DNA from: Mediterraneibacter glycyrrhizinilyticus
GTDB taxonomy: Bacteria > Bacillota > Clostridia > Lachnospirales > Lachnospiraceae
Assembly: GCF_015560805.1 (NCBI RefSeq)
Contig: NZ_JADMSO010000001.1
Coordinates: 62,001 to 126,000 of the forward strand
DNA: 64,000 bases
Direction: 5' to 3'
Shown in pieces: positions 1 through 64,000 of the stretch. A program made the translations under genes and the position numbers. The notes under the pieces are model-generated. The model worked only from the letters and a program-made list of their open reading frames with translations, had not been told where the DNA came from and searched no databases. Positions within the stretch are counted from its first letter, which is position 1, and the number at the start of each line of letters is the position of its first letter.

Positions 1-1
1 G

Positions 2-1198
2 GAATATCTGCAGACCGAGGGCGCTTTGCAGATCATGGCAAAATGGTCGGATCAGATTTTTGAGATCGAGGGAGATATTTCAATCCCGTTCGAGCAGTTG
101 GAGATGCTTGCGGCAGATCTGGCAGCAGGCTATCAGGGATATGCGGAAGCGAACGGACTTCCGGATCCATTGAAGATGGATGATCATTTTACCGAATATC
201 TGAACACGGAATCCGGCAAACAGATTTTGACGGAGGGGATCGCAGGGATCGTCGATATGCAGAGTGTGGAGGAACAAGTGACCGCCTCCCTGCAGAATTA
301 CATGGGAGAAGTGATGGGAACATTTTCGACGGAAGTCGGTCAGGCATTGCAGACACAGATCACCACCGCGATGCAGCAGATCGCCGCGCAGATCACCGGA
401 AATCTGGAAAATGTGATGCGTCAGGCGATGACACAGGTCGGAAGCCAGCTGCAGAGCGCGATGGGAAATGCATTGTCGATCAATGCGGATGCATTTGCAG
501 GCGCGTTTGAGATGGGCATGGATGAGGAAGAGTTAAAAGAACTTCTGATGTCCATGGGCACTGCGGAGGAAGCTTCTTATGACGGCAACCTGAAAAAACT
601 GGGATATATCGATTTTGCGGTTCCGAGCGGCATCAACATTTACCCGAAAGATTTTGAGAGCAAGGAACAGGTCGTACAGATCCTTGATGATTACAATCAG
701 AAGATGGAGAAAGCCGGAAAAGAGGAGCAGGTCATCACTTACACCGATACGGTCGGAACATTAATGTCTTCCGTTACCAATATCATCGATATCATCAGTT
801 ATGTGCTGATCGCATTTGTGGCAATCTCGCTGATCGTCTCGTCGATCATGATCGGAGTCATCACATATATCAGCGTGCTGGAGCGGAAAAAGGAAATCGG
901 AATCCTGCGCGCGATCGGGGCATCCAAAGGAAATGTGTCTCAGGTATTTAATGCGGAGACATTTATCATCGGACTGTGCGCCGGAGTGATCGGGATCGTG
1001 GTGACGCTTCTGCTGTTGATTCCGGGAAATGCGCTGATCCATCATCTGGCAGGAAACAATGATGTGAGCGCGGTACTTCCGGTCGTTCCGGCGATCATTC
1101 TGATCTTACTCAGCGTCGTATTGACCCTTTTGGGCGGTTTGATCCCGTCGCGGACAGCGGCGAAGAGCGATCCGGTGACAGCGCTGCGGACAGAGTAA
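2..1198 (+). CDS. ABC transporter permease, FtsX/MacB type (5' partial)
   Basis: C-terminal part of an ABC exporter permease. The reading frame is already open at base 2, so the gene begins upstream of the window. The visible protein has a long extracytoplasmic stretch rich in Gln, Ala and Thr, probably an amphipathic helix (about residues 90-165), then an FtsX domain: one membrane helix near residue 250, the cytoplasmic loop with ERKKEIGILRAIGAS, and two more helices ending in a PSRTAAKSDPVTALRTE tail. The loop and tail are typical of MacB/LolC-like permeases that work with an ATPase. Substrate unknown. The family call is solid; the partner ATPase is outside the window or fused upstream. Confidence 0.85.
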   Translation, partial: EYLQTEGALQIMAKWSDQIFEIEGDISIPFEQLEMLAADLAAGYQGYAEANGLPDPLKMDDHFTEYLNTESGKQILTEGIAGIVDMQSVEEQVTASLQNYMGEVMGTFSTEVGQALQTQITTAMQQIAAQITGNLENVMRQAMTQVGSQLQSAMGNALSINADAFAGAFEMGMDEEELKELLMSMGTAEEASYDGNLKKLGYIDFAVPSGINIYPKDFESKEQVVQILDDYNQKMEKAGKEEQVITYTDTVGTLMSSVTNIIDIISYVLIAFVAISLIVSSIMIGVITYISVLERKKEIGILRAIGASKGNVSQVFNAETFIIGLCAGVIGIVVTLLLLIPGNALIHHLAGNNDVSAVLPVVPAIILILLSVVLTLLGGLIPSRTAAKSDPVTALRTE

Positions 1199-1249
1199 AA
1201 CGCAGCGAGCGGTAATATGTTTTATACAGAGGAAAGAGGAGTGGGGAAA

Positions 1250-1573
1250 ATGGAGGACTATGTTCCGGAAATCGTTAGACTGGTCAAGGAGTCGGCGGAG
1301 ATCGAATTCCGTGAGTCCGGATTTTCATACGAACGTTTTGTGCAGCATATGCGGTGTCTGATTGCCCGCGCAGAGAAAAAAGAAGCATATCAGGGGGCGG
1401 GCGAGCGCTGGGCAAAGGAGATCAAAAAGGATTATCCGGAAGCATTTGAGGTCGCGCAGGAGGTGCGGAGCTATCTTAGAAAGAAAACGAACTATCGGAT
1501 CTCCGATGAGGAAACGGCATACGTTGCGATCCATATCCAGCGGCTGATCGACAGAGGGGAAAAACGAAAATGA
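1250..1573 (+). CDS. stand-alone PRD-domain protein
   Basis: A 107-residue protein made almost only of one PTS regulation domain (PRD). The two conserved histidines that are phosphorylated by PTS proteins in PRD antiterminators fall at H33 (in FVQHMRC) and H95 (in YVAIHIQRL). No RNA-binding CAT domain and no second PRD are present, unlike LicT or SacY, so it cannot be a classical antiterminator by itself. The ATG at 1250 is chosen over the one at 1217 because GGAAAGAGGAG lies 8-10 bases before it. It follows the ABC permease by about 50 bases. A role as a phosphorylation-responsive partner protein is inference. Confidence 0.7.
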   Translation: MEDYVPEIVRLVKESAEIEFRESGFSYERFVQHMRCLIARAEKKEAYQGAGERWAKEIKKDYPEAFEVAQEVRSYLRKKTNYRISDEETAYVAIHIQRLIDRGEKRK

Positions 1574-1771
1574 ATTGGGATCCGTTGTAGGGGGGAAATC
1601 CCCGACATTTCCCGGGATGTTAAATTTCGTTGCTTGTAATTTTTCTCTTTTTTGTATACCATCAGTGTGCAAGGAGAGCGTAGCTTTCTTGGCTCACCGG
1701 TGGCAGGAACTGTGTATCGGAGCAGAAAGATACTTCCGGTACTGTATTTTTAAGTGAGAGGAAGAGAAGAT

Positions 1772-1906
1772 ATGATCAACGATAATATAAGAAAATACCG
1801 GAAAGAAAAAGGGATCAGTCAGGAAGAAATGGCGGTGCGGCTTCATGTGGTGCGCCAGACGGTCTCGAAGTGGGAAACTGGAGTTTCCCAAACAAAAGGA
1901 TATTGA
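1772..1906 (+). pseudogene. N-terminal half of an XRE-type regulator, split by the element
   Basis: ATG at 1772 follows a GAGAGGAAGAGAAG ribosome site. The first 35 codons encode a clear XRE helix-turn-helix (KYRKEKGISQEEMAVRL then RQTVSKWETG). The host sequence stops at the GGGAAAC repeat at 1872-1878; nine foreign codons follow to a stop at 1904. The missing part of the gene continues at 15296-16103. Joining base 1878 to 15296 gives 915 bases, exactly 305 codons, with the natural reading WETGKSVPDAEAL across the joint. The 44-residue peptide still made could bind DNA only poorly, since the family needs more helices. Confidence 0.9.
1872..1878. other. left attachment core GGGAAAC (attL-like)
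   Basis: The seven bases GGGAAAC occur here and at 15289-15295, at the two edges of the inserted DNA; with one mismatch the match extends four more bases (TGGA against GGGA). The left copy is also the first arm of a palindrome, GGGAAAC-TGGA-GTTTCCC (1872-1889). The restored regulator frame supports this as the crossover site. Confidence 0.75.
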
Positions 1907-1963
1907 GAAATAACCTGTGTTTACCTGCTTGCAAATAGAAGAATATCGCTACTAAGTAAGCTA

Positions 1964-1999
1964 AGAGATACTACATAAACGTGTTGGTATCTCTTTTTC
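1964..1999 (+). terminator. rho-independent terminator at the left edge of the element
   Basis: AGAGATAC (1964-1971) pairs with GTATCTCT (1987-1994), followed by a T-run (TTTTTC). It lies 85 bases inside the left end and could insulate the element from transcription of the interrupted regulator. The rest of 1907-2219 holds no gene that I can see, only a second weak stem (AAGGGC...GCACCCTT near 2069-2105). Confidence 0.6.
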
Positions 2000-2219
2000 T
2001 ATGTAGTGAAACAGCAGGCTATTTCATTTCTGCTTGATTGTCCTAAAACTTATTAGTCTGTGGGTTGTCAAGGGCTTGTTGCGTAAGCAATGCTTTAGCA
2101 CCCTTTACAAATCATAGACGGATAAGTAGCTTTTCAAAAGCAGAAAAGAAATGACGATATTGAAGGGGTATGATATAATGTACATAAAGATAAATTGGAA
2201 GATGCGGAGGTGGTCGATT

Positions 2220-2363
2220 GTGGAAAAGACTAAAAAGAAAAATTGGATAATAGCAATCATTGTTGCTATCTTTTATTTAGCAGTAAGTATTCTCTTTGAT
2301 TTATGGGCTTATTCTTGGATTATATGGATTGCCTATGCACTTTATAGATTTATCGTCAAATAG
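2220..2363 (+). CDS. small one-pass or two-pass membrane protein
   Basis: A 47-residue peptide: charged N-terminus (EKTKKKN), then one or two hydrophobic stretches (IIAIIVAIFYLAVSILF and YSWIIWIAYALY). The GTG at 2220 is preferred because GCGGAGG lies 9 bases before it, although the frame opens at 2151. A TATAAT hexamer sits at 2174-2179. It is the first gene of an AT-rich set with the DUF3795 and MGMT-like genes. I do not recognise the family. Being short, it is only moderately sure to be expressed. Confidence 0.5.
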   Translation: MEKTKKKNWIIAIIVAIFYLAVSILFDLWAYSWIIWIAYALYRFIVK

Positions 2364-2418
2364 ACAATTCCAGTTTATATAGAGAGCAATAAATTTGAAG
2401 TTGTGGAGGTACATAACG

Positions 2419-2754
2419 ATGATGAAAAAAATGATTGCATATTGTGGACTAGATTGTGAAAAATGCGACGCATATATTGCAACAATCAATGACGATCAAA
2501 AATTGCGAAAAAAAACTGCAAAACTATGGGCTGAATTAAATAATGCTCCTATTCTTCCAGAGCACATTAACTGTCAAGGTTGTCGTGTGGACGGACTTAA
2601 AACCGTATTTTGTGATAGTATCTGTGGTATTCGCCAGTGTGCAATGAAAAAAGGTGTTACTAGTTGTGCCAACTGTTCAAATTTAGAAAATTGTCCTACT
2701 GTTAGGGCAATCCATGAGAATAATCCGTCTGCTTTGAAAAACTTGAAAGGATAA
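2419..2754 (+). CDS. DUF3795-family cysteine-rich protein
   Basis: 111-residue protein with a dense cysteine pattern: YCGLDCEKCDAY at the start, then NCQGCR, FCDSICGIRQC, SCANC and NCPT. This arrangement is that of the DUF3795 family, widespread in anaerobes and probably metal- or cluster-binding; no reaction is known to me. Start at ATG 2419 because TGGAGG precedes it by 8-9 bases; the frame is open further up to a TTG at 2395. The gene is distinctly AT-rich compared with the chromosome outside the element, in keeping with transfer. It is followed 83 bases later by the MGMT-like gene and is probably cotranscribed with it. Confidence 0.75.
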   Translation: MMKKMIAYCGLDCEKCDAYIATINDDQKLRKKTAKLWAELNNAPILPEHINCQGCRVDGLKTVFCDSICGIRQCAMKKGVTSCANCSNLENCPTVRAIHENNPSALKNLKG

Positions 2755-2837
2755 ATTTGAAGTTGTCAAGTTTTTTCAAACAGCCTCATTGCATAGGAAT
2801 GCCAAACAGATTATCCTTAAAGTAGGAGGTGGCAGAA

Positions 2838-3317
2838 ATGGCAAACGAAGATAAAAAAGATTTTAATGCTATGTTGCACGATAATAAGGATATGCCAAAA
2901 TTTCAAATCATTAAAGATCAGAAAAGCATTGAAAAATATGGTGGAAGTAAAATGTATTTTGCACCGCCAATCGACTATGACAAAGTAATGAAAAAAATTC
3001 CGTATGGTAAAGTGATTACCGTCGGGAAAATACGAGAATACTTTGCGGAGTTAAGTGGTGCAGATTTTACAGAACCGATTACAGCAGGAATTTTTGTTTC
3101 TATTGTGGCATGGGCGAGTTATCAGCGTTCAGAAGATGAAACGCCTTATTGGAGAACATTGAAAGCGAACGGAGAACTAAATGCTAAATATCCAAATGGT
3201 ATTGAAGCACAAAAAGAAAAATTAGAAGCAGAAGGACACACCATTATTCAAAAAGGGCGGAAAAATGTACGGTACTATGTAAAGGACTATGAAAATTCTC
3301 TCTTTGATTTGAAATAG
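2838..3317 (+). CDS. MGMT-like (alkyltransferase-like) protein
   Basis: 159-residue protein whose central part matches the DNA-binding domain of O6-methylguanine methyltransferases: IPYGKVITVGKIREYFA (about residues 56-72), GIFVSIVAWAS and TPYWRTLKANGELNAKYPNG, ending with the wing-like EAEGH. The catalytic Pro-Cys-His-Arg motif is missing, so it is more like the alkyltransferase-like proteins that bind damaged bases without repairing them. The ATG at 2838 is chosen because AGGAGGTGG stands 9 bases before it; a GTG at 2829 would sit inside that site. Strong A/T third-position bias marks it as element DNA. Function in damage sensing is inference. Confidence 0.65.
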   Translation: MANEDKKDFNAMLHDNKDMPKFQIIKDQKSIEKYGGSKMYFAPPIDYDKVMKKIPYGKVITVGKIREYFAELSGADFTEPITAGIFVSIVAWASYQRSEDETPYWRTLKANGELNAKYPNGIEAQKEKLEAEGHTIIQKGRKNVRYYVKDYENSLFDLK

Positions 3318-3383
3318 GTAAATCCCAGTTTGCAAAGAGGAAAAGAGTTTTATATAATTAGCAGTTAAAAAGGTGGAAAAATT

Positions 3384-3554
3384 ATGGAAAAAGATAAAAT
3401 TAGGTTTATATGTTTTTTATTTGCCTCAATATGTTTCTTTATAGTGTCAATAATGAAATTTATGGATAAGAATACTGCCTCAGCAATAATATTTTTATTA
3501 TTAGGTATTTCTTTTTTACTTTTATCAACTACACATTTGAAAAATGATAAATAA
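3384..3554 (+). CDS. small two-helix membrane protein
   Basis: A 56-residue open frame with ATG 3384 preceded by AAGGTGG (3369-3375). It encodes two hydrophobic helices, FICFLFASICFFIVSIM and ASAIIFLLLGISFLLLS, split by a short polar turn (KFMDKNT), with a charged C-terminus. AT-rich like the genes before it. No family recognised. It is the last gene of the left cargo block, just before the oriT-like region. Confidence 0.5.
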   Translation: MEKDKIRFICFLFASICFFIVSIMKFMDKNTASAIIFLLLGISFLLLSTTHLKNDK

Positions 3555-3615
3555 GTACAACCCCAGTTTATGTGGAAGATGACCTAAAATCTCTTACAAA
3601 GACGGAGTGATCCAG

Positions 3616-3740
3616 ACATGGTGGCGGGAAAATCCCCAAGATTTTTCCGCCATGCTTGCAAGTGGCTGGTTCACTTCATCTGTGAGCGAGCTTGCGAGCG
3701 AACATCAAGCCCCCGTTATCTAACAAGGGGGGCACAAAAA
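3616..3740. other. oriT-like region of Tn916/ICEBs1 type
   Basis: Two inverted repeats: TGGCGGGAAAATC (3622-3634) with GATTTTTCCGCCA (3640-3652), and CCCCC (3710-3714) with GGGGGG (3727-3732) around GTTATCTAACAA. The second has the C-run / CTAACA / G-run form that I recall from the nick regions of Tn916 and ICEBs1, and it lies directly upstream of the MobT gene, where Tn916 has its oriT. No base-level nick site is claimed. Confidence 0.55.
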
Positions 3741-3860
3741 ACAAGAGTCAATATACATTAACAAGCGGAAAACGCTGTATTTACAAGGCGAAACTGCATT
3801 TTACATGGTGTGATATAAATTATGCCATTATCACTTGGGAAAATAGAATATAACATTAAG

Positions 3861-3905
3861 AAAGACAGTTGATTTCAAATAAGAAATTGATTGTCTTTTT
3901 CTTTT
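3861..3905 (+). terminator. terminator-like hairpin before mobT (first of two)
   Basis: AAAGACAGTTGATTT (3861-3875) faces AAATTGATTGTCTTT (3884-3898) with a T-run to 3905. The stem is imperfect. Together with the next hairpin it would cut transcription entering mobT from the left. Bases 3741-3860 show nothing else. Confidence 0.5.
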
Positions 3906-3916
3906 GTAGAAATGTA

Positions 3917-3950
3917 GGCAATTATCAGTAAACGGTAGTTGCTTTTTTTT
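3917..3950 (+). terminator. terminator-like hairpin before mobT (second of two)
   Basis: GGCAATTATC (3917-3926) pairs, with G-U pairs, to GGTAGTTGC (3934-3942), followed by eight T (3943-3950). It ends 18 bases before the mobT start and overlaps the space needed for a ribosome site, so it may act as an attenuator. Confidence 0.5.
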
Positions 3951-3968
3951 GATTGGAGGAATTAAAGA

Positions 3969-4895
3969 ATGAATGATAAAGATTTTATTGAAGAATTAAA
4001 ACGTAAACGTGACGAATACGGAGTTACACAAACAAGACTTGCCGTTGCCTGTGGTATCAGTCGAGAGCATTATAACCGCATTGAGAAAGAAAAACTTCCA
4101 TTGACGGAAGAACTAAAAGAAACATTAGAAAAACAGATTGAGTGTTTTAATCCGCAAGAACCGTTGTTTTTGCTGATTGATTACTTCCGTGTCCGTTTTC
4201 CTACTACTACGGACGCATTAAAGATTATCCGTGATGTATTACAACTGAAAGCAGACTATATGCTTTATGAAGATTATGGAAAATACGGCTATGAAAGCAA
4301 ATATGTGCTTGGCGACATCAACATCATGTGTTCCATGCAGGAGCATTTAGGGGTTCTGTTGGAACTGAAAGGCAGAGGTTGTCGGCAAATGGAAAGTTAT
4401 CTGCTGGCACAGGAACGCTCATGGTATGACTTCATGCTGGATTGTATGACGGCTGGCGGTGTGATGAAACGGCTTGACTTGGCTATCAATGACCGAGTAG
4501 GGATATTAGATATTCCAAAATTAAAGGAAAAATACAAGGCAGGCGAATGTATTTCCTACTTCCGTATGCAGAAAGATTACAGCGGTACGGAGAAATGCGG
4601 TAATGATACACCGAAGAATACAGGCGAAACCTTATATTTAGGCTCAACAAGTAGCGAATTATATATGTGTGCTTATCAGAAGAATTATGAGCAGTATGTC
4701 AAGAATGGCACAGAGATTGAAGATACGGAGATTAAGAACCGTTTTGAAATACGTATGAAGAATGAACGAGCCTATTATGCGGTTGTAGATTTACTGACCT
4801 ATCGGGACGCTGAACGTACCGCTTTTTCTATTATCAATCATTATGTACGCTTTGTTGATAGAGAGGACGATAAGCCAAAAAGTCAATATCTTTGA
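3969..4895 (+). pseudogene. MobT / Orf20-type relaxase, C-terminally truncated
   Basis: Close in sequence to the Tn916 Orf20 relaxase (Rep_trans family, rolling-circle type), which nicks oriT to start conjugative transfer. Residues about 8-45 form a helix-turn-helix (YGVTQTRLAVACGISREHY); the body has LLELKGRGCRQMESYLLAQ, RLDLAINDRVGILDIP and KNRFEIRMKNERAYYAV, motifs I recognise from Orf20. ATG 3969 follows TTGGAGG. The homology stops at FVDREDDKPK (about residue 303); the complete protein has roughly 400 residues. After four unrelated codons it stops, and the overlapping frame enters a recombinase fragment. Likely inactive, although much of the conserved region remains. Confidence 0.85.
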
Positions 4896-5278
4896 GGGAA
4901 AACCCGAAAGTAAACGTTATGAGTGGACGATTGCTCATGTCAAGGCAATATTGAAAAGTGAGGTTTATATCGGAAACAGTGTTCACAATATGCAGTCTAC
5001 GGTATCGTTCAAGAGCAAAAAGAAAGTGCGTAAACCCGAAAGTGAATGGTTTCGAGTAGAAAACACTCACGAGCCGATTATTGACAAGGAAGTGTTCTAT
5101 CGTGTGCAGGAGCAGATAAAATCAAGACGCAGACAGACAAAGGAAAAGGCAACGCCGATATTTGCAGGGCTTGTCAAGTGTGCGGATTGTGGCTGGTCTA
5201 TGAGATTTGGAACGAATAAGGCAAATAAAACGCCATACAGTTATTATGCTTGCAGTTACTACGGACAGTTTGGCAAGG
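4873..5278 (+). pseudogene. serine recombinase C-terminal fragment
   Basis: The frame open from 4843 encodes, from about 4900, a piece of a large serine recombinase: RYEWTIAHVKAIL, the recombinase domain block YIGNSVHN...KKKVRKPESEWFRVENTHEPII, and the zinc-ribbon start LVKCADCGWSMRF. Catalytic domain and coiled-coil C-terminus are both absent. It is a relative, not a copy, of the recombinase at 13741-15253 (the same blocks differ at many positions). It begins inside the 3' end of the mobT reading region and ends at about YGQFGK, where a kinase fragment takes over in the same frame. Confidence 0.85.
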
Positions 5279-5628
5279 TAGATATGGTGTCGGTAGATTT
5301 GGAAATAGTTTTGCAGGTTTTTGAGAACCTGCTTTCTAATGCCATGCGATATGCGGATACTGCAGTTTCAGTTGCATGCCGTACAAAAGGCAAAAAACTT
5401 CTGATTACGGTCGCCGATGATGGTAAAGGATTTAATAGTAATGCCTTAAAGATTGCAACAGATCCATTCTATACCACTGAGAAAAAGTCTGAAGGAGAAC
5501 ATTTCGGATTGGGTCTTAATATCAGCAAGGTTTTGTGTCAGCGCCATGGTGGTGGCATTACCCTAAAGAACCAAAAAAATGGCGGAGCCTCCATTACGGT
5601 ATGCTTTGGAATGAGAAGCCAAAAGTGA
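5279..5628 (+). pseudogene. histidine kinase ATPase-domain fragment fused to recombinase debris
   Basis: The last 115 codons of the frame 4843-5628 are the HATPase_c domain of a sensor kinase: N box FENLLSNAMRYA, G1 box VADDGKGF, F box DPFYTT and G2 box HFGLGLNISKVL. The sensor, HAMP and phospho-histidine parts are missing. It is joined in frame to the recombinase piece, so a hybrid polypeptide could be made but should have no signalling role. It probably marks the original left neighbour of the thiamine operon in its donor genome. Confidence 0.85.
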
Positions 5629-5693
5629 ATGGGAAAGAAATATATTGAATTATTGCAATACTTTGACCTTTTTGTAAATATTTGTGGAGATTA

Positions 5694-5722
5694 TTGCAAT
5701 TAAAGGATAATGGGTGTATAAT
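5694..5722 (+). promoter_or_regulatory. sigma-A type promoter of the thiamine operon
   Basis: TTGCAA (5694-5699), 17-base spacer, TATAAT (5717-5722). Start of transcription near 5729 would place the TPP riboswitch at the very 5' end of the message. Confidence 0.7.
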
Positions 5723-5737
5723 GTCAGCGACAATTAT

Positions 5738-5827
5738 ACAGACGGGAGCTTGTAAACAGGCTGAGAGGAAGGTGTGACCTTCGACCGAGAACCTGATTTG
5801 GATAATGCCAACGTAGGGATGCCTGAT
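5738..5827 (+). ncRNA. TPP riboswitch (THI element)
   Basis: Carries the two conserved strings of the thiamine pyrophosphate aptamer: GGCTGAGAGG (5759-5768) and ACCTGATTTGGATAATGCC...CGTAGGGAT (5791-5820), with the optional P3 stem GAAGGTG/CCTTC between them. It stands between the promoter and a terminator upstream of thiS, so thiamine pyrophosphate should stop transcription of the whole operon. Confidence 0.96.
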
Positions 5828-5859
5828 ACAAGGATATTAGGAATAACAGAGTACGTTTT

Positions 5860-5893
5860 AGGAAGTTACCAAATCGGTAGCTTCCTTTTTTTA
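5860..5893 (+). terminator. riboswitch-controlled terminator
   Basis: AGGAAGTTACC (5860-5870) pairs with GGTAGCTTCCT (5876-5886) followed by a T-run. It lies 33 bases after the TPP aptamer and just before the thiS ribosome site, the usual expression platform of Gram-positive THI elements. Confidence 0.85.
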
Positions 5894-5913
5894 TTGTCAT
5901 GGAGGTGATTTGT

Positions 5914-6108
5914 ATGGTGAAAATCAATGGTGAAAAGTTGGATGTTGCAGGCAAGACAATCGCAGAGTATCTTGCAACAACGAAATACGATCCCAAACGG
6001 ATCGCTGTAGAACGAAACGGTGATATTGTTCCCAAGGCTCAGTATCCTGACACCGTTCTGGAGGATGGTGACAGTGTTGAGGTCGTTAGCTTTGTGGGAG
6101 GTGGTTAA
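5914..6108 (+). CDS. thiS: sulfur carrier protein ThiS
   Basis: 64-residue ubiquitin-fold protein ending in VGGG, whose C-terminal glycine is adenylated by ThiF and converted to a thiocarboxylate, the sulfur donor for thiazole formation by ThiG. Start at ATG 5914 since GGAGGTGAT (5901-5909) sits properly before it; the ATG at 5899 would overlap that site. Short beta-grasp pattern VKINGEKLDVAGKTIAEYL is typical. First gene of the operon, right behind the riboswitch terminator, and overlapping the start of thiF, which suggests coupled translation of carrier and activating enzyme. Confidence 0.95.
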   Translation: MVKINGEKLDVAGKTIAEYLATTKYDPKRIAVERNGDIVPKAQYPDTVLEDGDSVEVVSFVGGG

Positions 6109-6745
6109 TCTGATACCGACAAAAGAAGCTTGGGACGTGGCACTAAAAGAACGACATGGCGAAGAGCTGCAGGAAAAGTTTTCGGCAGCGACAGTTGCTA
6201 TATGTGGACTTGGTGGCCTTGGCTCCAATATTGCCGTTTCACTTGCCAGAGCCGGCATTGGAAAACTGATCCTCATTGACTTCGACCATGTGGACATTTC
6301 CAATTTGCACCGCCAGCAGTACAAAGCAGATCAGATTGGAATATATAAAACGGAAGCGTTGTGTGAGAACCTGAAAGAGGTTGCACCGTATGTTGTGATT
6401 GAAACACATACCGTTCGTATCACAGAGGATAGTGCTGTGGAGCTTCTCAAAGATGCCGATATCATCTGTGAGGCTTTTGATGGTGCTGAAGCCAAGGCAA
6501 TGCTGACAAACCTTGTTCTTGAGGTGATGCCCAAGAAATATCTTGTAGCGGCATCAGGGATGGCGGGACTTGGCAGTGCCAATACGATCAAAACGCGAAA
6601 AGTGACCAACAAATTTTATTTGTGCGGTGATGAAGTCAGCGATGTGAAAGACGGGATAGGTCTTGTCTCTTCCCGTGTGATGCTTTGTGCCGCACATCAG
6701 GCACATATCGTTTTGCGAATCTTAGCAGAAGAATATGAAGTTTAA
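6101..6745 (+). CDS. thiF: ThiS adenylyltransferase ThiF
   Basis: E1-like enzyme that adenylates the C-terminus of ThiS. The nucleotide-binding CGLGGLGSNIAVSLARAG lies near residues 32-49 and is followed by DFDHVDISNLHRQQY, the acidic and arginine motif of the family. About 214 residues, the short form seen in Clostridia, without the paired zinc-cysteine motifs of E. coli ThiF. The start is uncertain: GTG 6101 overlaps the last thiS codons and gives VVNLIPTKEAW; TTG 6092 with GAGGT before it is an alternative. Translation is probably coupled to thiS. Confidence 0.92.
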   Translation: MVNLIPTKEAWDVALKERHGEELQEKFSAATVAICGLGGLGSNIAVSLARAGIGKLILIDFDHVDISNLHRQQYKADQIGIYKTEALCENLKEVAPYVVIETHTVRITEDSAVELLKDADIICEAFDGAEAKAMLTNLVLEVMPKKYLVAASGMAGLGSANTIKTRKVTNKFYLCGDEVSDVKDGIGLVSSRVMLCAAHQAHIVLRILAEEYEV

Positions 6746-6768
6746 CTGATATAAGGAGAATGAAAATC

Positions 6769-7599
6769 ATGTCTTACAAGAAAATTTTAACGATTCAGGA
6801 TATCTCATGTGTCGGTCAGTGTTCGCTGACCGTTGCGCTGCCAATCCTTTCTGCGTGCGGAATGGAAACCTGTATTTTGCCATCTGCGATCCTTTCTACC
6901 CATACTGCAGGATTTCAGGATTTTACTTTCCGTGATCTTACGGATGATATGCCGAATATCCAGAAGCATTGGCAGAAGGAAAATATTAAGTTCAGTGCCA
7001 TTTACACCGGTTATCTTGGCAGCACAAAACAGATCGGCTATGTAAAGGATATTCTGAGTACAATGGGTACTTCCGATTGTGTTCGCGTGGTGGATCCTGC
7101 GATGGCTGATAACGGTAAGCTCTATCCGGCATTTGATGGTGAATACGTAGAAGCAATGAAGGAGTTGTGCGGTTCTGCAGATATTCTTCTTCCCAATATT
7201 ACTGAAGCCTGCTTCCTGGCAGACATGGAATACCATGAAGTCTACGATGAAACGTATATCAAGGTACTACTTGAAAAACTCTCTCTGTTTGGAGCAAAAT
7301 CGATTGTTCTGACCGGTGTGGGTTATGCTCCTGAAAAGACTGGTGTTGTCGTCTATGAAAACGGCGAGATGCGCTACTATGAGCATGACAAGATCTCAAA
7401 GGGCTGCCACGGAACCGGCGATATCTATGCGTCCGCATTCACCGGCGCACTGATGAACGACAAGAGTATGTTTGAAGCTGCAAAAATTGCTGCGGATTAT
7501 ACCGTGAAATGCATCATCAATACCCAGGGCGATGCAGATCATTGGTACGGGGCCAAATTTGAAACAGCGCTCCGGGACCTGATCGATATGCTTGATTAA
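6769..7599 (+). CDS. PdxY/PdxK-type pyridoxal (pyridoxamine) kinase
   Basis: 276-residue ribokinase-superfamily kinase. It starts with ILTIQDISCVGQCSLTVALPILSACG and contains VDPAMADNGKLYP and the anion-hole/catalytic block SKGCHGTGDIYASAF near residue 205, all standard for PdxY-like pyridoxal/pyridoxamine kinases. ATG 6769 is used because AAGGAG ends 10 bases before it. It lies inside the thiamine operon between thiF and thiG, where no vitamin B6 step is needed, and a separate ThiD is encoded downstream. Some B6 kinases also phosphorylate hydroxymethylpyrimidine, so a salvage role in thiamine synthesis is a fair guess. Confidence 0.85.
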   Translation: MSYKKILTIQDISCVGQCSLTVALPILSACGMETCILPSAILSTHTAGFQDFTFRDLTDDMPNIQKHWQKENIKFSAIYTGYLGSTKQIGYVKDILSTMGTSDCVRVVDPAMADNGKLYPAFDGEYVEAMKELCGSADILLPNITEACFLADMEYHEVYDETYIKVLLEKLSLFGAKSIVLTGVGYAPEKTGVVVYENGEMRYYEHDKISKGCHGTGDIYASAFTGALMNDKSMFEAAKIAADYTVKCIINTQGDADHWYGAKFETALRDLIDMLD

Positions 7600-7620
7600 C
7601 AAAGAAAGAAGGAATAAAAA

Positions 7621-8391
7621 ATGAACAACGATAAACTGATCATAGGCGGACACGAATTTAACTCCCGTTTTATTCTGGGATCCGGCAAATACTCCATGAA
7701 GCTCATTGAAGCAGCGGTGAAGGATGCTGGCGCAGAGATCATCACACTTGCCGTTCGCCGTGCAAACACCAAGGAACAGGAAAGCATCCTTGACTATATC
7801 CCCGAAGGAATTACCCTGCTCCCGAACACCAGTGGCGCGAGAAATGCAGAAGAAGCCGTGCGTATTGCGAGACTTGCCCGTGAGCTTGGCTGCGGTAATT
7901 TCGTAAAAATTGAAATTATGCGTGACTCTAAATACCTGCTTCCTGACAATCAGGAAACCATCAAGGCGACAGAGATCCTTGCAAACGAGGGATTTGTAGT
8001 TATGCCGTATATGTATCCTGACCTCAACGTGGCCCGTGACCTTGTAAATGCCGGTGCCGCAAGTGTTATGCCCCTGGCTTCTCCCATTGGTTCTAACAAA
8101 GGTCTTGCAACTAAAGAGTTTATTCAGATTCTTATTGACGAAATTGACCTGCCTATCATTGTAGATGCCGGTATCGGAAGACCGTCCCAAGCTTGCGAAG
8201 CAATGGAAATGGGCGCCGCCGCTATTATGGCGAACACCGCACTTGCAACCGCAGGAGATCTTCCTATGATGGCTTCTGCTTTCAAGAATGCCATTGAAGC
8301 CGGTCGTAAGGCATACCTTGCGGGCCTTGGCAGAGTGCTGACCCGTGGTGCATCCGCCTCCGATCCGCTGACCGGTTTCCTTCGTGATTAA
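7621..8391 (+). CDS. thiG: thiazole synthase ThiG
   Basis: 256-residue TIM-barrel enzyme that builds the thiazole phosphate ring from deoxyxylulose 5-phosphate, dehydroglycine and ThiS-thiocarboxylate. The Schiff-base lysine is K96 in NFVKIEIM; phosphate-binding segments [11 protein letters not shown] and [15 protein letters not shown] are present, as is the family start [19 protein letters not shown]. Full length. ATG 7621 follows AAGAAGGAAT. Its stop overlaps the ribosome site of thiH, and ThiH is the expected source of dehydroglycine. Confidence 0.97.
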
Positions 8392-8401
8392 GAGGTGGCC
8401 T

Positions 8402-9655
8402 ATGGATAATCAATTTTTTGTGGATTCGGAGCATCTGTCTCCAGAAGCACTTGCAAAAAAGCATCGGCTGGAAAACAATCCGTCCTCACGTAAAAGCCAC
8501 ATGGAATATCTGCCGGGGATGGAAGTGATTGAGTCGGATGTGTGTGCAAGTGTAATGGCGCAGATGAACTCCTACGACTATTCAAAATATACTGCAGCCG
8601 ATGTGAAAGCAGCTTTGGAACACGATACCTGTACGATAGAAGATTTCAAGGCACTCCTTTCTCCAGCAGCGGAACCGTTCCTTGAACAGATGGCGCAGCG
8701 TGCAAGACTGGAAACAAGTAAGCATTTTGGTAATACCGTGTATCTGTTCACTCCCCTGTACATAGCCAACTACTGCGAGAATTACTGTGTCTATTGTGGT
8801 TTTAACTGTTACAACCATATCAACCGCATGAAGCTCAGTATGGAGCAGATTGAAAAAGAGATGAAGGTCATCGCCGACAGCGGTATGGAGGAAATCCTGA
8901 TCCTTACCGGTGAGAGCAGAGGCCAGAGCAACGTGGAATATATCGGTGAAGCCTGCAAGCTGGCAAGAAAGTATTTCCGTATGGTAGGACTTGAAATCTA
9001 TCCTGTCAATACCGATGAATACAAGTACCTTCACGAATGCGGTGCAGACTACGTAACGGTGTTTCAGGAAACCTACGATGCGGATCGATATGAGCAGCTT
9101 CATCTGCTCGGTCACAAGCGTGTATGGCCTTACCGCTTCGATGCCCAGGAACGTGCGCTTCGTGGTGGTATGAGAGGGGTTGCATTTTCGGCTCTGCTTG
9201 GACTCTCTGACTTCCGTAAGGATGCTCTCGCAAGTGCATTGCACGTTTACTATTTGCAGAGAAAATATCCTCACGCTGAAATGTCGTTGTCCTGTCCAAG
9301 ACTCAGACCGATCATCAATAACGACAAGATCAACCCTTTGGATGTTCACGAAAAACAGCTTTGTCAGGTGCTTTGTGCATACCGTATCTTCCTGCCGTAT
9401 GTAGGTATTACCGTATCTTCCCGTGAGAGTGCTGAGTTTAGAAACGGTATTGTGAAGATTGCGGCAACGAAGGTTTCTGCGGGTGTTTCCACCGGTATTG
9501 GTGATCACGAAAGTAAATATACAGGAAAAGAAACGGATGAAGTACAGGGCGACGAGCAGTTTGAGATTGACGATAACCGCAGTCTTGACAAGATGTATAG
9601 GGACATTGCAGAGGAAGGTCTGCAGCCGGTTCTGAATGACTATCTGTATGTGTGA
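8402..9655 (+). CDS. thiH: 2-iminoacetate synthase ThiH (tyrosine lyase, radical SAM)
   Basis: 417-residue radical SAM enzyme that cleaves tyrosine to dehydroglycine (2-iminoacetate) and p-cresol for ThiG. The cluster cysteines are C125, C129 and C132 in NYCENYCVYCGFNC, followed by the radical SAM barrel and a ThiH/BATS C-terminal domain (SSRESAEFRNGIV...GVSTGIGDH). ATG 8402 follows AAGAGGTGG; the frame reaches upstream into thiG but without a ribosome site. Use of ThiH rather than glycine oxidase ThiO shows an oxygen-independent pathway, suited to an anaerobe. Confidence 0.97.
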   Translation: MDNQFFVDSEHLSPEALAKKHRLENNPSSRKSHMEYLPGMEVIESDVCASVMAQMNSYDYSKYTAADVKAALEHDTCTIEDFKALLSPAAEPFLEQMAQRARLETSKHFGNTVYLFTPLYIANYCENYCVYCGFNCYNHINRMKLSMEQIEKEMKVIADSGMEEILILTGESRGQSNVEYIGEACKLARKYFRMVGLEIYPVNTDEYKYLHECGADYVTVFQETYDADRYEQLHLLGHKRVWPYRFDAQERALRGGMRGVAFSALLGLSDFRKDALASALHVYYLQRKYPHAEMSLSCPRLRPIINNDKINPLDVHEKQLCQVLCAYRIFLPYVGITVSSRESAEFRNGIVKIAATKVSAGVSTGIGDHESKYTGKETDEVQGDEQFEIDDNRSLDKMYRDIAEEGLQPVLNDYLYV

Positions 9656-9665
9656 GGGAAAGAGA

Positions 9666-10301
9666 ATGAAAAAGTTTGATCCAAGTTTATATTTTATCAC
9701 TGACAGCACGAACTACACCGAGGAAGAATTTCTCTGCCGTGTGGAGCAGGCTCTGAAAGGCGGTGTAACCCTTCTTCAGCTCCGTGAGAAAAACAGAAGC
9801 ACACGGGAGTATATCGAACTTGCCGAGAAGGTACACGCCATTGCCAAGCGTTACAATGTGCCGCTGATTATTGATGACCGTGTAGATGTAGCTCTTGCTA
9901 TGGATGCCGAGGGGGTTCACGTGGGGGCCGAGGATATGCCTGTTGCAACCGCAAGACGCTTGATGGGTGACGATAAGATCGTAGGCGCAACCGCAAAAAC
10001 CGTTCCTTGGGCAAAGGAAGCCTACGAGCAGGGTGCTGACTATCTTGGTGTAGGTGCAATCTATCCCACCACAACCAAGGTGAAGACAGTTCTGACATCT
10101 ACGGATACCCTTCGTGATATTTGTAATGCGGTACCCATTCCTGCGAATGCCATTGGCGGACTCAATAAAGGTAACATTGATGTTCTCACCGGAATTCCTA
10201 TTGCCGGAATTTGCGTGGTATCTGCCATTATGAAAGCAGATGATCCAAAGATGGCGACAGAAGAACTGAAAGCAAGAGCACATGAGCTTGCTCTGATTTA
10301 A
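9666..10301 (+). CDS. thiE: thiamine-phosphate synthase ThiE
   Basis: 211-residue TIM-barrel enzyme joining the pyrimidine pyrophosphate and the thiazole phosphate into thiamine phosphate. Diagnostic segments are LLQLREKN (about 38-45), PLIIDDRVDVALAMDAEGVHVG, the phosphate loop GATAKT, and GAIYPTTTK. ATG 9666 follows GAGGGAAAGAGA. Ends at the usual family length. Placed 11 bases after thiH in the same operon. Confidence 0.96.
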   Translation: MKKFDPSLYFITDSTNYTEEEFLCRVEQALKGGVTLLQLREKNRSTREYIELAEKVHAIAKRYNVPLIIDDRVDVALAMDAEGVHVGAEDMPVATARRLMGDDKIVGATAKTVPWAKEAYEQGADYLGVGAIYPTTTKVKTVLTSTDTLRDICNAVPIPANAIGGLNKGNIDVLTGIPIAGICVVSAIMKADDPKMATEELKARAHELALI

Positions 10302-10379
10302 GTGAAATAAGCGGCAGATTGGGGGCACCACCTTATGCCGCTATACAAAACGATGCTGAAAAACGAAAGGAGTATTTCT

Positions 10380-11183
10380 ATGAAAATGAAAACAGCATTG
10401 ACCATTGCAGGAAGCGACTGCAGTGGAGGCGCCGGTATTCAAGCAGATTTGAAAACAATGACGATGAATGGTGTTTATGCCATGAGTGCGATTACAGCAC
10501 TGACAGCACAGAACACGACCGGCGTAAGAGCGATTCAGGAGTCCACACCTGAATTTTTAAAGCATCAACTTGATGCGATATTTGAGGACATATTCCCTGA
10601 TGCAGTCAAGATCGGTATGGTATCTTCGGCGGAGCTTATCAAGGTTATCGCCGACAGACTGAAGATTTATAAGGCAAAGAGTATTGTAGTAGATCCTGTG
10701 ATGGTGGCTACCAGCGGTTCATCACTTATGAAGACGGATGCGGTCTCTACGTTGATGGATGAACTACTCCCCATTGCCGATGTAGTCACGCCCAATATTC
10801 CGGAAGCGGAAATTCTTTCGGGAATGGCTGTTTCTGATAAGGAAGATATGATAAAAGCGGCAAAGAAAATCGGCGATACATACGGATGTGCCGTGCTTCT
10901 CAAGGGCGGTCATAACATCCATGATGCAAATGATCTGCTATACGCAAATGGAAATTTCAAATGGTTCTATGGCAAACGAATCGATAATCCCAACACCCAT
11001 GGGACGGGGTGTACGCTGTCATCAGCCATAGCATCGAATCTTGCAAAGGGCTATGATCTCGAAACCTCCGTACAGAGAGCCAAGAATTATATTTCGGGCG
11101 CACTTTCCGATATGCTTGACTTAGGGCAAGGCTCAGGACCTATGAATCACGCTTTTCATCTAAATAGTGAGTTTACCAAATAA
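10380..11183 (+). CDS. thiD: hydroxymethylpyrimidine (phosphate) kinase ThiD
   Basis: 267-residue ribokinase-like enzyme that phosphorylates hydroxymethylpyrimidine and its phosphate. AGSDCSGGAGIQADLKT near the N-terminus binds the pyrimidine; HGTGCTLSSAIASNLAKG near residue 212 is the anion hole and catalytic aspartate region, here GTGC as in true ThiD. ATG 10380 follows AAAGGAG; the longer frame from 10335 lacks a ribosome site. A 78-base gap after thiE carries nothing obvious. Confidence 0.96.
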   Translation: MKMKTALTIAGSDCSGGAGIQADLKTMTMNGVYAMSAITALTAQNTTGVRAIQESTPEFLKHQLDAIFEDIFPDAVKIGMVSSAELIKVIADRLKIYKAKSIVVDPVMVATSGSSLMKTDAVSTLMDELLPIADVVTPNIPEAEILSGMAVSDKEDMIKAAKKIGDTYGCAVLLKGGHNIHDANDLLYANGNFKWFYGKRIDNPNTHGTGCTLSSAIASNLAKGYDLETSVQRAKNYISGALSDMLDLGQGSGPMNHAFHLNSEFTK

Positions 11184-11207
11184 AATTGCTTGAAAGGAAT
11201 CAAAACA

Positions 11208-12512
11208 ATGAGAAATTACACAACACAAATGGACGCCGCAAGACAAGGCATTATTACACCTGAAATGAAGGCGGTTGCAAAGAAGGAATACAGAACAGAA
11301 GAAGAAATCAGAGAACTTGTTGCAAAAGGACAGGTTGCTATCTGTGCAAACAAGAACCACACCTGCATTGATCCAAACGGTGTAGGCTCCATGCTCCGCA
11401 CTAAAATCAATGTTAATCTCGGTGTTTCCCGTGACTGTAAAGATTACGATATCGAAATGCAAAAGGTTATGGCAGCCGTAGGTATGGGTGCTGAAGCCAT
11501 TATGGACCTTTCTTCCCATGGTAACACGCAGCCTTTCCGCAGAAAGCTCACAAGTGAGTGTCCCGCAATGATCGGTACTGTTCCAGTTTATGACAGTGTG
11601 ATTCATTATCAGAGAGACCTTGCAACTCTTACAGCAAAAGATTTCATTGATGTGGTTCGTCTTCACGCAGAAGATGGTGTTGATTTTGTAACCCTTCACT
11701 GCGGTATTACCCGTAAGACCATTGAGCAGATCAAAAAGCACAAGAGAAAAATGAATATTGTTTCCCGCGGCGGCTCCCTGGTTTTTGCTTGGATGAGTAT
11801 GACGGGCGAAGAAAATCCCTTTTACGAATACTTTGACGAGATCCTGGATATCTGCCGTGAGTATGATGTGACCATTTCGCTTGGTGACGCCTGCCGTCCC
11901 GGTTGTCTTGCCGACGGAAGTGATGTATGTCAGATTGAAGAGTTGGTTCGTCTTGGCGAGCTGACCAAGCGTGCATGGGAAAAAGATGTTCAGGTTATGG
12001 TGGAAGGTCCCGGACATATACCGATGGATCAGATTGAAGCCAATATGAAGATGCAGCAGACCATCTGTATGGGTGCGCCGTTCTATGTGCTCGGTCCTAT
12101 TGTTACGGATATTGCACCCGGTTATGATCACATCACTTCAGCTATCGGTGGAGCGATTGCTGCAGCAAGCGGTGCTGCTTTCCTTTGCTATGTAACGCCC
12201 GCTGAACATCTTGCTCTGCCGAATGTAGAGGATGTAAAGCAAGGTATTATTGCATCGCGCATTGCAGCTCACGCTGCGGATATTGCAAAGAAGGTTCCTC
12301 ACGCAAGAGACATTGACGATGCAATGGCAGATGCCAGAAGAACTTTTGATTGGGAAAAGCAGTGGGAATGCTCCATTGATCCTGAAACTGCGAAAGCCAT
12401 CCGTGACAGCCGTGCTCCTGAACACGAGGACAGCTGCTCGATGTGTGGCAAATTCTGTGCAGTCAGAAGTATGAACAAGGCGTTGAGTGGAGAGTACATT
12501 GATATTCTGTAA
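11208..12512 (+). CDS. thiC: phosphomethylpyrimidine synthase ThiC
   Basis: 434-residue non-canonical radical SAM enzyme that rearranges aminoimidazole ribotide into hydroxymethylpyrimidine phosphate. The C-terminal cluster motif [15 protein letters not shown] gives CX2CX4C near residue 415. Barrel segments MEGPGHIP-like [26 protein letters not shown] and [21 protein letters not shown] are family hallmarks. It lacks the N-terminal extension found in proteobacterial ThiC (over 600 residues), the usual form in Clostridia. ATG 11208 follows GAAAGGAA. Its substrate comes from the purine pathway, so only this one entry metabolite is needed from the host for the pyrimidine half. Confidence 0.97.
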
Positions 12513-12521
12513 GGTGAGAAA

Positions 12522-13145
12522 ATGAAACGATGTGTGATTGTCGGTGGTGCTGACATAAACAACTATTCATATATCAGAAACTGTCTTCGTGAGGATGATT
12601 ACATTATCTTCTGTGACAGCGGACTGAAACATATGGATGCCCTTCAGGTAATACCCGGACTTATCGTGGGAGATTTTGACTCCCACGATAATCCACATTT
12701 TGATATTGAGACCATTGTACTTCCCTGCGAGAAGGATGATACGGATACCGTTTTTGCAGTCAAGGAAGCTCTGAAACGTGGTTTTGATGATTTTCTGCTG
12801 ATCGGTGTTGTAGGAGCAAGGCTCGACCACACACTTGGCAATGTGTCGATTTTGCTCTACCTGGATTCGCTTGGTAAGAAAGGAATCATTATTGACGATT
12901 ATTCTGAAATGGAGATCATTTCAAATAAGCCTGCTTATATTGAGGATTCCTATGCGTTCTTTTCACTTTTGAATGTTACTGGCACTGCCAAGGGCATCAC
13001 GATAGAGAATGCCAAGTATCCACTTGAAAATGCAGAGATTACCTGTGAATACCAGTATGGAATCAGCAATGAAGTGCTCCCGGGCAGAAGAGCAAAGGTT
13101 ACTGTTTTGGAAGGAAAATTGTTGTTGATAAAAGATAGAGAGTAA
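12522..13145 (+). CDS. thiN: thiamine pyrophosphokinase ThiN
   Basis: 207-residue enzyme transferring pyrophosphate from ATP to thiamine. Motifs: FCDSGLKHM, VGDFDSHDN (metal binding), DDTDTVFAVKEAL and GVVGARLDHTLGNVS, all conserved. Ten bases after thiC with a GGTGAG site. As ThiE makes thiamine monophosphate and no ThiL is present here, the final step needs either a host ThiL or hydrolysis followed by ThiN; ThiN also allows use of salvaged thiamine. Last gene of the operon, followed by a terminator. Confidence 0.95.
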   Translation: MKRCVIVGGADINNYSYIRNCLREDDYIIFCDSGLKHMDALQVIPGLIVGDFDSHDNPHFDIETIVLPCEKDDTDTVFAVKEALKRGFDDFLLIGVVGARLDHTLGNVSILLYLDSLGKKGIIIDDYSEMEIISNKPAYIEDSYAFFSLLNVTGTAKGITIENAKYPLENAEITCEYQYGISNEVLPGRRAKVTVLEGKLLLIKDRE

Positions 13146-13148
13146 GCA

Positions 13149-13180
13149 AAAGGCGTCGCTACCACAGCGGCGCCTTTTCG
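13149..13180 (+). terminator. terminator of the thiamine operon
   Basis: AAAGGCGTCGCT (13149-13160) pairs with AGCGGCGCCTTT (13166-13177), a nearly perfect GC-rich stem with a short T-run, four bases after the thiN stop. It closes a transcription unit running from about 5729. Confidence 0.85.
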
Positions 13181-13275
13181 CTGTCCGTAGAAAAAGACAT
13201 ACTTTTCTGATATAATTTTCAAAAAGGATGAGATAAATGCTGCCGAATCCGTAGAATAAAGGTGAGGCAGAAAGG

Positions 13276-13740
13276 ATGGTGAGCAGATTGGACGATAGTA
13301 AAATAATTGATTTGTTCTATGAGCGCTCAGAGCAGGCAATCATTGAACTATCGCAGAAATATGGCTCTGTATGCACAAAGGTTGCTAACAATATATTGAA
13401 CGATGTACGGGATACCGAAGAATGCGTGAATGACGCATATCTCGGAGCGTGGAATACAATACCGCCTCAAAGACCAAATCCGCTTCTGAGTTATGTCTGC
13501 CGCATTGTTCGTAATCTTGCCATCAAGAAGTATCATGCAAATACTGCAGCGAAACGGAACAGTAGCTATGATGTTGCTCTGGACGAGCTAGAAAACTGTT
13601 TCCCTGCGTCCACCTCGGTTGAGGATGAATTTAACGCAGGCGAGATTGCAAGAAGTATTGACCGTTTTCTTGAAACTTTGGATAAGGAAAACAGAATTAT
13701 GTTCGTCCGCCGGTACTGGCATTCGGATTCGATTGCGGAT
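13276..13740 (+). pseudogene. ECF-type sigma factor fragment fused in frame to a serine recombinase
   Basis: The first 155 codons encode an ECF-like RNA polymerase sigma factor: region 2 (LSQKYGSVCTKVANNILNDVRDTEECVNDAYLGAWNT, PLLSYVCRIVRNLAIKKY) and the start of region 4 (RFLETLDKENRIMFVRRYWHSDSIADL). Here the homology breaks just where the second helix of region 4 should follow, and the frame continues without stop as serine recombinase from LRQYAAEHGL. ATG 13276 follows GAGGCAGAAAGG. Without the promoter-reading helix it cannot work as a sigma factor. It probably marks the original right neighbour of the thiamine operon in the donor. Confidence 0.85.
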
Positions 13741-15253
13741 CTTAGGCAGTATGCCGCAGAGCATGGGCTGACCGTTGTAGACGAGTACATTGACGACGGA
13801 TGGAGTGGGACAAATTTCGAGCGTCCAAGTTTCCAAAGGATGATTGATGACATCGAGGACGGGAAAATCAACTGCGTTGTCACAAAGGACTTATCCCGTC
13901 TGGGAAGAAACTATATCCTGACCGGTCAGTACACGGAAATCTATTTCCCCAGCAAGGGAGTACGCTACATTGCCATCAATGACAATGTGGACACCATCAA
14001 CGGAGAAAGCGAGCTTGCACCGTTCTTAAACATCCTGAATGAAATGCACGCCCGACAGACCAGCAAAAAGGTCAAGGCTGCCATGCACACAAGATTTGCC
14101 AATGGCGCACACTATGGAGCGTATGCACCGCTGGGCTATGTAAAAGACCCGGACAAAAAAGGTCATCTTCTGATCGACCCGGAAACACGCTGGATTGTAG
14201 AAAAGATTTTTGACCTTGCCGTACACGGGAGGGGTGCCGCCAGCATTACACGGATTCTGGTGGAAGAAAAAGTACCTACCCCCGGCTGGCTGAACTATGA
14301 AAGATATGGGACTTTCCGCCAATATCTACGCCGGTGCGCCCGCAGAAAAAGCCTATGCGTGGACGATTGCACAGGTCAAGAGCATTTTGAAAGAGGAAAC
14401 TTACATCGGTCACAGCGTTCACAACAAGCAGAGCAACATTTCATTCAAGAACAAGAAAAAAGTGCGGAAGCCGCAGGAAGAATGGTATCGTGTGGAAAAT
14501 ACCCACGAAGCCATCATTTCCGAAGAAGTGTTCCAAAAAGTTCAGGAGCTGATTGCAAGCAGACGCAGGAAACGCAGAAATGGTACAACACAGATTTTCG
14601 CAGGATTGATAAAATGTGCAGACTGCGGATGGTCTTTAGCCTATGGGGAAAACAAGCAGAATAAGAACCCATACGGGTACTACCATTGCAGCAAGAACGG
14701 ACAGGGATTACGCCAGTGTTCCATGCACTATATCCGTTATGATGTACTGTATGCCTATGTGCTTGCAAGACTGCAATACTGGTCTATGTTGGCACAGAAA
14801 GACGAGGACAAGCTGCTGAAACGGCTGCTCAATGCCAGCGACAGAGAAAGAAACTCTGCGAAGAAAAAGCAGGCTGCGGAGCTGAAAAAGGCGGAAAAGC
14901 GTAAAGCCGAGGTTGACGGGCTGTTTGCTAAAATGTATGAGGACTGGTCTGCCGGACGCATAACCGAGTATAATTTCAATATGCTGTCCGAGAAGTACCA
15001 GAACGAGCAAAAGGAGCTTGAAACAAAAATAAGACAGCTTCACGAAATGATGGAAGCCGCCGTACAGACCGCAGCGGATGCTGAAAAGTGGATTGCCCTA
15101 ATGAAACAGTATGTCAACCCTGTGGAGCTGACCGCCGAACTTCTGAACACTCTAATTGAAAAAATAACCGTCCACGAAGCTGTCAAGGGCGAGGACGGAA
15201 GTCGTGAGCAGGAAGTAGAAATCTACTACCGCTTCATCGGCAAAATCGACTGA
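13741..15253 (+). pseudogene. large serine recombinase, 5'-truncated and frameshifted
   Basis: Remains of a Tn5397/TndX-like large serine recombinase. The catalytic N-terminus with the nucleophilic serine is absent; homology starts at RQYAAEHGLTVVDEYIDDGWSGTNFERPSF and includes DLSRLGRNYI. At 14313-14316 the run TTCC has one base too many: dropping one C gives GTFANIYAGAPAEKAYAW, otherwise the frame dies. The rest is read one base off (14317-15253): recombinase domain, zinc ribbon LIKCADCGWSLAYG, and a long coiled coil (about 14800-15100) typical of such enzymes. It adjoins the right end of the element. Dead by three independent lesions. Confidence 0.92.
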
Positions 15254-15288
15254 CCTTTCTTTTTTTACCCAACAATATCTTTAATTAA

Positions 15289-15295
15289 GGGAAAC
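15289..15295. other. right attachment core GGGAAAC (attR-like)
   Basis: Second copy of the 7-base repeat found at 1872-1878; 36 bases after the recombinase stop, directly at the point where the interrupted host regulator resumes. Confidence 0.75.
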
Positions 15296-16103
15296 GGGAA
15301 AATCGGTGCCGGACGCGGAAGCATTGATCGGGATTTCCAAGCTTTTGGAAGTACCGGTCAGTAAATTGCTCGGTGCAGAGGTGGAGCAGACGGATATGGA
15401 AGATCTGACAGAAGAACTTGCCAGAGTAAATGAACAGCTTGCCGGGCTGCATCGCAAAGAAGACCGGATGAAACAGGCGGGGGAGAAGCGCGGCTTGATC
15501 TTGTTTTTATCATTTGCCGCGATGTTTCTTTCGCTTGCGATCAAGCAGGAGGCGGTATCACTTTTCTTATCCGGAGTATGTATTTTGACGGCTGTTGTGA
15601 TCCTGTACCGTAATCTGACACTGCTGACCAGTGTGACGACAGAGGATATGCGGTTAAACGTGCTGCGTATCACAACCGTTTTTAATACGGTGGTGTTGGT
15701 TCTGGGAATCTTGCTGGCAGTGCTCACGGCTTCGGATGTGATAACTTTTTCGGAGCAGCATGAGCAGATGTTTGCAGTGTTTCTTGTCGCCTGTGTGATG
15801 ATCTTTGCGGGCATGGTATCGCCGAAACTTCCGTTTACAAGGCATACGGGGTTAAGACTGCCTTGGACTGTCCGGGACGAGGAGACATGGAATCTGGCAC
15901 ATCGGATCCTTGGGATCCTGTCTTTGCCGCTGGCGCTTCTGTACGTTGTCTGTTCTCTGACAAGTGACCGAATGGAGGAGATCTCATTGATCGCGATGCT
16001 TTTATGGATCGGGATTCCGGGAGGGATCTCGTACCTGTTCTACTGGAAGAAAATGCATGGCGGATTGGGTGAAAAAACCAGTCAATCATCGAGTGGAAGA
16101 TGA
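15296..16103 (+). pseudogene. C-terminal part of the split XRE regulator with SdpI-like membrane domain
   Basis: Continuation of the gene begun at 1772. It resumes in GKSVPDAEALIGISKLLEVPVSKLLG, the end of an XRE domain, then a coiled stretch (MEDLTEELARVNEQLAG) and a membrane part with about six helices. The block GLRLPWTVRDEETWNLAHRILG is typical of SdpI-family membrane proteins, so the intact protein would be a membrane-anchored regulator of 304 residues. A GTG at 15306 could start a peptide but has no ribosome site. Interrupted by the mobile element. Confidence 0.88.
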
Positions 16104-16118
16104 TTGACTGGTTTTTTG
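16074..16118 (+). terminator. strong terminator after the split regulator
   Basis: AAAACCAGTCAATCATC (16074-16090) and GATGATTGACTGGTTTT (16099-16115) form a 17-base perfect stem with T-run; it overlaps the last codons of the gene. The A-run on the other side lets it serve the minus-strand symporter too. Confidence 0.9.
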
Positions 16119-16130
16119 TATAGGCGACGA

Positions 16131-16204
16131 GCCAAAGTCCGGGCTTGCCCGAGACCTTGGCGACTGCTTACAATCCCGGAATGTGCCTTTTGGCACTTCC
16201 GGTG
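16131..16204. repeat. two inverted repeats between convergent genes
   Basis: GCCAAAGTCCGGGCTTGCCCGAGACCTTGGC forms one long imperfect stem, and CCGGAATGTGCC with GGCACTTCCGG (near 16178-16202) a second. Neither has a T-run. They stand between the regulator terminator and the symporter stop and could be part of the symporter message 3' end or a small dispersed repeat. Confidence 0.45.
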
Positions 16205-16224
16205 ATTAGATGGGGGGAGAAAAT

Positions 16225-17625
16225 TCAGTTTCCCTTTTTCCCCTCCCCGGCAAAATATTCTTTCACCAGTTTTACAACCGTACCGGACAAGAGGAAGACT
16301 GCGATCAGGTTCGGGATTGCCATCAGTCCGTTGAACGTTTCCGCGATGCTCCAGAGAAGCCCTAAGTTGGCTGTCGCTCCGAGGATCGCAACAAGAGAAT
16401 ATACGACCATGAACGGCTTGATGACTTTTTCGGAGAACAGAAATTCAATGCACCGTGCACCGTACAGTCCCCAGCCAATGATCGTGGAAAAGGCGAAGCA
16501 GCACATGGCAACGGCTGTAAATAAAGAAACCCAGCTTCCGTATGTGGCGATGAATCCCTGGATCGTCAGTTCTGCTCCGGCATCCACGCCGTACTGGATC
16601 GGCACGCCGCTGCAAAGTACGACCAGCGCAGTCAGCGTACAGATGACGATGGTATCCATGAAGACTTCGAAGATCCCGAAGAATCCCTGTTTGACCGGTT
16701 TCTTTGTGTCGGCGCATGCATGGGCGATGGAACCGGTACCGAGTCCGGCCTCATTGGAGAAAATACCGCGGGACACTCCTTTTTTCATACTCAGGAACAT
16801 ACTGCCGACAACACCGCCGGTAACGGCGGACGGATGAAATGCTCCCGAAATGATGGAAGCAAATACGGCAGGGATGCTTTGATAATTCATAACGACTACG
16901 CCGAGAGCGAGTATAATATAGAAGAGCGCCATGAACGGAACGAGTTTTTCGGTCACGCTTCCGATCCGCTTGATCCCTCCAAGCAGGACAAGTCCCACCA
17001 CGACCGCGATCAGGATGCCGAGGATCAGATTGCTCGTGGAGACCGAATCCTGATCGATGATATGGAAATTCAGGAGCGCGGAATTGATCGCAGTCGTGAT
17101 CGTGTTGACCTGAGTGGCATTTCCGGTGCCGAATACGGTCAGGACGCCGAAGATGGAAAATAAAACGGCAAGCCAGTGCCATTTTTTTGACAAACCGTTT
17201 TTGATGTAATACATCGGTCCGCCGACAAGGTCGCCGTGTGTATTCCGCTCGCGGAAATGAACGGCAAGCGTGACTTCGGCAAATTTGGTGCACATTCCGA
17301 GCAACGCCGAAATCCACATCCAGAAGACCGCGCCGGGACCGCCGATCGCGATCGCTCCTGCGACTCCGGCGATGTTGCCGGTTCCGACGGTGGCTGCAAG
17401 CGCGGTGCAGACAGCCTGAAACGGCGTCAGAGCTCCGTCTGATGCTTCCCGTTTGCGGAAGACTCGTCCGAGGGTTGTCCGCATGGCGTAGGGAAATTTG
17501 CGGATCTGCAAAAATCCGGTGCGAATGCTCAGATAGAGACCGACGCCGAAGATACAGATCATTGCCGGAACGCCCCAGACAAAGTTATTGACTGCACTGT
17601 TGATTGTTTCGATGACATTTAGCAT
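16225..17625 (-). CDS. alanine (glycine):sodium symporter, AgcS family
   Basis: 466-residue membrane protein with about eleven helices that imports alanine or glycine with Na+. Family hallmarks: FQAVCTALAATVGTGNIAGVAGAIAIGGPGAVFWMW near residues 68-103, and SNEAGLGTGSIAHACADTKKPVKQGF in the second half. Complete, full family length. It is transcribed away from the serine dehydratase genes, sharing a 128-base divergent intergenic region with them, so amino acid uptake and serine breakdown may respond to the same conditions (inference from position). Confidence 0.94.
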   Translation of the reverse strand: MLNVIETINSAVNNFVWGVPAMICIFGVGLYLSIRTGFLQIRKFPYAMRTTLGRVFRKREASDGALTPFQAVCTALAATVGTGNIAGVAGAIAIGGPGAVFWMWISALLGMCTKFAEVTLAVHFRERNTHGDLVGGPMYYIKNGLSKKWHWLAVLFSIFGVLTVFGTGNATQVNTITTAINSALLNFHIIDQDSVSTSNLILGILIAVVVGLVLLGGIKRIGSVTEKLVPFMALFYIILALGVVVMNYQSIPAVFASIISGAFHPSAVTGGVVGSMFLSMKKGVSRGIFSNEAGLGTGSIAHACADTKKPVKQGFFGIFEVFMDTIVICTLTALVVLCSGVPIQYGVDAGAELTIQGFIATYGSWVSLFTAVAMCCFAFSTIIGWGLYGARCIEFLFSEKVIKPFMVVYSLVAILGATANLGLLWSIAETFNGLMAIPNLIAVFLLSGTVVKLVKEYFAGEGKKGN

Positions 17626-17753
17626 AAGATTGTTTTCCTCTCCTCTTTTTATAACAAGAATGTAGAAAGCATATCATATTTTCAGAAAAAAGTACATGAT
17701 TTGGCACAGAATGTGTTATGCTTGTACCAGAAAAGTATCGGAGGTAACAAGGA

Positions 17754-18422
17754 ATGAAATTTTTGAGTCTTTTTGACGTGATCGGTCCGAATATGATCGG
17801 TCCATCCAGTTCGCATACAGCCGGAGCGGCGTCGATCGGACTGTTTGTGTCGAAAATGTTTGCGCGGCCGATCAAGAAAGCTGTATTTACGTTGTATGGA
17901 TCTTTTGCGCAGACGTATCAGGGACATGGAACAGACCGGGCTCTGCTCGGCGGCGTGCTCGGGTTTGAGACCGACGACCCGCGGATCCGGGATGCGTTTA
18001 CCATTGCAGAAGAAAGAGGGATCGCATATGAGTTCATAGCGGATGAAAAGACGGCGACCGTACATCCGAATACCGCGGATATTTTGCTGGAGGATCCGGA
18101 CGGATACACATTGCTGGTTCGCGGAGAATCGATCGGCGGCGGAAAAATGCAGATCGTGCGGATCAACCAGATCGAGGTAGCGTTTACCGGGGAATACAGT
18201 ACGTTGATCTGCGCGCAGAGGGATGTGCCGGGCGTGATCACGCATATTTCTTCATGTCTGAGCGCATATAATGTGAACATTGCATTTATGAGATTATTCC
18301 GGGAGAAAAAGGGAACGACAGCGTATACCGTGATCGAGTCGGACGAGTGGATCCCGGATGAAATACTGGAAGATATCAAGTCCAGTCCGAATATACAGGA
18401 TCTGATGTTGATCCAAATGTGA
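17754..18422 (+). CDS. sdaAB: L-serine dehydratase, iron-sulfur, beta subunit
   Basis: 222-residue beta subunit of the two-part clostridial L-serine dehydratase, which deaminates serine to pyruvate and ammonia. N-terminal SLFDVIGPNMIGPSSSHTAGA is the conserved start; the C-terminal 75 residues are an ACT domain (TLICAQRDVPGVITHISSCLSAYNVNIAFM) likely to sense an amino acid. AGGTAACAAGGA precedes ATG 17754. The alpha subunit follows 16 bases later. Confidence 0.96.
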   Translation: MKFLSLFDVIGPNMIGPSSSHTAGAASIGLFVSKMFARPIKKAVFTLYGSFAQTYQGHGTDRALLGGVLGFETDDPRIRDAFTIAEERGIAYEFIADEKTATVHPNTADILLEDPDGYTLLVRGESIGGGKMQIVRINQIEVAFTGEYSTLICAQRDVPGVITHISSCLSAYNVNIAFMRLFREKKGTTAYTVIESDEWIPDEILEDIKSSPNIQDLMLIQM

Positions 18423-18438
18423 AAGGCAGGAAAAACAA

Positions 18439-19332
18439 ATGGATTTTTTAACAGGGGAAGAATTACTTGCGAGATGTGAGGACTCCGGACTTCCGATTTC
18501 CGGAGTGATGAAAAGACGGGAAACAGACAATACGGAACAGAGCAAAGAGATCGTCGATGCACGATTGAAAAAAGCGTTGGAGATCATGAAAAATTCCGCT
18601 CACGGACCGCTTCTGCATCCACAAAAATCAATGGGCGGACTGATCGGAGGAGAAGCGAAACGTCTGGCGGCGCATGCGGAGAGCGCCGGATGCGCAGTGG
18701 ATACGCTGCTCGGAAAGGCGATCCGTTACAGTATGGCAGTGTTGGAGGTCAATGCTTCGATGGGAACGATCGTAGCCGCTCCGACGGCCGGCTCTTCGGG
18801 GGTCGTTCCGGGGGTGTTGTTTGCGTTGCAGGAAGAACGGGGGCTGTCTGAGGCGGAATTGGAAAAAGGACTGCTCTGCGCCGGTGCGGTTGGATGTCTA
18901 CTGATGCTGAACAGCTCCGTGTCCGGAGCGGAAGCCGGCTGTCAGGCGGAGATCGGTTCCGCGTCCGCGATGGCGGCAGCCGCGGCTGTGGAATTGATGG
19001 GAGGAAGTCCGAAGATGTGTCTGGAAGCGGCTTCTCTTGCACTTTCCAATCTTCTGGGGCTCGTCTGCGATCCGATCGCGGGACTGGTGGAATCTCCGTG
19101 TCAGAGCCGGAATGCAATGGGAGCGGCAAATGCGCTGACCTGTGCGGAATTGGCGCTTTCGGGAATCTGTCATCCGATCCCGTTTGATGAGATGGCGTCG
19201 ATGATGCATCATGTCGGAAGAAGTCTGCCGATGGAACTTCGGGAGACGGCGCTCGGCGGATGCGCGGCGACGCCGACAGGGCAGAGGCTTGGTGAAACAT
19301 TGAAGCGTCCGCAATGTGCAGGATGTAAATAG
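18439..19332 (+). CDS. sdaAA: L-serine dehydratase, iron-sulfur, alpha subunit
   Basis: 297-residue catalytic subunit holding the oxygen-sensitive [4Fe-4S] cluster. Conserved GSSGVVPGVLFALQEERG and the cysteine-bearing blocks LCAGAVGCLLMLNSSVSGAEAGCQAEIGSA, LVCDPIAGLVESPCQSRN are present; C-terminus ends in PQCAGCK. Full family length. Cotranscribed with sdaAB. The enzyme points to anaerobic serine use as carbon and nitrogen source. Confidence 0.96.
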   Translation: MDFLTGEELLARCEDSGLPISGVMKRRETDNTEQSKEIVDARLKKALEIMKNSAHGPLLHPQKSMGGLIGGEAKRLAAHAESAGCAVDTLLGKAIRYSMAVLEVNASMGTIVAAPTAGSSGVVPGVLFALQEERGLSEAELEKGLLCAGAVGCLLMLNSSVSGAEAGCQAEIGSASAMAAAAAVELMGGSPKMCLEAASLALSNLLGLVCDPIAGLVESPCQSRNAMGAANALTCAELALSGICHPIPFDEMASMMHHVGRSLPMELRETALGGCAATPTGQRLGETLKRPQCAGCK

Positions 19333-19388
19333 GTTCGGGACATATAGGAACACCGCACTAAGGTGATGAAAAGAACAGAGAGGGAAAT

Positions 19389-20645
19389 ATGGGGAAACGT
19401 GATCGATCAGGAGACAAACAGCTGAAAAATGTACCGTGGGAGATTGACCGGACTGAGAAGAAAAAGAAAGTCCTCCGGATTATTTTTTTGATCCTTGCCG
19501 TGGCAGCGGCAATTTATATGTGTATCGGGATTTATTTCGGCTTGACGGGGAAAAATGAATATTTTCAATACGAATTTTGGAGTGTGGCATTTCGGAAAGT
19601 GTGGGTGCATCCACGCTGGTTTCTGCACAGCGTAGCGGCAGGAATGGCATTGATCTTGTGCTTGTATGGATATTATCGGACAAAATCGGAGAAAAAGCAT
19701 TATGTTGCGCTCGGATTTTGTATGCTGATCCCTTATTTCGGAATCGGACTTTTGACGACCGGTGCTCCTTTGCTGCTTCTTATGACGATATTTATAGGCG
19801 GAATGTTTGCTATGGCGAATTTGCCCGGAAAGATTGGCAGATCGCTTACATATAAGCTGCTCGCTGCTCAGGAACATTTAGAAGCAGATGCCGAAAAATT
19901 TGCAGAGAAGCAGCTGCGGACAATGGAGTGGATCCGATGTTTTCCATTGAAGAGAGTCCTGATCGCGGGAATGTGGATCTTCTGTCCGGTCATGGGGATT
20001 TTGGGGATCGTGTCATTTTTGAAAGTTCCGGATACCGATTCACTGTGGGTAATCCCGCTTTTGTTTGTGGTCGCAGCGCTGACGGCGAAGAAAGCGTGGC
20101 GATATATTTTAACGCCGTATCATTGCATGCCTGTGCTGAACCACATTTTATCTAAAGAGCAGATGAAGAAGCTGCTTGTCGGGGAACATTTCAGGGAAGT
20201 CTCTTTTGAAGATGAAGATTTAAAGAAATATGTTCCGGTTCTGGTCAGTGAAAATTGGGCGCTGATCGAGGGGATTTTGATTTCCAGAAAGCTGGCGATC
20301 AGTCTGTATATTGATGCTATTGTTTCCATATCGAGAAGAAGTTCGCGGATCAAAGGGATGTATTTGAACGGAGAGACGTTCTGCACGAGAACGACGGATC
20401 TTTATCTGGGAGGAAAATATTCCGGAGAGATGCCGGAAAACTTGGAAGAAATCTGTCAGATCCATTTTTTAAATCGGGCATGGATGACGCGGCAGGAACC
20501 GATCAGGGAAAAGTATCTTACGATTTTACCGGAGATTCCGGATGAAAGACAGAAAATGTGGCATCTTCTCACCGAAGACATATCGGATATCCAGCAGGAC
20601 TATGCAAAAATGTTCGGGTCGGGAGAGAAAGTGAAAAAGCAGTAA
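19389..20645 (+). CDS. membrane protein of unknown function
   Basis: 418-residue protein I do not recognise. A lysine-rich cytoplasmic start (EKKKKVLRI) is followed by a helix at about 28-50, then helices near 80-97, 105-120, 122-140, 190-212 and 218-236, and a soluble C-terminal half of about 180 residues without cysteine clusters or nucleotide motifs; it contains SEQMKKLLVGEHF-like amphipathic helices and a beta-rich part (ALIEGILISRKLAISLYIDAI). GAGAGGGAAAT precedes ATG 19389. It lies alone between sdaAA and a convergent TetR gene. Base use matches its neighbours. Confidence 0.8.
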   Translation: MGKRDRSGDKQLKNVPWEIDRTEKKKKVLRIIFLILAVAAAIYMCIGIYFGLTGKNEYFQYEFWSVAFRKVWVHPRWFLHSVAAGMALILCLYGYYRTKSEKKHYVALGFCMLIPYFGIGLLTTGAPLLLLMTIFIGGMFAMANLPGKIGRSLTYKLLAAQEHLEADAEKFAEKQLRTMEWIRCFPLKRVLIAGMWIFCPVMGILGIVSFLKVPDTDSLWVIPLLFVVAALTAKKAWRYILTPYHCMPVLNHILSKEQMKKLLVGEHFREVSFEDEDLKKYVPVLVSENWALIEGILISRKLAISLYIDAIVSISRRSSRIKGMYLNGETFCTRTTDLYLGGKYSGEMPENLEEICQIHFLNRAWMTRQEPIREKYLTILPEIPDERQKMWHLLTEDISDIQQDYAKMFGSGEKVKKQ

Positions 20646-20648
20646 TGT

Positions 20649-21239
20649 CTAACGCTCCAACAACACATCCGAAGTCAGAAGATCGGTCAGCAGTCCGGAA
20701 GCTTCTTCCATGATCTCGCTGACGGAATCTGTCTCGGCATGGCTTTCGTTGATGAACCCGACCAGACCGTAACAGAGAAATCCGGCAGTTTTTTTAGGAG
20801 AATATTTGAGCTTGAGTTTCTGTTTGATCCCCTCTTTTGTCGTGTAGCTTTCGACTGTTTTCAGCACATAATTGTAGAATGAAAATGCCAGATAAGGACT
20901 TTTCCCGGGGATCGTCTGACTGAAAAAGGCATATTCCGTATAATAAAGCTCGACGATGGCATAAAGCACATTGCGGTAATTCTGTACGAGATCATGTTCC
21001 GGGTTATTTTCCGCCTGATGCTTCTGATACAGCTCATTTCCTTTTCGGATCATATCTTGAAAAATGTCGTCGACGAGTGCGTATTTGTCATTATAATGTG
21101 AATAAAATGTAATGCGGCTGATTTCAGCGCGGTCGCACAGCGCTGTGATCGAAATCTGTTCAAACGGTAGTTCAGTCATCATTTCGATCAGTGTGTTTTT
21201 TAAAGCTCGTTTTGTCTTTTTGATACGACGGTCTTCCAT
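20649..21239 (-). CDS. TetR/AcrR-family regulator
   Basis: 196-residue repressor. N-terminal DNA-binding domain with helix-turn-helix [31 protein letters not shown] at about residues 29-59; the remainder is an all-helical ligand domain of the TetR_C type. It faces away from the degV gene, 178 bases away, so it very likely controls degV and itself; DegV genes are often paired with such a regulator. Its end meets the preceding membrane-protein gene tail to tail with only 3 bases between. Confidence 0.88.
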   Translation of the reverse strand: MEDRRIKKTKRALKNTLIEMMTELPFEQISITALCDRAEISRITFYSHYNDKYALVDDIFQDMIRKGNELYQKHQAENNPEHDLVQNYRNVLYAIVELYYTEYAFFSQTIPGKSPYLAFSFYNYVLKTVESYTTKEGIKQKLKLKYSPKKTAGFLCYGLVGFINESHAETDSVSEIMEEASGLLTDLLTSDVLLER

Positions 21240-21417
21240 AATAATTTACAATTTCTCCATTCTGTATAAATAACTGACAAGTTTGAAATATTGTTCATTG
21301 TTATCATAGGGCTTGGTTGCTATAATTTTAACATCTGTTAAAGTAACGGTCAATGTGTTCAGAAGCGTAAGAGGAACGTTTGGGAACATAAAAGAACCTG
21401 AAAGGGGAAAGAGAAAA

Positions 21418-22290
21418 ATGCAGAAGATTGCAGTTATGACAGACAGTAATTGTGGAATGTTACCGGATAAAGGAAAAAAGCTCGGGATTTCCATTGTCCC
21501 GATGCCGGTGATCATAGATGGTACGACTTATTATGAGGGCGTAGATATTACGGCGGAAGAATTTTACAAACGACAGGCAGCAGGGGCGGAGATCACCTCG
21601 TCGCTTCCGTCGCCGGGAGATGTGATGGATATGTGGGAAGCCCTTTTGAAAGAACATGATGAGGTTGTCTATATACCGATGACAAGCGGACTGAGTACAT
21701 CCTGCCACAGCGCTGTGATGCTGGCGGAAGAATATGACGGACGGGTGCATGTTGTGGACAATAAACGGATTTCCGTAACGCAGATGCAGTCCGTATTTGA
21801 CGCATGTAAGATGGCAGAGCAGGGGATGACAGGAAGCCAGATCAAACAGCGTCTGGAAGAGGAGGCGCTCGACGCGACGATCTATATCGCAGTGGATACG
21901 TTGGAATATCTGAAAAAAGGCGGACGTATCACACCGGCAGTGGCGGCGATCGGAAGTGTCTTGAATATCAAACCGGTCATGTGGATCGGAGGGGACAAGC
22001 TGGATGCACATGCGAAAGCGCGGGGCATGAAAGGCGCGTTCCGAAAGATGTGCAAAGCGCTGCATGAAGATCTTGACGGAAGACTGAAAGATCTGCATGA
22101 CCGCGGGGAACTGGTTCTCGGAATCGCATATACATGGATGGAAGAGGAAGAGTTAAATGTTTGGAAAGAAGAGCTCGCCAAAGAATTTCCGGGGGAGATG
22201 ATCGTTCCGGGAACTTTGATGCTGAGCATCGGATGCCATGTCGGACCGGGGGCGCTCGGAATCGGAGCAGTTCGTAAGATCAAAGAGTAA
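21418..22290 (+). CDS. DegV-family fatty-acid-binding protein
   Basis: 290-residue DegV/FakB-type protein. Starts with KIAVMTDSNCGM (the family usually has DS.S/D), holds the fatty-acid headgroup-binding TSGLSTS block and LEYLKKGGRITPAVAAIGSVLNIKPV. These proteins present fatty acids to the kinase FakA. ATG 21418 follows AAAGGGGAAAGAG; earlier in-frame codons lack a ribosome site. Divergent from the TetR gene, an arrangement suggesting repression by it. The kinase partner is not in the window. Confidence 0.92.
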   Translation: MQKIAVMTDSNCGMLPDKGKKLGISIVPMPVIIDGTTYYEGVDITAEEFYKRQAAGAEITSSLPSPGDVMDMWEALLKEHDEVVYIPMTSGLSTSCHSAVMLAEEYDGRVHVVDNKRISVTQMQSVFDACKMAEQGMTGSQIKQRLEEEALDATIYIAVDTLEYLKKGGRITPAVAAIGSVLNIKPVMWIGGDKLDAHAKARGMKGAFRKMCKALHEDLDGRLKDLHDRGELVLGIAYTWMEEEELNVWKEELAKEFPGEMIVPGTLMLSIGCHVGPGALGIGAVRKIKE

Positions 22291-22311
22291 GAAATAAAGC
22301 AGAGACAGCAA

Positions 22312-22335
22312 GTAAAAAAGCCATATGGCTCTTTT
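22312..22335. terminator. small bidirectional terminator between degV and the AraC gene
   Basis: The palindrome AGCCATATGGCT is flanked by an A-run on one side and TTTT on the other. A near copy of its sequence (AAAGAGTCATATGGCTTTT, 22373-22391) lies inside the end of the convergent AraC gene. Confidence 0.5.
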
Positions 22336-22370
22336 GTGTCGGAGTATATCGCAGGATATACAGACAGATA

Positions 22371-23324
22371 TCAAAGAGTCATATGGCTTTTATAATATTC
22401 TTTCGGCGTCATGCCGTATTCTTTTTTAAAGGCGCGGAAGAAATGATTGTATCCTCCGAATCCAGCCATTTTGTAAACTTCGGTGATCGGCATGCCCTCG
22501 ATGATGTATTTCTTGCACATACGGAGCCGGTTTTTGGTGATGTAGCTGTGCAGCGTCTGTCCGGTCTGTTTCTTGAATTCCCGGCAAATATGGTAGCGGC
22601 TCACAAAAAAAACTTTTTCCAGACGTTCCAGAGTGAGTTCCTCGGAAATGTGCCGGTGGATATAGGCGAACAGATCGTCCAGTACAAACTGCCGGTGACC
22701 TTTCCTTGTCTTTTCAAATTCAGAACGGATGCAGGCTCTCAAAATGATGACGATCATAAGAGAGAGCATATTTTTTTCAAAAAGCCGCGCACCAAAATCG
22801 TCTTTTTCCTGTTCGGAACGTTCCAGACGGGTGAACAGATTTTTCAGGATCGCGGCAGTACCTCCGTCGGTCGGAACGCTGATGCAGGAGAAAGGAACGA
22901 CTTCCATACTTTTCAGGAGATCCGTCCCCTCCTCGGAAAGTTCCGCCAACAGTTCTTCCGAATATTGGATCCAGAGAAGTTCCGCGGCATGCTGAGAATT
23001 CCGGGATTGGATCTGGATCGTCTCTTTCGGCTTGATCAGGATCAGATCGTTGGGACCGCAGTGCCAGACGACGGGCTGCCCCATTGGATTTTCGGGCTGT
23101 ACGGCGTCATCGTCCGGAGGAACGGCAGAACCGACGACAGTATCAGCGTGGATAGAGGAAGTTTTATGTTTTTTTGCCGGCGTTTCATTGCAGAATGAGC
23201 AGTTGCCGACGCGTACGATCAGCACACTGTAATAATTTCCGGATGAAATCCGCTTCTTCTTTGTATTTTCCAGAATAATGCGGGAAAGCTGGTATCGTTT
23301 CTTTTCTGATGTTTTGTGTTCCAT
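22371..23324 (-). CDS. AraC-family transcription regulator
   Basis: 317-residue regulator. The N-terminal 200 residues look like a cupin-type sensing domain (WHCGPNDLILIKPKETIQIQ), the last 100 are the double helix-turn-helix of AraC (LERLEKVFFVSRYHICREFKKQTGQTLHSYI then ITEVYKMAGFGGYNHFFRAFKKEYGMTPKEYY). It reads away from the GPH transporter with a 242-base gap, so it most likely activates the transporter-hydrolase-reductase operon in response to its substrate. Contains three cysteines near residues 42-46 and 87 that could be chance. Confidence 0.92.
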   Translation of the reverse strand: MEHKTSEKKRYQLSRIILENTKKKRISSGNYYSVLIVRVGNCSFCNETPAKKHKTSSIHADTVVGSAVPPDDDAVQPENPMGQPVVWHCGPNDLILIKPKETIQIQSRNSQHAAELLWIQYSEELLAELSEEGTDLLKSMEVVPFSCISVPTDGGTAAILKNLFTRLERSEQEKDDFGARLFEKNMLSLMIVIILRACIRSEFEKTRKGHRQFVLDDLFAYIHRHISEELTLERLEKVFFVSRYHICREFKKQTGQTLHSYITKNRLRMCKKYIIEGMPITEVYKMAGFGGYNHFFRAFKKEYGMTPKEYYKSHMTL

Positions 23325-23566
23325 GAACCCTCCTTTTTGGCAAAAACAGCATGATTATTAAAAGTAGACAAAAATTTAACAAGCAAATTGTGCATGTTGC
23401 TGAATTGAATTTTCAGAAAGCGGCATCAATATAGATAAATATAATAATAAGTCAATTTACAATAGTTTTCAAGCAAGAAATGTATATGTTTTAAGAGACG
23501 CTTCTTCTATAATCGAGCATAAACATACAGTAGATAAAACTGTTCAGATGTAAGGAGGAAATTTCA
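23325..23566. promoter_or_regulatory. divergent control region AraC / GPH operon
   Basis: 242 AT-rich bases between divergent starts. A TATAAT at 23508-23513 suits the rightward operon; no good -35 is found 17 bases before it, as expected for an activator-dependent promoter. AAGGAGGAAATTTC (23552-23565) is a strong ribosome site for the transporter. Confidence 0.5.
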
Positions 23567-24958
23567 GTGAAAGAAACAAGTACAAATGTAAGACCCTTTT
23601 CGATGAAAGACAAGATCGGAATCACACTGGGCGACCTGGGATGCTGCTGTACCGAGCAGTTCCGCGCGATGTTTTTGACCGTGTTCTACACACTGGTCCT
23701 GCAGGTAAATCCGTTCCATGTCGGAATTCTCATGCTTGTCACCAAAATATGGGATGCGGTGAACGACCCGATCATCGGTGCGCTTGTCGATATGCGGCGT
23801 GCGAAAAAAGGCGGAAAATTCATTCCATGGATCCGCGCATTTTCGTTCCCGATGGCAGTCCTCTGTATACTCGGATTTGTAAATGTGAGCAATCTCGATT
23901 ACGGATTCCGTATCGGATATATGTTTGTGACTTATGTGCTTTATGAAGCGATGTATACATGTGTCAACGTACCGTTCGGAAGCTTATCCAGTGTTATGAC
24001 AGACGATACACGTCAGAGAACCGCTCTGTCCCGTTACAGAAGCCTTGGCGGAACGATCTTCATGACAGTGATCGTAATGGTAGGACCGCTTGTATTGTAT
24101 GACAACAACAACCAGCCGCTGCCGGGAAGATTTTTGATGATGGCGTCCGTTTGTGCCCTGGTAGGTCTGCTTTGCCTGCAGATCACCTGTGTATGGTGTA
24201 AAGAACGTGTGGTACTTCCGGTTCCGGAGAAAAAAGAAAAACTGCACTATCTTGATATCATCAAACATGTTGCAAAAAACCGTGCGTTCATGGGTGTTGT
24301 TCTGTTCAGCTTTATCGGAATGGTAGGAGCATCCATCGTAAACGGTCTGAATACCTACTTGTTCCGCGACTGGTTCGGCGATGTCAAAGTGATGGCAGCC
24401 TCCGGAGCGCTGAATACAGTATATGCGCTGATCGTATTTGCATTCACACAGCCGGTAGCCAACAAACTTGGTAAAAAAGAATGGTGTGTAGCCGGTGCAG
24501 GCGGCGCGGCGATCGTATTCGCATTTTTGTTCTTCTTCCCGATCCACAATCCGGTACTGTTCATCGTGATCAACGGACTGTGTTATCTCGGAGCAAGCGG
24601 AATGCAGGTGCTTGTATGGGCGCTTGTTAATGATGCGATCGACTATCAGGAACTGCAGACAGGAGAGCGAAACGAAGGAATCATGTATTCTGCATATTCA
24701 TTCTTCCGTAAACTTGCAAATGCAGTATCCGGAAGCTTCTCCAGTTTTGCACTCGGGATCATCGGATATCAGGTATCGGAAGCGGTACAGACAACAGAAG
24801 TTGTAAACCGGATCTGGAAAACATACACAGGAAGCTATGTGATCGGATATGGTCTGGCAGCGTTGGTATTGTTCCTGCTTTACCCGCTTGGAAAGAAGAA
24901 AACACAGGAAATGCTGGAACAGCTGAAAGCAAAACGTGCGGCGAATGCGGCAAAATAA
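23567..24958 (+). CDS. GPH-family (glycoside-pentoside-hexuronide) cation symporter
   Basis: 463-residue transporter with twelve predicted helices. Typical of the GPH branch of the major facilitator group: KIWDAVNDPIIGALVDMRRAKKGGKFIPWI after the second helix, FGSLSSVMTDDTRQRTALSRYRSLGG, and DAIDYQELQTGERNEGIMYSAYSFFRKLANAVSGS late. The start GTG/ATG around 23567 has AAGGAGGAAA before it. GPH proteins import sugars and glucuronides, but relatives also carry bile-acid and aromatic compounds in gut bacteria. First gene of an operon with a hydrolase and a flavoprotein reductase. Confidence 0.9.
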   Translation: MKETSTNVRPFSMKDKIGITLGDLGCCCTEQFRAMFLTVFYTLVLQVNPFHVGILMLVTKIWDAVNDPIIGALVDMRRAKKGGKFIPWIRAFSFPMAVLCILGFVNVSNLDYGFRIGYMFVTYVLYEAMYTCVNVPFGSLSSVMTDDTRQRTALSRYRSLGGTIFMTVIVMVGPLVLYDNNNQPLPGRFLMMASVCALVGLLCLQITCVWCKERVVLPVPEKKEKLHYLDIIKHVAKNRAFMGVVLFSFIGMVGASIVNGLNTYLFRDWFGDVKVMAASGALNTVYALIVFAFTQPVANKLGKKEWCVAGAGGAAIVFAFLFFFPIHNPVLFIVINGLCYLGASGMQVLVWALVNDAIDYQELQTGERNEGIMYSAYSFFRKLANAVSGSFSSFALGIIGYQVSEAVQTTEVVNRIWKTYTGSYVIGYGLAALVLFLLYPLGKKKTQEMLEQLKAKRAANAAK

Positions 24959-24984
24959 TGACACAGATAAGAGGAATTACTTAA

Positions 24985-25746
24985 ATGAAAACATTACCAA
25001 TTGAATTTGTAAACCGAAATGGACTGACCCTGCGCGGGATCGCGACGATGCCGGATGGAGAGGGACATTTTCCAACGGTGATCAATCTTCACGGATTCGG
25101 CGGGATGAAAGCCGGCTACAAAGGACTCCATATAACAATGGCAAGAGCATTGGCAGAAGAAGGGATCGGCTGCATCCGTTTTGATTTTTCCTATAACGGC
25201 GAGAGCGACGGAGAATTTGAAGACATGACGTTCACGTCTCTTCTCAACGATACTGAGGATATGTGGAACTGGGCAAAGACACAGGATTTTGTGGATCCGG
25301 AAAAGATGATCCTTTCCGGTCACAGCATGGGCGGTTTTGTAGCCGCAAGCGCTGCGCCGGGAATAGATCCGGCAGCGCTGATACTGATGTGCCCGGGCAA
25401 ACAGATGTGGGACGGCTGCGGAGAACGCTCCCGCGCAATGGAAGCAAAAGGAATCGCATTCGGCGATATCGAGGGACTGAAATTTTCACATGCATTTAAT
25501 TACGATCTGGAAAAATATAATCCGTTCGAAGATGCGGCCGGATATGCGGGACCGACGCTGATTGTAAGAGGGACAAGAGACGAACTGGTGGATGAGGCGA
25601 CTTGCGAGACATACCTCTCCCTTTATGAAAACAGCAAGAGCCGTCTTGTCCATGTGGAAAATGCAAATCATAATTTTGTCGGAATCCCATGCAGAACGGC
25701 ATTGACAAACGAAGTATGTAAATTTGCAAAAGAAGTTACGAAATAG
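24985..25746 (+). CDS. alpha/beta hydrolase, esterase-like
   Basis: 253-residue serine hydrolase. Nucleophile S114 in GHSMGG, oxyanion-side INLHGFGGMKAGYK, acid in RGTRDELVDE and histidine in ENANHNFVG form the expected triad. The overall plan resembles bacterial feruloyl/cinnamoyl esterases and acyl-ester hydrolases. Position between an importer and an ene-reductase suggests that it opens an ester of the imported compound, but substrate is not shown by sequence. Follows the transporter by 26 bases. Confidence 0.88.
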   Translation: MKTLPIEFVNRNGLTLRGIATMPDGEGHFPTVINLHGFGGMKAGYKGLHITMARALAEEGIGCIRFDFSYNGESDGEFEDMTFTSLLNDTEDMWNWAKTQDFVDPEKMILSGHSMGGFVAASAAPGIDPAALILMCPGKQMWDGCGERSRAMEAKGIAFGDIEGLKFSHAFNYDLEKYNPFEDAAGYAGPTLIVRGTRDELVDEATCETYLSLYENSKSRLVHVENANHNFVGIPCRTALTNEVCKFAKEVTK

Positions 25747-25806
25747 CAGCGATTACGCGATAGTAATGACTACAAAACAGCAATGATTTCAGAAAGAAGG
25801 ATTTTT

Positions 25807-27732
25807 ATGAGATTAACAGAAGCAATCACGATCCGAAATACGACATTTAAAAACCGTGTGATGTTCCCGCCGCTGACAACCGGCTACGAGGACAGAAACG
25901 GAACGATCACCGAGCAGGATATCGCATTCTATACAAGACTGGCAGAGGGCGGCGCCGGTTATATTGTGATCGGAGACGTGGCGCCGATCCAGAACTTCAC
26001 CCCGACCCCGCGTTTGTTTGACGATGCGCAGATCGAGTCTTTCCGCAAGCTGGCGGACAGTGTGCACGTATATGGCGCAAAACTCGGAATCCAGATCTTC
26101 CATCCGGAATATGACTGCGAGACGATGATGCGTCTGTTCGCAGAGGGAAAGATGGACGAAGTCCGGACAAAGCTGCACCACGATATGATGCACTTTGTGG
26201 ATGAAGTCAGCGAGGAAATGCTGCTTTCGATCATCGATAAAATGTGCGCATGTGCGGTGCGGGCAGAAAAAGCCGGCGTAGATGTGATCCAGATCCACGG
26301 CGACCGTCTCGTCGGAGCGCTGTGCAGTACGAAAATGAACCACCGTACCGATAAATTCGGCGGAAGCCTTGAGAACCGGACACGGTTTGCGCTTCTGCTC
26401 GTGGAAGCGCTCAGAAAAGCCGTGCCGGATATGATCATCGATTATAAATTCTCCGTTGTGACTCCTGAGAGAGGAAAAGGCGGGATCGATGAGGCGGACG
26501 CACCGGAATTTGCGAAAATGCTGGAGGCGGCAGGCGTAGATATGCTTCATGTGGCACAGGCAAACCATACCGGAAACATGGCGGATACGATCCCGCCGAT
26601 GGGCGTACAGCCGTATGGATTCTTTGCGGATATTTCCGGAAAAGTAAAAGAAGCGGTTTCGATTCCGGTCAGCACAGTCGGACGGATCATTTCTCCGGCA
26701 ATGGCAGAGCAGATCCTTGCATCAGGAAAAGCGGATATGGTCGGAATCGGACGTGGGCTTCTGGCAGATCCGGACTGGACGAACAAAGCGGCGGCAGGAA
26801 AAAGCTGTGACATCCGCGAATGTATTTCCTGTAACAAGGGATGTACCGATAAAATCCAGCACCGTGAATTTTTGTCCTGTATCCTGAATGCGGAAAACGG
26901 ATATGAGGGAACAAGAAAGATCACTCCTGCAGAGTCACCGAAGCATATCGTGATCGTAGGAGGTGGCGTTGCCGGAATGGAAGCGGCGCGTGTCGCTGTG
27001 AAAAAGGGTCATAAAGTTACCTTGTTTGAGCAGAAGACAAGCCTTGGCGGTCAGCTGGAGATCGCAAGCGTACCGCCGCGCAAAGAAGAGATGCGCCGGT
27101 TTACAAACTACCTGTCCCATTGTATGAAACAGGAGGGGATCACCCTGCGTCTCGGCGAAGCTGCGACGCCGGAAAAAATCCTGGATCTGAAACCGGATCA
27201 TGTGATCGTGGCGGCAGGTGCAAATAGCGCCCGTTTCCCGATCAACGGAATGGATCGTGCCTGCGTATGCGATGCATGGGATGTGCTGAGCGGCAAGACG
27301 GAAGTATACGGAAGAACCGCGGTGATCGGCGGCGGAATGGTAGGATGCGAGACCGCAGAATATTTGGCGGAACGCGGATGCAGCGTATCGGTGATCGAGA
27401 TGCTCGATAAGATCGCGGCAGGCGAAAGCGAGACGATCCTCCCGACTTTGAAAGAGAATTATGAACGGTTCGGCGTGAAAGAATATCCATCTCATAAAGT
27501 AGAAAAAATTCAGGAAAGCTCTGTGATCTGCAAGAACAAAGAGGATGAAAAAGTTGTCATCGACTGCGATTTCGTTGTTCTTGCGATGGGTGCGAGACCG
27601 GTTGCATTTGACACCGCATTTTTGGATGAAGCGGGAATCCCGTTTGCGAAAATCGGAGACTGCGGCGAGCGTGCGTCAGACATTTCCAACGCGGTAAGAA
27701 CCGCATATGATACGGTAAATGCGATCCGGTAA
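25807..27732 (+). CDS. bilR: Old-Yellow-Enzyme/dienoyl-CoA-reductase-type flavoprotein with HGDR motif, probable bilirubin reductase
   Basis: 641-residue three-part enzyme: FMN barrel (1-330), [4Fe-4S] site C339/C342/C346/C358 and an FAD/NAD(P)-binding part (IVGGGVAGMEAARVAV near 380, AVIGGGMVGCETAEYL later). It shares the layout of 2,4-dienoyl-CoA reductase and bile-acid BaiCD/BaiH enzymes. In place of the usual HGAHGY catalytic motif it has HGDR, with D166 and R167. From memory, those two residues mark the gut bilirubin reductase BilR, which makes urobilinogen. ATG 25807 follows AGAAAGGATTT. Last gene of the operon. The family call is certain; the substrate call rests on the motif and could instead be another unsaturated compound. 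Confidence 0.75.
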   Translation: MRLTEAITIRNTTFKNRVMFPPLTTGYEDRNGTITEQDIAFYTRLAEGGAGYIVIGDVAPIQNFTPTPRLFDDAQIESFRKLADSVHVYGAKLGIQIFHPEYDCETMMRLFAEGKMDEVRTKLHHDMMHFVDEVSEEMLLSIIDKMCACAVRAEKAGVDVIQIHGDRLVGALCSTKMNHRTDKFGGSLENRTRFALLLVEALRKAVPDMIIDYKFSVVTPERGKGGIDEADAPEFAKMLEAAGVDMLHVAQANHTGNMADTIPPMGVQPYGFFADISGKVKEAVSIPVSTVGRIISPAMAEQILASGKADMVGIGRGLLADPDWTNKAAAGKSCDIRECISCNKGCTDKIQHREFLSCILNAENGYEGTRKITPAESPKHIVIVGGGVAGMEAARVAVKKGHKVTLFEQKTSLGGQLEIASVPPRKEEMRRFTNYLSHCMKQEGITLRLGEAATPEKILDLKPDHVIVAAGANSARFPINGMDRACVCDAWDVLSGKTEVYGRTAVIGGGMVGCETAEYLAERGCSVSVIEMLDKIAAGESETILPTLKENYERFGVKEYPSHKVEKIQESSVICKNKEDEKVVIDCDFVVLAMGARPVAFDTAFLDEAGIPFAKIGDCGERASDISNAVRTAYDTVNAIR

Positions 27733-27772
27733 ATGTCGTCTGGCAAGCGGATCGGAAAAGAATTGATATAGA

Positions 27773-27825
27773 AAAAGCTCATAAGTCATGACTGTGTAAG
27801 CAGATCTTGATTTGTGAGCTTTTTT
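27773..27825 (+). terminator. terminator after the bilR-like gene
   Basis: AAAAGCTCA (27773-27781) and TGAGCTTTT (27813-27821) enclose a longer imperfect stem, ending in a T-run. It closes the transporter-hydrolase-reductase operon. Confidence 0.7.
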
Positions 27826-27844
27826 CGCGTTTATATATAGGAAT

Positions 27845-27900
27845 AAAAAAATCCGAGAGGAAATCCCGTGAAAATATGTGGGCTCCTTTCGGATTCTGAT
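27845..27900 (-). terminator. terminator of the SRP RNA
   Basis: Read on the minus strand, ATCCGAAAGGAGCCC and GGGATTTCCTCTCGGAT form a stem followed by seven T (27846-27852 on the plus strand as A). It lies just behind the 3' end of the SRP RNA. Confidence 0.7.
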
Positions 27901-27910
27901 CGTCTTTTTT

Positions 27911-28175
27911 CGTGCATTGCGCTTCGAATGTATCTCCACAAACGTTACCTTGACAGCCAACTCGACCCAGGCACCCTCACAACACCCGGGAGGTTCTGCT
28001 TAGTGCTGCTTCGTTCCCGACCTGACACGGTTCACAGATTCCCGTCGCATGAGACCCAGATTTTCAACGTCACTTATCAAGGGCAGCTTTGCAGATCAAC
28101 ACCCTCGGCGCAATATCACCCCTGCTATAGCGGATTGCAGGTACAAGGTACCGCTAGCACCCCGGCTGCACGAGC
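27911..28175 (-). ncRNA. ffs: signal recognition particle RNA, large (Bacillus) type
   Basis: About 265 nt. On the minus strand it shows the SRP helix-8 tip GTGTCAGGTCGGGAACGAAGCAGCAC (positions near 28005-28035) and the Alu-domain start GGTGCTAGCGGTACCTTGTACCTGCAATCCGCTATAGCAGGGG typical of long Gram-positive scRNA (given here only as landmarks). The two ends pair (TCGTGCA with TGCACGA). A consensus promoter lies at the right distance upstream. It works with Ffh in membrane protein targeting. Confidence 0.93.
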
Positions 28176-28179
28176 TTTA

Positions 28180-28208
28180 ATTTTACAATGTTTTTTGCAA
28201 AAAGTCAA
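28180..28208 (-). promoter_or_regulatory. promoter of the SRP RNA
   Basis: Minus strand TTGACT (28208-28203), 17 bases, TAAAAT (28185-28180); transcription would begin about 6 bases later at the SRP RNA 5' end. Confidence 0.8.
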
Positions 28209-28258
28209 TGGATTGGCAGGAAGTCTTGATTTTTTATCGGCAATGCGGCTTTCGGCGG

Positions 28259-28287
28259 TTGTGTAATATCGAGAAATTGTCTATAAT
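28259..28287 (+). promoter_or_regulatory. promoter before the B12/radical SAM gene
   Basis: TTGTGT (28259-28264), 17 bases, TATAAT (28282-28287), about 60 bases before the start codon. Confidence 0.6.
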
Positions 28288-28347
28288 GGTAGGAGTTTAT
28301 GATGAAAACAGTGACGTAAAACAGTGATGTAAAATGGGAGGCGGACG

Positions 28348-30207
28348 ATGAACGTATTGCTGGCGGCGATCAACGCGAAATATATCCATTCCAATCTGGC
28401 TGTGTACAGCTTAAAGGCGTATGCGGAGGAAAAATGGGATTCCGAGGCAGGACAAAAGGAAATACAGGAAGATACAAAGCCGATCATTGCGATCGCGGAA
28501 TATACGATCAATCAGACCGTAGATCAGATTCTGATGGATCTGTACCGCAGAAAGCCGGATATGCTCTGCTTTTCCTGTTATCTCTGGAATATCGAATATG
28601 TAGAACATTTACTGCGGGAGATCCCGAAGATCCTGCCGAAGACGGAAATCTGGCTCGGCGGACCGGAAGTTTCGTGGAATGCCAAAGAGGTGCTTCTGCG
28701 ATTCCCACAGGTGCGCGGCGTGATGCGCGGTGAGGGTGAGGAGACATTTTATCAGCTTTTGCGGGCGCGGAATGAAGATCTGTATAAGATCGACGGGATC
28801 ACGTTCCGGAACAAAGAGGTCTGGAACAATGAAGCACGGAACAATGACACCCGGAACGATGATGACAGGGAGCAGGAGACGATTCTGGCGACGGATGAGA
28901 GAAAACCGATGGATTTAAGCAAAATTCCGTTCGTCTACAAGGATATGGATCCGTTTGAGCATAAGATCATCTATTATGAATCCAGCCGGGGATGCCCGTT
29001 TTCCTGCAGTTACTGTCTCTCTTCGATCGACAAATGTCTGCGGTTCCGTGATTCGGAGCTTGTGAAGCGGGAATTGCAGTTTTTTATTGACAGAAAAGTA
29101 CCGCAGGTGAAGTTTGTGGACCGGACGTTCAACTGCCGCCACGATCATGCGATGACGATCTGGAAATATCTCGCGGAACATGACAACGGAACGACGAATT
29201 TTCATTTTGAGGTGGCGGCGGATCTTCTCAATGAAGAAGAGATCCGTCTGATCCGCTCTATGCGCCCGGGACTGATCCAGCTCGAGATCGGCGTGCAGTC
29301 GACGAATGAACGGACGATCAAGGAAATCCGGAGAACGATGAAATTTTCCGAAGTTGCACGGATTGTAAGCGAAGTCCGCTCCGGCGGAAATATCCATCAG
29401 CATCTGGATCTGATCGCAGGGCTTCCGTATGAAGATATGGAGAGTTTTCACCGTTCGTTTAACGATGTGTATGCATTGCGTCCGCAGCAGCTCCAGCTTG
29501 GATTCCTGAAAGTGCTGAAAGGCTCTTATATGGAAGAAAAGGCAGTGGAGTATCAGCTCGTATTTCAGGAACGCCCGCCATTTGAAGTCTTGTCTACGAA
29601 ATGGCTTTCATATGAGGATGTGATCCGGCTAAAAGGCATCGAGGAGATGGTGGAAGTCCATTACAACAGTGGGCAGTTTGTGCATACGATGGAACGGCTG
29701 GAACCGATATTCGGCGACGCGTTTTCGATGTATGATGCGCTCCGGGCATATTATGAAGCGCACGGACTGGATCAGGTCAATCACAGCCGGATCGGTCGAT
29801 ATGAGATTTTGTGGGCATTTCTTACGGAATATCTTGAAAAGTATCTTAGAGAATCTAAGAAATCTTCTTTGGAATCGTTTGGGGAATCGCTCGTGGGATC
29901 GGCAGACGGTTGGCAGGAGGAATTTCGGGAGGCGCTCACTTATGATCTGTATCTGCGGGAAAATGTAAAGAACCGTCCGGCATTTGCAGGGGAAGAGACC
30001 GTGGAAAAACGGATCGCCGCGGCATTTTATGAACGGGAAGAGAGCGAACATCAATATCTGAAGAGCGGATACGAGGGAAGAGACAGGCGGCAGATGCGGA
30101 AGATGACACATTTGGAGAGAATCGGCGGAAAGCTGCTGCTGTTTGATTATCAGAACAGGGACGCGCTCTGTAATCAGGCGAGAGTGACCGCAGTGGAGGG
30201 ATTATGA
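28348..30207 (+). CDS. B12-binding-domain radical SAM protein (DUF4080 type)
   Basis: 619 residues. The first 140 resemble a cobalamin-binding Rossmann domain (MLCFSCYLWNIEYVEHLL, IWLGGPEVSW, GVMRGEGEETF); then the radical SAM domain with C216, C220 and C223 in GCPFSCSYCLSS; then a C-terminal all-helical DUF4080 part. An Asn/Asp-rich insert (NNEARNNDTRNDDDREQE, about residues 163-180) separates the first two domains. Substrate unknown; relatives modify RNA, lipids or small molecules. GGGAGGCGG precedes ATG 28348. It overlaps nth by 4 bases. Confidence 0.88.
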   Translation: MNVLLAAINAKYIHSNLAVYSLKAYAEEKWDSEAGQKEIQEDTKPIIAIAEYTINQTVDQILMDLYRRKPDMLCFSCYLWNIEYVEHLLREIPKILPKTEIWLGGPEVSWNAKEVLLRFPQVRGVMRGEGEETFYQLLRARNEDLYKIDGITFRNKEVWNNEARNNDTRNDDDREQETILATDERKPMDLSKIPFVYKDMDPFEHKIIYYESSRGCPFSCSYCLSSIDKCLRFRDSELVKRELQFFIDRKVPQVKFVDRTFNCRHDHAMTIWKYLAEHDNGTTNFHFEVAADLLNEEEIRLIRSMRPGLIQLEIGVQSTNERTIKEIRRTMKFSEVARIVSEVRSGGNIHQHLDLIAGLPYEDMESFHRSFNDVYALRPQQLQLGFLKVLKGSYMEEKAVEYQLVFQERPPFEVLSTKWLSYEDVIRLKGIEEMVEVHYNSGQFVHTMERLEPIFGDAFSMYDALRAYYEAHGLDQVNHSRIGRYEILWAFLTEYLEKYLRESKKSSLESFGESLVGSADGWQEEFREALTYDLYLRENVKNRPAFAGEETVEKRIAAAFYEREESEHQYLKSGYEGRDRRQMRKMTHLERIGGKLLLFDYQNRDALCNQARVTAVEGL

Positions 30208-30839
30208 AAAAAAGGACGAAAGAAATTCTTGATATATTAGACGCGCAGTACGGGACGGAATATGTATGTTATCTCAATTACGAGACTCCGTGGCAGCTTT
30301 TGATCGCGACAATGCTGAGCGCGCAGTGCACCGACGCCAGAGTGAACATCGTGACAAAAGATCTGTTTCGGAAATATCAAACGGTCGATGCATTTGCGGA
30401 CGCAGATTTGCGGGAACTGGAACAGGACATTAAGCCCACCGGTTTCTACCATAATAAAGCGAAAAATATCATTTCCTGTATGCGGGATGTGCGGGACAGA
30501 TTCGGCGGCGAAGTTCCGCGCAGTCTGGAAGATCTGACAAGTCTTGCGGGAGTCGGACGGAAGACCGCAAATGTGATCCGCGGCAATATTTACCATGATG
30601 CGAGCGTGGTGGTGGATACACATGTTAAACGGATTTCCAACCGGCTGGGTCTGACGAAGAATCAGGATCCGGAGAAGATCGAGCAGGATCTGATGAAAGA
30701 ACTGCCGAAAGATCACTGGATCCTGTATAATATCCAGATCATTACGTTTGGGCGGAGCATTTGTACGGCACGAAGCCCGAAATGTGAAGAATGTTTTCTG
30801 CGTGCATATTGCAAAACAATTTCAAAAAGTATAAAATAA
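30204..30839 (+). CDS. nth: endonuclease III
   Basis: 211-residue DNA glycosylase/AP lyase for oxidised pyrimidines. Helix-hairpin-helix LAGVGRKTANVIRG contains the catalytic lysine (in GRKTAN), the aspartate follows in VVDTHVKRISNRLG, and the C-terminal [4Fe-4S] loop is CX6CX2CX5C (CTARSPKCEECFLRAYC). Complete. ATGA overlap with the upstream radical SAM gene implies coupled translation. Confidence 0.96.
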   Translation: MKKRTKEILDILDAQYGTEYVCYLNYETPWQLLIATMLSAQCTDARVNIVTKDLFRKYQTVDAFADADLRELEQDIKPTGFYHNKAKNIISCMRDVRDRFGGEVPRSLEDLTSLAGVGRKTANVIRGNIYHDASVVVDTHVKRISNRLGLTKNQDPEKIEQDLMKELPKDHWILYNIQIITFGRSICTARSPKCEECFLRAYCKTISKSIK

Positions 30840-30883
30840 TTACCAAATTTTAATTTGTATCGAATAGATGGAGGCAATTCGTG

Positions 30884-30982
30884 ATGTATAATAAGAAATT
30901 TCGCAAACTGGTATCGATCATCGTGCTTGTCGTGATATTGGCGATGGTATTGACAATGGTGATCCCGTATCTGATGGGTTAG
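30884..30982 (+). CDS. 32-residue single-helix membrane peptide
   Basis: ATG 30884 behind GGAGGCAATTC encodes MYNKKFRKL followed by one hydrophobic helix (VSIIVLVVILAMVLTMVIPYL) and a stop at 30980. Small positively charged single-pass peptides of this sort are common in Firmicutes. It lies 28 bases before the VanW gene. Good ribosome site and clean composition favour a real gene, but no family is recognised. Confidence 0.5.
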   Translation: MYNKKFRKLVSIIVLVVILAMVLTMVIPYLMG

Positions 30983-31009
30983 ACGCTGCGGAGAGGTTTG
31001 AACAAAAAC

Positions 31010-32662
31010 ATGACAGGAACGAAAAAGAGACGGAGAAGAGGGCGGAGACGGCATCGGCGGAACCGGCGCAGTCTGTATCTGTGTCTGACGGTCGTAGTGA
31101 TCGCGGCGGTCAGCATCGGGGCAGTACAGCTCTTTCTCGGAAATTATGTAAAAAAACAGAATGACGGAACGATCCTGAACGGCGTGAAGATCGGAACGAC
31201 CGACGTATCCGGGATGACGAAAAAAGAAGCGACAAAAGCCGTGGAAAAAACGTTGTCGGGATATGGCGGTGTGAAAGTGACGTTTGAACTGGAATCGGGC
31301 GGGACGTTTGAGGCAACACTGGCGGAAATGGGACTTGATGCGCCGGATCTGAAAGAGACGGTCGCGCAGGCGGCGAAGTATGGATACAGCGGCAATGCAG
31401 TCAGCGCGTATAAGACGTTGAAAAAGGCGGAGAAAGGAAAACTCCGGCATACGATCCCTTTGAAGTATGCGGTTTCGGAGAAAGAGACCGGAGAGATCCT
31501 CGATACCAGAAGCAGCGAGCTTTTGGCACAGCCGCAGAATGCTTATGTGACTCAGCAGGACGGCAGCGTACAAGTCGTGAAAGAAAAGCAGGGAGAGCTT
31601 CCGGATCATGCAAAGACGATCCAGGCGCTCAACAACTGGCTGAATGAGGACTGGAACGGGAAAAACGGAACGATCCGGGCGGCAGTGAAGAAGACAGATC
31701 CTGAGATCACCGAGAAAGATCTGAAAGGCGTGACGGATCTGCTCGGAACGTATACGACATTTTATGGAAGCGACGGAAGCGGACGGGCGCAGAATATTGA
31801 GACCGGGGCTTCTCATATCGGCGGAACACTGCTCGCTCCGGGCGAAGAATTGTCGGCGAATGCGGCGATGGAACCTTATACCTATGAAAACGGCTACGCA
31901 GAGGCGGCGTCCTATGAGAGCAATACCGTTGTGCAGACAATGGGCGGCGGAATCTGTCAGGTTTCGACAACATTGTACAATGCGATCCTGTATGCGGAGT
32001 TGGAAATTGTCGAACGCTATCCACATTCGATGCTGGTCGGCTATGTAGAGCCGTCGATGGATGCCGCGATCGCGGACGACGTGCTGGATCTTGTGTTTAA
32101 AAATAATCAGAAGACGCCGGTTTATATTGAAAGCGTGCTGTCGGGAGGCAATCTGACATTTAATATTTACGGAAAGGAAACCCGGGATCCGGGGCGGACG
32201 CTGGAGTTTGTCAGCGAGACGACGGAAAGCAAAGAGACCGAGGGAAAACGTTTTGTCGCAACAGAAGACTATATTGGCTATATGGGTCTTCAAAGCGCCG
32301 CACATCCGGAGATTTCCGCACAGCTCTGGAAAGTGGTTTACGAGAACGGTGTGGAAGTGAGCCGGGACGTGATCAATTACAGTACCTATGTTGCGGCGCC
32401 GGAGACATACGGTGTTGGAACCGTATCGGACGATCCGGCGGCGACGGAGAAGATGAATCAGGCAATCCTGACGCAGGATGAAGCGCAGATCCAGGCGGCG
32501 ATCCAGGAAATCCTTTATGGAGTTCCGGCGGAGAACACTGCATCGGGAACGGGAACGCCGGATGGAGCATCGGCAGAAGCCGCAGGCGATGCCGCAAATG
32601 CGACAGCGGCAAATGGCGCGGTGCCGGCGGACGGTACGCAGACAGCGCCTGCGGCGCAGTGA
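31010..32662 (+). CDS. VanW-family cell-envelope protein
   Basis: 550-residue membrane-anchored protein. Very basic N-terminus (KKRRRRGRRRHRRNRR), one anchor helix (about 25-45), a peptidoglycan-binding-like domain (PF12229 type) in the middle (ILNGVKIGTTDVSGMTKKEATKAVEK), the VanW domain (ASHIGGTLLAPGEELSANAAM, VQTMGGGICQVSTTLYNAILYAELEIVERYPHS) and a low-complexity Ala/Gly/Thr tail of about 45 residues. The chosen ATG 31010 is 13 bases after GAGAGG; a TTG at 30998 is possible. Role in the cell wall is expected, exact job unknown. Confidence 0.88.
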   Translation: MTGTKKRRRRGRRRHRRNRRSLYLCLTVVVIAAVSIGAVQLFLGNYVKKQNDGTILNGVKIGTTDVSGMTKKEATKAVEKTLSGYGGVKVTFELESGGTFEATLAEMGLDAPDLKETVAQAAKYGYSGNAVSAYKTLKKAEKGKLRHTIPLKYAVSEKETGEILDTRSSELLAQPQNAYVTQQDGSVQVVKEKQGELPDHAKTIQALNNWLNEDWNGKNGTIRAAVKKTDPEITEKDLKGVTDLLGTYTTFYGSDGSGRAQNIETGASHIGGTLLAPGEELSANAAMEPYTYENGYAEAASYESNTVVQTMGGGICQVSTTLYNAILYAELEIVERYPHSMLVGYVEPSMDAAIADDVLDLVFKNNQKTPVYIESVLSGGNLTFNIYGKETRDPGRTLEFVSETTESKETEGKRFVATEDYIGYMGLQSAAHPEISAQLWKVVYENGVEVSRDVINYSTYVAAPETYGVGTVSDDPAATEKMNQAILTQDEAQIQAAIQEILYGVPAENTASGTGTPDGASAEAAGDAANATAANGAVPADGTQTAPAAQ

Positions 32663-32690
32663 GACGGATACAGAATCGACAGGAGAGATT

Positions 32691-33692
32691 ATGAGAATTG
32701 GAAATTTGACACAGACCGTCTGGAAACGTTCTGTGAAGAAGCAGCTTCATAAGAGGAGGGAAGCATTTCTGACGGAACCTTTGAACGGGGAGCGCTGCAG
32801 TGCGATGAAAGTCGATGCACAGACTTCCGTGGTGGTGACGGCAAATGCATCTGCCAACGGGAATACAGCGAAGACAGCGACGTATGCCGCGATCCGCGCG
32901 GTCAACGATCTGGCGTGCCGGGGAGCAGATCCGGCGGGGATCCGGCTGCAGTGTTTTCTGCCGAAATCGATGACGGAGGAACAATTCCGGGATCTGATCG
33001 GCGAAGCGGAAGCATTTTGTGAGGAGCATGATCTGGAACTGATCAATGTGGCAGCGGAGACAAGTCCGGCGGTCCGGCAGATTTTTGTGCAGGCAGGAGC
33101 GGTCGGAATCGGAAAGAACGGTGTGCTTCCACTTGGCGGGGCATCAAAAGGAGACGAGATCGTGCTGTGCGGTTCGGTTGGACTGGAGGGCGCGCTTCGG
33201 ATCTTAGAGGAACAGGAAGCGGAATTGTCGCAGCGATTTGTTCCGGCATTTCTGCGGCAGACAAAGGCGCTGAAACGAGAGCTTTGCCCGCTCACGGCGC
33301 TGAAAGCGGCGGTTCCGCATGTGCGCGCGATGCAGCAGATCGGAAGCGGCGGGATCCTGGCGGCGCTCTGGGAACTGTCCGAGGCGGCAGGAGCAGGATT
33401 TCAGGTTGCGATGGAACAGATGACGATCTGTCAGGAGACGGTGGAGATCTGTGAATATTACCGCTTGAATCCGTATCAGATGACGTCGGCAGGCGCGGTT
33501 CTGATCGTGACGAACGAAGCGCAGCAGCTGTTACATTTGCTGGAAAAGGAGGGCGTGCGAGCCGCCAGGCTTGGGATGATCCACGACGGAAACGCGCGGG
33601 TGATCACAAGCGGAGAAGAGGTACGGTATCTGGATCGTCCGGCGGCAGATGAACTGGCGCGCTGGATGGCAGAACATGTGACGGATCGATAA
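32691..33692 (+). CDS. AIR-synthase/HypE-like protein
   Basis: 333-residue protein with the two-domain PurM fold: N-terminal half with KVDAQTSVVVTANASANG and AAIRAVNDLACRGADPAGIRL (the substrate/ATP face of PurM-like proteins), C-terminal half with QIGSGGILAALWELSEAAGAGFQVAM and MTSAGAVLIVT. HypE, ThiL, SelD and PurM share this fold; the hydrogenase-specific C-terminal Cys of HypE is missing (ends EHVTDR), so a true HypE is unlikely. ATG 32691 has AGGAGAG before it. Operon with VanW upstream and an Lrp regulator downstream. Confidence 0.75.
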   Translation: MRIGNLTQTVWKRSVKKQLHKRREAFLTEPLNGERCSAMKVDAQTSVVVTANASANGNTAKTATYAAIRAVNDLACRGADPAGIRLQCFLPKSMTEEQFRDLIGEAEAFCEEHDLELINVAAETSPAVRQIFVQAGAVGIGKNGVLPLGGASKGDEIVLCGSVGLEGALRILEEQEAELSQRFVPAFLRQTKALKRELCPLTALKAAVPHVRAMQQIGSGGILAALWELSEAAGAGFQVAMEQMTICQETVEICEYYRLNPYQMTSAGAVLIVTNEAQQLLHLLEKEGVRAARLGMIHDGNARVITSGEEVRYLDRPAADELARWMAEHVTDR

Positions 33693-33747
33693 AACGAAAC
33701 GGATGACAGAACTATATAGAAGATTTAGAAAACGGGAGGGAATTAAG

Positions 33748-34248
33748 ATGGATATGCATCAGGAAATGCGGCATGAAATATTGCGTTATCTGGAGAAAAA
33801 CAGTCGGGTGAATTTGCAGGAATTGGCAGTGCTTCTCGGAGTCGACGAGACGTTGGTGGCAAATGAGATCGCAGATATGGAAAAGGAAAAGATCATCTGC
33901 GGATACCACACTCTGATCGACTGGGACAAGACCGGAGAGGAGAAAGTGACTGCGCTGATCGAAGTGCGCGTGACGCCGCAGAGAAATCAGGGATTTGACC
34001 GGATCGCGGAGCGGATCTACAATTATCCGGAAGTGTTTGCGGTGTATCTGATCTCCGGTGGATATGACCTGCTCGTTACATTGGACGGAAAATCACTGAA
34101 AGAAGTATCGCGGTTCGTATCGGAGAAATTGTCGCCGATCGATTCCGTGATCAGTACGGCAACGTATTTCATTTTGAAAAAATACAAAGATCACGGGACG
34201 ATCATGGTTCCGAAAAAAGAATCGGAAAGGATGTTGATGACGCCGTGA
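33748..34248 (+). CDS. Lrp/AsnC-family regulator
   Basis: 166 residues: winged helix (NSRVNLQELAVLLGVDETLVANEIADMEKEKII at about 15-50) and a C-terminal ligand-sensing RAM domain (TALIEVRVTPQ, VFAVYLISGGYDLLVTLDGKSL). ATG 33748 follows GGGAGGGAA. It overlaps the aminotransferase start by one base (TGATG), so the two are coupled; the regulator probably senses an amino acid handled by that enzyme. Confidence 0.92.
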   Translation: MDMHQEMRHEILRYLEKNSRVNLQELAVLLGVDETLVANEIADMEKEKIICGYHTLIDWDKTGEEKVTALIEVRVTPQRNQGFDRIAERIYNYPEVFAVYLISGGYDLLVTLDGKSLKEVSRFVSEKLSPIDSVISTATYFILKKYKDHGTIMVPKKESERMLMTP

Positions 34249-35417
34249 TGAGAGATCCATTATCGAAAAAAATCGTACAGGTACAGCCGTCGGGAATCCG
34301 GAAATTTTTTGACGTGGCAGCGGAGATGGACGATGTGATCTCGCTTGGCGTTGGGGAACCGGATTTTGATACGCCGTGGCGGATCCGGGAAGAGGGAATC
34401 TTCTCTCTGGAACGGGGGCGGACGTTCTATACGTCCAATGCCGGACTGCAGGAACTGCGGGACGAGATCTGCAAATACTTGGAGAGAAAGATACATGTTT
34501 CTTATGACCCGAAAAAAGAAACGATGGTGACGGTCGGCGGAAGCGAAGCGATCGACGTGGCGCTGCGTTGTATGCTCGATCCGGGAGATGAAGTACTGAT
34601 CCCCCAGCCGAGTTATGTTTCCTATCTGCCGTGCACGGTCATGGCGGACGGAGTTCCGGTGATCGTGGAATTAAAGCATGAGAATGAATTTAAACTGACG
34701 GTGGAAGATCTGGAATCGAAGATCAGTGAACGGACAAAGATCCTTGTCATGCCGTTTCCGAACAATCCGACCGGTTCGATCATGACAAAGGAGGATCTGG
34801 AACCGATCGCAGAGTTTGTAAAAACGCACGATCTCTATGTACTTTCCGATGAAATTTATTCCGAATTGAGTTATAAAGGCGAGCATGTGTCGATCGCAAG
34901 CCTGCCGGGGATGCGCGATCGCACGATCGTGATCAACGGTTTCTCCAAGGGATTTGCGATGACCGGATGGAGACTCGGATACTGCTGCGGACCGGAAGTG
35001 ATCTTAAAGCAGATGATCAAACTGCATCAGTTTGCGATCATGTGCGCGCCGACCAACAGTCAGTATGCGGCGGTGGAGGGACTTAGAAGCTGTGAGGATG
35101 AAGTGGCGGAAATGCGGAAATCCTATAATCAGCGGCGCCGTTTTCTGATGCACGAGTTTGCGCGGATGGGATTGGAATGTTTTGAGCCGTTCGGGGCGTT
35201 TTATGTATTCCCGAGTATCCGGGAGTTTGGGATGTCCTCGGAAGAATTTGCGGAGCGTCTTTTGATGGAAGAAAAGGTAGCGGTCGTGCCGGGAACGGCA
35301 TTTGGCGCGTGCGGCGAGGGATTTTTAAGGATCTCCTATGCGTATTCGCTGGAGGATCTGAAAGTGGCGCTTGGAAGACTGGGACATTTTATCGAGCGGC
35401 TGCGGAACGAGCGGTAG
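34248..35417 (+). CDS. class I/II PLP aminotransferase
   Basis: 389-residue fold-type I aminotransferase. PLP lysine in NGFSKGFAMTGWRLGYCCGP (about residue 233), NPTG (in FPNNPTGSIM), SDEIYSEL and the C-terminal arginine in FLRISYAYS are all present. Closest in style to the AspC/PatA group of aromatic or aspartate aminotransferases; exact amino acid not defined. Coupled to the Lrp gene upstream. Confidence 0.92.
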   Translation: MRDPLSKKIVQVQPSGIRKFFDVAAEMDDVISLGVGEPDFDTPWRIREEGIFSLERGRTFYTSNAGLQELRDEICKYLERKIHVSYDPKKETMVTVGGSEAIDVALRCMLDPGDEVLIPQPSYVSYLPCTVMADGVPVIVELKHENEFKLTVEDLESKISERTKILVMPFPNNPTGSIMTKEDLEPIAEFVKTHDLYVLSDEIYSELSYKGEHVSIASLPGMRDRTIVINGFSKGFAMTGWRLGYCCGPEVILKQMIKLHQFAIMCAPTNSQYAAVEGLRSCEDEVAEMRKSYNQRRRFLMHEFARMGLECFEPFGAFYVFPSIREFGMSSEEFAERLLMEEKVAVVPGTAFGACGEGFLRISYAYSLEDLKVALGRLGHFIERLRNER

Positions 35418-35454
35418 CAAAAATGAAAACAGAAGCAGATAAAAGGAGGAAGCG

Positions 35455-35946
35455 ATGCTCAATATTGTATTGCTTGAGCCGGAGATTCCGGCAAATACGG
35501 GAAATATCGGAAGAACCTGCGTGGCGGCGGGCGTAAGACTCCATCTGATCGAGCCGCTGGGATTCCGGCTGGATGAAAAATCATTGAAGCGTGCCGGGAT
35601 GGATTACTGGAAAGATCTGGATGTGACAACCTATATCGATTATGCGGATTTTCTCAAGAAAAATCCGGGGGTAAAGATTTACATGGCAACAACAAAGGCA
35701 CAGCATGTCTACACGGACGTCGCATATGAGCCGGACTGTTATATTATGTTCGGAAAGGAAAGCGCGGGGATCCCGGAGGAACTTCTCGTGCAAAATAAAG
35801 AAAATTGTATCCGTATCCCAATGGGCGGCGGGATCCGTTCACTGAACCTCGGAAATTCGGTGGCGATCGTCCTGTATGAAGCGCTGCGGCAGAATGCGTT
35901 TGCAGGTTTGGAGCAGGAGGGAAAACTGCATGAACTGCAGTGGTAA
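35455..35946 (+). CDS. trmL: tRNA (cytidine/uridine-34 2'-O) methyltransferase TrmL
   Basis: 163-residue SPOUT methyltransferase. EPEIPANTGNIGRTCVAAG at the N-terminus, FGKESAGIPEELL and the knot segment IRIPMGGGIRSLNLGNSVAIVLYEALRQ are the three SPOUT motifs; the small size is that of TrmL, which methylates the wobble ribose. ATG 35455 follows AAAAGGAGGAAGCG. Confidence 0.94.
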   Translation: MLNIVLLEPEIPANTGNIGRTCVAAGVRLHLIEPLGFRLDEKSLKRAGMDYWKDLDVTTYIDYADFLKKNPGVKIYMATTKAQHVYTDVAYEPDCYIMFGKESAGIPEELLVQNKENCIRIPMGGGIRSLNLGNSVAIVLYEALRQNAFAGLEQEGKLHELQW

Positions 35947-35975
35947 AAAAGGGAAAAATGGTTATAATAAAGAGA

Positions 35976-36014
35976 GGGGCATCTGTAAAAAAAGAAGACA
36001 GATGCTCTTGCTTT
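35976..36014 (+). terminator. terminator-like hairpin after trmL
   Basis: GCATCTGT (35979-35986) and ACAGATGC (35998-36005) with extra AGAG/CTCT pairs; the T-run is poor. The remaining 200 bases to the V-ATPase operon are AT-rich with several TATAAT-like strings but no clear -35/-10 pair. Confidence 0.45.
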
Positions 36015-36214
36015 ATTAGAAAATCTTATAGATATAAAAAATTAACTGACAATAGCTTGGATACTTATAAGAATGACAAAAAATATCATAAAATAAATCG
36101 GATTGTACAGCAATAGGATGAAAAAATTGCAGATAATTATGGACTTTTCATAACGAGTGTGCTAAGGTGAACGTTATAAGCGAAGTGTGACTTCAGAAAG
36201 GTGGTGACAGAATC

Positions 36215-36523
36215 ATGGTAGAAGAGACCATCCGGGTGATCCGAGAGACCGAGTCACAGGCTGATCAGATTGTGAAACATGCACAGGATCAGTATAATAA
36301 GCTTCTGGAAGAAGCCAGAAAAGAGGCGGATAAGATCAGAACAGAGCAGCTTCAGAGTGCGAAGCAAAAAGCCGAGCAGGAGATGGAAGCTGCGAGATCC
36401 CGCGGAGATGGAGAAACGGCCGCAGCCAATATAGCGATCGAGCAGGAGATCAAAGCGTTGAAAGAAAACGCGCTGAAAAAAGAAGCGGAGGCGGTTGAAC
36501 TGGTTATTTCCAAATTGGTCTGA
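36215..36523 (+). CDS. ntpF: V-type ATPase subunit G/H
   Basis: 102-residue coiled-coil protein, Lys/Glu/Ala-rich throughout (EEARKEADKIRTEQLQSAKQKAEQEME), with the pattern of the peripheral-stalk subunit that pairs with subunit E. First gene of the nine-gene V-type ATPase operon (F-I-K-E-C-G-A-B-D). AGAAAGGTGGTGACAG precedes the ATG. Confidence 0.88.
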   Translation: MVEETIRVIRETESQADQIVKHAQDQYNKLLEEARKEADKIRTEQLQSAKQKAEQEMEAARSRGDGETAAANIAIEQEIKALKENALKKEAEAVELVISKLV

Positions 36524-36583
36524 ATGAAGACCGGAGGGGGAACAACCGGGGGGATATAGAAAAGAAAAAGGAGGGATGATGTT

Positions 36584-39078
<2,495 letters not shown>

Positions 39079-39097
39079 TAGGAGGAATGATTTTAAG

Positions 39098-39691
39098 ATG
39101 AGTGGATTAGATAAAATGAAAAATCAGATTCTGGATGAAGCGAACCACTCAGCGGAAGCCAAGATTGCGGAAGCGAAAGCGAAAGCCGAAGAGATCATTC
39201 AGGCGGCTAAGGCCAAAGCAGAAGAAGAGGCTGGAAAAATCTCTCAGAAATCCGGAGAAGCAGTTGCTATTTATGGGGAACGCGTGAAATCTTCCTGCGA
39301 TATGCAGCGGAAAAAAGCGCTGCTTCAGGCAAAACAGGAACTGATCCGCGGCGTGCTGGAAAAAGCGCAGGCGCAGATCCTGTCTCTGGAGACACCGGCA
39401 TATTTTGATATGATCCGTGAAATGCTGAAAAAGTATGCGCAGCCGGAAGCGGGCACGATCCGTTTCTCTAAAAAGGATCTGGAACGGATGCCGGAGGGAT
39501 TTGAGTCGGAGATTCAGAACATAGCCGGAGAAAAGGGCGGAAGCCTTACACTGGAAAAAGATCCGGCAGATCTGGACGGCGGGTTCATCCTTGTATATGG
39601 AGGAATTGAAGAAAACTGTACGATCGGCGCGATGTTTGAGGCAAAGAGAGATGAGCTGTCCGATTGTGTTCACAAAGTCATGTTCGCATAA
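39098..39691 (+). CDS. ntpE: V-type ATPase subunit E
   Basis: 197-residue peripheral-stalk subunit: long N-terminal helix rich in Lys/Ala/Glu (about 1-75) and a small globular C-terminal head (GGSLTLEKDPADLDGGFILVYGGIEENCTI). Partner of NtpF. AGGAGGAATGATTTTAAG precedes ATG 39098. Confidence 0.92.
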   Translation: MSGLDKMKNQILDEANHSAEAKIAEAKAKAEEIIQAAKAKAEEEAGKISQKSGEAVAIYGERVKSSCDMQRKKALLQAKQELIRGVLEKAQAQILSLETPAYFDMIREMLKKYAQPEAGTIRFSKKDLERMPEGFESEIQNIAGEKGGSLTLEKDPADLDGGFILVYGGIEENCTIGAMFEAKRDELSDCVHKVMFA

Positions 39692-39706
39692 TGGAGGGAT
39701 AGAGAT

Positions 39707-40678
39707 TTGAATGAATTAGAGTATACGTTTGCGGTCGCGCGGATCCGCGCGCTGGAAGCGTCTCTTCTGACAGATCAGGTTATCGACCAGCTTGTGAACA
39801 GTCCGGGAGAAAAACAGTGCCTGGAACTTCTGCGTGAGCGCGGATGGGGCGACGGCGGAAATGATCTGGATGCAGAGGAGATGCTGAAAACAGAAGAAAA
39901 GAAGACTTGGGAAGTGATTCGCGAGGCGGCGCCGGATCTGAACGTATTCGATGTGTTTTCCTATACGAAACTGTACCATAATCTGAAAGCGGCGATCAAA
40001 GAAGTCTGCACGGAAGTGCGCAATGAAAATATTTTCTATGACGACTGCGAGATTTCCGGTGAGGAAATGCTTCGGATCGTGGAGAACAAAGAATTTTCCC
40101 GGCTTCCGGGAAAGATGCCGGAGGCGGCGCAGGATGCTTACGATACGCTGCTCCATACGAGAGACGGACAGCTTTGCGATGTGATCATCGATAAGGCGGC
40201 TTTGGAAGCGATTTATGCGGTGGGACAGGAGTCGGAAGACGAGATCATCCGGAATTATGCGGAATCTACGGTTGCGATCGCGGATATCAAGATCGCGGTA
40301 CGTTCCCAGAAGACCGGGAAATCAATAGAATTCATGCGGCGCGCGATGGCAGAATGTGAAAGTATCAGTATCGAACAGCTGATGAAAGCGGCATTGTCCG
40401 GTATGGATGCGATCAGCGAATATCTGTCGGGGACTTCGTATTCGGAGGGCGCGCAGGCGCTTGGCGACTCACCGTCGGCGTTTGAGCGGTGGTGCGACAA
40501 CCGGATGATCCAGACGATCCGTCCGCAGAAATACAACAGTTTTTCCGTAGGACCGCTGGTGGCGTATCTGATCGCGAGAGAAAATGAGATCAAAACGGTT
40601 CGGATCATCCTGACCGGAAAGCAGAACGGCTTTTCGGATGAGGCGATCCGGGAAAGGGTAAGGGAGATGTATGTATAA
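39707..40678 (+). CDS. ntpC: V-type ATPase subunit C (d)
   Basis: 323-residue all-helical subunit that sits on the c-ring and receives the central stalk. Typical YTFAVARIRALEASLL start and IRPQKYNSFSVGPLVAYLIARENEIKTVRIIL C-terminal block. Starts with TTG 39707, eight bases after GGAGGG; there is no ATG nearby in frame. Confidence 0.92.
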   Translation: MNELEYTFAVARIRALEASLLTDQVIDQLVNSPGEKQCLELLRERGWGDGGNDLDAEEMLKTEEKKTWEVIREAAPDLNVFDVFSYTKLYHNLKAAIKEVCTEVRNENIFYDDCEISGEEMLRIVENKEFSRLPGKMPEAAQDAYDTLLHTRDGQLCDVIIDKAALEAIYAVGQESEDEIIRNYAESTVAIADIKIAVRSQKTGKSIEFMRRAMAECESISIEQLMKAALSGMDAISEYLSGTSYSEGAQALGDSPSAFERWCDNRMIQTIRPQKYNSFSVGPLVAYLIARENEIKTVRIILTGKQNGFSDEAIRERVREMYV

Positions 40679-40991
40679 AATTGCAGTGATCGGCGATTAC
40701 GGAAGCATTTACGGCTTCGCAACGCTGGGACTGAGCATCTGCCCGGTCAAGACCCGCGAGGAAGCGAAGAATAAATTAAAACAGCTTGCAGAGGGAAAAT
40801 ATGGGATCATCTATATTACAGAAGCTGTGGCTGCCGAGATCAAAGAAGAAATCGAAAAATATCAGGAGCAGACATTGCCGGCGATCATTCAGATCCCGGG
40901 CGTGTCGGGCAACACAGGCGCAGGAGTAGACGGCGTCAAAAAGACTGTGGAGCAGGCGGTCGGTTCCGATATTCTGTTTTCACAGGAATAA
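40671..40991 (+). CDS. ntpG: V-type ATPase subunit F
   Basis: 106-residue Rossmann-like subunit of the central stalk: KIAVIGDYGSIYGFATLGLSICPV and GIIYITEAVA are conserved. Overlaps the end of ntpC by 8 bases, indicating coupled translation. Confidence 0.92.
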   Translation: MYKIAVIGDYGSIYGFATLGLSICPVKTREEAKNKLKQLAEGKYGIIYITEAVAAEIKEEIEKYQEQTLPAIIQIPGVSGNTGAGVDGVKKTVEQAVGSDILFSQE

Positions 40992-41013
40992 GAAAGGTAG
41001 GTAATTCGTCAAA

Positions 41014-42780
41014 ATGAGCACAGGCGTAATTAAAAAAGTCGCAGGACCGCTTGTCATTGCATCGGGAATGCGCGACGCGAACATGTTTGACGTGGTTCGT
41101 GTCAGTAAACAGAGACTGATTGGCGAAATCATTGAGATACACGGAGACGAGGCGTCTATTCAGGTTTATGAGGAGACTTCCGGACTCGGACCGGGAGAAC
41201 CGGTGGAGTCTATGGGCGTACCGATGTCCGTTGAACTGGGACCCGGACTGATCACGAGTATTTACGACGGAATTCAGAGACCGCTGGACGATATCATGAA
41301 AGTTTCGGGAAACAGCCTGAAACGTGGTGTGGAAGTTCCGTCCCTGAAACGGGATCTGAAATGGGAATTTGTCCCGACCGTACAGGTTGGCGACGAAGTC
41401 GCGGAGGGCGACGTGTTCGGAACCGTGCAGGAGACGATCGTTGTTCAGCAGAAGATCATGGTTCCGTACGGAGTCAAAGGTAAGGTCAAAGAGATCAAAT
41501 CCGGTGAGTTTACCGTGGAGGATGTTGTCTGCGTTGTCGAGACGGAGAACGGAGACAAAGAACTGACAATGATGCAGAAATGGCCGGTTCGCCGCGGACG
41601 TCCGTACCAGAAGAAACTGCCGCCGAAGATGCCGCTTGTCACGGGACAGCGTGTCATCGATACATTTTTCCCAATCGCAAAGGGCGGTGTGGCAGCGGTT
41701 CCGGGACCGTTCGGAAGCGGAAAGACCGTGATCCAGCATCAGCTTGCGAAATGGGCGGAAGCGGACATTGTCGTGTACATTGGATGCGGAGAGCGTGGAA
41801 ATGAGATGACGGACGTTCTGAATGAATTTCCGGAATTGAAAGACCCGAAGACAGGACAGTCTCTGATGCAGAGAACGGTTCTGATCGCAAATACATCGGA
41901 TATGCCGGTTGCGGCGCGTGAAGCATCGATCTATACCGGAATCACGATCGCAGAATATTTCCGTGATATGGGATTCTCGGTTGCATTGATGGCAGATTCC
42001 ACATCCCGCTGGGCAGAGGCGCTCCGTGAGATGTCCGGACGTCTGGAAGAGATGCCGGGTGAAGAGGGATATCCGGCATATTTGGGAAGCCGTCTGGCGC
42101 AGTTCTATGAGAGAGCCGGACATGTGATCTCCCTCGGAAAAGACGGACGAGAGGGCGCGCTGTCAGTGATCGGTGCGGTATCCCCTCCGGGAGGAGATAT
42201 TTCCGAGCCGGTATCCCAGGCGACGCTCCGTATTGTTAAAGTATTCTGGGGACTGGATTCCGCACTTGCGTATAAGAGACATTTCCCGGCGATCAACTGG
42301 CTGAACAGTTACTCGCTGTATCTGGATGATATGGAAAAATGGTTCAATGAGCAGGTGGAATCTGACTGGATGGCGAACCGCCAGAAGATGATGACGCTTC
42401 TTCAGGAAGAGGCGGAACTGGAAGAAATCGTTAAGATGGTAGGTATGGATGCACTTTCACCGGGAGACCGTCTGAAAATGGAAGCTGCGCGCTCGATCCG
42501 TGAGGACTTCCTGCATCAGAACTCGTTCCATGAGATCGACACCTATACATCATTGAAGAAACAGTATATGATGATGAAACTCGTGATCGCATATTATGAG
42601 AACGCGGTTGAGGCTCTGAAAGAGGGCGCGGGACTGAATGCATTGATCTCGCTTCCGGTTCGTGAGCAGATCGGTCGTTTCAAATATGTGACCGAAGAAA
42701 ATCTGGATGTGGAGTATAAAAAAGTCAAGGAACAGCTTCACGTTGAGATTGCCAATGCATTGGGAAAGGAGATGATGTAA
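41014..42780 (+). CDS. ntpA: V-type ATPase catalytic subunit A
   Basis: 588 residues. P-loop GPFGSGKT at about 232-239, catalytic glutamate in GCGERGNEM, non-homologous bulge region (residues about 115-190) characteristic of A subunits, and [27 protein letters not shown]. Hydrolyses or makes ATP. AGAAAGGTAGG precedes ATG 41014. Directly abuts ntpB. Confidence 0.97.
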
Positions 42781-44151
42781 ATGCCGAAAGAGTATCGTAC
42801 TATACAGGAAGTTGCCGGACCGCTGATGCTGGTACGGGGCGTGGAACATGTCTCCTATGATGAATTGGGGGAGATCGAGCTTGCCAGCGGTGAGGTACGC
42901 CGCTGTAAAGTTCTGGAAGTAAACGGAAGCGATGCACTTGTACAGTTGTTTGAAAGCTCTACCGGTATCAATTTGTCCAACAGTAAGGTGCGTTTCCTTG
43001 GACGCAGTATGGAGCTTGGCGTGTCGGAAGATATGCTGGGACGTGTCTTTGACGGTCTTGGCCGTCCGATCGACGACGGTCCGGAGATCCTGCCGGACGC
43101 CCGTATGGACATCAACGGTCTGCCGATGAACCCGGCAGCCAGAAGTTATCCGGAGGAATTTATCCAGACAGGTGTATCTGCGATCGATGGTCTGAACACT
43201 CTGGTCCGCGGACAGAAGCTCCCGATCTTCTCGGCATCCGGTATGCCGCATGCGCAGTTGGCGGCACAGATCGCAAGACAGGCAAAAGTACGCGGAACCG
43301 ATGAGAACTTTGCCGTTGTATTTGCTGCGATGGGTATCACATTTGAGGAATCCAACTTCTTCGTGGAAAGTTTTAAAGAAACAGGTGCGATCGACCGTAC
43401 GGTTCTGTTCGTCAATCTGGCAAACGACCCGGCGATCGAGCGTATCGCAACGCCGCGTATGGCGCTGACAGCAGCAGAATATCTGGCATTTGAAAAAGAT
43501 ATGCATGTACTGGTTATCCTGACGGATATTACAAACTATGCAGATGCGCTGCGTGAAGTATCAGCAGCACGAAAAGAAGTTCCGGGACGACGCGGATATC
43601 CGGGATATATGTATACAGACCTGGCGTCTCTGTATGAGAGAGCAGGACGTCAGAACGGAAAATCGGGAAGTATCACGATGATCCCGATCCTGACGATGCC
43701 GGAGGATGACAAGACCCATCCGATCCCGGACTTGACTGGATATATCACCGAGGGGCAGATCATCCTGAGTCGTGATCTGTATCGAAAAGGCGTGACGCCG
43801 CCGATCGACGTACTGCCGTCTCTTTCCCGTCTGAAAGATAAGGGAATCGGCGAGGGCAAGACCCGTGCGGATCACTCCAATACGATGAACCAGCTCTTCT
43901 CCGCATATGCCCGTGGTAAAGATGCGAAAGAGCTGATGGTGATCCTTGGAGAAGCTGCGCTGACGGAGATCGACCTGATGTATGCGAAGTTTGCGGATGC
44001 ATTTGAAGAGCAGTATGTATCGCAGGGATATAATACAGACCGAAGCATTGAAGAGACTTTGGATATCGGATGGAAGCTGCTGTCCATGCTGCCGAGAACC
44101 GAACTGAAACGAATCGATGAGAAATTCCTGGATGAATATTACGGAAAGTAG
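42781..44151 (+). CDS. ntpB: V-type ATPase regulatory subunit B
   Basis: 456 residues; ATPase-like fold with a degenerate P-loop ([19 protein letters not shown]) as usual for B subunits, arginine finger region in DYPSL-like [22 protein letters not shown]. Starts at the base following the ntpA stop. Confidence 0.97.
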
Positions 44152-44229
44152 GTTTATGTTTTTAGCCTAAGATTTTCGGACTATTGTGAAAAAATTCAGG
44201 ACTCAGATTGGAAAGGGAGGTGACGGCAG

Positions 44230-44907
44230 TTGGCATCGACACAGGTAAATCCAACCCGTATGGAATTGACCAGATTGAAAAAGAAGCGGATCACTGCGAT
44301 CCGCGGTCATAAGCTTTTGAAAGATAAGCGGGATGAGCTGATGCGCCAGTATCTTGATCTGGTACGGGAAAATATGGAAGTACGGCTGCGGGTGGAGAAA
44401 GGGATCCTTTCTGCCAACAAGAACTTTGTCATTGCGAAAGCCGGCATGTCAGAGGCGGCGCTGAATACAGCGCTGATGGCTCCGAAACAGGAGATCAATC
44501 TGGAGGCGGGTGAGAAGAATGTCATGAGTGTAAACATTCCGACATTTGAATACAAGACAAGGACAGCCGATGAAAACGATATCTATTCTTATGGTTTCGC
44601 ATTCACATCCAGTGATCTGGATGGTGCGGTGAAGTCGCTGGCAGATATTCTGCCGGATATGATACGGCTTGCAGAATGCGAGAAAGCGTGTCAGCTGATG
44701 GCGGCGGAGATCGAGAAGACGAGACGCCGTGTAAATGCGCTGGAACATGTCATTATTCCGGAGACTGAAAAGAATATCAAGTATATTACGATGAAGCTGG
44801 ATGAGAATGAACGAAGTACCCAGATTCGTTTGATGAAAGTAAAGGATATGATGCTTGAGGAAGCGCATGGATACAGCCAGAAAGCAGAAGAATACGAAGC
44901 AGTATAA
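44230..44907 (+). CDS. ntpD: V-type ATPase subunit D (central shaft)
   Basis: 225-residue subunit with long antiparallel helices at both ends, forming the rotating shaft: NPTRMELTRLKKKRITAIRGHKLLKDKRDEL and the C-terminal RVNALEHVIIPETEKNIKYITMKLDENER. TTG 44230 is the start, with GGAGGTG 9 bases before. Last gene of the operon. Confidence 0.94.
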   Translation: MASTQVNPTRMELTRLKKKRITAIRGHKLLKDKRDELMRQYLDLVRENMEVRLRVEKGILSANKNFVIAKAGMSEAALNTALMAPKQEINLEAGEKNVMSVNIPTFEYKTRTADENDIYSYGFAFTSSDLDGAVKSLADILPDMIRLAECEKACQLMAAEIEKTRRRVNALEHVIIPETEKNIKYITMKLDENERSTQIRLMKVKDMMLEEAHGYSQKAEEYEAV

Positions 44908-44913
44908 TTAATA

Positions 44914-44980
44914 AAAAAGCAGCCGGGACAAAAATTGCAGGAGTGCGGAGCACGAAACAATTTTTGTCCCGGCTGCTTTT
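44914..44980. terminator. bidirectional terminator after the V-ATPase operon
   Basis: AAAAGCAGCCGGGACAAAAATTG and its complement (44958-44980) form a 23-base perfect stem with a 20-base loop; A-run before and TTTT after let it serve both the operon and the minus-strand remnant at 44983. Confidence 0.9.
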
Positions 44981-44982
44981 GA

Positions 44983-45575
44983 TTAACGATTTTGAAGCTC
45001 TTCTGTGAGACGCTGGAGCTTTTGGGTGAGTTCATCGATGAGATGATCTTTTTCGGAAATAGCGTTGTCCTTTTCGGAGAGTTTGGTTCGAATTTCGGAA
45101 ATGGCGTTGTCCTTTTCGGAAATCTGGATTTTCATTTCAGCTAGTATATCGTTTTTCTCATCTAATTCATCCTGCATCTCATCGATCATCAGCTGAACGG
45201 TGTTTTTGTCTAATTCGGCAAGTTCTTTAGAAAACATTCTCATAACCTCCTCGATATTGAGACACAGCCTGTATCCATCTTCGTAAAGCGCCTTGAATTC
45301 CGGATATGTTTCGATAAGCTTTAGAATGATTTCGGGGTCATCTTCCGATAGAAAAGTCAGCCATGCCTCCAGTTTATTTTCGAATTTACAGGTGATTTTA
45401 TTTTGGATGTTTTTCTGAAAGATGTCAAGAGCAACGAAGACATATTTTTGCAGAAGTTCTAATTTTAAACCGGTATTAAATGTCTGTTCCGCATAATGAC
45501 AATACACATCTGTGAATTTGTTGATAGTTACAGTTCGATCCGCATCGCACCAAATGGAAAAAATTACATATAATA
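44983..45575 (-). pseudogene. Rpn-family nuclease/transposase remnant (C-terminal half)
   Basis: C-terminal half of the PD-(D/E)XK nuclease 'putative transposase' family common in Lachnospiraceae: TINKFTDVYCHYAEQTF, LELLQKYVFVALDIFQKNI, EAWLTFLSEDDPEIILKLIETYP, MFSKELAELDKNTVQLMIDEMQ, then a coiled coil with near-repeats (ISEKDNAISEIRTKLSEKDNAISEKD). The frame stays open upstream to about 45575 (VIFSIWCDADRTV) but has no start, and the whole catalytic N-terminus is absent. Its lost 5' half was replaced by the promoter region of the next gene. Confidence 0.75.
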
Positions 45576-45632
45576 AAGAAAGGAAAACGTGCTGTAAATC
45601 AGAGGGAGTTTATAGCCGAAAGGATTGTGAAA

Positions 45633-46106
45633 ATGATGCAGAAACTGCCGTATTATATGGTGTATCCGATGCCGTTTGTGTATGATGACGAGCGAATCGA
45701 GGAGCGGGATATGGAGTATATGAAGAGTTTGTATCCGGATGCGGCAAAACGAATTTTACCATATATTGAAGAAGAATGTGACCGATTGGAATATCAGTGC
45801 AGTATGATCTACGATGAGTATCCGGATCAGCTGCAGCTGCGGATGATGTGTAAAAGAATTTGTGAAAATGTGAAAAAACATGAAAAATTTTGGATGGAAT
45901 GTGAATATCCTGAAATATCCTCACATTCAGAGAGAGAGTTGGAAGAGAACAGCGCTGTGAAAGATACAGGAAAAATCCGAGGGCAGGAACGACCGCTTGG
46001 CCCGATGCGGCAGGACTGGCTGCAAAATCTGGTGGAAGTCATGCTTTATCAGGAATTGTTAAGACGAAGACGGGAGGGCAGGAGACGGGGACGAAGAATT
46101 TACTAA
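45633..46106 (+). CDS. conserved protein of unknown function
   Basis: 157-residue soluble protein. Starts KLPYYMVYPMPFVYDDERIEERDMEYMKSLYPDAA, continues with ILPYIEEECDRLEYQCSMIYDEYPDQLQLRMMCKRI, then a low-similarity middle and a strongly basic tail (RRRREGRRRGRRIY). I recall similar proteins, with the same DEYPDQLQLRMMC segment, from many Lachnospiraceae, but know no function. ATG 45633 follows CGAAAGG by 9 bases; a TATAAT lies at 45569-45574. Confidence 0.75.
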   Translation: MMQKLPYYMVYPMPFVYDDERIEERDMEYMKSLYPDAAKRILPYIEEECDRLEYQCSMIYDEYPDQLQLRMMCKRICENVKKHEKFWMECEYPEISSHSERELEENSAVKDTGKIRGQERPLGPMRQDWLQNLVEVMLYQELLRRRREGRRRGRRIY

Positions 46107-46165
46107 TGAAAAAATGTATGTTATAATGACGACTGTAACAAATGAATTTACGGAGCAAAATACAT

Positions 46166-46675
46166 ATGAAAAAAAATAATTTGATCTTTATCGGTATGCC
46201 GGCAGTCGGTAAAAGTACGGTCGGTGTTGTAGTGGCAAAACGGTTGGGAAAGAACTTTATCGATACCGATCTTTTGATTCAGGAGCAGGAGAAAAAACTG
46301 TTGCGTGAGATCATCGCGGAAGTGGGAGAAGACGGATTTTTGGAGATCGAGAATCAGGTCAACCGGGATCTGGAAACGGAAAATGCAGTGATCTCGCCGG
46401 GGGGAAGCGTTGTCTATTGTGAGGAAGCGATGCAGCATTATAAAGAGATCGGAACGGTGGTATATTTACAGGCATCTTATCAGACAATAAAGCGTAGGAT
46501 AAAAAGTCCGAAAAAACGTGGTGTTGTCCTGCGAGAGGGACAGACGTTTCAGGATCTGTATAATGAACGCGTCCGGCTGTTTGAAAGATACGCGGATGTT
46601 ACGATCTGTGAAGATGGATGCCAGATCGAGGAAACGATAGAAAAAGTGCTGGAAGAAATCGAAAAAATGGCGTAA
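46166..46675 (+). CDS. shikimate kinase-like protein
   Basis: 169-residue P-loop kinase of the shikimate kinase family: GMPAVGKSTVG, DTDLLIQ (metal/shikimate aspartate) and SPGGSVV are kept. The FR motif whose arginine binds shikimate reads FLEIE here, and the lid arginine region is PKKRGVVLREGQ instead of RPLL. It may therefore act on another small molecule. ACGGAGC precedes ATG 46166. It stands alone, not with other aro genes. Confidence 0.7.
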   Translation: MKKNNLIFIGMPAVGKSTVGVVVAKRLGKNFIDTDLLIQEQEKKLLREIIAEVGEDGFLEIENQVNRDLETENAVISPGGSVVYCEEAMQHYKEIGTVVYLQASYQTIKRRIKSPKKRGVVLREGQTFQDLYNERVRLFERYADVTICEDGCQIEETIEKVLEEIEKMA

Positions 46676-46709
46676 AAAGTGACCGAAGAAACAAAATTGT
46701 GAAAAAGAT

Positions 46710-46737
46710 TTTACATTTTTGTAAATTGTGGTATAAT
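46710..46737 (+). promoter_or_regulatory. promoter of murA
   Basis: TTTACA (46710-46715), 16 bases, TATAAT (46732-46737). It leaves a leader of about 155 bases before murA, in which I see no clear structure. Confidence 0.6.
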
Positions 46738-46898
46738 ATCCGCGGATATTATAAGACGAACTTAGTTTTGACATTTTTATATATCGTCGGTGCGGCGTCG
46801 GTGTACGAGGGGAGTATACTTGCTGCATACCGGCGCAGATACAGCAGAAGAGTGAAGTCGGCAATGAAAATGACGATATCGGATAATTGAGGTGCAAT

Positions 46899-48191
46899 AT
46901 GGAGCAGTATATTATTAAGGGCGGAAATCCGCTGGTAGGGGAAGTAGAAATTGGCGGTGCAAAGAATGCGGCGCTTGCGATTCTGGCAGCAGCGATCATG
47001 ACAGACGAGACCGTTCAGATTGAGAATCTTCCGGATGTCAACGACATCAATGTGATGCTGGAGGCGATCGCGGGAATCGGTGCGATGGTTCAGCGTATCG
47101 ATCGGCATACAGTGAAGATCAACGGAAGCACGATCGGGGATTTCAATATTGAGTATGATTATATCAAGAAGATCCGGGCATCGTACTATTTGCTGGGTGC
47201 TCTCCTTGGAAAATATAAACGTGCGGAGGTGGCGCTTCCGGGCGGATGCAATATCGGAAGCCGTCCGATCGACCAGCATTTGAAAGGATTCCGCGCATTG
47301 GGTGCCGATGTGGATATCGAGCATGGAAAGATCGTTGCGGAGGCGGAACAGCTTCGCGGCACACATTTGTATTTTGACGTGGTCAGTGTCGGCGCGACGA
47401 TCAACGTGATGATGGCTGCGGCAATGGCAGACGGTGTGACGATCATGGAAAATGTGGCGAAAGAGCCGCATGTCGTGGATGTGGCGAACTTTTTGAACAG
47501 TATGGGAGCGAATATCCGCGGAGCCGGAACCGATGTGATCAAGATCCGCGGAGTGAAAACACTCCATAAGAGTGAGTATTCGATCATTCCGGATCAGATC
47601 GAAGCCGGAACCTTTATGTTTGCGGCGGCAGCGACAAAGGGAGACGTTACCGTACTGAATGTGATCCCGAAGCATTTGGATGCAACGATCTCCAAACTGA
47701 TCGACATCGGATGTGAAGTGGAAGAATTTGACGATGCGGTTCGTGTTGTGGCGAAAGGACGTCTGCGCAGCACACAGGTGAAGACGCTTCCGTATCCGGG
47801 ATACCCGACCGATATGCAGCCGCAGATCGGCGTTGTACTTGCTTTGGCTCATGGAACGAGCACGATCACCGAAAGTATTTTTGAAAATCGTTTCAAATAT
47901 TTGGATGAGCTTGCAAGAATGGGCGCGAATATTAAGATCGAGGGGAATTCCGCAACGATCGAGGGCGTGGAGAAGTTCTCGGGTGCGAGAGTCAGCGCAC
48001 CGGATCTCCGTGCAGGAGCGGCGCTCTGTATCGCGGGACTGGCAACAGACGGCATTACGATCATCGACGATATTGTGTATATCCAGCGCGGATATGAGCG
48101 GTTTGAAGAGAAGCTGCGTGGTCTGGGCGGTATGATCGAAAAAGTGGCAAGCGAAAAGGAAATCCAGAAATTCACCTTAAAGGTGAGCTGA
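46899..48191 (+). CDS. murA: UDP-N-acetylglucosamine 1-carboxyvinyltransferase
   Basis: 430-residue enzyme of the first committed step of peptidoglycan synthesis. The fosfomycin-target cysteine is C117 in LPGGCNIGSRPIDQH; IGGAKNAALAILAAA at the start and RAGAALCIAGLATDG late are conserved. ATG 46899 follows TGAGGTG. Having Cys, not Asp, at 117 predicts fosfomycin sensitivity of this copy. Confidence 0.96.
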   Translation: MEQYIIKGGNPLVGEVEIGGAKNAALAILAAAIMTDETVQIENLPDVNDINVMLEAIAGIGAMVQRIDRHTVKINGSTIGDFNIEYDYIKKIRASYYLLGALLGKYKRAEVALPGGCNIGSRPIDQHLKGFRALGADVDIEHGKIVAEAEQLRGTHLYFDVVSVGATINVMMAAAMADGVTIMENVAKEPHVVDVANFLNSMGANIRGAGTDVIKIRGVKTLHKSEYSIIPDQIEAGTFMFAAAATKGDVTVLNVIPKHLDATISKLIDIGCEVEEFDDAVRVVAKGRLRSTQVKTLPYPGYPTDMQPQIGVVLALAHGTSTITESIFENRFKYLDELARMGANIKIEGNSATIEGVEKFSGARVSAPDLRAGAALCIAGLATDGITIIDDIVYIQRGYERFEEKLRGLGGMIEKVASEKEIQKFTLKVS

Positions 48192-48197
48192 AAGAGG

Positions 48198-48226
48198 TTG
48201 ACATTTCACCGGGGACGGTGTAAAGT
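48198..48226 (+). promoter_or_regulatory. promoter of metK
   Basis: TTGACA (48198-48203), 17-base spacer, TAAAGT (48221-48226), about 35 bases before the SAM riboswitch and directly after the murA stop. Confidence 0.75.
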
Positions 48227-48263
48227 AGCTAATGTATTACAAGATAACTGAACAATGAAACTT

Positions 48264-48366
48264 TCTCTTATTCAGAGCAGTGGAGGTACAAAGGACCTGC
48301 GAAGCTGCGGCAACCCCTGAGAACAGGAAGGTGCCAACCTGAGCGAGTAATCGAACAATAAGAGGA
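48264..48366 (+). ncRNA. SAM-I riboswitch (S box)
   Basis: Shows the conserved strings CTCTTATTCAGAGCAGTGGAGG, CTGCGGCAACC, GAAGGTGCCAACCTG and the closing AATAAGAG that pairs with the beginning (P1). High SAM would favour the terminator just downstream and switch metK off. Confidence 0.96.
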
Positions 48367-48382
48367 TTGTTATGAAGAATCC

Positions 48383-48414
48383 AACAGTCCACTTTGCGTG
48401 GGCTGTTTTCTTTT
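48383..48414 (+). terminator. terminator controlled by the SAM riboswitch
   Basis: AACAGTCCAC (48383-48392) pairs with GTGGGCTGTT (48398-48407), followed by a T-rich run. Left-side bases GATTGTTATGAAGAATCC can be drawn into the alternative antiterminator. Confidence 0.85.
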
Positions 48415-48461
48415 CCTTAAGAGAAAGGTTCATGAACCAGACAAGAAAAGGAGAACAAGAG

Positions 48462-49649
48462 ATGGAAAAATTATTATTTACTTCAGAGTCGGTAACCGAG
48501 GGACATCCGGATAAGATGTGCGATCAGATTTCCGATGCGATCCTGGACGCATTGATGGAGCAGGATCCGATGAGCCGCGTTGCATGCGAGACGTGTGTGA
48601 CGACAGGAATCGTCATGGTCATGGGAGAGATCACGACAAAGGCATATGTGGATATTCAGAAGATCGTGCGCGATACGGTGCGCGAGATCGGTTACACACG
48701 AGGAAAATACGGATTTGATGCGGACACCTGCGGCGTCATGACTTCCATTGACGAGCAGTCGGCGGATATTGCGCTCGGAGTCGATAAAGCGCTGGAGGCA
48801 AAAGAAAATAAAATGTCCGAGGACGATATCGAAGCGATCGGAGCCGGAGATCAGGGAATGATGTTCGGATATGCTTCCGACGAGACGGAGGAATATATGC
48901 CGTACCCGATCGCGATGGCGCATAAACTGGCGCTTCAGTTGACCAAGGTGAGAAAAGACGGTACACTTTCTTACTTAAGACCGGACGGAAAGACACAGGT
49001 TACCGTGGAATATGATGAAACCGGCGTGCCGAAACGTCTGGACGCGGTCGTACTTTCCACACAGCATGATCCGGAAGTGACGCAGGAACAGATCCATGCG
49101 GACATCAAAAAATATGTGTTTGACGAGATTCTTCCGGCAGAGATGGTGGATGAGGAGACGAAATTCTTTATCAATCCGACCGGACGTTTCGTGATCGGCG
49201 GACCTCACGGAGACAGCGGACTGACCGGACGGAAGATCATCGTAGATACTTACGGCGGAATGGCAAGCCACGGCGGCGGTGCGTTCTCCGGAAAAGACTG
49301 CACGAAAGTGGATCGTTCGGCAGCTTATGCGGCGCGGTATGCGGCGAAAAATATCGTGGCGGCAGGACTTGCGAAGAAATGCGAGATCCAGCTGTCTTAT
49401 GCGATCGGCGTTGCACAGCCGACTTCGGTCATGGTCAATACATACGGAACCGGAAAAGTCAGTGATGAAAAACTGGTGGAGATCGTCCGGAACGAATTTG
49501 ATCTGCGTCCGGCGGGCATTATCAAGATGCTGGATCTGCGCCGTCCGATCTACAAACAGACTGCGGCGTACGGACATTTCGGAAGAAACGATCTGGATCT
49601 CCCGTGGGAGAAGCTGGATCGCGTTGATGCACTGATGAAATATTTATAA
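48462..49649 (+). CDS. metK: S-adenosylmethionine synthetase
   Basis: 395-residue enzyme joining methionine and ATP to [39 protein letters not shown] and [18 protein letters not shown] are the substrate, ATP and P-loop-like motifs. ATG 48462 follows AAAGGAG; the longer open frame from 48372 runs through the riboswitch terminator and is not real. Confidence 0.97.
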
Positions 49650-49652
49650 ACT

Positions 49653-49685
49653 CCAGGCGGATATCTTGCGGTATCCGCCTGATTT
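49653..49685 (+). terminator. terminator after metK
   Basis: AGGCGGATATC and GTATCCGCCT (49655-49680) form a stem with a 5-base loop; the T-run is short. Confidence 0.6.
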
Positions 49686-49735
49686 ATGTTACTGTAAGAT
49701 AGTTAGATGAATCGGTCGGACGGGAGGGCAGGACA

Positions 49736-50791
49736 ATGAAATTAAAGACAAAATTGGTCGTCGCATTTATGGCGGTGATGATTCTGCCGACGATATTTAC
49801 GATGGTGGCGATGTATGCGATCGCGCCGCGCAAGGTAGGGGAGATCCAGCAGTTGTATCTGCTGATCGTATTTATGACGGCGGCGCTTCTTGTGTATTGG
49901 ATCTATCGGACGGTTTCCATACCGCTTGCAAAGCTGCAGAAAGCCGCTCGGAATATCAAAGAGGGCAATCTGGATTTTGAGATCAAGGCGGATGCGGACG
50001 ACGAGATCGGGCAGCTCTGTCAGGATTTCGAGGAGATGCGGCTTCGCCTGAAAGCAAATGCAGAGGAAAAGGTTGCCTTTGACAAGGAAAATAAAGAACT
50101 GATCAGTAACATTTCCCACGATCTGAAGACGCCGATCACAGCGATCAAAGGGTATGTGGAGGGGATCATGGACGGTGTGGCGGATACGCCGGAGAAGATG
50201 GACAGATACATCAAAACGATTTATAATAAAGCGAATGAGATGGATCTTCTGATCAATGAACTGACGCTGTATTCCAAGATCGATACGAACCGGATCCCGT
50301 ACAATTTTACGACGATCTCGGCGCAGCAGTATTTTATCGACTGCGCGGAAGATCTGTATATGGAACTGGACTCCAAGGGCGTACGGTTTGAATTCCGCAA
50401 TTATATGGAGGAAGACTCCAAGGTGATCGTAGATCCGGAGCAGCTTCGGCGCGTGATCAACAATATCATTTCCAATTCGCTGAAATATATGGATAAAGAG
50501 CAGGGGATCATCACGATGAACGTCCGGGATGTGGGAGACTTTATCCAGGTAGAACTGGGAGACAACGGAAAAGGGATCGCGGCAAAAGATCTGCCGAATA
50601 TTTTTGACCGCTTTTACCGCACGGACGCTTCCAGAAACTCATCGAAAGGCGGCAGCGGGATCGGTCTGTCGATTGTGAAGAAGATCGTCGAGGAGCACGG
50701 CGGCAAGATCTGGGCGACAAGCACGGAGGGGAAAGGAACCGTGATGTATTTTGTAGTAAGAAAGTATCAGGAGGTACCGATGAATGAATAA
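49736..50791 (+). CDS. sensor histidine kinase
   Basis: 351 residues: two membrane helices (about 7-29 and 40-58) with an extremely short outer loop of about ten residues, a HAMP linker (60-110), the HisKA domain with H128 in ISNISHDLKTPIT, and HATPase boxes NNIISNSLKYM, GDNGKGI, GGSGIGLSIVKKI. The tiny loop suggests membrane or intracellular sensing. Overlaps the response regulator by 8 bases. Followed by Ktr genes, so control of K+ or turgor is possible. Confidence 0.94.
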   Translation: MKLKTKLVVAFMAVMILPTIFTMVAMYAIAPRKVGEIQQLYLLIVFMTAALLVYWIYRTVSIPLAKLQKAARNIKEGNLDFEIKADADDEIGQLCQDFEEMRLRLKANAEEKVAFDKENKELISNISHDLKTPITAIKGYVEGIMDGVADTPEKMDRYIKTIYNKANEMDLLINELTLYSKIDTNRIPYNFTTISAQQYFIDCAEDLYMELDSKGVRFEFRNYMEEDSKVIVDPEQLRRVINNIISNSLKYMDKEQGIITMNVRDVGDFIQVELGDNGKGIAAKDLPNIFDRFYRTDASRNSSKGGSGIGLSIVKKIVEEHGGKIWATSTEGKGTVMYFVVRKYQEVPMNE

Positions 50792-51476
50792 ACGGATTTT
50801 GATCATTGAGGACGAAGAGAGTATTGCGGATCTGGAAAAAGATTATCTGGAACTGAGTAATTTTGAAGTGGAAGTTGCCAATGACGGCGAGCAGGGACTT
50901 GCCCAGGCGATGGAGCAGGATTTTGATCTGATCATTTTGGATCTGATGCTGCCGGGCGTGGACGGATTTGAGATCTGCCGTCAGGTGCGCGACAGCAAGA
51001 ATACGCCGATCATCATGGTATCGGCGAAGAAAGACGATATTGACAAGATCCGGGGACTGGGACTCGGTGCGGATGATTATATGACGAAGCCGTTCAGCCC
51101 GAGCGAACTGGTTGCAAGAGTAAAGGCACATCTGGCAAGATATGAGCGGCTGATCGGAAGCAATGTGGAGGAAAATGAGATCATCGAGATCCGCGGGCTG
51201 AAGATCGATACGACGGCGAGACGGGTGTGGGTCAACGGGGAGGAACGTTCGTTTACGACGAAAGAGTTCGATCTTCTGACATTTCTGGCGGGACATCCGA
51301 ACCATGTCTACACAAAAGAAGAGCTGTTCCGGGAAATCTGGGATATGGAGTCGATCGGGGATATCGCGACGGTTACGGTACATATCAAAAAGATCCGCGA
51401 GAAGATCGAGTACGATACGTCGCATCCGCAGTATATCGAGACAATATGGGGAGTGGGATACCGGTTTAAGGTATGA
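50784..51476 (+). CDS. OmpR-family response regulator
   Basis: 230 residues: receiver with acidic E9/D10, phospho-acceptor D53 (LIILDLMLP) and lysine in DDYMTKPF; C-terminal winged helix (WVNGEERSFTTKEFDLLTFLAGHPNHVYTKEEL). Cognate to the kinase just upstream. Nine bases before the Ktr membrane gene. Confidence 0.95.
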   Translation: MNKRILIIEDEESIADLEKDYLELSNFEVEVANDGEQGLAQAMEQDFDLIILDLMLPGVDGFEICRQVRDSKNTPIIMVSAKKDDIDKIRGLGLGADDYMTKPFSPSELVARVKAHLARYERLIGSNVEENEIIEIRGLKIDTTARRVWVNGEERSFTTKEFDLLTFLAGHPNHVYTKEELFREIWDMESIGDIATVTVHIKKIREKIEYDTSHPQYIETIWGVGYRFKV

Positions 51477-51485
51477 TGAGAATTT

Positions 51486-52871
51486 ATGAGTAAGGAAAAG
51501 AAAAGTGACGGAAGACTTAGTTTGAACACGATGCAGATGATCGCCCTAGGCTTTCTGGGCGTTATCCTGCTGGGAGGCGTTCTGCTCTGGCTTCCTTTTT
51601 CCAATCAGGAGCCCATCGCATTTGCCGACGCACTGTTTACGTCCGTGTCGGCGGTCTGTGTGACCGGGCTTTTGACGATTGTTCCGGCGACACAGTTTAC
51701 GGTCGCGGGAAAAGTGATCCTGTTGCTTTTGATTCAGATCGGCGGTCTGGGTGTGATCGCGTGCACGGTCGCATTTTTCCTGATCCTCCGGAAAAAGATC
51801 ACGATGAAAGAGCGGGTGATCATCCAGCAGACTTACGGACTGGATACATTGTCGGGGCTTGTAAAATATATGCTTTTGATCCTAAAGGGAACCTTTCTTG
51901 TGGAGGGGATCGGCGCATGCTGTTATGCATTCCGGTTTGTTCTGGAATTCGGCGTCGTAAAAGGGATCGCATACAGTATTTTCCAGGCGATCTCGGCATT
52001 TTGCAATGCGGGGATCGATATTCTCGGAGATCAGAGTTACAAAGGCTATGCGACGTCGCCGATCGTGAACTTCACAACGATGGCGCTGATCGTTCTGAGC
52101 GGTCTCGGATTTCTTGTGTGGCATGATATCGGGAAAAATGTTTTTCGTGTGTGGAAGCAGAAACTTCCGAAAAAACGGATGTGGACCCGGTTGAGAGTGC
52201 AGAGCAAGATCGTACTTGTGATGACCGGATTTCTGATCTTTTTCGGGATGATCGGATTTTTCTTTTTGGAATATCACAATCCGGAGACGATGGGAACGAT
52301 GAGTGCCGGAGAAAAACTGATGGCATCGGCGTTCCAGTCGGTGACGTCGAGAACCGCGGGATTTGCGGCGGTGTCTCAGGGAGATCTGACTTCCGCGTCC
52401 AAACTTCTGGGCTGTATTTTGATGTTTATCGGCGGATCGCCGGGCGGAACTGCGGGCGGTGTGAAGACAACGACGGTCGCGCTGCTTTTGCTTGTGTGTA
52501 TCAGTGTGCTCCGCGGATCTAAAGATGCGGAGTGCTTCGGCAGAAAGATCGCTTCGGCAGTCGTGAGATCCGCAGTCACGATCATTCTGGTGACGTTTCT
52601 GATCTGGGTCGGCGGAATCGCAGTGATCACGATCTTAGAACCAAATGTAGACTTTCTGGACATTATGTACGAGGCAACGTCGGCGATCGCGACGGTGGGA
52701 CTGTCTGCGGATCTGACGCCGCTGCTCGGAAGAGGAAGTCAGGCGGTACTGATGTTTTTGATGTATGCGGGCAGGATCGGTCCGGTGACGATGGCGCTTG
52801 TATTTGCCGGAAAGGCGAGAAAATCGAGTCAGCTCCGGGAACTTCCGGAGAAGCATATCATGATCGGATAG
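51486..52871 (+). CDS. ktrB: Trk/Ktr potassium uptake membrane subunit
   Basis: 461-residue TrkH/KtrB-type channel subunit with four pore loops, the selectivity-filter region showing in FTSVSAVCVTGL, AFCNAGIDILG, FQSVTSRTAGFA and TSAIATVGLSAD. Length fits KtrB rather than larger TrkH. Works with the nucleotide-binding protein encoded 52 bases later. Confidence 0.94.
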   Translation: MSKEKKSDGRLSLNTMQMIALGFLGVILLGGVLLWLPFSNQEPIAFADALFTSVSAVCVTGLLTIVPATQFTVAGKVILLLLIQIGGLGVIACTVAFFLILRKKITMKERVIIQQTYGLDTLSGLVKYMLLILKGTFLVEGIGACCYAFRFVLEFGVVKGIAYSIFQAISAFCNAGIDILGDQSYKGYATSPIVNFTTMALIVLSGLGFLVWHDIGKNVFRVWKQKLPKKRMWTRLRVQSKIVLVMTGFLIFFGMIGFFFLEYHNPETMGTMSAGEKLMASAFQSVTSRTAGFAAVSQGDLTSASKLLGCILMFIGGSPGGTAGGVKTTTVALLLLVCISVLRGSKDAECFGRKIASAVVRSAVTIILVTFLIWVGGIAVITILEPNVDFLDIMYEATSAIATVGLSADLTPLLGRGSQAVLMFLMYAGRIGPVTMALVFAGKARKSSQLRELPEKHIMIG

Positions 52872-52923
52872 AACAGACCGGAGATCCGGCTGAAAAAGAG
52901 AATGAAAAAAGAGGATGTGAAAT

Positions 52924-53577
52924 ATGAAAAAGCAGTTTGCGGTATTGGGACTTGGAACTTTCGGGAAAAGCGTGGCGCTGACATTGGAAGGTCTCGGGTG
53001 CGACGTGGTCGCAGTGGATAATTCGCTGGAAAAGGTGCAGGATATTTCCGACAGTGTGGCGTATGCGATGCGGGCGGATGTGGCGGATCCGGAAGCTTTG
53101 CAGGAGTTAGGGGCGCGGAATCTGGACGCGGTCGTCGTCGCTGTATCGGATAGTCTGGAGGCGAGCATCATGGCGACGATCATTTCCAAAGAAATGGGGA
53201 TCCCGTATGTGATGGCAAAAGCAAAAGATGAACGGCACGGCGCGGTGCTGGAGAAAGTCGGCGCGGACTGTATCGTATATCCGGAGCGGGATACCGGAAC
53301 CCGTGTGGCGAAAAGTCTGGTCTCCTCGACATTTACGGACTGGATCGAGCTTTCTTCGGAGTACAGTTTGACGGAGGCACAGATGCCGGAACAATGGATC
53401 GGAAGATCGTTGTCAGAGTTGCGGGTGCGGGAGAAATACGGCGTCAATGTAGTCGGCGTCCGTCAGGGCGAAGAAGTCAATGTGACATGGGATCCGCACG
53501 AACCGCTTCCGGCGGAGGGGGTTCTGATCATCATCGGATCCAATGAAGTGCTGGAACGATTTGAAGCAAAGAGATAG
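52924..53577 (+). CDS. ktrA: Ktr potassium uptake regulatory subunit
   Basis: 217-residue cytoplasmic gating protein: RCK_N Rossmann domain with GLGTFGKSVALTLEGLG and acidic VAVDNSLEK, then an RCK_C domain (LSELRVREKYGVNVVGVRQG). Binds ATP/ADP to gate KtrB. Confidence 0.95.
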   Translation: MKKQFAVLGLGTFGKSVALTLEGLGCDVVAVDNSLEKVQDISDSVAYAMRADVADPEALQELGARNLDAVVVAVSDSLEASIMATIISKEMGIPYVMAKAKDERHGAVLEKVGADCIVYPERDTGTRVAKSLVSSTFTDWIELSSEYSLTEAQMPEQWIGRSLSELRVREKYGVNVVGVRQGEEVNVTWDPHEPLPAEGVLIIIGSNEVLERFEAKR

Positions 53578-53586
53578 GAAAATATT

Positions 53587-54372
53587 ATGATCACAAGTAC
53601 AGGAAATCAAAAAGTAAAAGAAATCATACAGCTCCAGAAAAAAAGCAGGGCAAGAAATCAGGCGGGGATCTTTTTAGTGGAGGGACTTCGGATGATACAG
53701 GAAGTGCCGAAAGACCGTCTGGAAAAGCTGTATGTGTCAGAGGGATTTTATCAAAAATATTGGGCGGAACTCGAAGCGGAGGGATTCACGGAACGAACGG
53801 GGATAGAACTTGTTTCAGATCATGTCTTCGCGGCAATGTCCGACACGAAAACACCGCAGGGAGTTCTGGGGATCGTTCGCAGGGCAGAATATACGGCTGA
53901 GACGCTTATGGGGCAGGCGGCGCCGTTTCTGATGGTGCTCGACAACCTGCAGGATCCGGGAAATCTCGGCACGATCTTCCGGACGGCGGAAGCGGCGGGC
54001 GTGACCGGGATCGTGATGAGCAGAGACTGTGTGGATATTTACAATCCGAAGACGATCCGCTCGACGATGGGTGCGATCTACCGGATGCCGTTCCTGATCG
54101 CAGAAGATCTGCCGGGGATGATCAGGCAGTTAAAGAAAAAAAAGATCGGCGTGTATGCCGCACATTTGGACGGAAAGAACACTTACGATCAGGAAGATTA
54201 CGCAGGCGGTTGCGCGTTTCTGATCGGAAACGAGGGCAACGGACTGCGGCAGGAAGTGGCGGACTGTGCAGACACCTGGATCCGGATCCCGATGGCGGGG
54301 CAGGTGGAATCGCTGAACGCCGCGGTGGCGTCGGCAGTTCTGATGTTCGAGGTGAGCAGACAGCGCAGATAG
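53587..54372 (+). CDS. TrmH/RlmB-family rRNA methyltransferase
   Basis: 261 residues: N-terminal substrate-binding part ([22 protein letters not shown]) and SPOUT domain with [35 protein letters not shown] and [24 protein letters not shown]. Probably 2'-O-methylates a ribosomal or transfer RNA. Nine bases after ktrA. Confidence 0.93.
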
Positions 54373-54422
54373 AAAGCGGCGGTCGCCGTATTGTAGAGCG
54401 GATGGCTGAATGGAGGAGATAC

Positions 54423-55523
54423 ATGGAACCGGTATTGGATTTGACGAAAGAATATGGTATTGTATTAGATGGCGGAGGCGCAAGGGGCGCATATCAGATC
54501 GGTGCATGGAAAGCTCTGAAAGAAGCCGGCGTGAAGATCAACGCGGTGGCAGGAACTTCGGTGGGAGCGCTGAACGGTGCGCTGATCTGTATGGACGACG
54601 TGGAGAATGCGGTCAGGATCTGGAGTGAGCTGACATTTTCCAGAGTGATGGATGTGGACGATGCGTGGATGACCCGGTTGTTTGACGGGGAGATCCCACT
54701 TGGCGAAGCATTTGGAGAAGTGTGGAAAGTGCTCGGGGAGGGCGGAGTTGATATTACGCCGCTCAAAAATCTGATCCATGAAATGATCGACGAGAAGAAG
54801 ATCCGATCTTCGGGCAAAGAATTTTGCATTCTGACCTTTTCGTTGTCGGAGATGGAGGAGAAAGACTTAAGCCTCGAGGAGATTCCGGAGGGGCTTCTGG
54901 AAGATTTTCTGCTCGCCAGCGCGTATCTGTTTGGATTTAAAAATGAAAAGCTGCATGGGAAACGTTACATCGACGGCGGCGTAGTCAACAATGTGCCGGT
55001 GAATTCGCTGATCGAGAGAGGATATAAAGATCTGATCGAGATCCGTATTTACGGACCGGGGAGAGAGCCGTCTTTTGAATTGCCGGAGGACGGGGAACTC
55101 TATCGGATCGGCGCGCGGGTGGATCTGGGAAATATCATCGAGTTTGACGGAAAGCGAAGCCGTCAGAATTTAAAAATCGGATATTTCGACGCGAAACGGC
55201 TGATCTATGGGCTGGACGGATATATGTATTATCTGGAACAGACGCATGAGGAAGCATGGTACGAGCGGCGGATGCGGGTGCTCGGCGAGCTTGAGAAAGC
55301 GGAGATCCGGTTCGTGCTGAAGCTCAGACCGGGATGCAGCGACAAAGAGTTATTGATTGCGATGCTGGAGGCAAGCGCAAAATTACTGCGTGTGCCGAAG
55401 TATCAAATATATACGGTGGATGAATTTTGGAGACAGGTATACCGACGTTATGAAAGTCTGGAGGATCCGAAGCATCTGCCGAAATTTACACATACTTTAA
55501 TGAAGATGGGAAGGGAGAACACG
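54423..55523 (+). CDS. patatin-like phospholipase, no stop codon before argF
   Basis: 367 codons. Oxyanion hole [12 protein letters not shown], nucleophile in GTSVGALNG and dyad aspartate in [11 protein letters not shown] show an active patatin lipase. ATG 54423 follows GGAGGAG. The end is odd: the frame runs through MGREN-T without stop into ATG 55524 of ornithine carbamoyltransferase, so the lipase has no terminus of its own and would be made as a 698-residue fusion (54423-56519). A strong ribosome site in front of the internal ATG should also give free carbamoyltransferase. Either a true fusion or loss of a stop. Confidence 0.8.
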
Positions 55524-56519
55524 ATGGATTTAAAAGGAAGAAATTTTTTGACACTGAAAGATTTTACACCGGAGGAGATCTTGTATCTGCTTGATCTGGC
55601 AGCAGATCTCAAGGAAAAGAAGAAAAACGGGATTCCGGTGGATCATTACAAAGGAAAAAATATCGCGCTTATCTTTGAAAAGACAAGCACAAGAACACGC
55701 TGTGCGTTTGAAGTGGCAGCGCATGATCTCGGAATGGGATCGACTTATCTGGATCCGAAGAGTTCTCAGATCGGCAAAAAAGAAAGTATCAAAGATACGG
55801 CGCGGGTACTCGGACGGATGTATGACGGGATCGAATACCGCGGATTCGGACAGGCGATCGTGGAAGAACTGGCAAAATACGCGGGCGTCCCGGTATGGAA
55901 CGGTCTGACGAATGAATATCATCCGACGCAGATGCTGGCGGATATGCTGACGATCCGTGAGAACTTCGGTAAACTCGAGGGGATCAAGCTGGTGTACATG
56001 GGAGATGCAAGATACAACATGGGTAATTCTCTGATGATCGCATGTGCGAAGCTGGGAATGCATTTTGTGGCATGTACAACAAAAGAATATTTCCCGAATG
56101 AAGAACTGGTGGAGATCTGCCGCGGTTATGCAAAAGAGTCCGGTGCGACGATCACATTGACAGAAGATGTGAAAGCCGGCACGAAAGACGCAGACGTTAT
56201 TTACACGGACGTATGGGTATCCATGGGTGAGCCGGATGAAGTATGGGAGGAGCGGATCAAGACACTTTCCCCATATAAGGTGACAAAAGAAGTGATGGAA
56301 AATGCAAAAGAAAGCGCAATTTTCCTGCATTGTCTGCCGGCATTTCATGATCTGGAGACAATGATCGGAAAAGAGATGGGCGAACGTTTTGGAATCACCG
56401 ATATGGAAGTGACGGACGAAGTGTTTGAATCGGAGCAGTCGAAAGTATTTGACGAGGCGGAGAACCGGATGCATACGATCAAAGCGGTCATGGTAGCTAC
56501 GCTGGGAGAAGTTGAATAA
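55524..56519 (+). CDS. argF: ornithine carbamoyltransferase
   Basis: 331-residue enzyme making citrulline from ornithine and carbamoyl phosphate (or the reverse). Carbamoyl-phosphate site STRTR at 55-59, HPTQ in [12 protein letters not shown], ornithine-side SMGE and [11 protein letters not shown] are intact. Full family length from ATG 55524, which has AAGGGAGAAC before it. In frame with the upstream patatin with no stop between. No other arginine genes lie nearby, so anabolic or catabolic use cannot be told. Confidence 0.95.
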
Positions 56520-56536
56520 GGACAAGAGGTAGTAGT

Positions 56537-57523
56537 TTGAAAGCGGAAATTTTGAAAATGCTGAAAGAAGCGGATGATCATATTTCCGGGCAGCAGTTGT
56601 GTGAACAATTTCAAGTATCCAGGACCGCAGTGTGGAAAGTGATCAATCAGCTGAAAGAAGAGGGCTATCAGGTGGAAGCGGTGCGGAACAAAGGCTACCG
56701 GATCATAGAAAGCCCGGACGTACTGACAAGAGAAGAGCTGTCGGTGCAGATCGGCGATGCGACCCGTTGGGCGGGGCAGGAGATCGTCTGTTTTACGGAA
56801 ACGGATTCGACCAATGTCCGGGCAAGGAAGCTGGGAGAAAACGGCGCGGCGCACGGAACGCTTGTCGTTGCGGAACAGCAGACTGCCGGGAGAGGACGCC
56901 GGGGCAGAGGATGGGAATCGCCGGCGGGAAGCAGCATTTATATGTCGCTTCTTCTGCGCCCGGAATTTCTGCCGAACAAAGCGCCGATGCTGACGATCGT
57001 GATGGCTTATAGTGTGGCAACCGCGCTGCGGGAGCAGACCGGGCTGGATTTCCGGATCAAATGGCCCAACGACATTGTGCTGAACGGGAAAAAAGTGGTC
57101 GGGATCCTGACGGAAATGAGCACGGAGATCGAGTATATCAATCATGTGGTGATCGGCGTCGGGATCAACGTCAATACGGAAGCTTTTCCGGAGGAAATCT
57201 GTGCGACGGCGACTTCGATCCGACTGGAATCCGGAAAGACATGGAGACGCGCGGAGCTGATCGCGGCGATCCTCCGGCAGTTTGAAGTGCAGTATGAACG
57301 GTTTGTGAAAGAGGAGGATCTCGCTTATCTGCGGGAAGCATACGATGCGGTTCTTGTGAACTGCAACCGGGAAGTACGGATCCTCGGAGAGAAAGACGGT
57401 TATCGGGCGGTGGCGCTCGGGATCGACGATCAGGGAGAGCTTCTGGTCCGAAAAGAAGACGGGACTGTGACGTCTGTGTATGCGGGAGAAGTATCTGTCC
57501 GCGGTATTTATGGATATGTATAA
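56537..57523 (+). CDS. birA: biotin ligase / biotin operon repressor
   Basis: 328 residues, bifunctional: N-terminal winged helix (AEILKMLKEADDHISGQQLCEQFQVSRTAVWKVINQLKEEG), biotin-ligase domain with AGRGRRGRGWESP (biotinyl-AMP loop) and KWPNDIVLNGKKVVGIL, and a small C-terminal domain. TTG 56537 with AAGAGGT before it is the start. Confidence 0.95.
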   Translation: MKAEILKMLKEADDHISGQQLCEQFQVSRTAVWKVINQLKEEGYQVEAVRNKGYRIIESPDVLTREELSVQIGDATRWAGQEIVCFTETDSTNVRARKLGENGAAHGTLVVAEQQTAGRGRRGRGWESPAGSSIYMSLLLRPEFLPNKAPMLTIVMAYSVATALREQTGLDFRIKWPNDIVLNGKKVVGILTEMSTEIEYINHVVIGVGINVNTEAFPEEICATATSIRLESGKTWRRAELIAAILRQFEVQYERFVKEEDLAYLREAYDAVLVNCNREVRILGEKDGYRAVALGIDDQGELLVRKEDGTVTSVYAGEVSVRGIYGYV

Positions 57524-57543
57524 GAAAAGGAAAAAGGTGTAGT

Positions 57544-57888
57544 ATGGAAGAAACAGTATTATGTGTGGCAAATTCCTATGAAAGAAAATTCTATCTGAAT
57601 CCGGAATTTGCTTCTCTTCCGGAAAGTATCCGTCAGGAACTTCAGATCATGTGCGTACTTTACACGGAAGATGTAGGCGGAATCTTTATGGTCGTATATA
57701 ATGAAGACGGGGAACTGGAATTAAAAGTAGAACATGCAAGCGACGATTTTGCATTTGACGAGATCGGAAGCGTACTGAAGATTAAGGAACTGCAGCGTAC
57801 AAAAGAAGAGTTGTTTGAATCTCTGGAATTGTACTACAAAGTGTTCTTTCTCGGAGAGGAGCTGAAAAAAGATGCTGTTGACGATTGA
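57544..57888 (+). CDS. conserved protein of unknown function, perhaps DUF6145
   Basis: 114-residue acidic soluble protein ([35 protein letters not shown], then [23 protein letters not shown]). Mixed alpha/beta, no catalytic motif. I associate such proteins next to coaX with DUF6145, without certainty. AAAAAGGTGTAGT precedes ATG; it overlaps coaX by 17 bases, so the two are probably translated together. Confidence 0.7.
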
Positions 57889-58648
57889 TGTGGGAAATAC
57901 CAATATTACATTGGGCGTGTTTGAAAATGAGACGTTAAAGGGCACATTCCGTATGACGACGAAGCGTTCCAGAACTTCCGATGAATATGGATTCAATATT
58001 TGTGGCATACTGGAACACAGGAATATTATGCCGCAGGACATTAAGGATGTGATCATCGCGTCTGTTGTGCCGGATATTATGCATTCGCTCACAAGCGGGA
58101 TCATCAAATATCTGAACATCAAACCGATCATCGTCTCGGCCGGGATCAAGACCGGCATCCGGATCGTCACAGAGAATCCGAAAGAGATCGGACCGGACCG
58201 GATCGTCGATGCGGTGGCAGGGTATGAACAATATGGCGGACCGATCATTGTCGTCGATTTCGGAACGGCGACGACTTACGACCTGATCGGGGAAAAAGGA
58301 ACGTTTGAAGCCGGGATCACGGCGCCGGGCATTGAGACGGCAGGGCGCTCCCTCTGGGGCGGCGCGGCGATGCTTCCTGCGATCGAGATCCGAAAGCCAA
58401 AGTCCATTCTGGCGCAGGAGACGATTTCCAGTATGCAGGCAGGACTTGTGTATGGTGCGATCGGACAGACCGAATATATTGTGCAGAAGATCAAAGAAGA
58501 ATGTGGGTATGACAACATCAAAGTCGTGGCGACAGGCGGACTCGGAAAGATCATCGCAGACGAGACAGACTGCATTGACATTTATGATCCGGATCTGACG
58601 CTGACCGGACTTCGGCTGATCTACAATAAGAACCGGAAAGTGAAATAA
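57872..58648 (+). CDS. coaX: type III pantothenate kinase
   Basis: 258-residue ASKHA-fold kinase of coenzyme A synthesis. [14 protein letters not shown] (phosphate 1), [31 protein letters not shown] (catalytic aspartate and phosphate 2) and ATGGLGKII (adenosine) are intact. Type III is the CoA-insensitive class. Confidence 0.96.
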
Positions 58649-58651
58649 ACG

Positions 58652-59611
58652 ATGAGACAGTTAAAAATAGGAAATGTGGTACTTGAAAATTCCTACGTAT
58701 TAGGACCGATGGCAGGCGTAACAGACCTGCCATTCCGTTTGCTTTGCAAAGAGCAGGGGGTCGGGCTGATCTGCATGGAAATGGTCAGCGCGAAAGGGAT
58801 TTTATATAACAATAAAAATACGGAGAGTCTGCTTCAGATCCATCCGGATGAGACGCCGGTGTCACTGCAGTTGTTCGGCTCCGATCCGAAGATCGTCAGC
58901 GAGATGGCAAAACGGATCGAGGAGCGACCGTTTACATTTCTGGATATTAATATGGGATGTCCGGTGCCGAAAGTCGTGAAGAACAAAGAGGGATCCGCAC
59001 TGATGAAAAATCCGCGGCTTGTCTACGAGCTTGTGAGCGCGGTCGTGAAAGCGATCGAGAAACCGGTGACCGTCAAGATCCGGAAAGGATTTGATGACGA
59101 GCATGTCAATGCGGTGGAGATCGCGAAGATAATCGAGGAAGCCGGAGCATCCGCGGTGGCAGTCCATGGACGGACGCGGGAACAGTATTATTCCGGAAAA
59201 GCAGACTGGGAGATCATCCGTCAGGTCAAAGAGGCGGTTCACATCCCGGTCATCGGCAACGGAGACGTGACGTCGGGAGAACAGGCGGAAGCGATGCGAA
59301 AGCAGACCGGATGCGACGGCATTATGATCGCCCGCGCGGCAGAGGGGAATCCGTGGATCTTCTCGGAGCTGATCGCGTATGAAAAGGACGGCACGGTCCC
59401 GGAGCGCCCATCCGTCGATGAAATCCGTGAAACGATGCTCAGACATGCCAGACTGCAGCTGGAATATAAAGGCGAATATCAGGGAATCCGGGAAATGCGG
59501 AAGCATGTGGCGTGGTATACGAAAGGGCTGCACGGATCGGCACGTTTGAGAGAGCAGATCAATGCGGTTCAAACCTATCAAGAGCTGGAAAAAATCTTGA
59601 CATCATTATAG
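58652..59611 (+). CDS. dusB: tRNA-dihydrouridine synthase, DusB type
   Basis: 319-residue FMN enzyme reducing uridines in tRNA. LGPMAGVTDLPFRLLCKEQG start, catalytic cysteine in NMGCPVPKVVKNKEGSALM, AVHGRTREQYYSGKADW and NGDVTSGEQA are family motifs. Three bases after coaX. Confidence 0.95.
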   Translation: MRQLKIGNVVLENSYVLGPMAGVTDLPFRLLCKEQGVGLICMEMVSAKGILYNNKNTESLLQIHPDETPVSLQLFGSDPKIVSEMAKRIEERPFTFLDINMGCPVPKVVKNKEGSALMKNPRLVYELVSAVVKAIEKPVTVKIRKGFDDEHVNAVEIAKIIEEAGASAVAVHGRTREQYYSGKADWEIIRQVKEAVHIPVIGNGDVTSGEQAEAMRKQTGCDGIMIARAAEGNPWIFSELIAYEKDGTVPERPSVDEIRETMLRHARLQLEYKGEYQGIREMRKHVAWYTKGLHGSARLREQINAVQTYQELEKILTSL

Positions 59612-59729
59612 CCATTGGTTATAATATTGAAATTGTGAAATATAATTGAAAATGGGCTAAGACTACGTTGTTAAGGCAGCGAGATTATAAGAATGACAGC
59701 ATGAAATAAAGAAAGGAAGACATGTAACT

Positions 59730-60215
59730 ATGGCAGAGTCAAAGAAAAGATTACTTACTTATGCAGGCTTAAAAGCATTGGAGGACGAGCTTGAGAATCT
59801 GAAAGTAGTCAAGCGTAAAGAAGTCGCTGCTAAGATCAAAGAGGCGAGAGAACAGGGCGATCTTTCCGAGAACGCAGAGTACGATGCAGCAAAAGACGAA
59901 CAGCGCGATATTGAGGCAAGAATTGAGGAGTTAGAGGGAATCCTTAAGAATGCGGAAGTCGTAGTTGAAGATGAAGTAGATCTGGATAAGATCAATGTGG
60001 GATGCACGATCAAAGTATTTGACGTGACATTTGACGAGGAGATGGAATTTAAGATCGTCGGATCCACAGAGGCAAACAGTCTGGAGGGAAAGATTTCCAA
60101 TGAATCACCGGTCGGACAGGCTCTGATGGGCAAGAAGATCGGCGATGTGGTAGATGTAGAGACGCAGGCAGGCGTGATCCAGTACAAAGTATTGGACATC
60201 AGCCGTTCCCTGTGA
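59730..60215 (+). CDS. greA: transcription elongation factor GreA
   Basis: 161 residues: N-terminal coiled coil (about 10-75) whose tip carries the acidic EYDAAKDEQ catalytic residues that reach into RNA polymerase, and a C-terminal FKBP-like domain ([27 protein letters not shown]). AAAGGAAGACATG precedes ATG 59730. Overlaps no gene; lysS follows 29 bases later. Confidence 0.96.
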
Positions 60216-60244
60216 TCAATAGAGTAGGAAGGGAGAACCAACCG

Positions 60245-62209
60245 ATGGGTGAACAGCAGAAAAATGCGCAGGAACCAGATCTGAACCAGCTGCGGAAAGT
60301 ACGTCGTGAGAAGCTGGCAGATCTTCAGGCAAACGGAAAAGATCCGTTCGTCATCACAAAGTATGAGCAGTCACATCACAGCCAGGAGATCAAAGAACAT
60401 TTTGAGGAACTGGAGGGAAAACAGGTATCCATCGCAGGACGTATGATGTCCAAGCGTGTGATGGGAAAAGCCTCTTTCTGTAATGTGCAGGATCTTCAGG
60501 GGAATATCCAGTCTTACGTTGCAAGAGACAGCGTGGGCGAGGAAGCATATAAAGATTTCAAGAAATTTGACGTGGGCGATGTGATCGGAATCAAGGGAGA
60601 AGTATTCCGTACAAAGACCGGCGAGATGTCGATCCATGCGGCAGAAATCACGTTGCTTTCTAAGAGTCTGCAGATCCTCCCGGAGAAGTTCCACGGGCTG
60701 ACGAATACCGATCTGCGTTACCGTCAGAGATATGTGGATCTGATCATGAATCCGGACGTAAAAGATACATTTATCAAGCGTTCCAAAATCTTGCGTGCGA
60801 TCCGGAAATATCTGGACGGAGAGGGATTTATGGAAGTGGAGACTCCGATGCTCGTGGCAAATGCGGGCGGAGCCGCTGCAAGACCATTCGAGACACATTT
60901 TAATGCGCTCGATGAGGATCTGAAGCTTCGTATTTCTCTGGAACTGTATCTGAAGAGACTGATCGTCGGCGGAATGGAGCGCGTCTATGAGATCGGACGT
61001 GTGTTCCGTAATGAGGGTCTGGATACAAGACACAATCCGGAATTCACACTGATGGAACTGTATCAGGCATATACCGATTATCACGGCATGATGGATCTGA
61101 CAGAGAACCTGTACCGCTATGTGGCGCAGGAAGTGCTCGGAACGACACACATTGTATACAAAGGAATCGAGATCGATCTCGGAAAACCGTTCGAGCGTAT
61201 CACAATGGTCGATGCAGTCAAGAAATATGCCGGTGTGGACTGGAATGAAGTAGAGACATTAAAGCAGGCAAGAGAGCTTGCGAAAGAGCATCATGTGGAA
61301 TATGAAGAACGCCATAAAAAAGGTGATATCCTGGCGTTGTTCTTTGAAGAATTTGCAGAGGAACACCTGATCCAGCCGACCTTTGTCATGGATCATCCGA
61401 TCGAGATCTCTCCGCTTACGAAGAAGAAACCGGAGAATCCGGAATATGTAGAGCGTTTTGAGTTCTTTATGAATGGCTGGGAGATGGCGAACGCGTACTC
61501 CGAGCTGAACGATCCGATCGACCAGAGAGAGCGTTTCCGTGCACAGGAAGAATTGCTGGCGCAGGGAGACGATGAAGCGAATACAACCGACGAAGATTTC
61601 ATGAATGCACTGGAGATCGGTATGCCGCCGACAGGTGGAATCGGATTCGGAATCGACCGTATGTGTATGCTTCTGACCGGCGCGGAAGCGATCCGTGATG
61701 TACTGCTCTTCCCAACAATGAAGTCACAGGGCGCTGCTAAGAATGAAGCTAACAATGCTGCACAGTCTGCTCCGGTGGCTGCAAAAGTAGTTGTTCCAGT
61801 AGAAGAATCAGCTGCACCGGCGAAGGTTGAGATTGATTTCTCTAATGTAGAAGTAGAACCATTATTCGAAGATATGGTTGATTTCGATACATTTAGCAAG
61901 TCAGATTTCCGTGCTGTAAAGGTTAAAGAATGTGAGGCAGTTCCAAAATCCAAGAAGCTTCTGAAGTTCGTATTAGACGACGGAAGTGGCGTAGATCGTG
62001 TGATTTTAAGCGGTATTCACGATTATTACGAGCCAGAATTCTTAGTAGGAAAGACATTGCTTGCAATCACAAACCTTCCACCACGTAAGATGATGGGAAT
62101 TGATTCTTGCGGTATGATTATCTCCGCTACACACCTTGTAGAAGGAAGAGAAGGACTCAATGTTCTGATCCTTGATGATCACATTCCAGCAGGAGCAAAA
62201 CTGTACTAA
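60245..62209 (+). CDS. lysS: lysyl-tRNA synthetase (class II) with C-terminal Trbp111/EMAP-type domain
   Basis: 654 residues. 1-495 is an ordinary bacterial class II LysRS: OB-fold anticodon domain (about 55-150), motif 2 [17 protein letters not shown] and motif 3 [15 protein letters not shown]. An Ala-rich linker (496-540) leads to a tRNA-binding domain (about 550-654: [50 protein letters not shown]) like the C-terminus of MetRS. From about 61740 codon use changes to A/T endings, suggesting that the domain was added later from another source. ATG 60245 follows GGAAGGGAGAACC. Confidence 0.94.
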
Positions 62210-62319
62210 GAGCAAGAAATTTTCACAATTTGACAACAAATTTGTATTCAAACATGAATCATCATGAAGAAAGGTGATTAGTTGTCAGTAAAATCACTCC
62301 AACAAGGATTGAGTGTTGC

Positions 62320-62363
62320 GGGCACTTTTTGAAAGAAAAATCTTTCAGAGAGTGCCCTTTTTG
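62320..62363 (+). terminator. terminator after lysS
   Basis: GGGCACTTTTTGAAAG (62320-62335) pairs with CTTTCAGAGAGTGCCC (62342-62357), then a T-run. Confidence 0.8.
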
Positions 62364-62426
62364 GATTCATTGACAATGTTCGTTGTGGTCGAATAAAAGA
62401 TGAAAGGGGAAACGAGGTATGTGGAA

Positions 62427-63305
62427 ATGCATTATGTAACATCAAAGGGGATTCTGTCTGCATCTAATGGAATGAATTTATATCGGGGATGCACGCATGG
62501 CTGCATTTATTGTGATTCAAGAAGTAATTGCTATCATATAGACCATGCATTTGAAGATATTGAAGTAAAACAGAATGCACTTGAGTTATTGGAGGATGCG
62601 CTGAAACGAAAACGAAAACGATGTATGATAGGTACCGGAGCAATGACTGATCCATATGTCCCGTTGGAAAATGACTTGCAGTATGTGAGAAAATCATTGT
62701 TACTTGCGGAACGATATGGTTTTGGGTTTACCTTGATCACAAAATCAACCCAAGTGCTTCGCGATTTAGATATTTTGAAAAGGATCAATGAAAAAACAAA
62801 ATGTGTCGTACAAATGACATTGACTACTTACAATGAACAGTTGTGTCGGGAATTGGAGCCTAATGTCAGCACAACAAAAGAACGGTATGAAGCGTTAAAG
62901 ATTCTGCATCAGGAGGGGATTCCCACTGTGGTGTGGTTGTGTCCTATATTACCGTTTATTAATGACACAGAGGAAAATCTGTATGGGATACTAAATTACT
63001 GTATTGAAGCGAAAGTGTATGGGATCATTAATTTTGGTATGGGTATGACTTTGCGGGATGGCAACCGTGAATATTTCTATAAACAACTGGAGCGTCTGTT
63101 TCCCGGATTGAAAGAAAAATATATTGCCTGTTATGGGAATCAATATATTTTACCAAGTCCAAATGAAAAACGATTGTTAGAGATATTCAGCCAAACATGT
63201 GATAAACACCATATTGTTCATGACAGTGATAAAATATTTGAGTATCTGCGGACATATGAAGAAAAAGATAAGTGTGAGCAGCTATCACTTTTTGATTTTA
63301 TATAG
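62427..63305 (+). CDS. SPL-like radical SAM protein
   Basis: 292 residues. Cluster cysteines C22, C26 and C29 in RGCTHGCIYCDSRS, then the barrel with FTLITKSTQVLRDLDIL, as in the spore photoproduct lyase-like (SplB/Rv2578c) group. Those members without the SPL-specific cysteine are of unknown activity. ATG 62427 follows CGAGG by 9 bases; GTG 62421 and ATG 62400 are possible. A/T-rich codon use, unlike genes before lysS, suggests transfer. Confidence 0.85.
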   Translation: MHYVTSKGILSASNGMNLYRGCTHGCIYCDSRSNCYHIDHAFEDIEVKQNALELLEDALKRKRKRCMIGTGAMTDPYVPLENDLQYVRKSLLLAERYGFGFTLITKSTQVLRDLDILKRINEKTKCVVQMTLTTYNEQLCRELEPNVSTTKERYEALKILHQEGIPTVVWLCPILPFINDTEENLYGILNYCIEAKVYGIINFGMGMTLRDGNREYFYKQLERLFPGLKEKYIACYGNQYILPSPNEKRLLEIFSQTCDKHHIVHDSDKIFEYLRTYEEKDKCEQLSLFDFI

Positions 63306-63535
63306 ATGGAATTTCCATAGCGCTTGGAATAGCAGGAATGACGATCATGCTGGTTGGAGCGTTTGTGGAATTATGCCGATTGATACAAACAATGAATTCA
63401 ATGGGAATTTTACGTGGTGCGGGTGATGTAAAATTTGCAATGCTGAATGATATTTTGTTTTTGTGGGGGCACAATCCCATGCGGCATCATAGCGGGGCTT
63501 GTATTTAAATGACCAGTAATTTGTGTGTATATAGA
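63306..63535 (+). pseudogene. MATE-family multidrug exporter remnant
   Basis: Bases 63306-63480 read ISIALGIAGMTIMLVGAF and TMNSMGILRGAGDVKFAMLND, the late part of a MATE exporter. A frameshift near 63465 moves the rest (PCGIIAGLVFK) to another frame and a TGA replaces the usual tryptophan before PVICVYI. Only about 75 codons remain, with no start. Confidence 0.75.
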
Positions 63536-63559
63536 ATTCCCATTCCATGTACTGCCGAT

Positions 63560-64000
63560 TCAAATGACCAAGGAACCGGATTGGATTTTTTCCACCAGTG
63601 AACTGAGCTTTTCGGGAGGATCCTGAAATCCGTTTTTGCACCATAATTCGACTAAACGGGCACTGCCGTAACTCATAAATTCAAGAAACCATTCTTTTTT
63701 ATCGATCTGATCTCCGAGCGCTTTTTCCCAGTCGTGCGGGTAAAGCAAGTCTTCGTATTGTCTCATCGTTCTTTGGGTAACGTCGTACCATAGATCATTC
63801 TTCAAAAGTAATCGAACGGAATTCTGCATATGATAGAAGAAATTAAAATAGTGATAATGCCCGGAGCGATCGTCTGTTCTGCTGTAACATAGACAAATAA
63901 TCTGGGCAAGATAATCCAGCAGATCATCTTTGTGCTTAAAATAATGATAAAATGTTTTGCGGGACAATTCTGCTTCTTTACAAATGTCTACAATGGATAT
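63560..64000 (-). CDS. TetR-family regulator (5' end beyond the window)
   Basis: The frame is open to the last base of the window; the first visible residues ISIVDICKEAELSRKTFYHYFKHKDDLLDYL are a TetR helix-turn-helix, so about 20 residues of the N-terminus lie outside. The rest is an all-helical ligand domain with several aromatic residues (HYHYFNFFYHM). It points toward the broken MATE gene, which it may once have controlled. Confidence 0.85.
   Translation of the reverse strand: MSIVDICKEAELSRKTFYHYFKHKDDLLDYLAQIICLCYSRTDDRSGHYHYFNFFYHMQNSVRLLLKNDLWYDVTQRTMRQYEDLLYPHDWEKALGDQIDKKEWFLEFMSYGSARLVELWCKNGFQDPPEKLSSLVEKIQSGSLVI

What the first reader, a model, noticed from the sequence alone, without database searches (positions are those of the whole stretch)
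22371..27732. AraC-controlled importer + hydrolase + BilR-like reductase: possible bile-pigment (or related tetrapyrrole/steroid/aromatic) uptake and reduction locus
A divergent AraC regulator, GPH transporter, esterase-like hydrolase and HGDR-motif flavoprotein form a self-contained catabolic unit. If the reductase acts on bilirubin, the neighbours would be candidates for its uptake, for opening an ester conjugate, and for induction, roles that I do not know to be described for bilirubin reduction.
Basis: partly seen in the sequence, partly recalled or inferred. Interest (0 to 1): 0.8.

Follow-up and report, generated by a model that had tools for sequence, protein, structure and literature searches.

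The report
Bile-pigment reductase operon with importer
A gut-type bacterium carries a compact gene set with its own regulator that pairs a recognised bilirubin-reductase type with an importer and an ester-cleaving enzyme, which suggests, but does not show, that some bacteria take up and open esterified bile pigments before reducing them.

Summary
In detail: AraC regulator, GPH symporter, feruloyl-esterase-like hydrolase and HGDR flavoprotein at 22371-27732; the reductase starts at 25807, not 25783. The reductase is a BilR by NCBIfam (1041 bits, cut-off 750), and all 6 operon enzymes keep 11 of 15 positions that separate insertion and short BilRs from other OYEs. It is the long form without the insertion, probably the published 'BilR-basal' type; I saw no assay of that type in the parts of two papers that I read. 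New here: the four genes recur in the same order in 6 loci of 5 genera. All 6 share a 37-bp operator-like element with TATAAT at one fixed distance, the only such site in the window's genome. The MarR/flavodoxin and BilV neighbours of other BilRs are absent. Best model: an AraC-induced module that imports an ester-conjugated bile pigment, opens the ester inside the cell and reduces the methine bridges. The reductase family is well supported; substrate, import, ester opening and inducer are inferred. Main rival: a hydroxycinnamate-ester pathway. New variant of a known kind.

The parts
22371..23324 (-). AraC-family regulator, divergent from the operon (317 aa)
   Evidence: PF12833 67.7 bits, PF02311 28.1 bits; homologue in the same place in 6 of 6 loci, 37-83% identical to this one
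23452..23488 (+). 37-bp operator-like element in the AraC-GPH intergenic region
   Evidence: conserved in 6 of 6 loci; 138 of 184 matches and 26 of 46 invariant columns over 5 rows (L066 left out) against at most 103 and 10 in 60 Markov resamplings; single match in the genome with up to 3 mismatches
23508..23513 (+). TATAAT, presumed -10 box, 56 bases after the first base of the element
   Evidence: same distance in 6 of 6 loci
23567..24958 (+). GPH-family cation symporter (463 aa, GTG start, SD AAGGAGG)
   Evidence: TIGR00792 278.8 bits, cut-off 231.35; start context; 66-93% identical in the 5 other loci
24985..25746 (+). alpha/beta hydrolase, feruloyl-esterase-like (253 aa); S114, D199, H229 presumed triad
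   Evidence: phmmer 7z2u ferulic acid esterase E 4.1e-41; S114 aligns with the residue changed to Ala in 7z2v; triad residues invariant in 6 of 6
25807..27732 (+). BilR-type reductase, long form without the insertion (641 aa)
   Evidence: NF045599 1041.2 bits, cut-off 750; alignment; AF2 model pLDDT 86.5, best PDB match 1ps9, TM 0.86
26296..26307 (+). HGDR motif codons (residues 164-167)
   Evidence: invariant in 20 of 20 BilR-type proteins aligned; D166 and R167 in none of 8 other OYEs
26821..26880 (+). presumed 4Fe-4S cysteines C339, C342, C346, C358
   Evidence: invariant in 15 of 15 long BilRs; role as cluster ligands is recalled from the 2,4-dienoyl-CoA reductase family

Best explanation
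An AraC-activated module for ester-conjugated bile pigments. A conjugate (bilirubin acyl glycosides such as the glucuronide are the obvious candidates) or a product of it signals through the AraC protein, which activates the operon from the element just upstream of the -10 box. The GPH symporter imports the sugar-bearing conjugate, the cytoplasmic serine esterase opens the ester, and BilR reduces the methine bridges with electrons passed through its C-terminal domain and Fe-S cluster. No BilV-like protein was found in the genome, so the predicted product is divinyl-urobilinogen, not full urobilinogen. Shown by sequence: family of each gene, the conserved unit, the shared element, BilR-type residues. 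Inferred: substrate, import, ester opening, inducer, product. The confidence is for the whole model; for the narrower claim that this BilR reduces a bilirubin- or biliverdin-type pigment I would say about 0.75.
For: BilR models far over cut-off; 11 of 15 BilR-diagnostic positions unchanged in all 6 operon enzymes, 13 of 15 in the window's. Four-gene order in 6 loci of 5 genera. Close GPH relatives in 3 of 299 family genomes, and these 3 have the unit. Conserved element and fixed -10 spacing, single site in the genome. A related long BilR without insertion (L079) sits beside a MarR gene 49% identical to the one beside a short BilR, which ties this type to the bilQ context of tested enzymes. GPH is a sugar-conjugate symporter family; its second-best NCBIfam model is the glucuronide transporter, 202.6 bits, below its cut-off of 528. 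PMC12934979 (passages) states that esterases as well as glucuronidases may hydrolyse acyl glucuronides. No BilV-like match over 36% identity in the genome.
Against: No activity or expression data. The hydrolase resembles feruloyl esterases and a lipase, not a known acyl-glucuronide esterase. In the same paper faecal hydrolysis of a prostaglandin acyl glucuronide was blocked by a glucuronidase inhibitor and not by an esterase inhibitor. 4 of 10 non-insertion long BilR loci lack the other three genes, two of them in Lysobacter and Psychrobacter. G301 has both this operon and an insertion BilR-BilV pair, which could mean a different substrate. The genome has GH2 genes, some with a glucuronidase-like N-x-K-G motif, so deconjugation could occur without the esterase.
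Confidence: 0.4

Rival explanations
1. Dietary hydroxycinnamate-ester pathway: the GPH symporter imports a feruloylated or caffeoylated sugar or quinate ester, the feruloyl-esterase-like hydrolase frees the acid, and the flavoenzyme reduces its side-chain double bond.
For: Hydrolase nearest to feruloyl and cinnamoyl esterases by sequence and fold; the GPH family fits a sugar ester; OYE-type enzymes reduce conjugated double bonds (general knowledge).
Against: The reductase has the BilR-diagnostic residues, including D166 and R167, in all 6 operons and scores far over the BilR cut-off; the hydrolase's top fold match is a lipase, so the relation to feruloyl esterases does not fix the substrate.
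Confidence: 0.2
2. Another linear-tetrapyrrole ester (for example a chlorophyll or phycobilin breakdown product, or another host pigment conjugate) is the substrate; the module works as proposed but not on bilirubin conjugates.
For: Close BilR relatives without the operon occur in Lysobacter and Psychrobacter (65-66% identity); Hall et al. suggest a role on bilirubin or similar metabolites in environmental species (PMC10769871 section 8); G301 holds two BilR types.
Against: The operon was seen only in Clostridia-type genomes here; barrel-domain identity to insertion-type BilR averages 55%.
Confidence: 0.2
3. BilR reduces free bilirubin or biliverdin that enters by diffusion; importer and esterase serve a separate nutrient that happens to be co-regulated.
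For: BilR expressed in E. coli with or without BilS works on added bilirubin (PMC10769871, passages), so an importer is not needed; 4 of 10 related loci lack importer and esterase.
Against: The three genes stay together behind one conserved promoter-like element in 6 loci.
Confidence: 0.13
4. The four genes are unrelated neighbours.
For: GPH, AraC and alpha/beta hydrolase genes are common in such genomes (general knowledge).
Against: Same order in 6 loci of 5 genera, matching flank ORFs never shared by more than two loci, gaps of 26 and 60 bases, conserved element.
Confidence: 0.03

Closest known systems
BilR, long form (R. gnavus BilR, PMC10769871; subtypes short, insertion, basal, PMC13252198)
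   Same: NF045599 over cut-off, PF00724 + PF07992, HGDR at 164-167, BilR-diagnostic residues
   Different: no insertion of about 28 residues; operon with GPH, esterase and AraC; activity of this protein untested
bilQ-bilR-bilS operon (PMC10769871 passages)
   Same: BilR with a neighbouring regulator
   Different: no MarR regulator and no flavodoxin gene at the locus; AraC instead
bilR-bilV pair (PMC13252198)
   Same: long BilR
   Different: no BilV neighbour; best BilV match in the genome 36% identity
Feruloyl/cinnamoyl esterases (7z2u L. buchneri; LJ0536; Est1E)
   Same: fold, and nucleophile aligned with the L. buchneri enzyme
   Different: 34-35% identity to the L. buchneri enzyme in the fold alignment; substrate unknown
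GPH symporters (UidB, MelB)
   Same: TIGR00792 over cut-off
   Different: below the cut-off of every substrate-specific model listed

Membership tests
BilR (bilirubin reductase) | curated model score (NF045599, NF045592) | tested here: met
   1041.2 vs 750; 538.8 vs 425
BilR (bilirubin reductase) | HGDR motif and the domains PF00724 + PF07992 (criteria of PMC10769871, passage) | tested here: met
BilR (bilirubin reductase) | reduces bilirubin | not testable with these tools
   needs an assay
BilR-insertion subtype | extra sequence region | tested here: not met
   gap in the window's protein where 5 of 5 insertion-type proteins have about 28 residues
BilR-basal subtype | long, no insertion, place on the published tree | tested here: inconclusive
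   long and no insertion, outside the short and insertion clades; the paper that defines the clades is not held
bilQRS operon | MarR gene (bilQ) and/or flavodoxin gene (bilS) beside bilR | tested here: not met
   neighbours are AraC, GPH, hydrolase and a B12-binding radical SAM gene
bilR-bilV pair | OYE with AHAH motif beside bilR | tested here: not met
   none at the locus; 7 matches in the genome, best 36% identity; motif expression scan of 8 OYE loci showed no AHAH among the 5 it matched
GPH symporter family | TIGR00792 over cut-off | tested here: met
   278.8 vs 231.35
Feruloyl/cinnamoyl esterase | alpha/beta-hydrolase fold with Ser-Asp-His triad | tested here: met
   Ser by alignment, Asp and His by position, recalled
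Feruloyl/cinnamoyl esterase | cleaves hydroxycinnamate esters | not testable with these tools
   needs an assay
UidA-type beta-glucuronidase route | UidA model over its cut-off in the genome | tested here: not met
   16 matches, best 221.1 vs 544; but 4 of 8 fetched GH2 loci carry N-x-K-G in the matched region, so other glucuronidases are possible

The most novel reading that the evidence does not exclude
Some gut bacteria have a dedicated, inducible route that imports conjugated bile pigments as acyl glycosides, opens them inside the cell with a serine esterase in place of beta-glucuronidase, and reduces them with a BilR that works without BilV or BilS: a conjugated-bilirubin operon with a candidate importer and a candidate regulator site for bile-pigment reduction.
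Probability: 0.33. Interest if true: 0.82.

Novelty: new variant of a known kind. Interest (0 to 1): 0.6.

Why it matters
Hall et al. write that it is likely, but not confirmed, that beta-glucuronidases deconjugate bilirubin before BilR acts, and that experiments with bilirubin diglucuronide are needed (PMC10769871 discussion passage). This operon turns that point into a gene-by-gene test: one importer, one esterase, one reductase, one regulator with one predicted site. If the model is right, deconjugation and reduction would be tied together in one cell, which bears on how much bilirubin is reabsorbed. It would also test whether the long BilR type without the insertion, found here in gut-type and in environmental genera, really is a bilirubin reductase.

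Tried and rejected
Bile-acid reductase: the BaiCD model scores 467 against a cut-off of 825 and BilR-type residues are present, so set aside. Copies in viral contigs: 4 and 7 stretches matched a pattern, none encoded a relative. BilV elsewhere in the genome: best 36%. UidA: not over cut-off, but other GH2 glucuronidases stay possible. A conserved flank beyond the four genes: 5 matching pairs of flank ORFs, each linking only two loci; L071 offered a single flank ORF, so it says little. The S. variabile record OY725841.1 is labelled plasmid, but operon neighbours include Sua5, SIS, sulfatase and glycosyltransferase genes, so I do not claim that the operon is plasmid-borne. Promoter scan: 8 sites against 7.2 expected; terminator scan: 8 against 6.1, none on the + strand after the reductase; both uninformative.

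Rows dropped: the tree left out two rows cut in a wrong frame (L047_own, L026_out) and trimmed L055_own to 650 residues. The element statistic left out L066 as same-genus. L072's BilR is cut by its contig end and was left out of the C-terminal count. The tblastn listings show only matches over 60 bits.

Literature: 9 searches. None of the titles and abstract starts listed described an importer, esterase or AraC regulator with bilR; in PMC10769871 'transporter', 'AraC' and 'symporter' do not occur in the main text, and in PMC13252198 'transporter', 'AraC', 'regulator' and 'hydrolase' do not. Supplements were not searched. The BilR-clade paper (ISME J wrae242) is not held, and most subscription journals are missing.
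Full report
What is there. The window is G000:C11:62001-126000 of a 3.0-Mb genome. The four ORFs of the finding exist. Pfam and NCBIfam give an AraC-family regulator, a GPH-family symporter, an alpha/beta hydrolase and an OYE-type flavoprotein with a C-terminal pyridine-nucleotide domain. The last scores 1041.2 bits on NF045599, bilirubin reductase long form (cut-off 750), and 538.8 on NF045592 (cut-off 425). It is the only protein of the genome over the NF045599 cut-off; the genome has 9 matches to the general OYE family. The ribosome-binding sequence and the relatives' starts put the reductase start at 25807, giving 641 aa with HGDR at residues 164-167.

Is the reductase a BilR? I aligned it with 9 other long BilR-type proteins without the insertion, 5 with it, 5 short ones, 5 BilV-type proteins and 3 further OYEs. 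In the barrel domain 55 of 345 positions are invariant in all 20 BilR-type proteins; 11 of these, D166 and R167 among them, occur in none of the 8 non-BilR OYEs. Starting only from the insertion and short types, 15 positions are diagnostic: 11 are unchanged in all 6 operon enzymes, 13 in the window's; the other 4 differ in some or all operon enzymes (I/L, L/M, L/F, L to A or V). Mean identity to insertion-type proteins is 55% in the barrel and 44% in the C-terminal part; to short ones 35% in the barrel, no more than to BilV-type proteins (35%). In R. gnavus BilR, changing D166 and R167 to alanine significantly lowered activity (PMC10769871, section 8). The AlphaFold2 model has pLDDT 86.5 and its best solved match is E. 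[quoted passage not shown] So membership by sequence is met and activity is untested. Being long and without the insertion, it is probably the 'BilR-basal' type named in PMC13252198; the paper that defines the types is not held. In the sections and passages I read the long enzymes tested are R. gnavus BilR and the Faecalibacillus intestinalis bilR-bilV operon.

A conserved unit. tblastn of the window's proteins against the relatives' neighbourhoods found divergent AraC, then GPH, hydrolase and BilR in the same order in L066 (same genus; its contig is taken to be Lachnospiraceae bacterium UBA1683, L009), L071, L072, L078 and L081 (record of Subdoligranulum variabile, Oscillospiraceae): with the window 6 loci, 5 genera, 2 families. 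Identities to the window's copies are 37-83% (AraC), 66-93% (GPH), 48-84% (hydrolase) and 57-90% (BilR). Matching flank ORFs never link more than two loci. Of 10 long BilR loci without the insertion that I looked at, 6 have the unit and 4 do not: Lysobacter L010, Psychrobacter L011, L067 (its contig ends 216 bases upstream of the gene; no close transporter relative in that 87%-complete genome) and L079. These loci were found by likeness to the window's protein, so 6 of 10 is not a population estimate. None of 5 insertion-type loci shows the transporter or hydrolase over 60 bits, and 5 of 5 have a BilV-type neighbour with the AHAH motif. None of 5 short loci shows them; 5 of 5 have a MarR-type gene upstream (4 over a Pfam cut-off, L101 below it), and a flavodoxin downstream was seen in 2 of 5. 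In family samples NF045592 was found in 12 of 290 genomes (5 short, 3 insertion, 4 long without insertion, types), and close GPH relatives in 3 of 299, which are the 3 genomes of that sample with the unit. Wider samples: 4 of 392 in the order, 1 of 398 in the phylum and 1 of 291 in the class, the last two being the window's own genome.

A shared regulatory site. The AraC-GPH intergenic regions of all 6 loci hold TCAATTT-N5-(A/T)(G/A)TTT(T/G)CAA(G/T)CAA-N4-(T/C)G(G/T)ATATG, with TATAAT exactly 56 bases after its first base in 6 of 6. Over 5 rows (L066 left out) the best 46-column block has 138 of 184 matches and 26 invariant columns; 60 first-order Markov resamplings reached at most 103 and 10. 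A scan of all loci then held (up to 6 mismatches) found it only at these operons. A search of the window's genome with up to 3 mismatches found this one site and none for the reversed control. The site ends about where a -35 box would lie, as is usual for AraC-type activators (general knowledge). The operon therefore probably has a dedicated activator; binding by the neighbouring AraC protein is inferred.

Phylogeny. In the tree the window's protein groups with L066, L067, L081, Lysobacter and Psychrobacter (99/99), then with L072 and L078 (86/87), whereas the operon enzyme of L071 pairs with non-operon L079 (100/99), nearer the insertion type (94/93). Operon enzymes thus may come from more than one branch, but the deeper forks are not firm. 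L079's upstream neighbour is a MarR protein 49% identical to the one beside the short BilR of L102 and 32-41% to the other four; the five of the short loci are 34-46% identical to each other. This links the long type without insertion to the bilQ context of tested enzymes.

How it may work. The hydrolase is nearest to ferulic acid esterases and a thermophilic lipase by sequence and by fold. The transporter's second-best NCBIfam model is the glucuronide transporter, below its cut-off; its best PDB relatives are MFSD2A and then MelB. Bilirubin is secreted as the diglucuronide (PMC10769871), an acyl glucuronide and so an ester (general knowledge). PMC12934979 (passages) says that glucuronidases or esterases may open acyl glucuronides, but reports that in mouse faeces glucuronidase and not esterase did so for a prostaglandin conjugate. 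A GPH importer for the sugar-bearing conjugate, a cytoplasmic esterase and BilR make a coherent pathway, but only the reductase's family rests on strong evidence. With no BilV-like protein over 36% identity in the genome, the expected product is divinyl-urobilinogen (product pattern from PMC13252198, section 4). Against the model: the esterase could equally serve hydroxycinnamate esters, G301 carries both this operon and an insertion BilR-BilV pair, and 4 of 10 related loci do without the unit.

Verdict. The proposed roles of importer, hydrolase and regulator remain inferences, now with comparative support. Novelty: a new operon type around a known reductase family; no description was found in the searches named under Tried and rejected.

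Noticed in passing
L065:8583-12589 and L066:12817-18103 (both G301): One genome of the window's genus carries an insertion-type BilR with a BilV-type neighbour and, on another contig, this four-gene operon.
   Followed up: partly
L079:187-2594: A long BilR without the insertion lies directly behind a MarR gene related to the bilQ-like genes of short BilR loci.
   Followed up: yes
L010:8025-9944 (Lysobacter sp. A03), L011:8007-9932 (Psychrobacter sp. GP33): BilR-type proteins 65-66% identical to the window's in Pseudomonadota, over the NF045599 cut-off, without the operon; the tree places them inside a clostridial group, which suggests transfer between phyla.
   Followed up: partly
L081 (OY725841.1:36091-56010): The operon lies in a 93.6-kb circular S. 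variabile record labelled plasmid, whose genes near the operon look like ordinary chromosome genes; a Flavodoxin_4 gene is next to the AraC gene.
   Followed up: partly
22371-23324: The window's AraC protein (317 aa) is longer than the other five (277-289 aa), with extra residues in the N-terminal ligand domain.
   Followed up: no
L065:12774-13646 and L012:6678-7367: AraC-type genes 36% and 32% identical to the window's regulator adjoin two of five insertion-type BilR loci, so AraC control of bilR may be wider than this operon.
   Followed up: no
28348-30207: Downstream gene encodes a B12-binding radical SAM protein with a DUF4080 domain; not seen beside the operon in the other loci by name, not tested further.
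   Followed up: no
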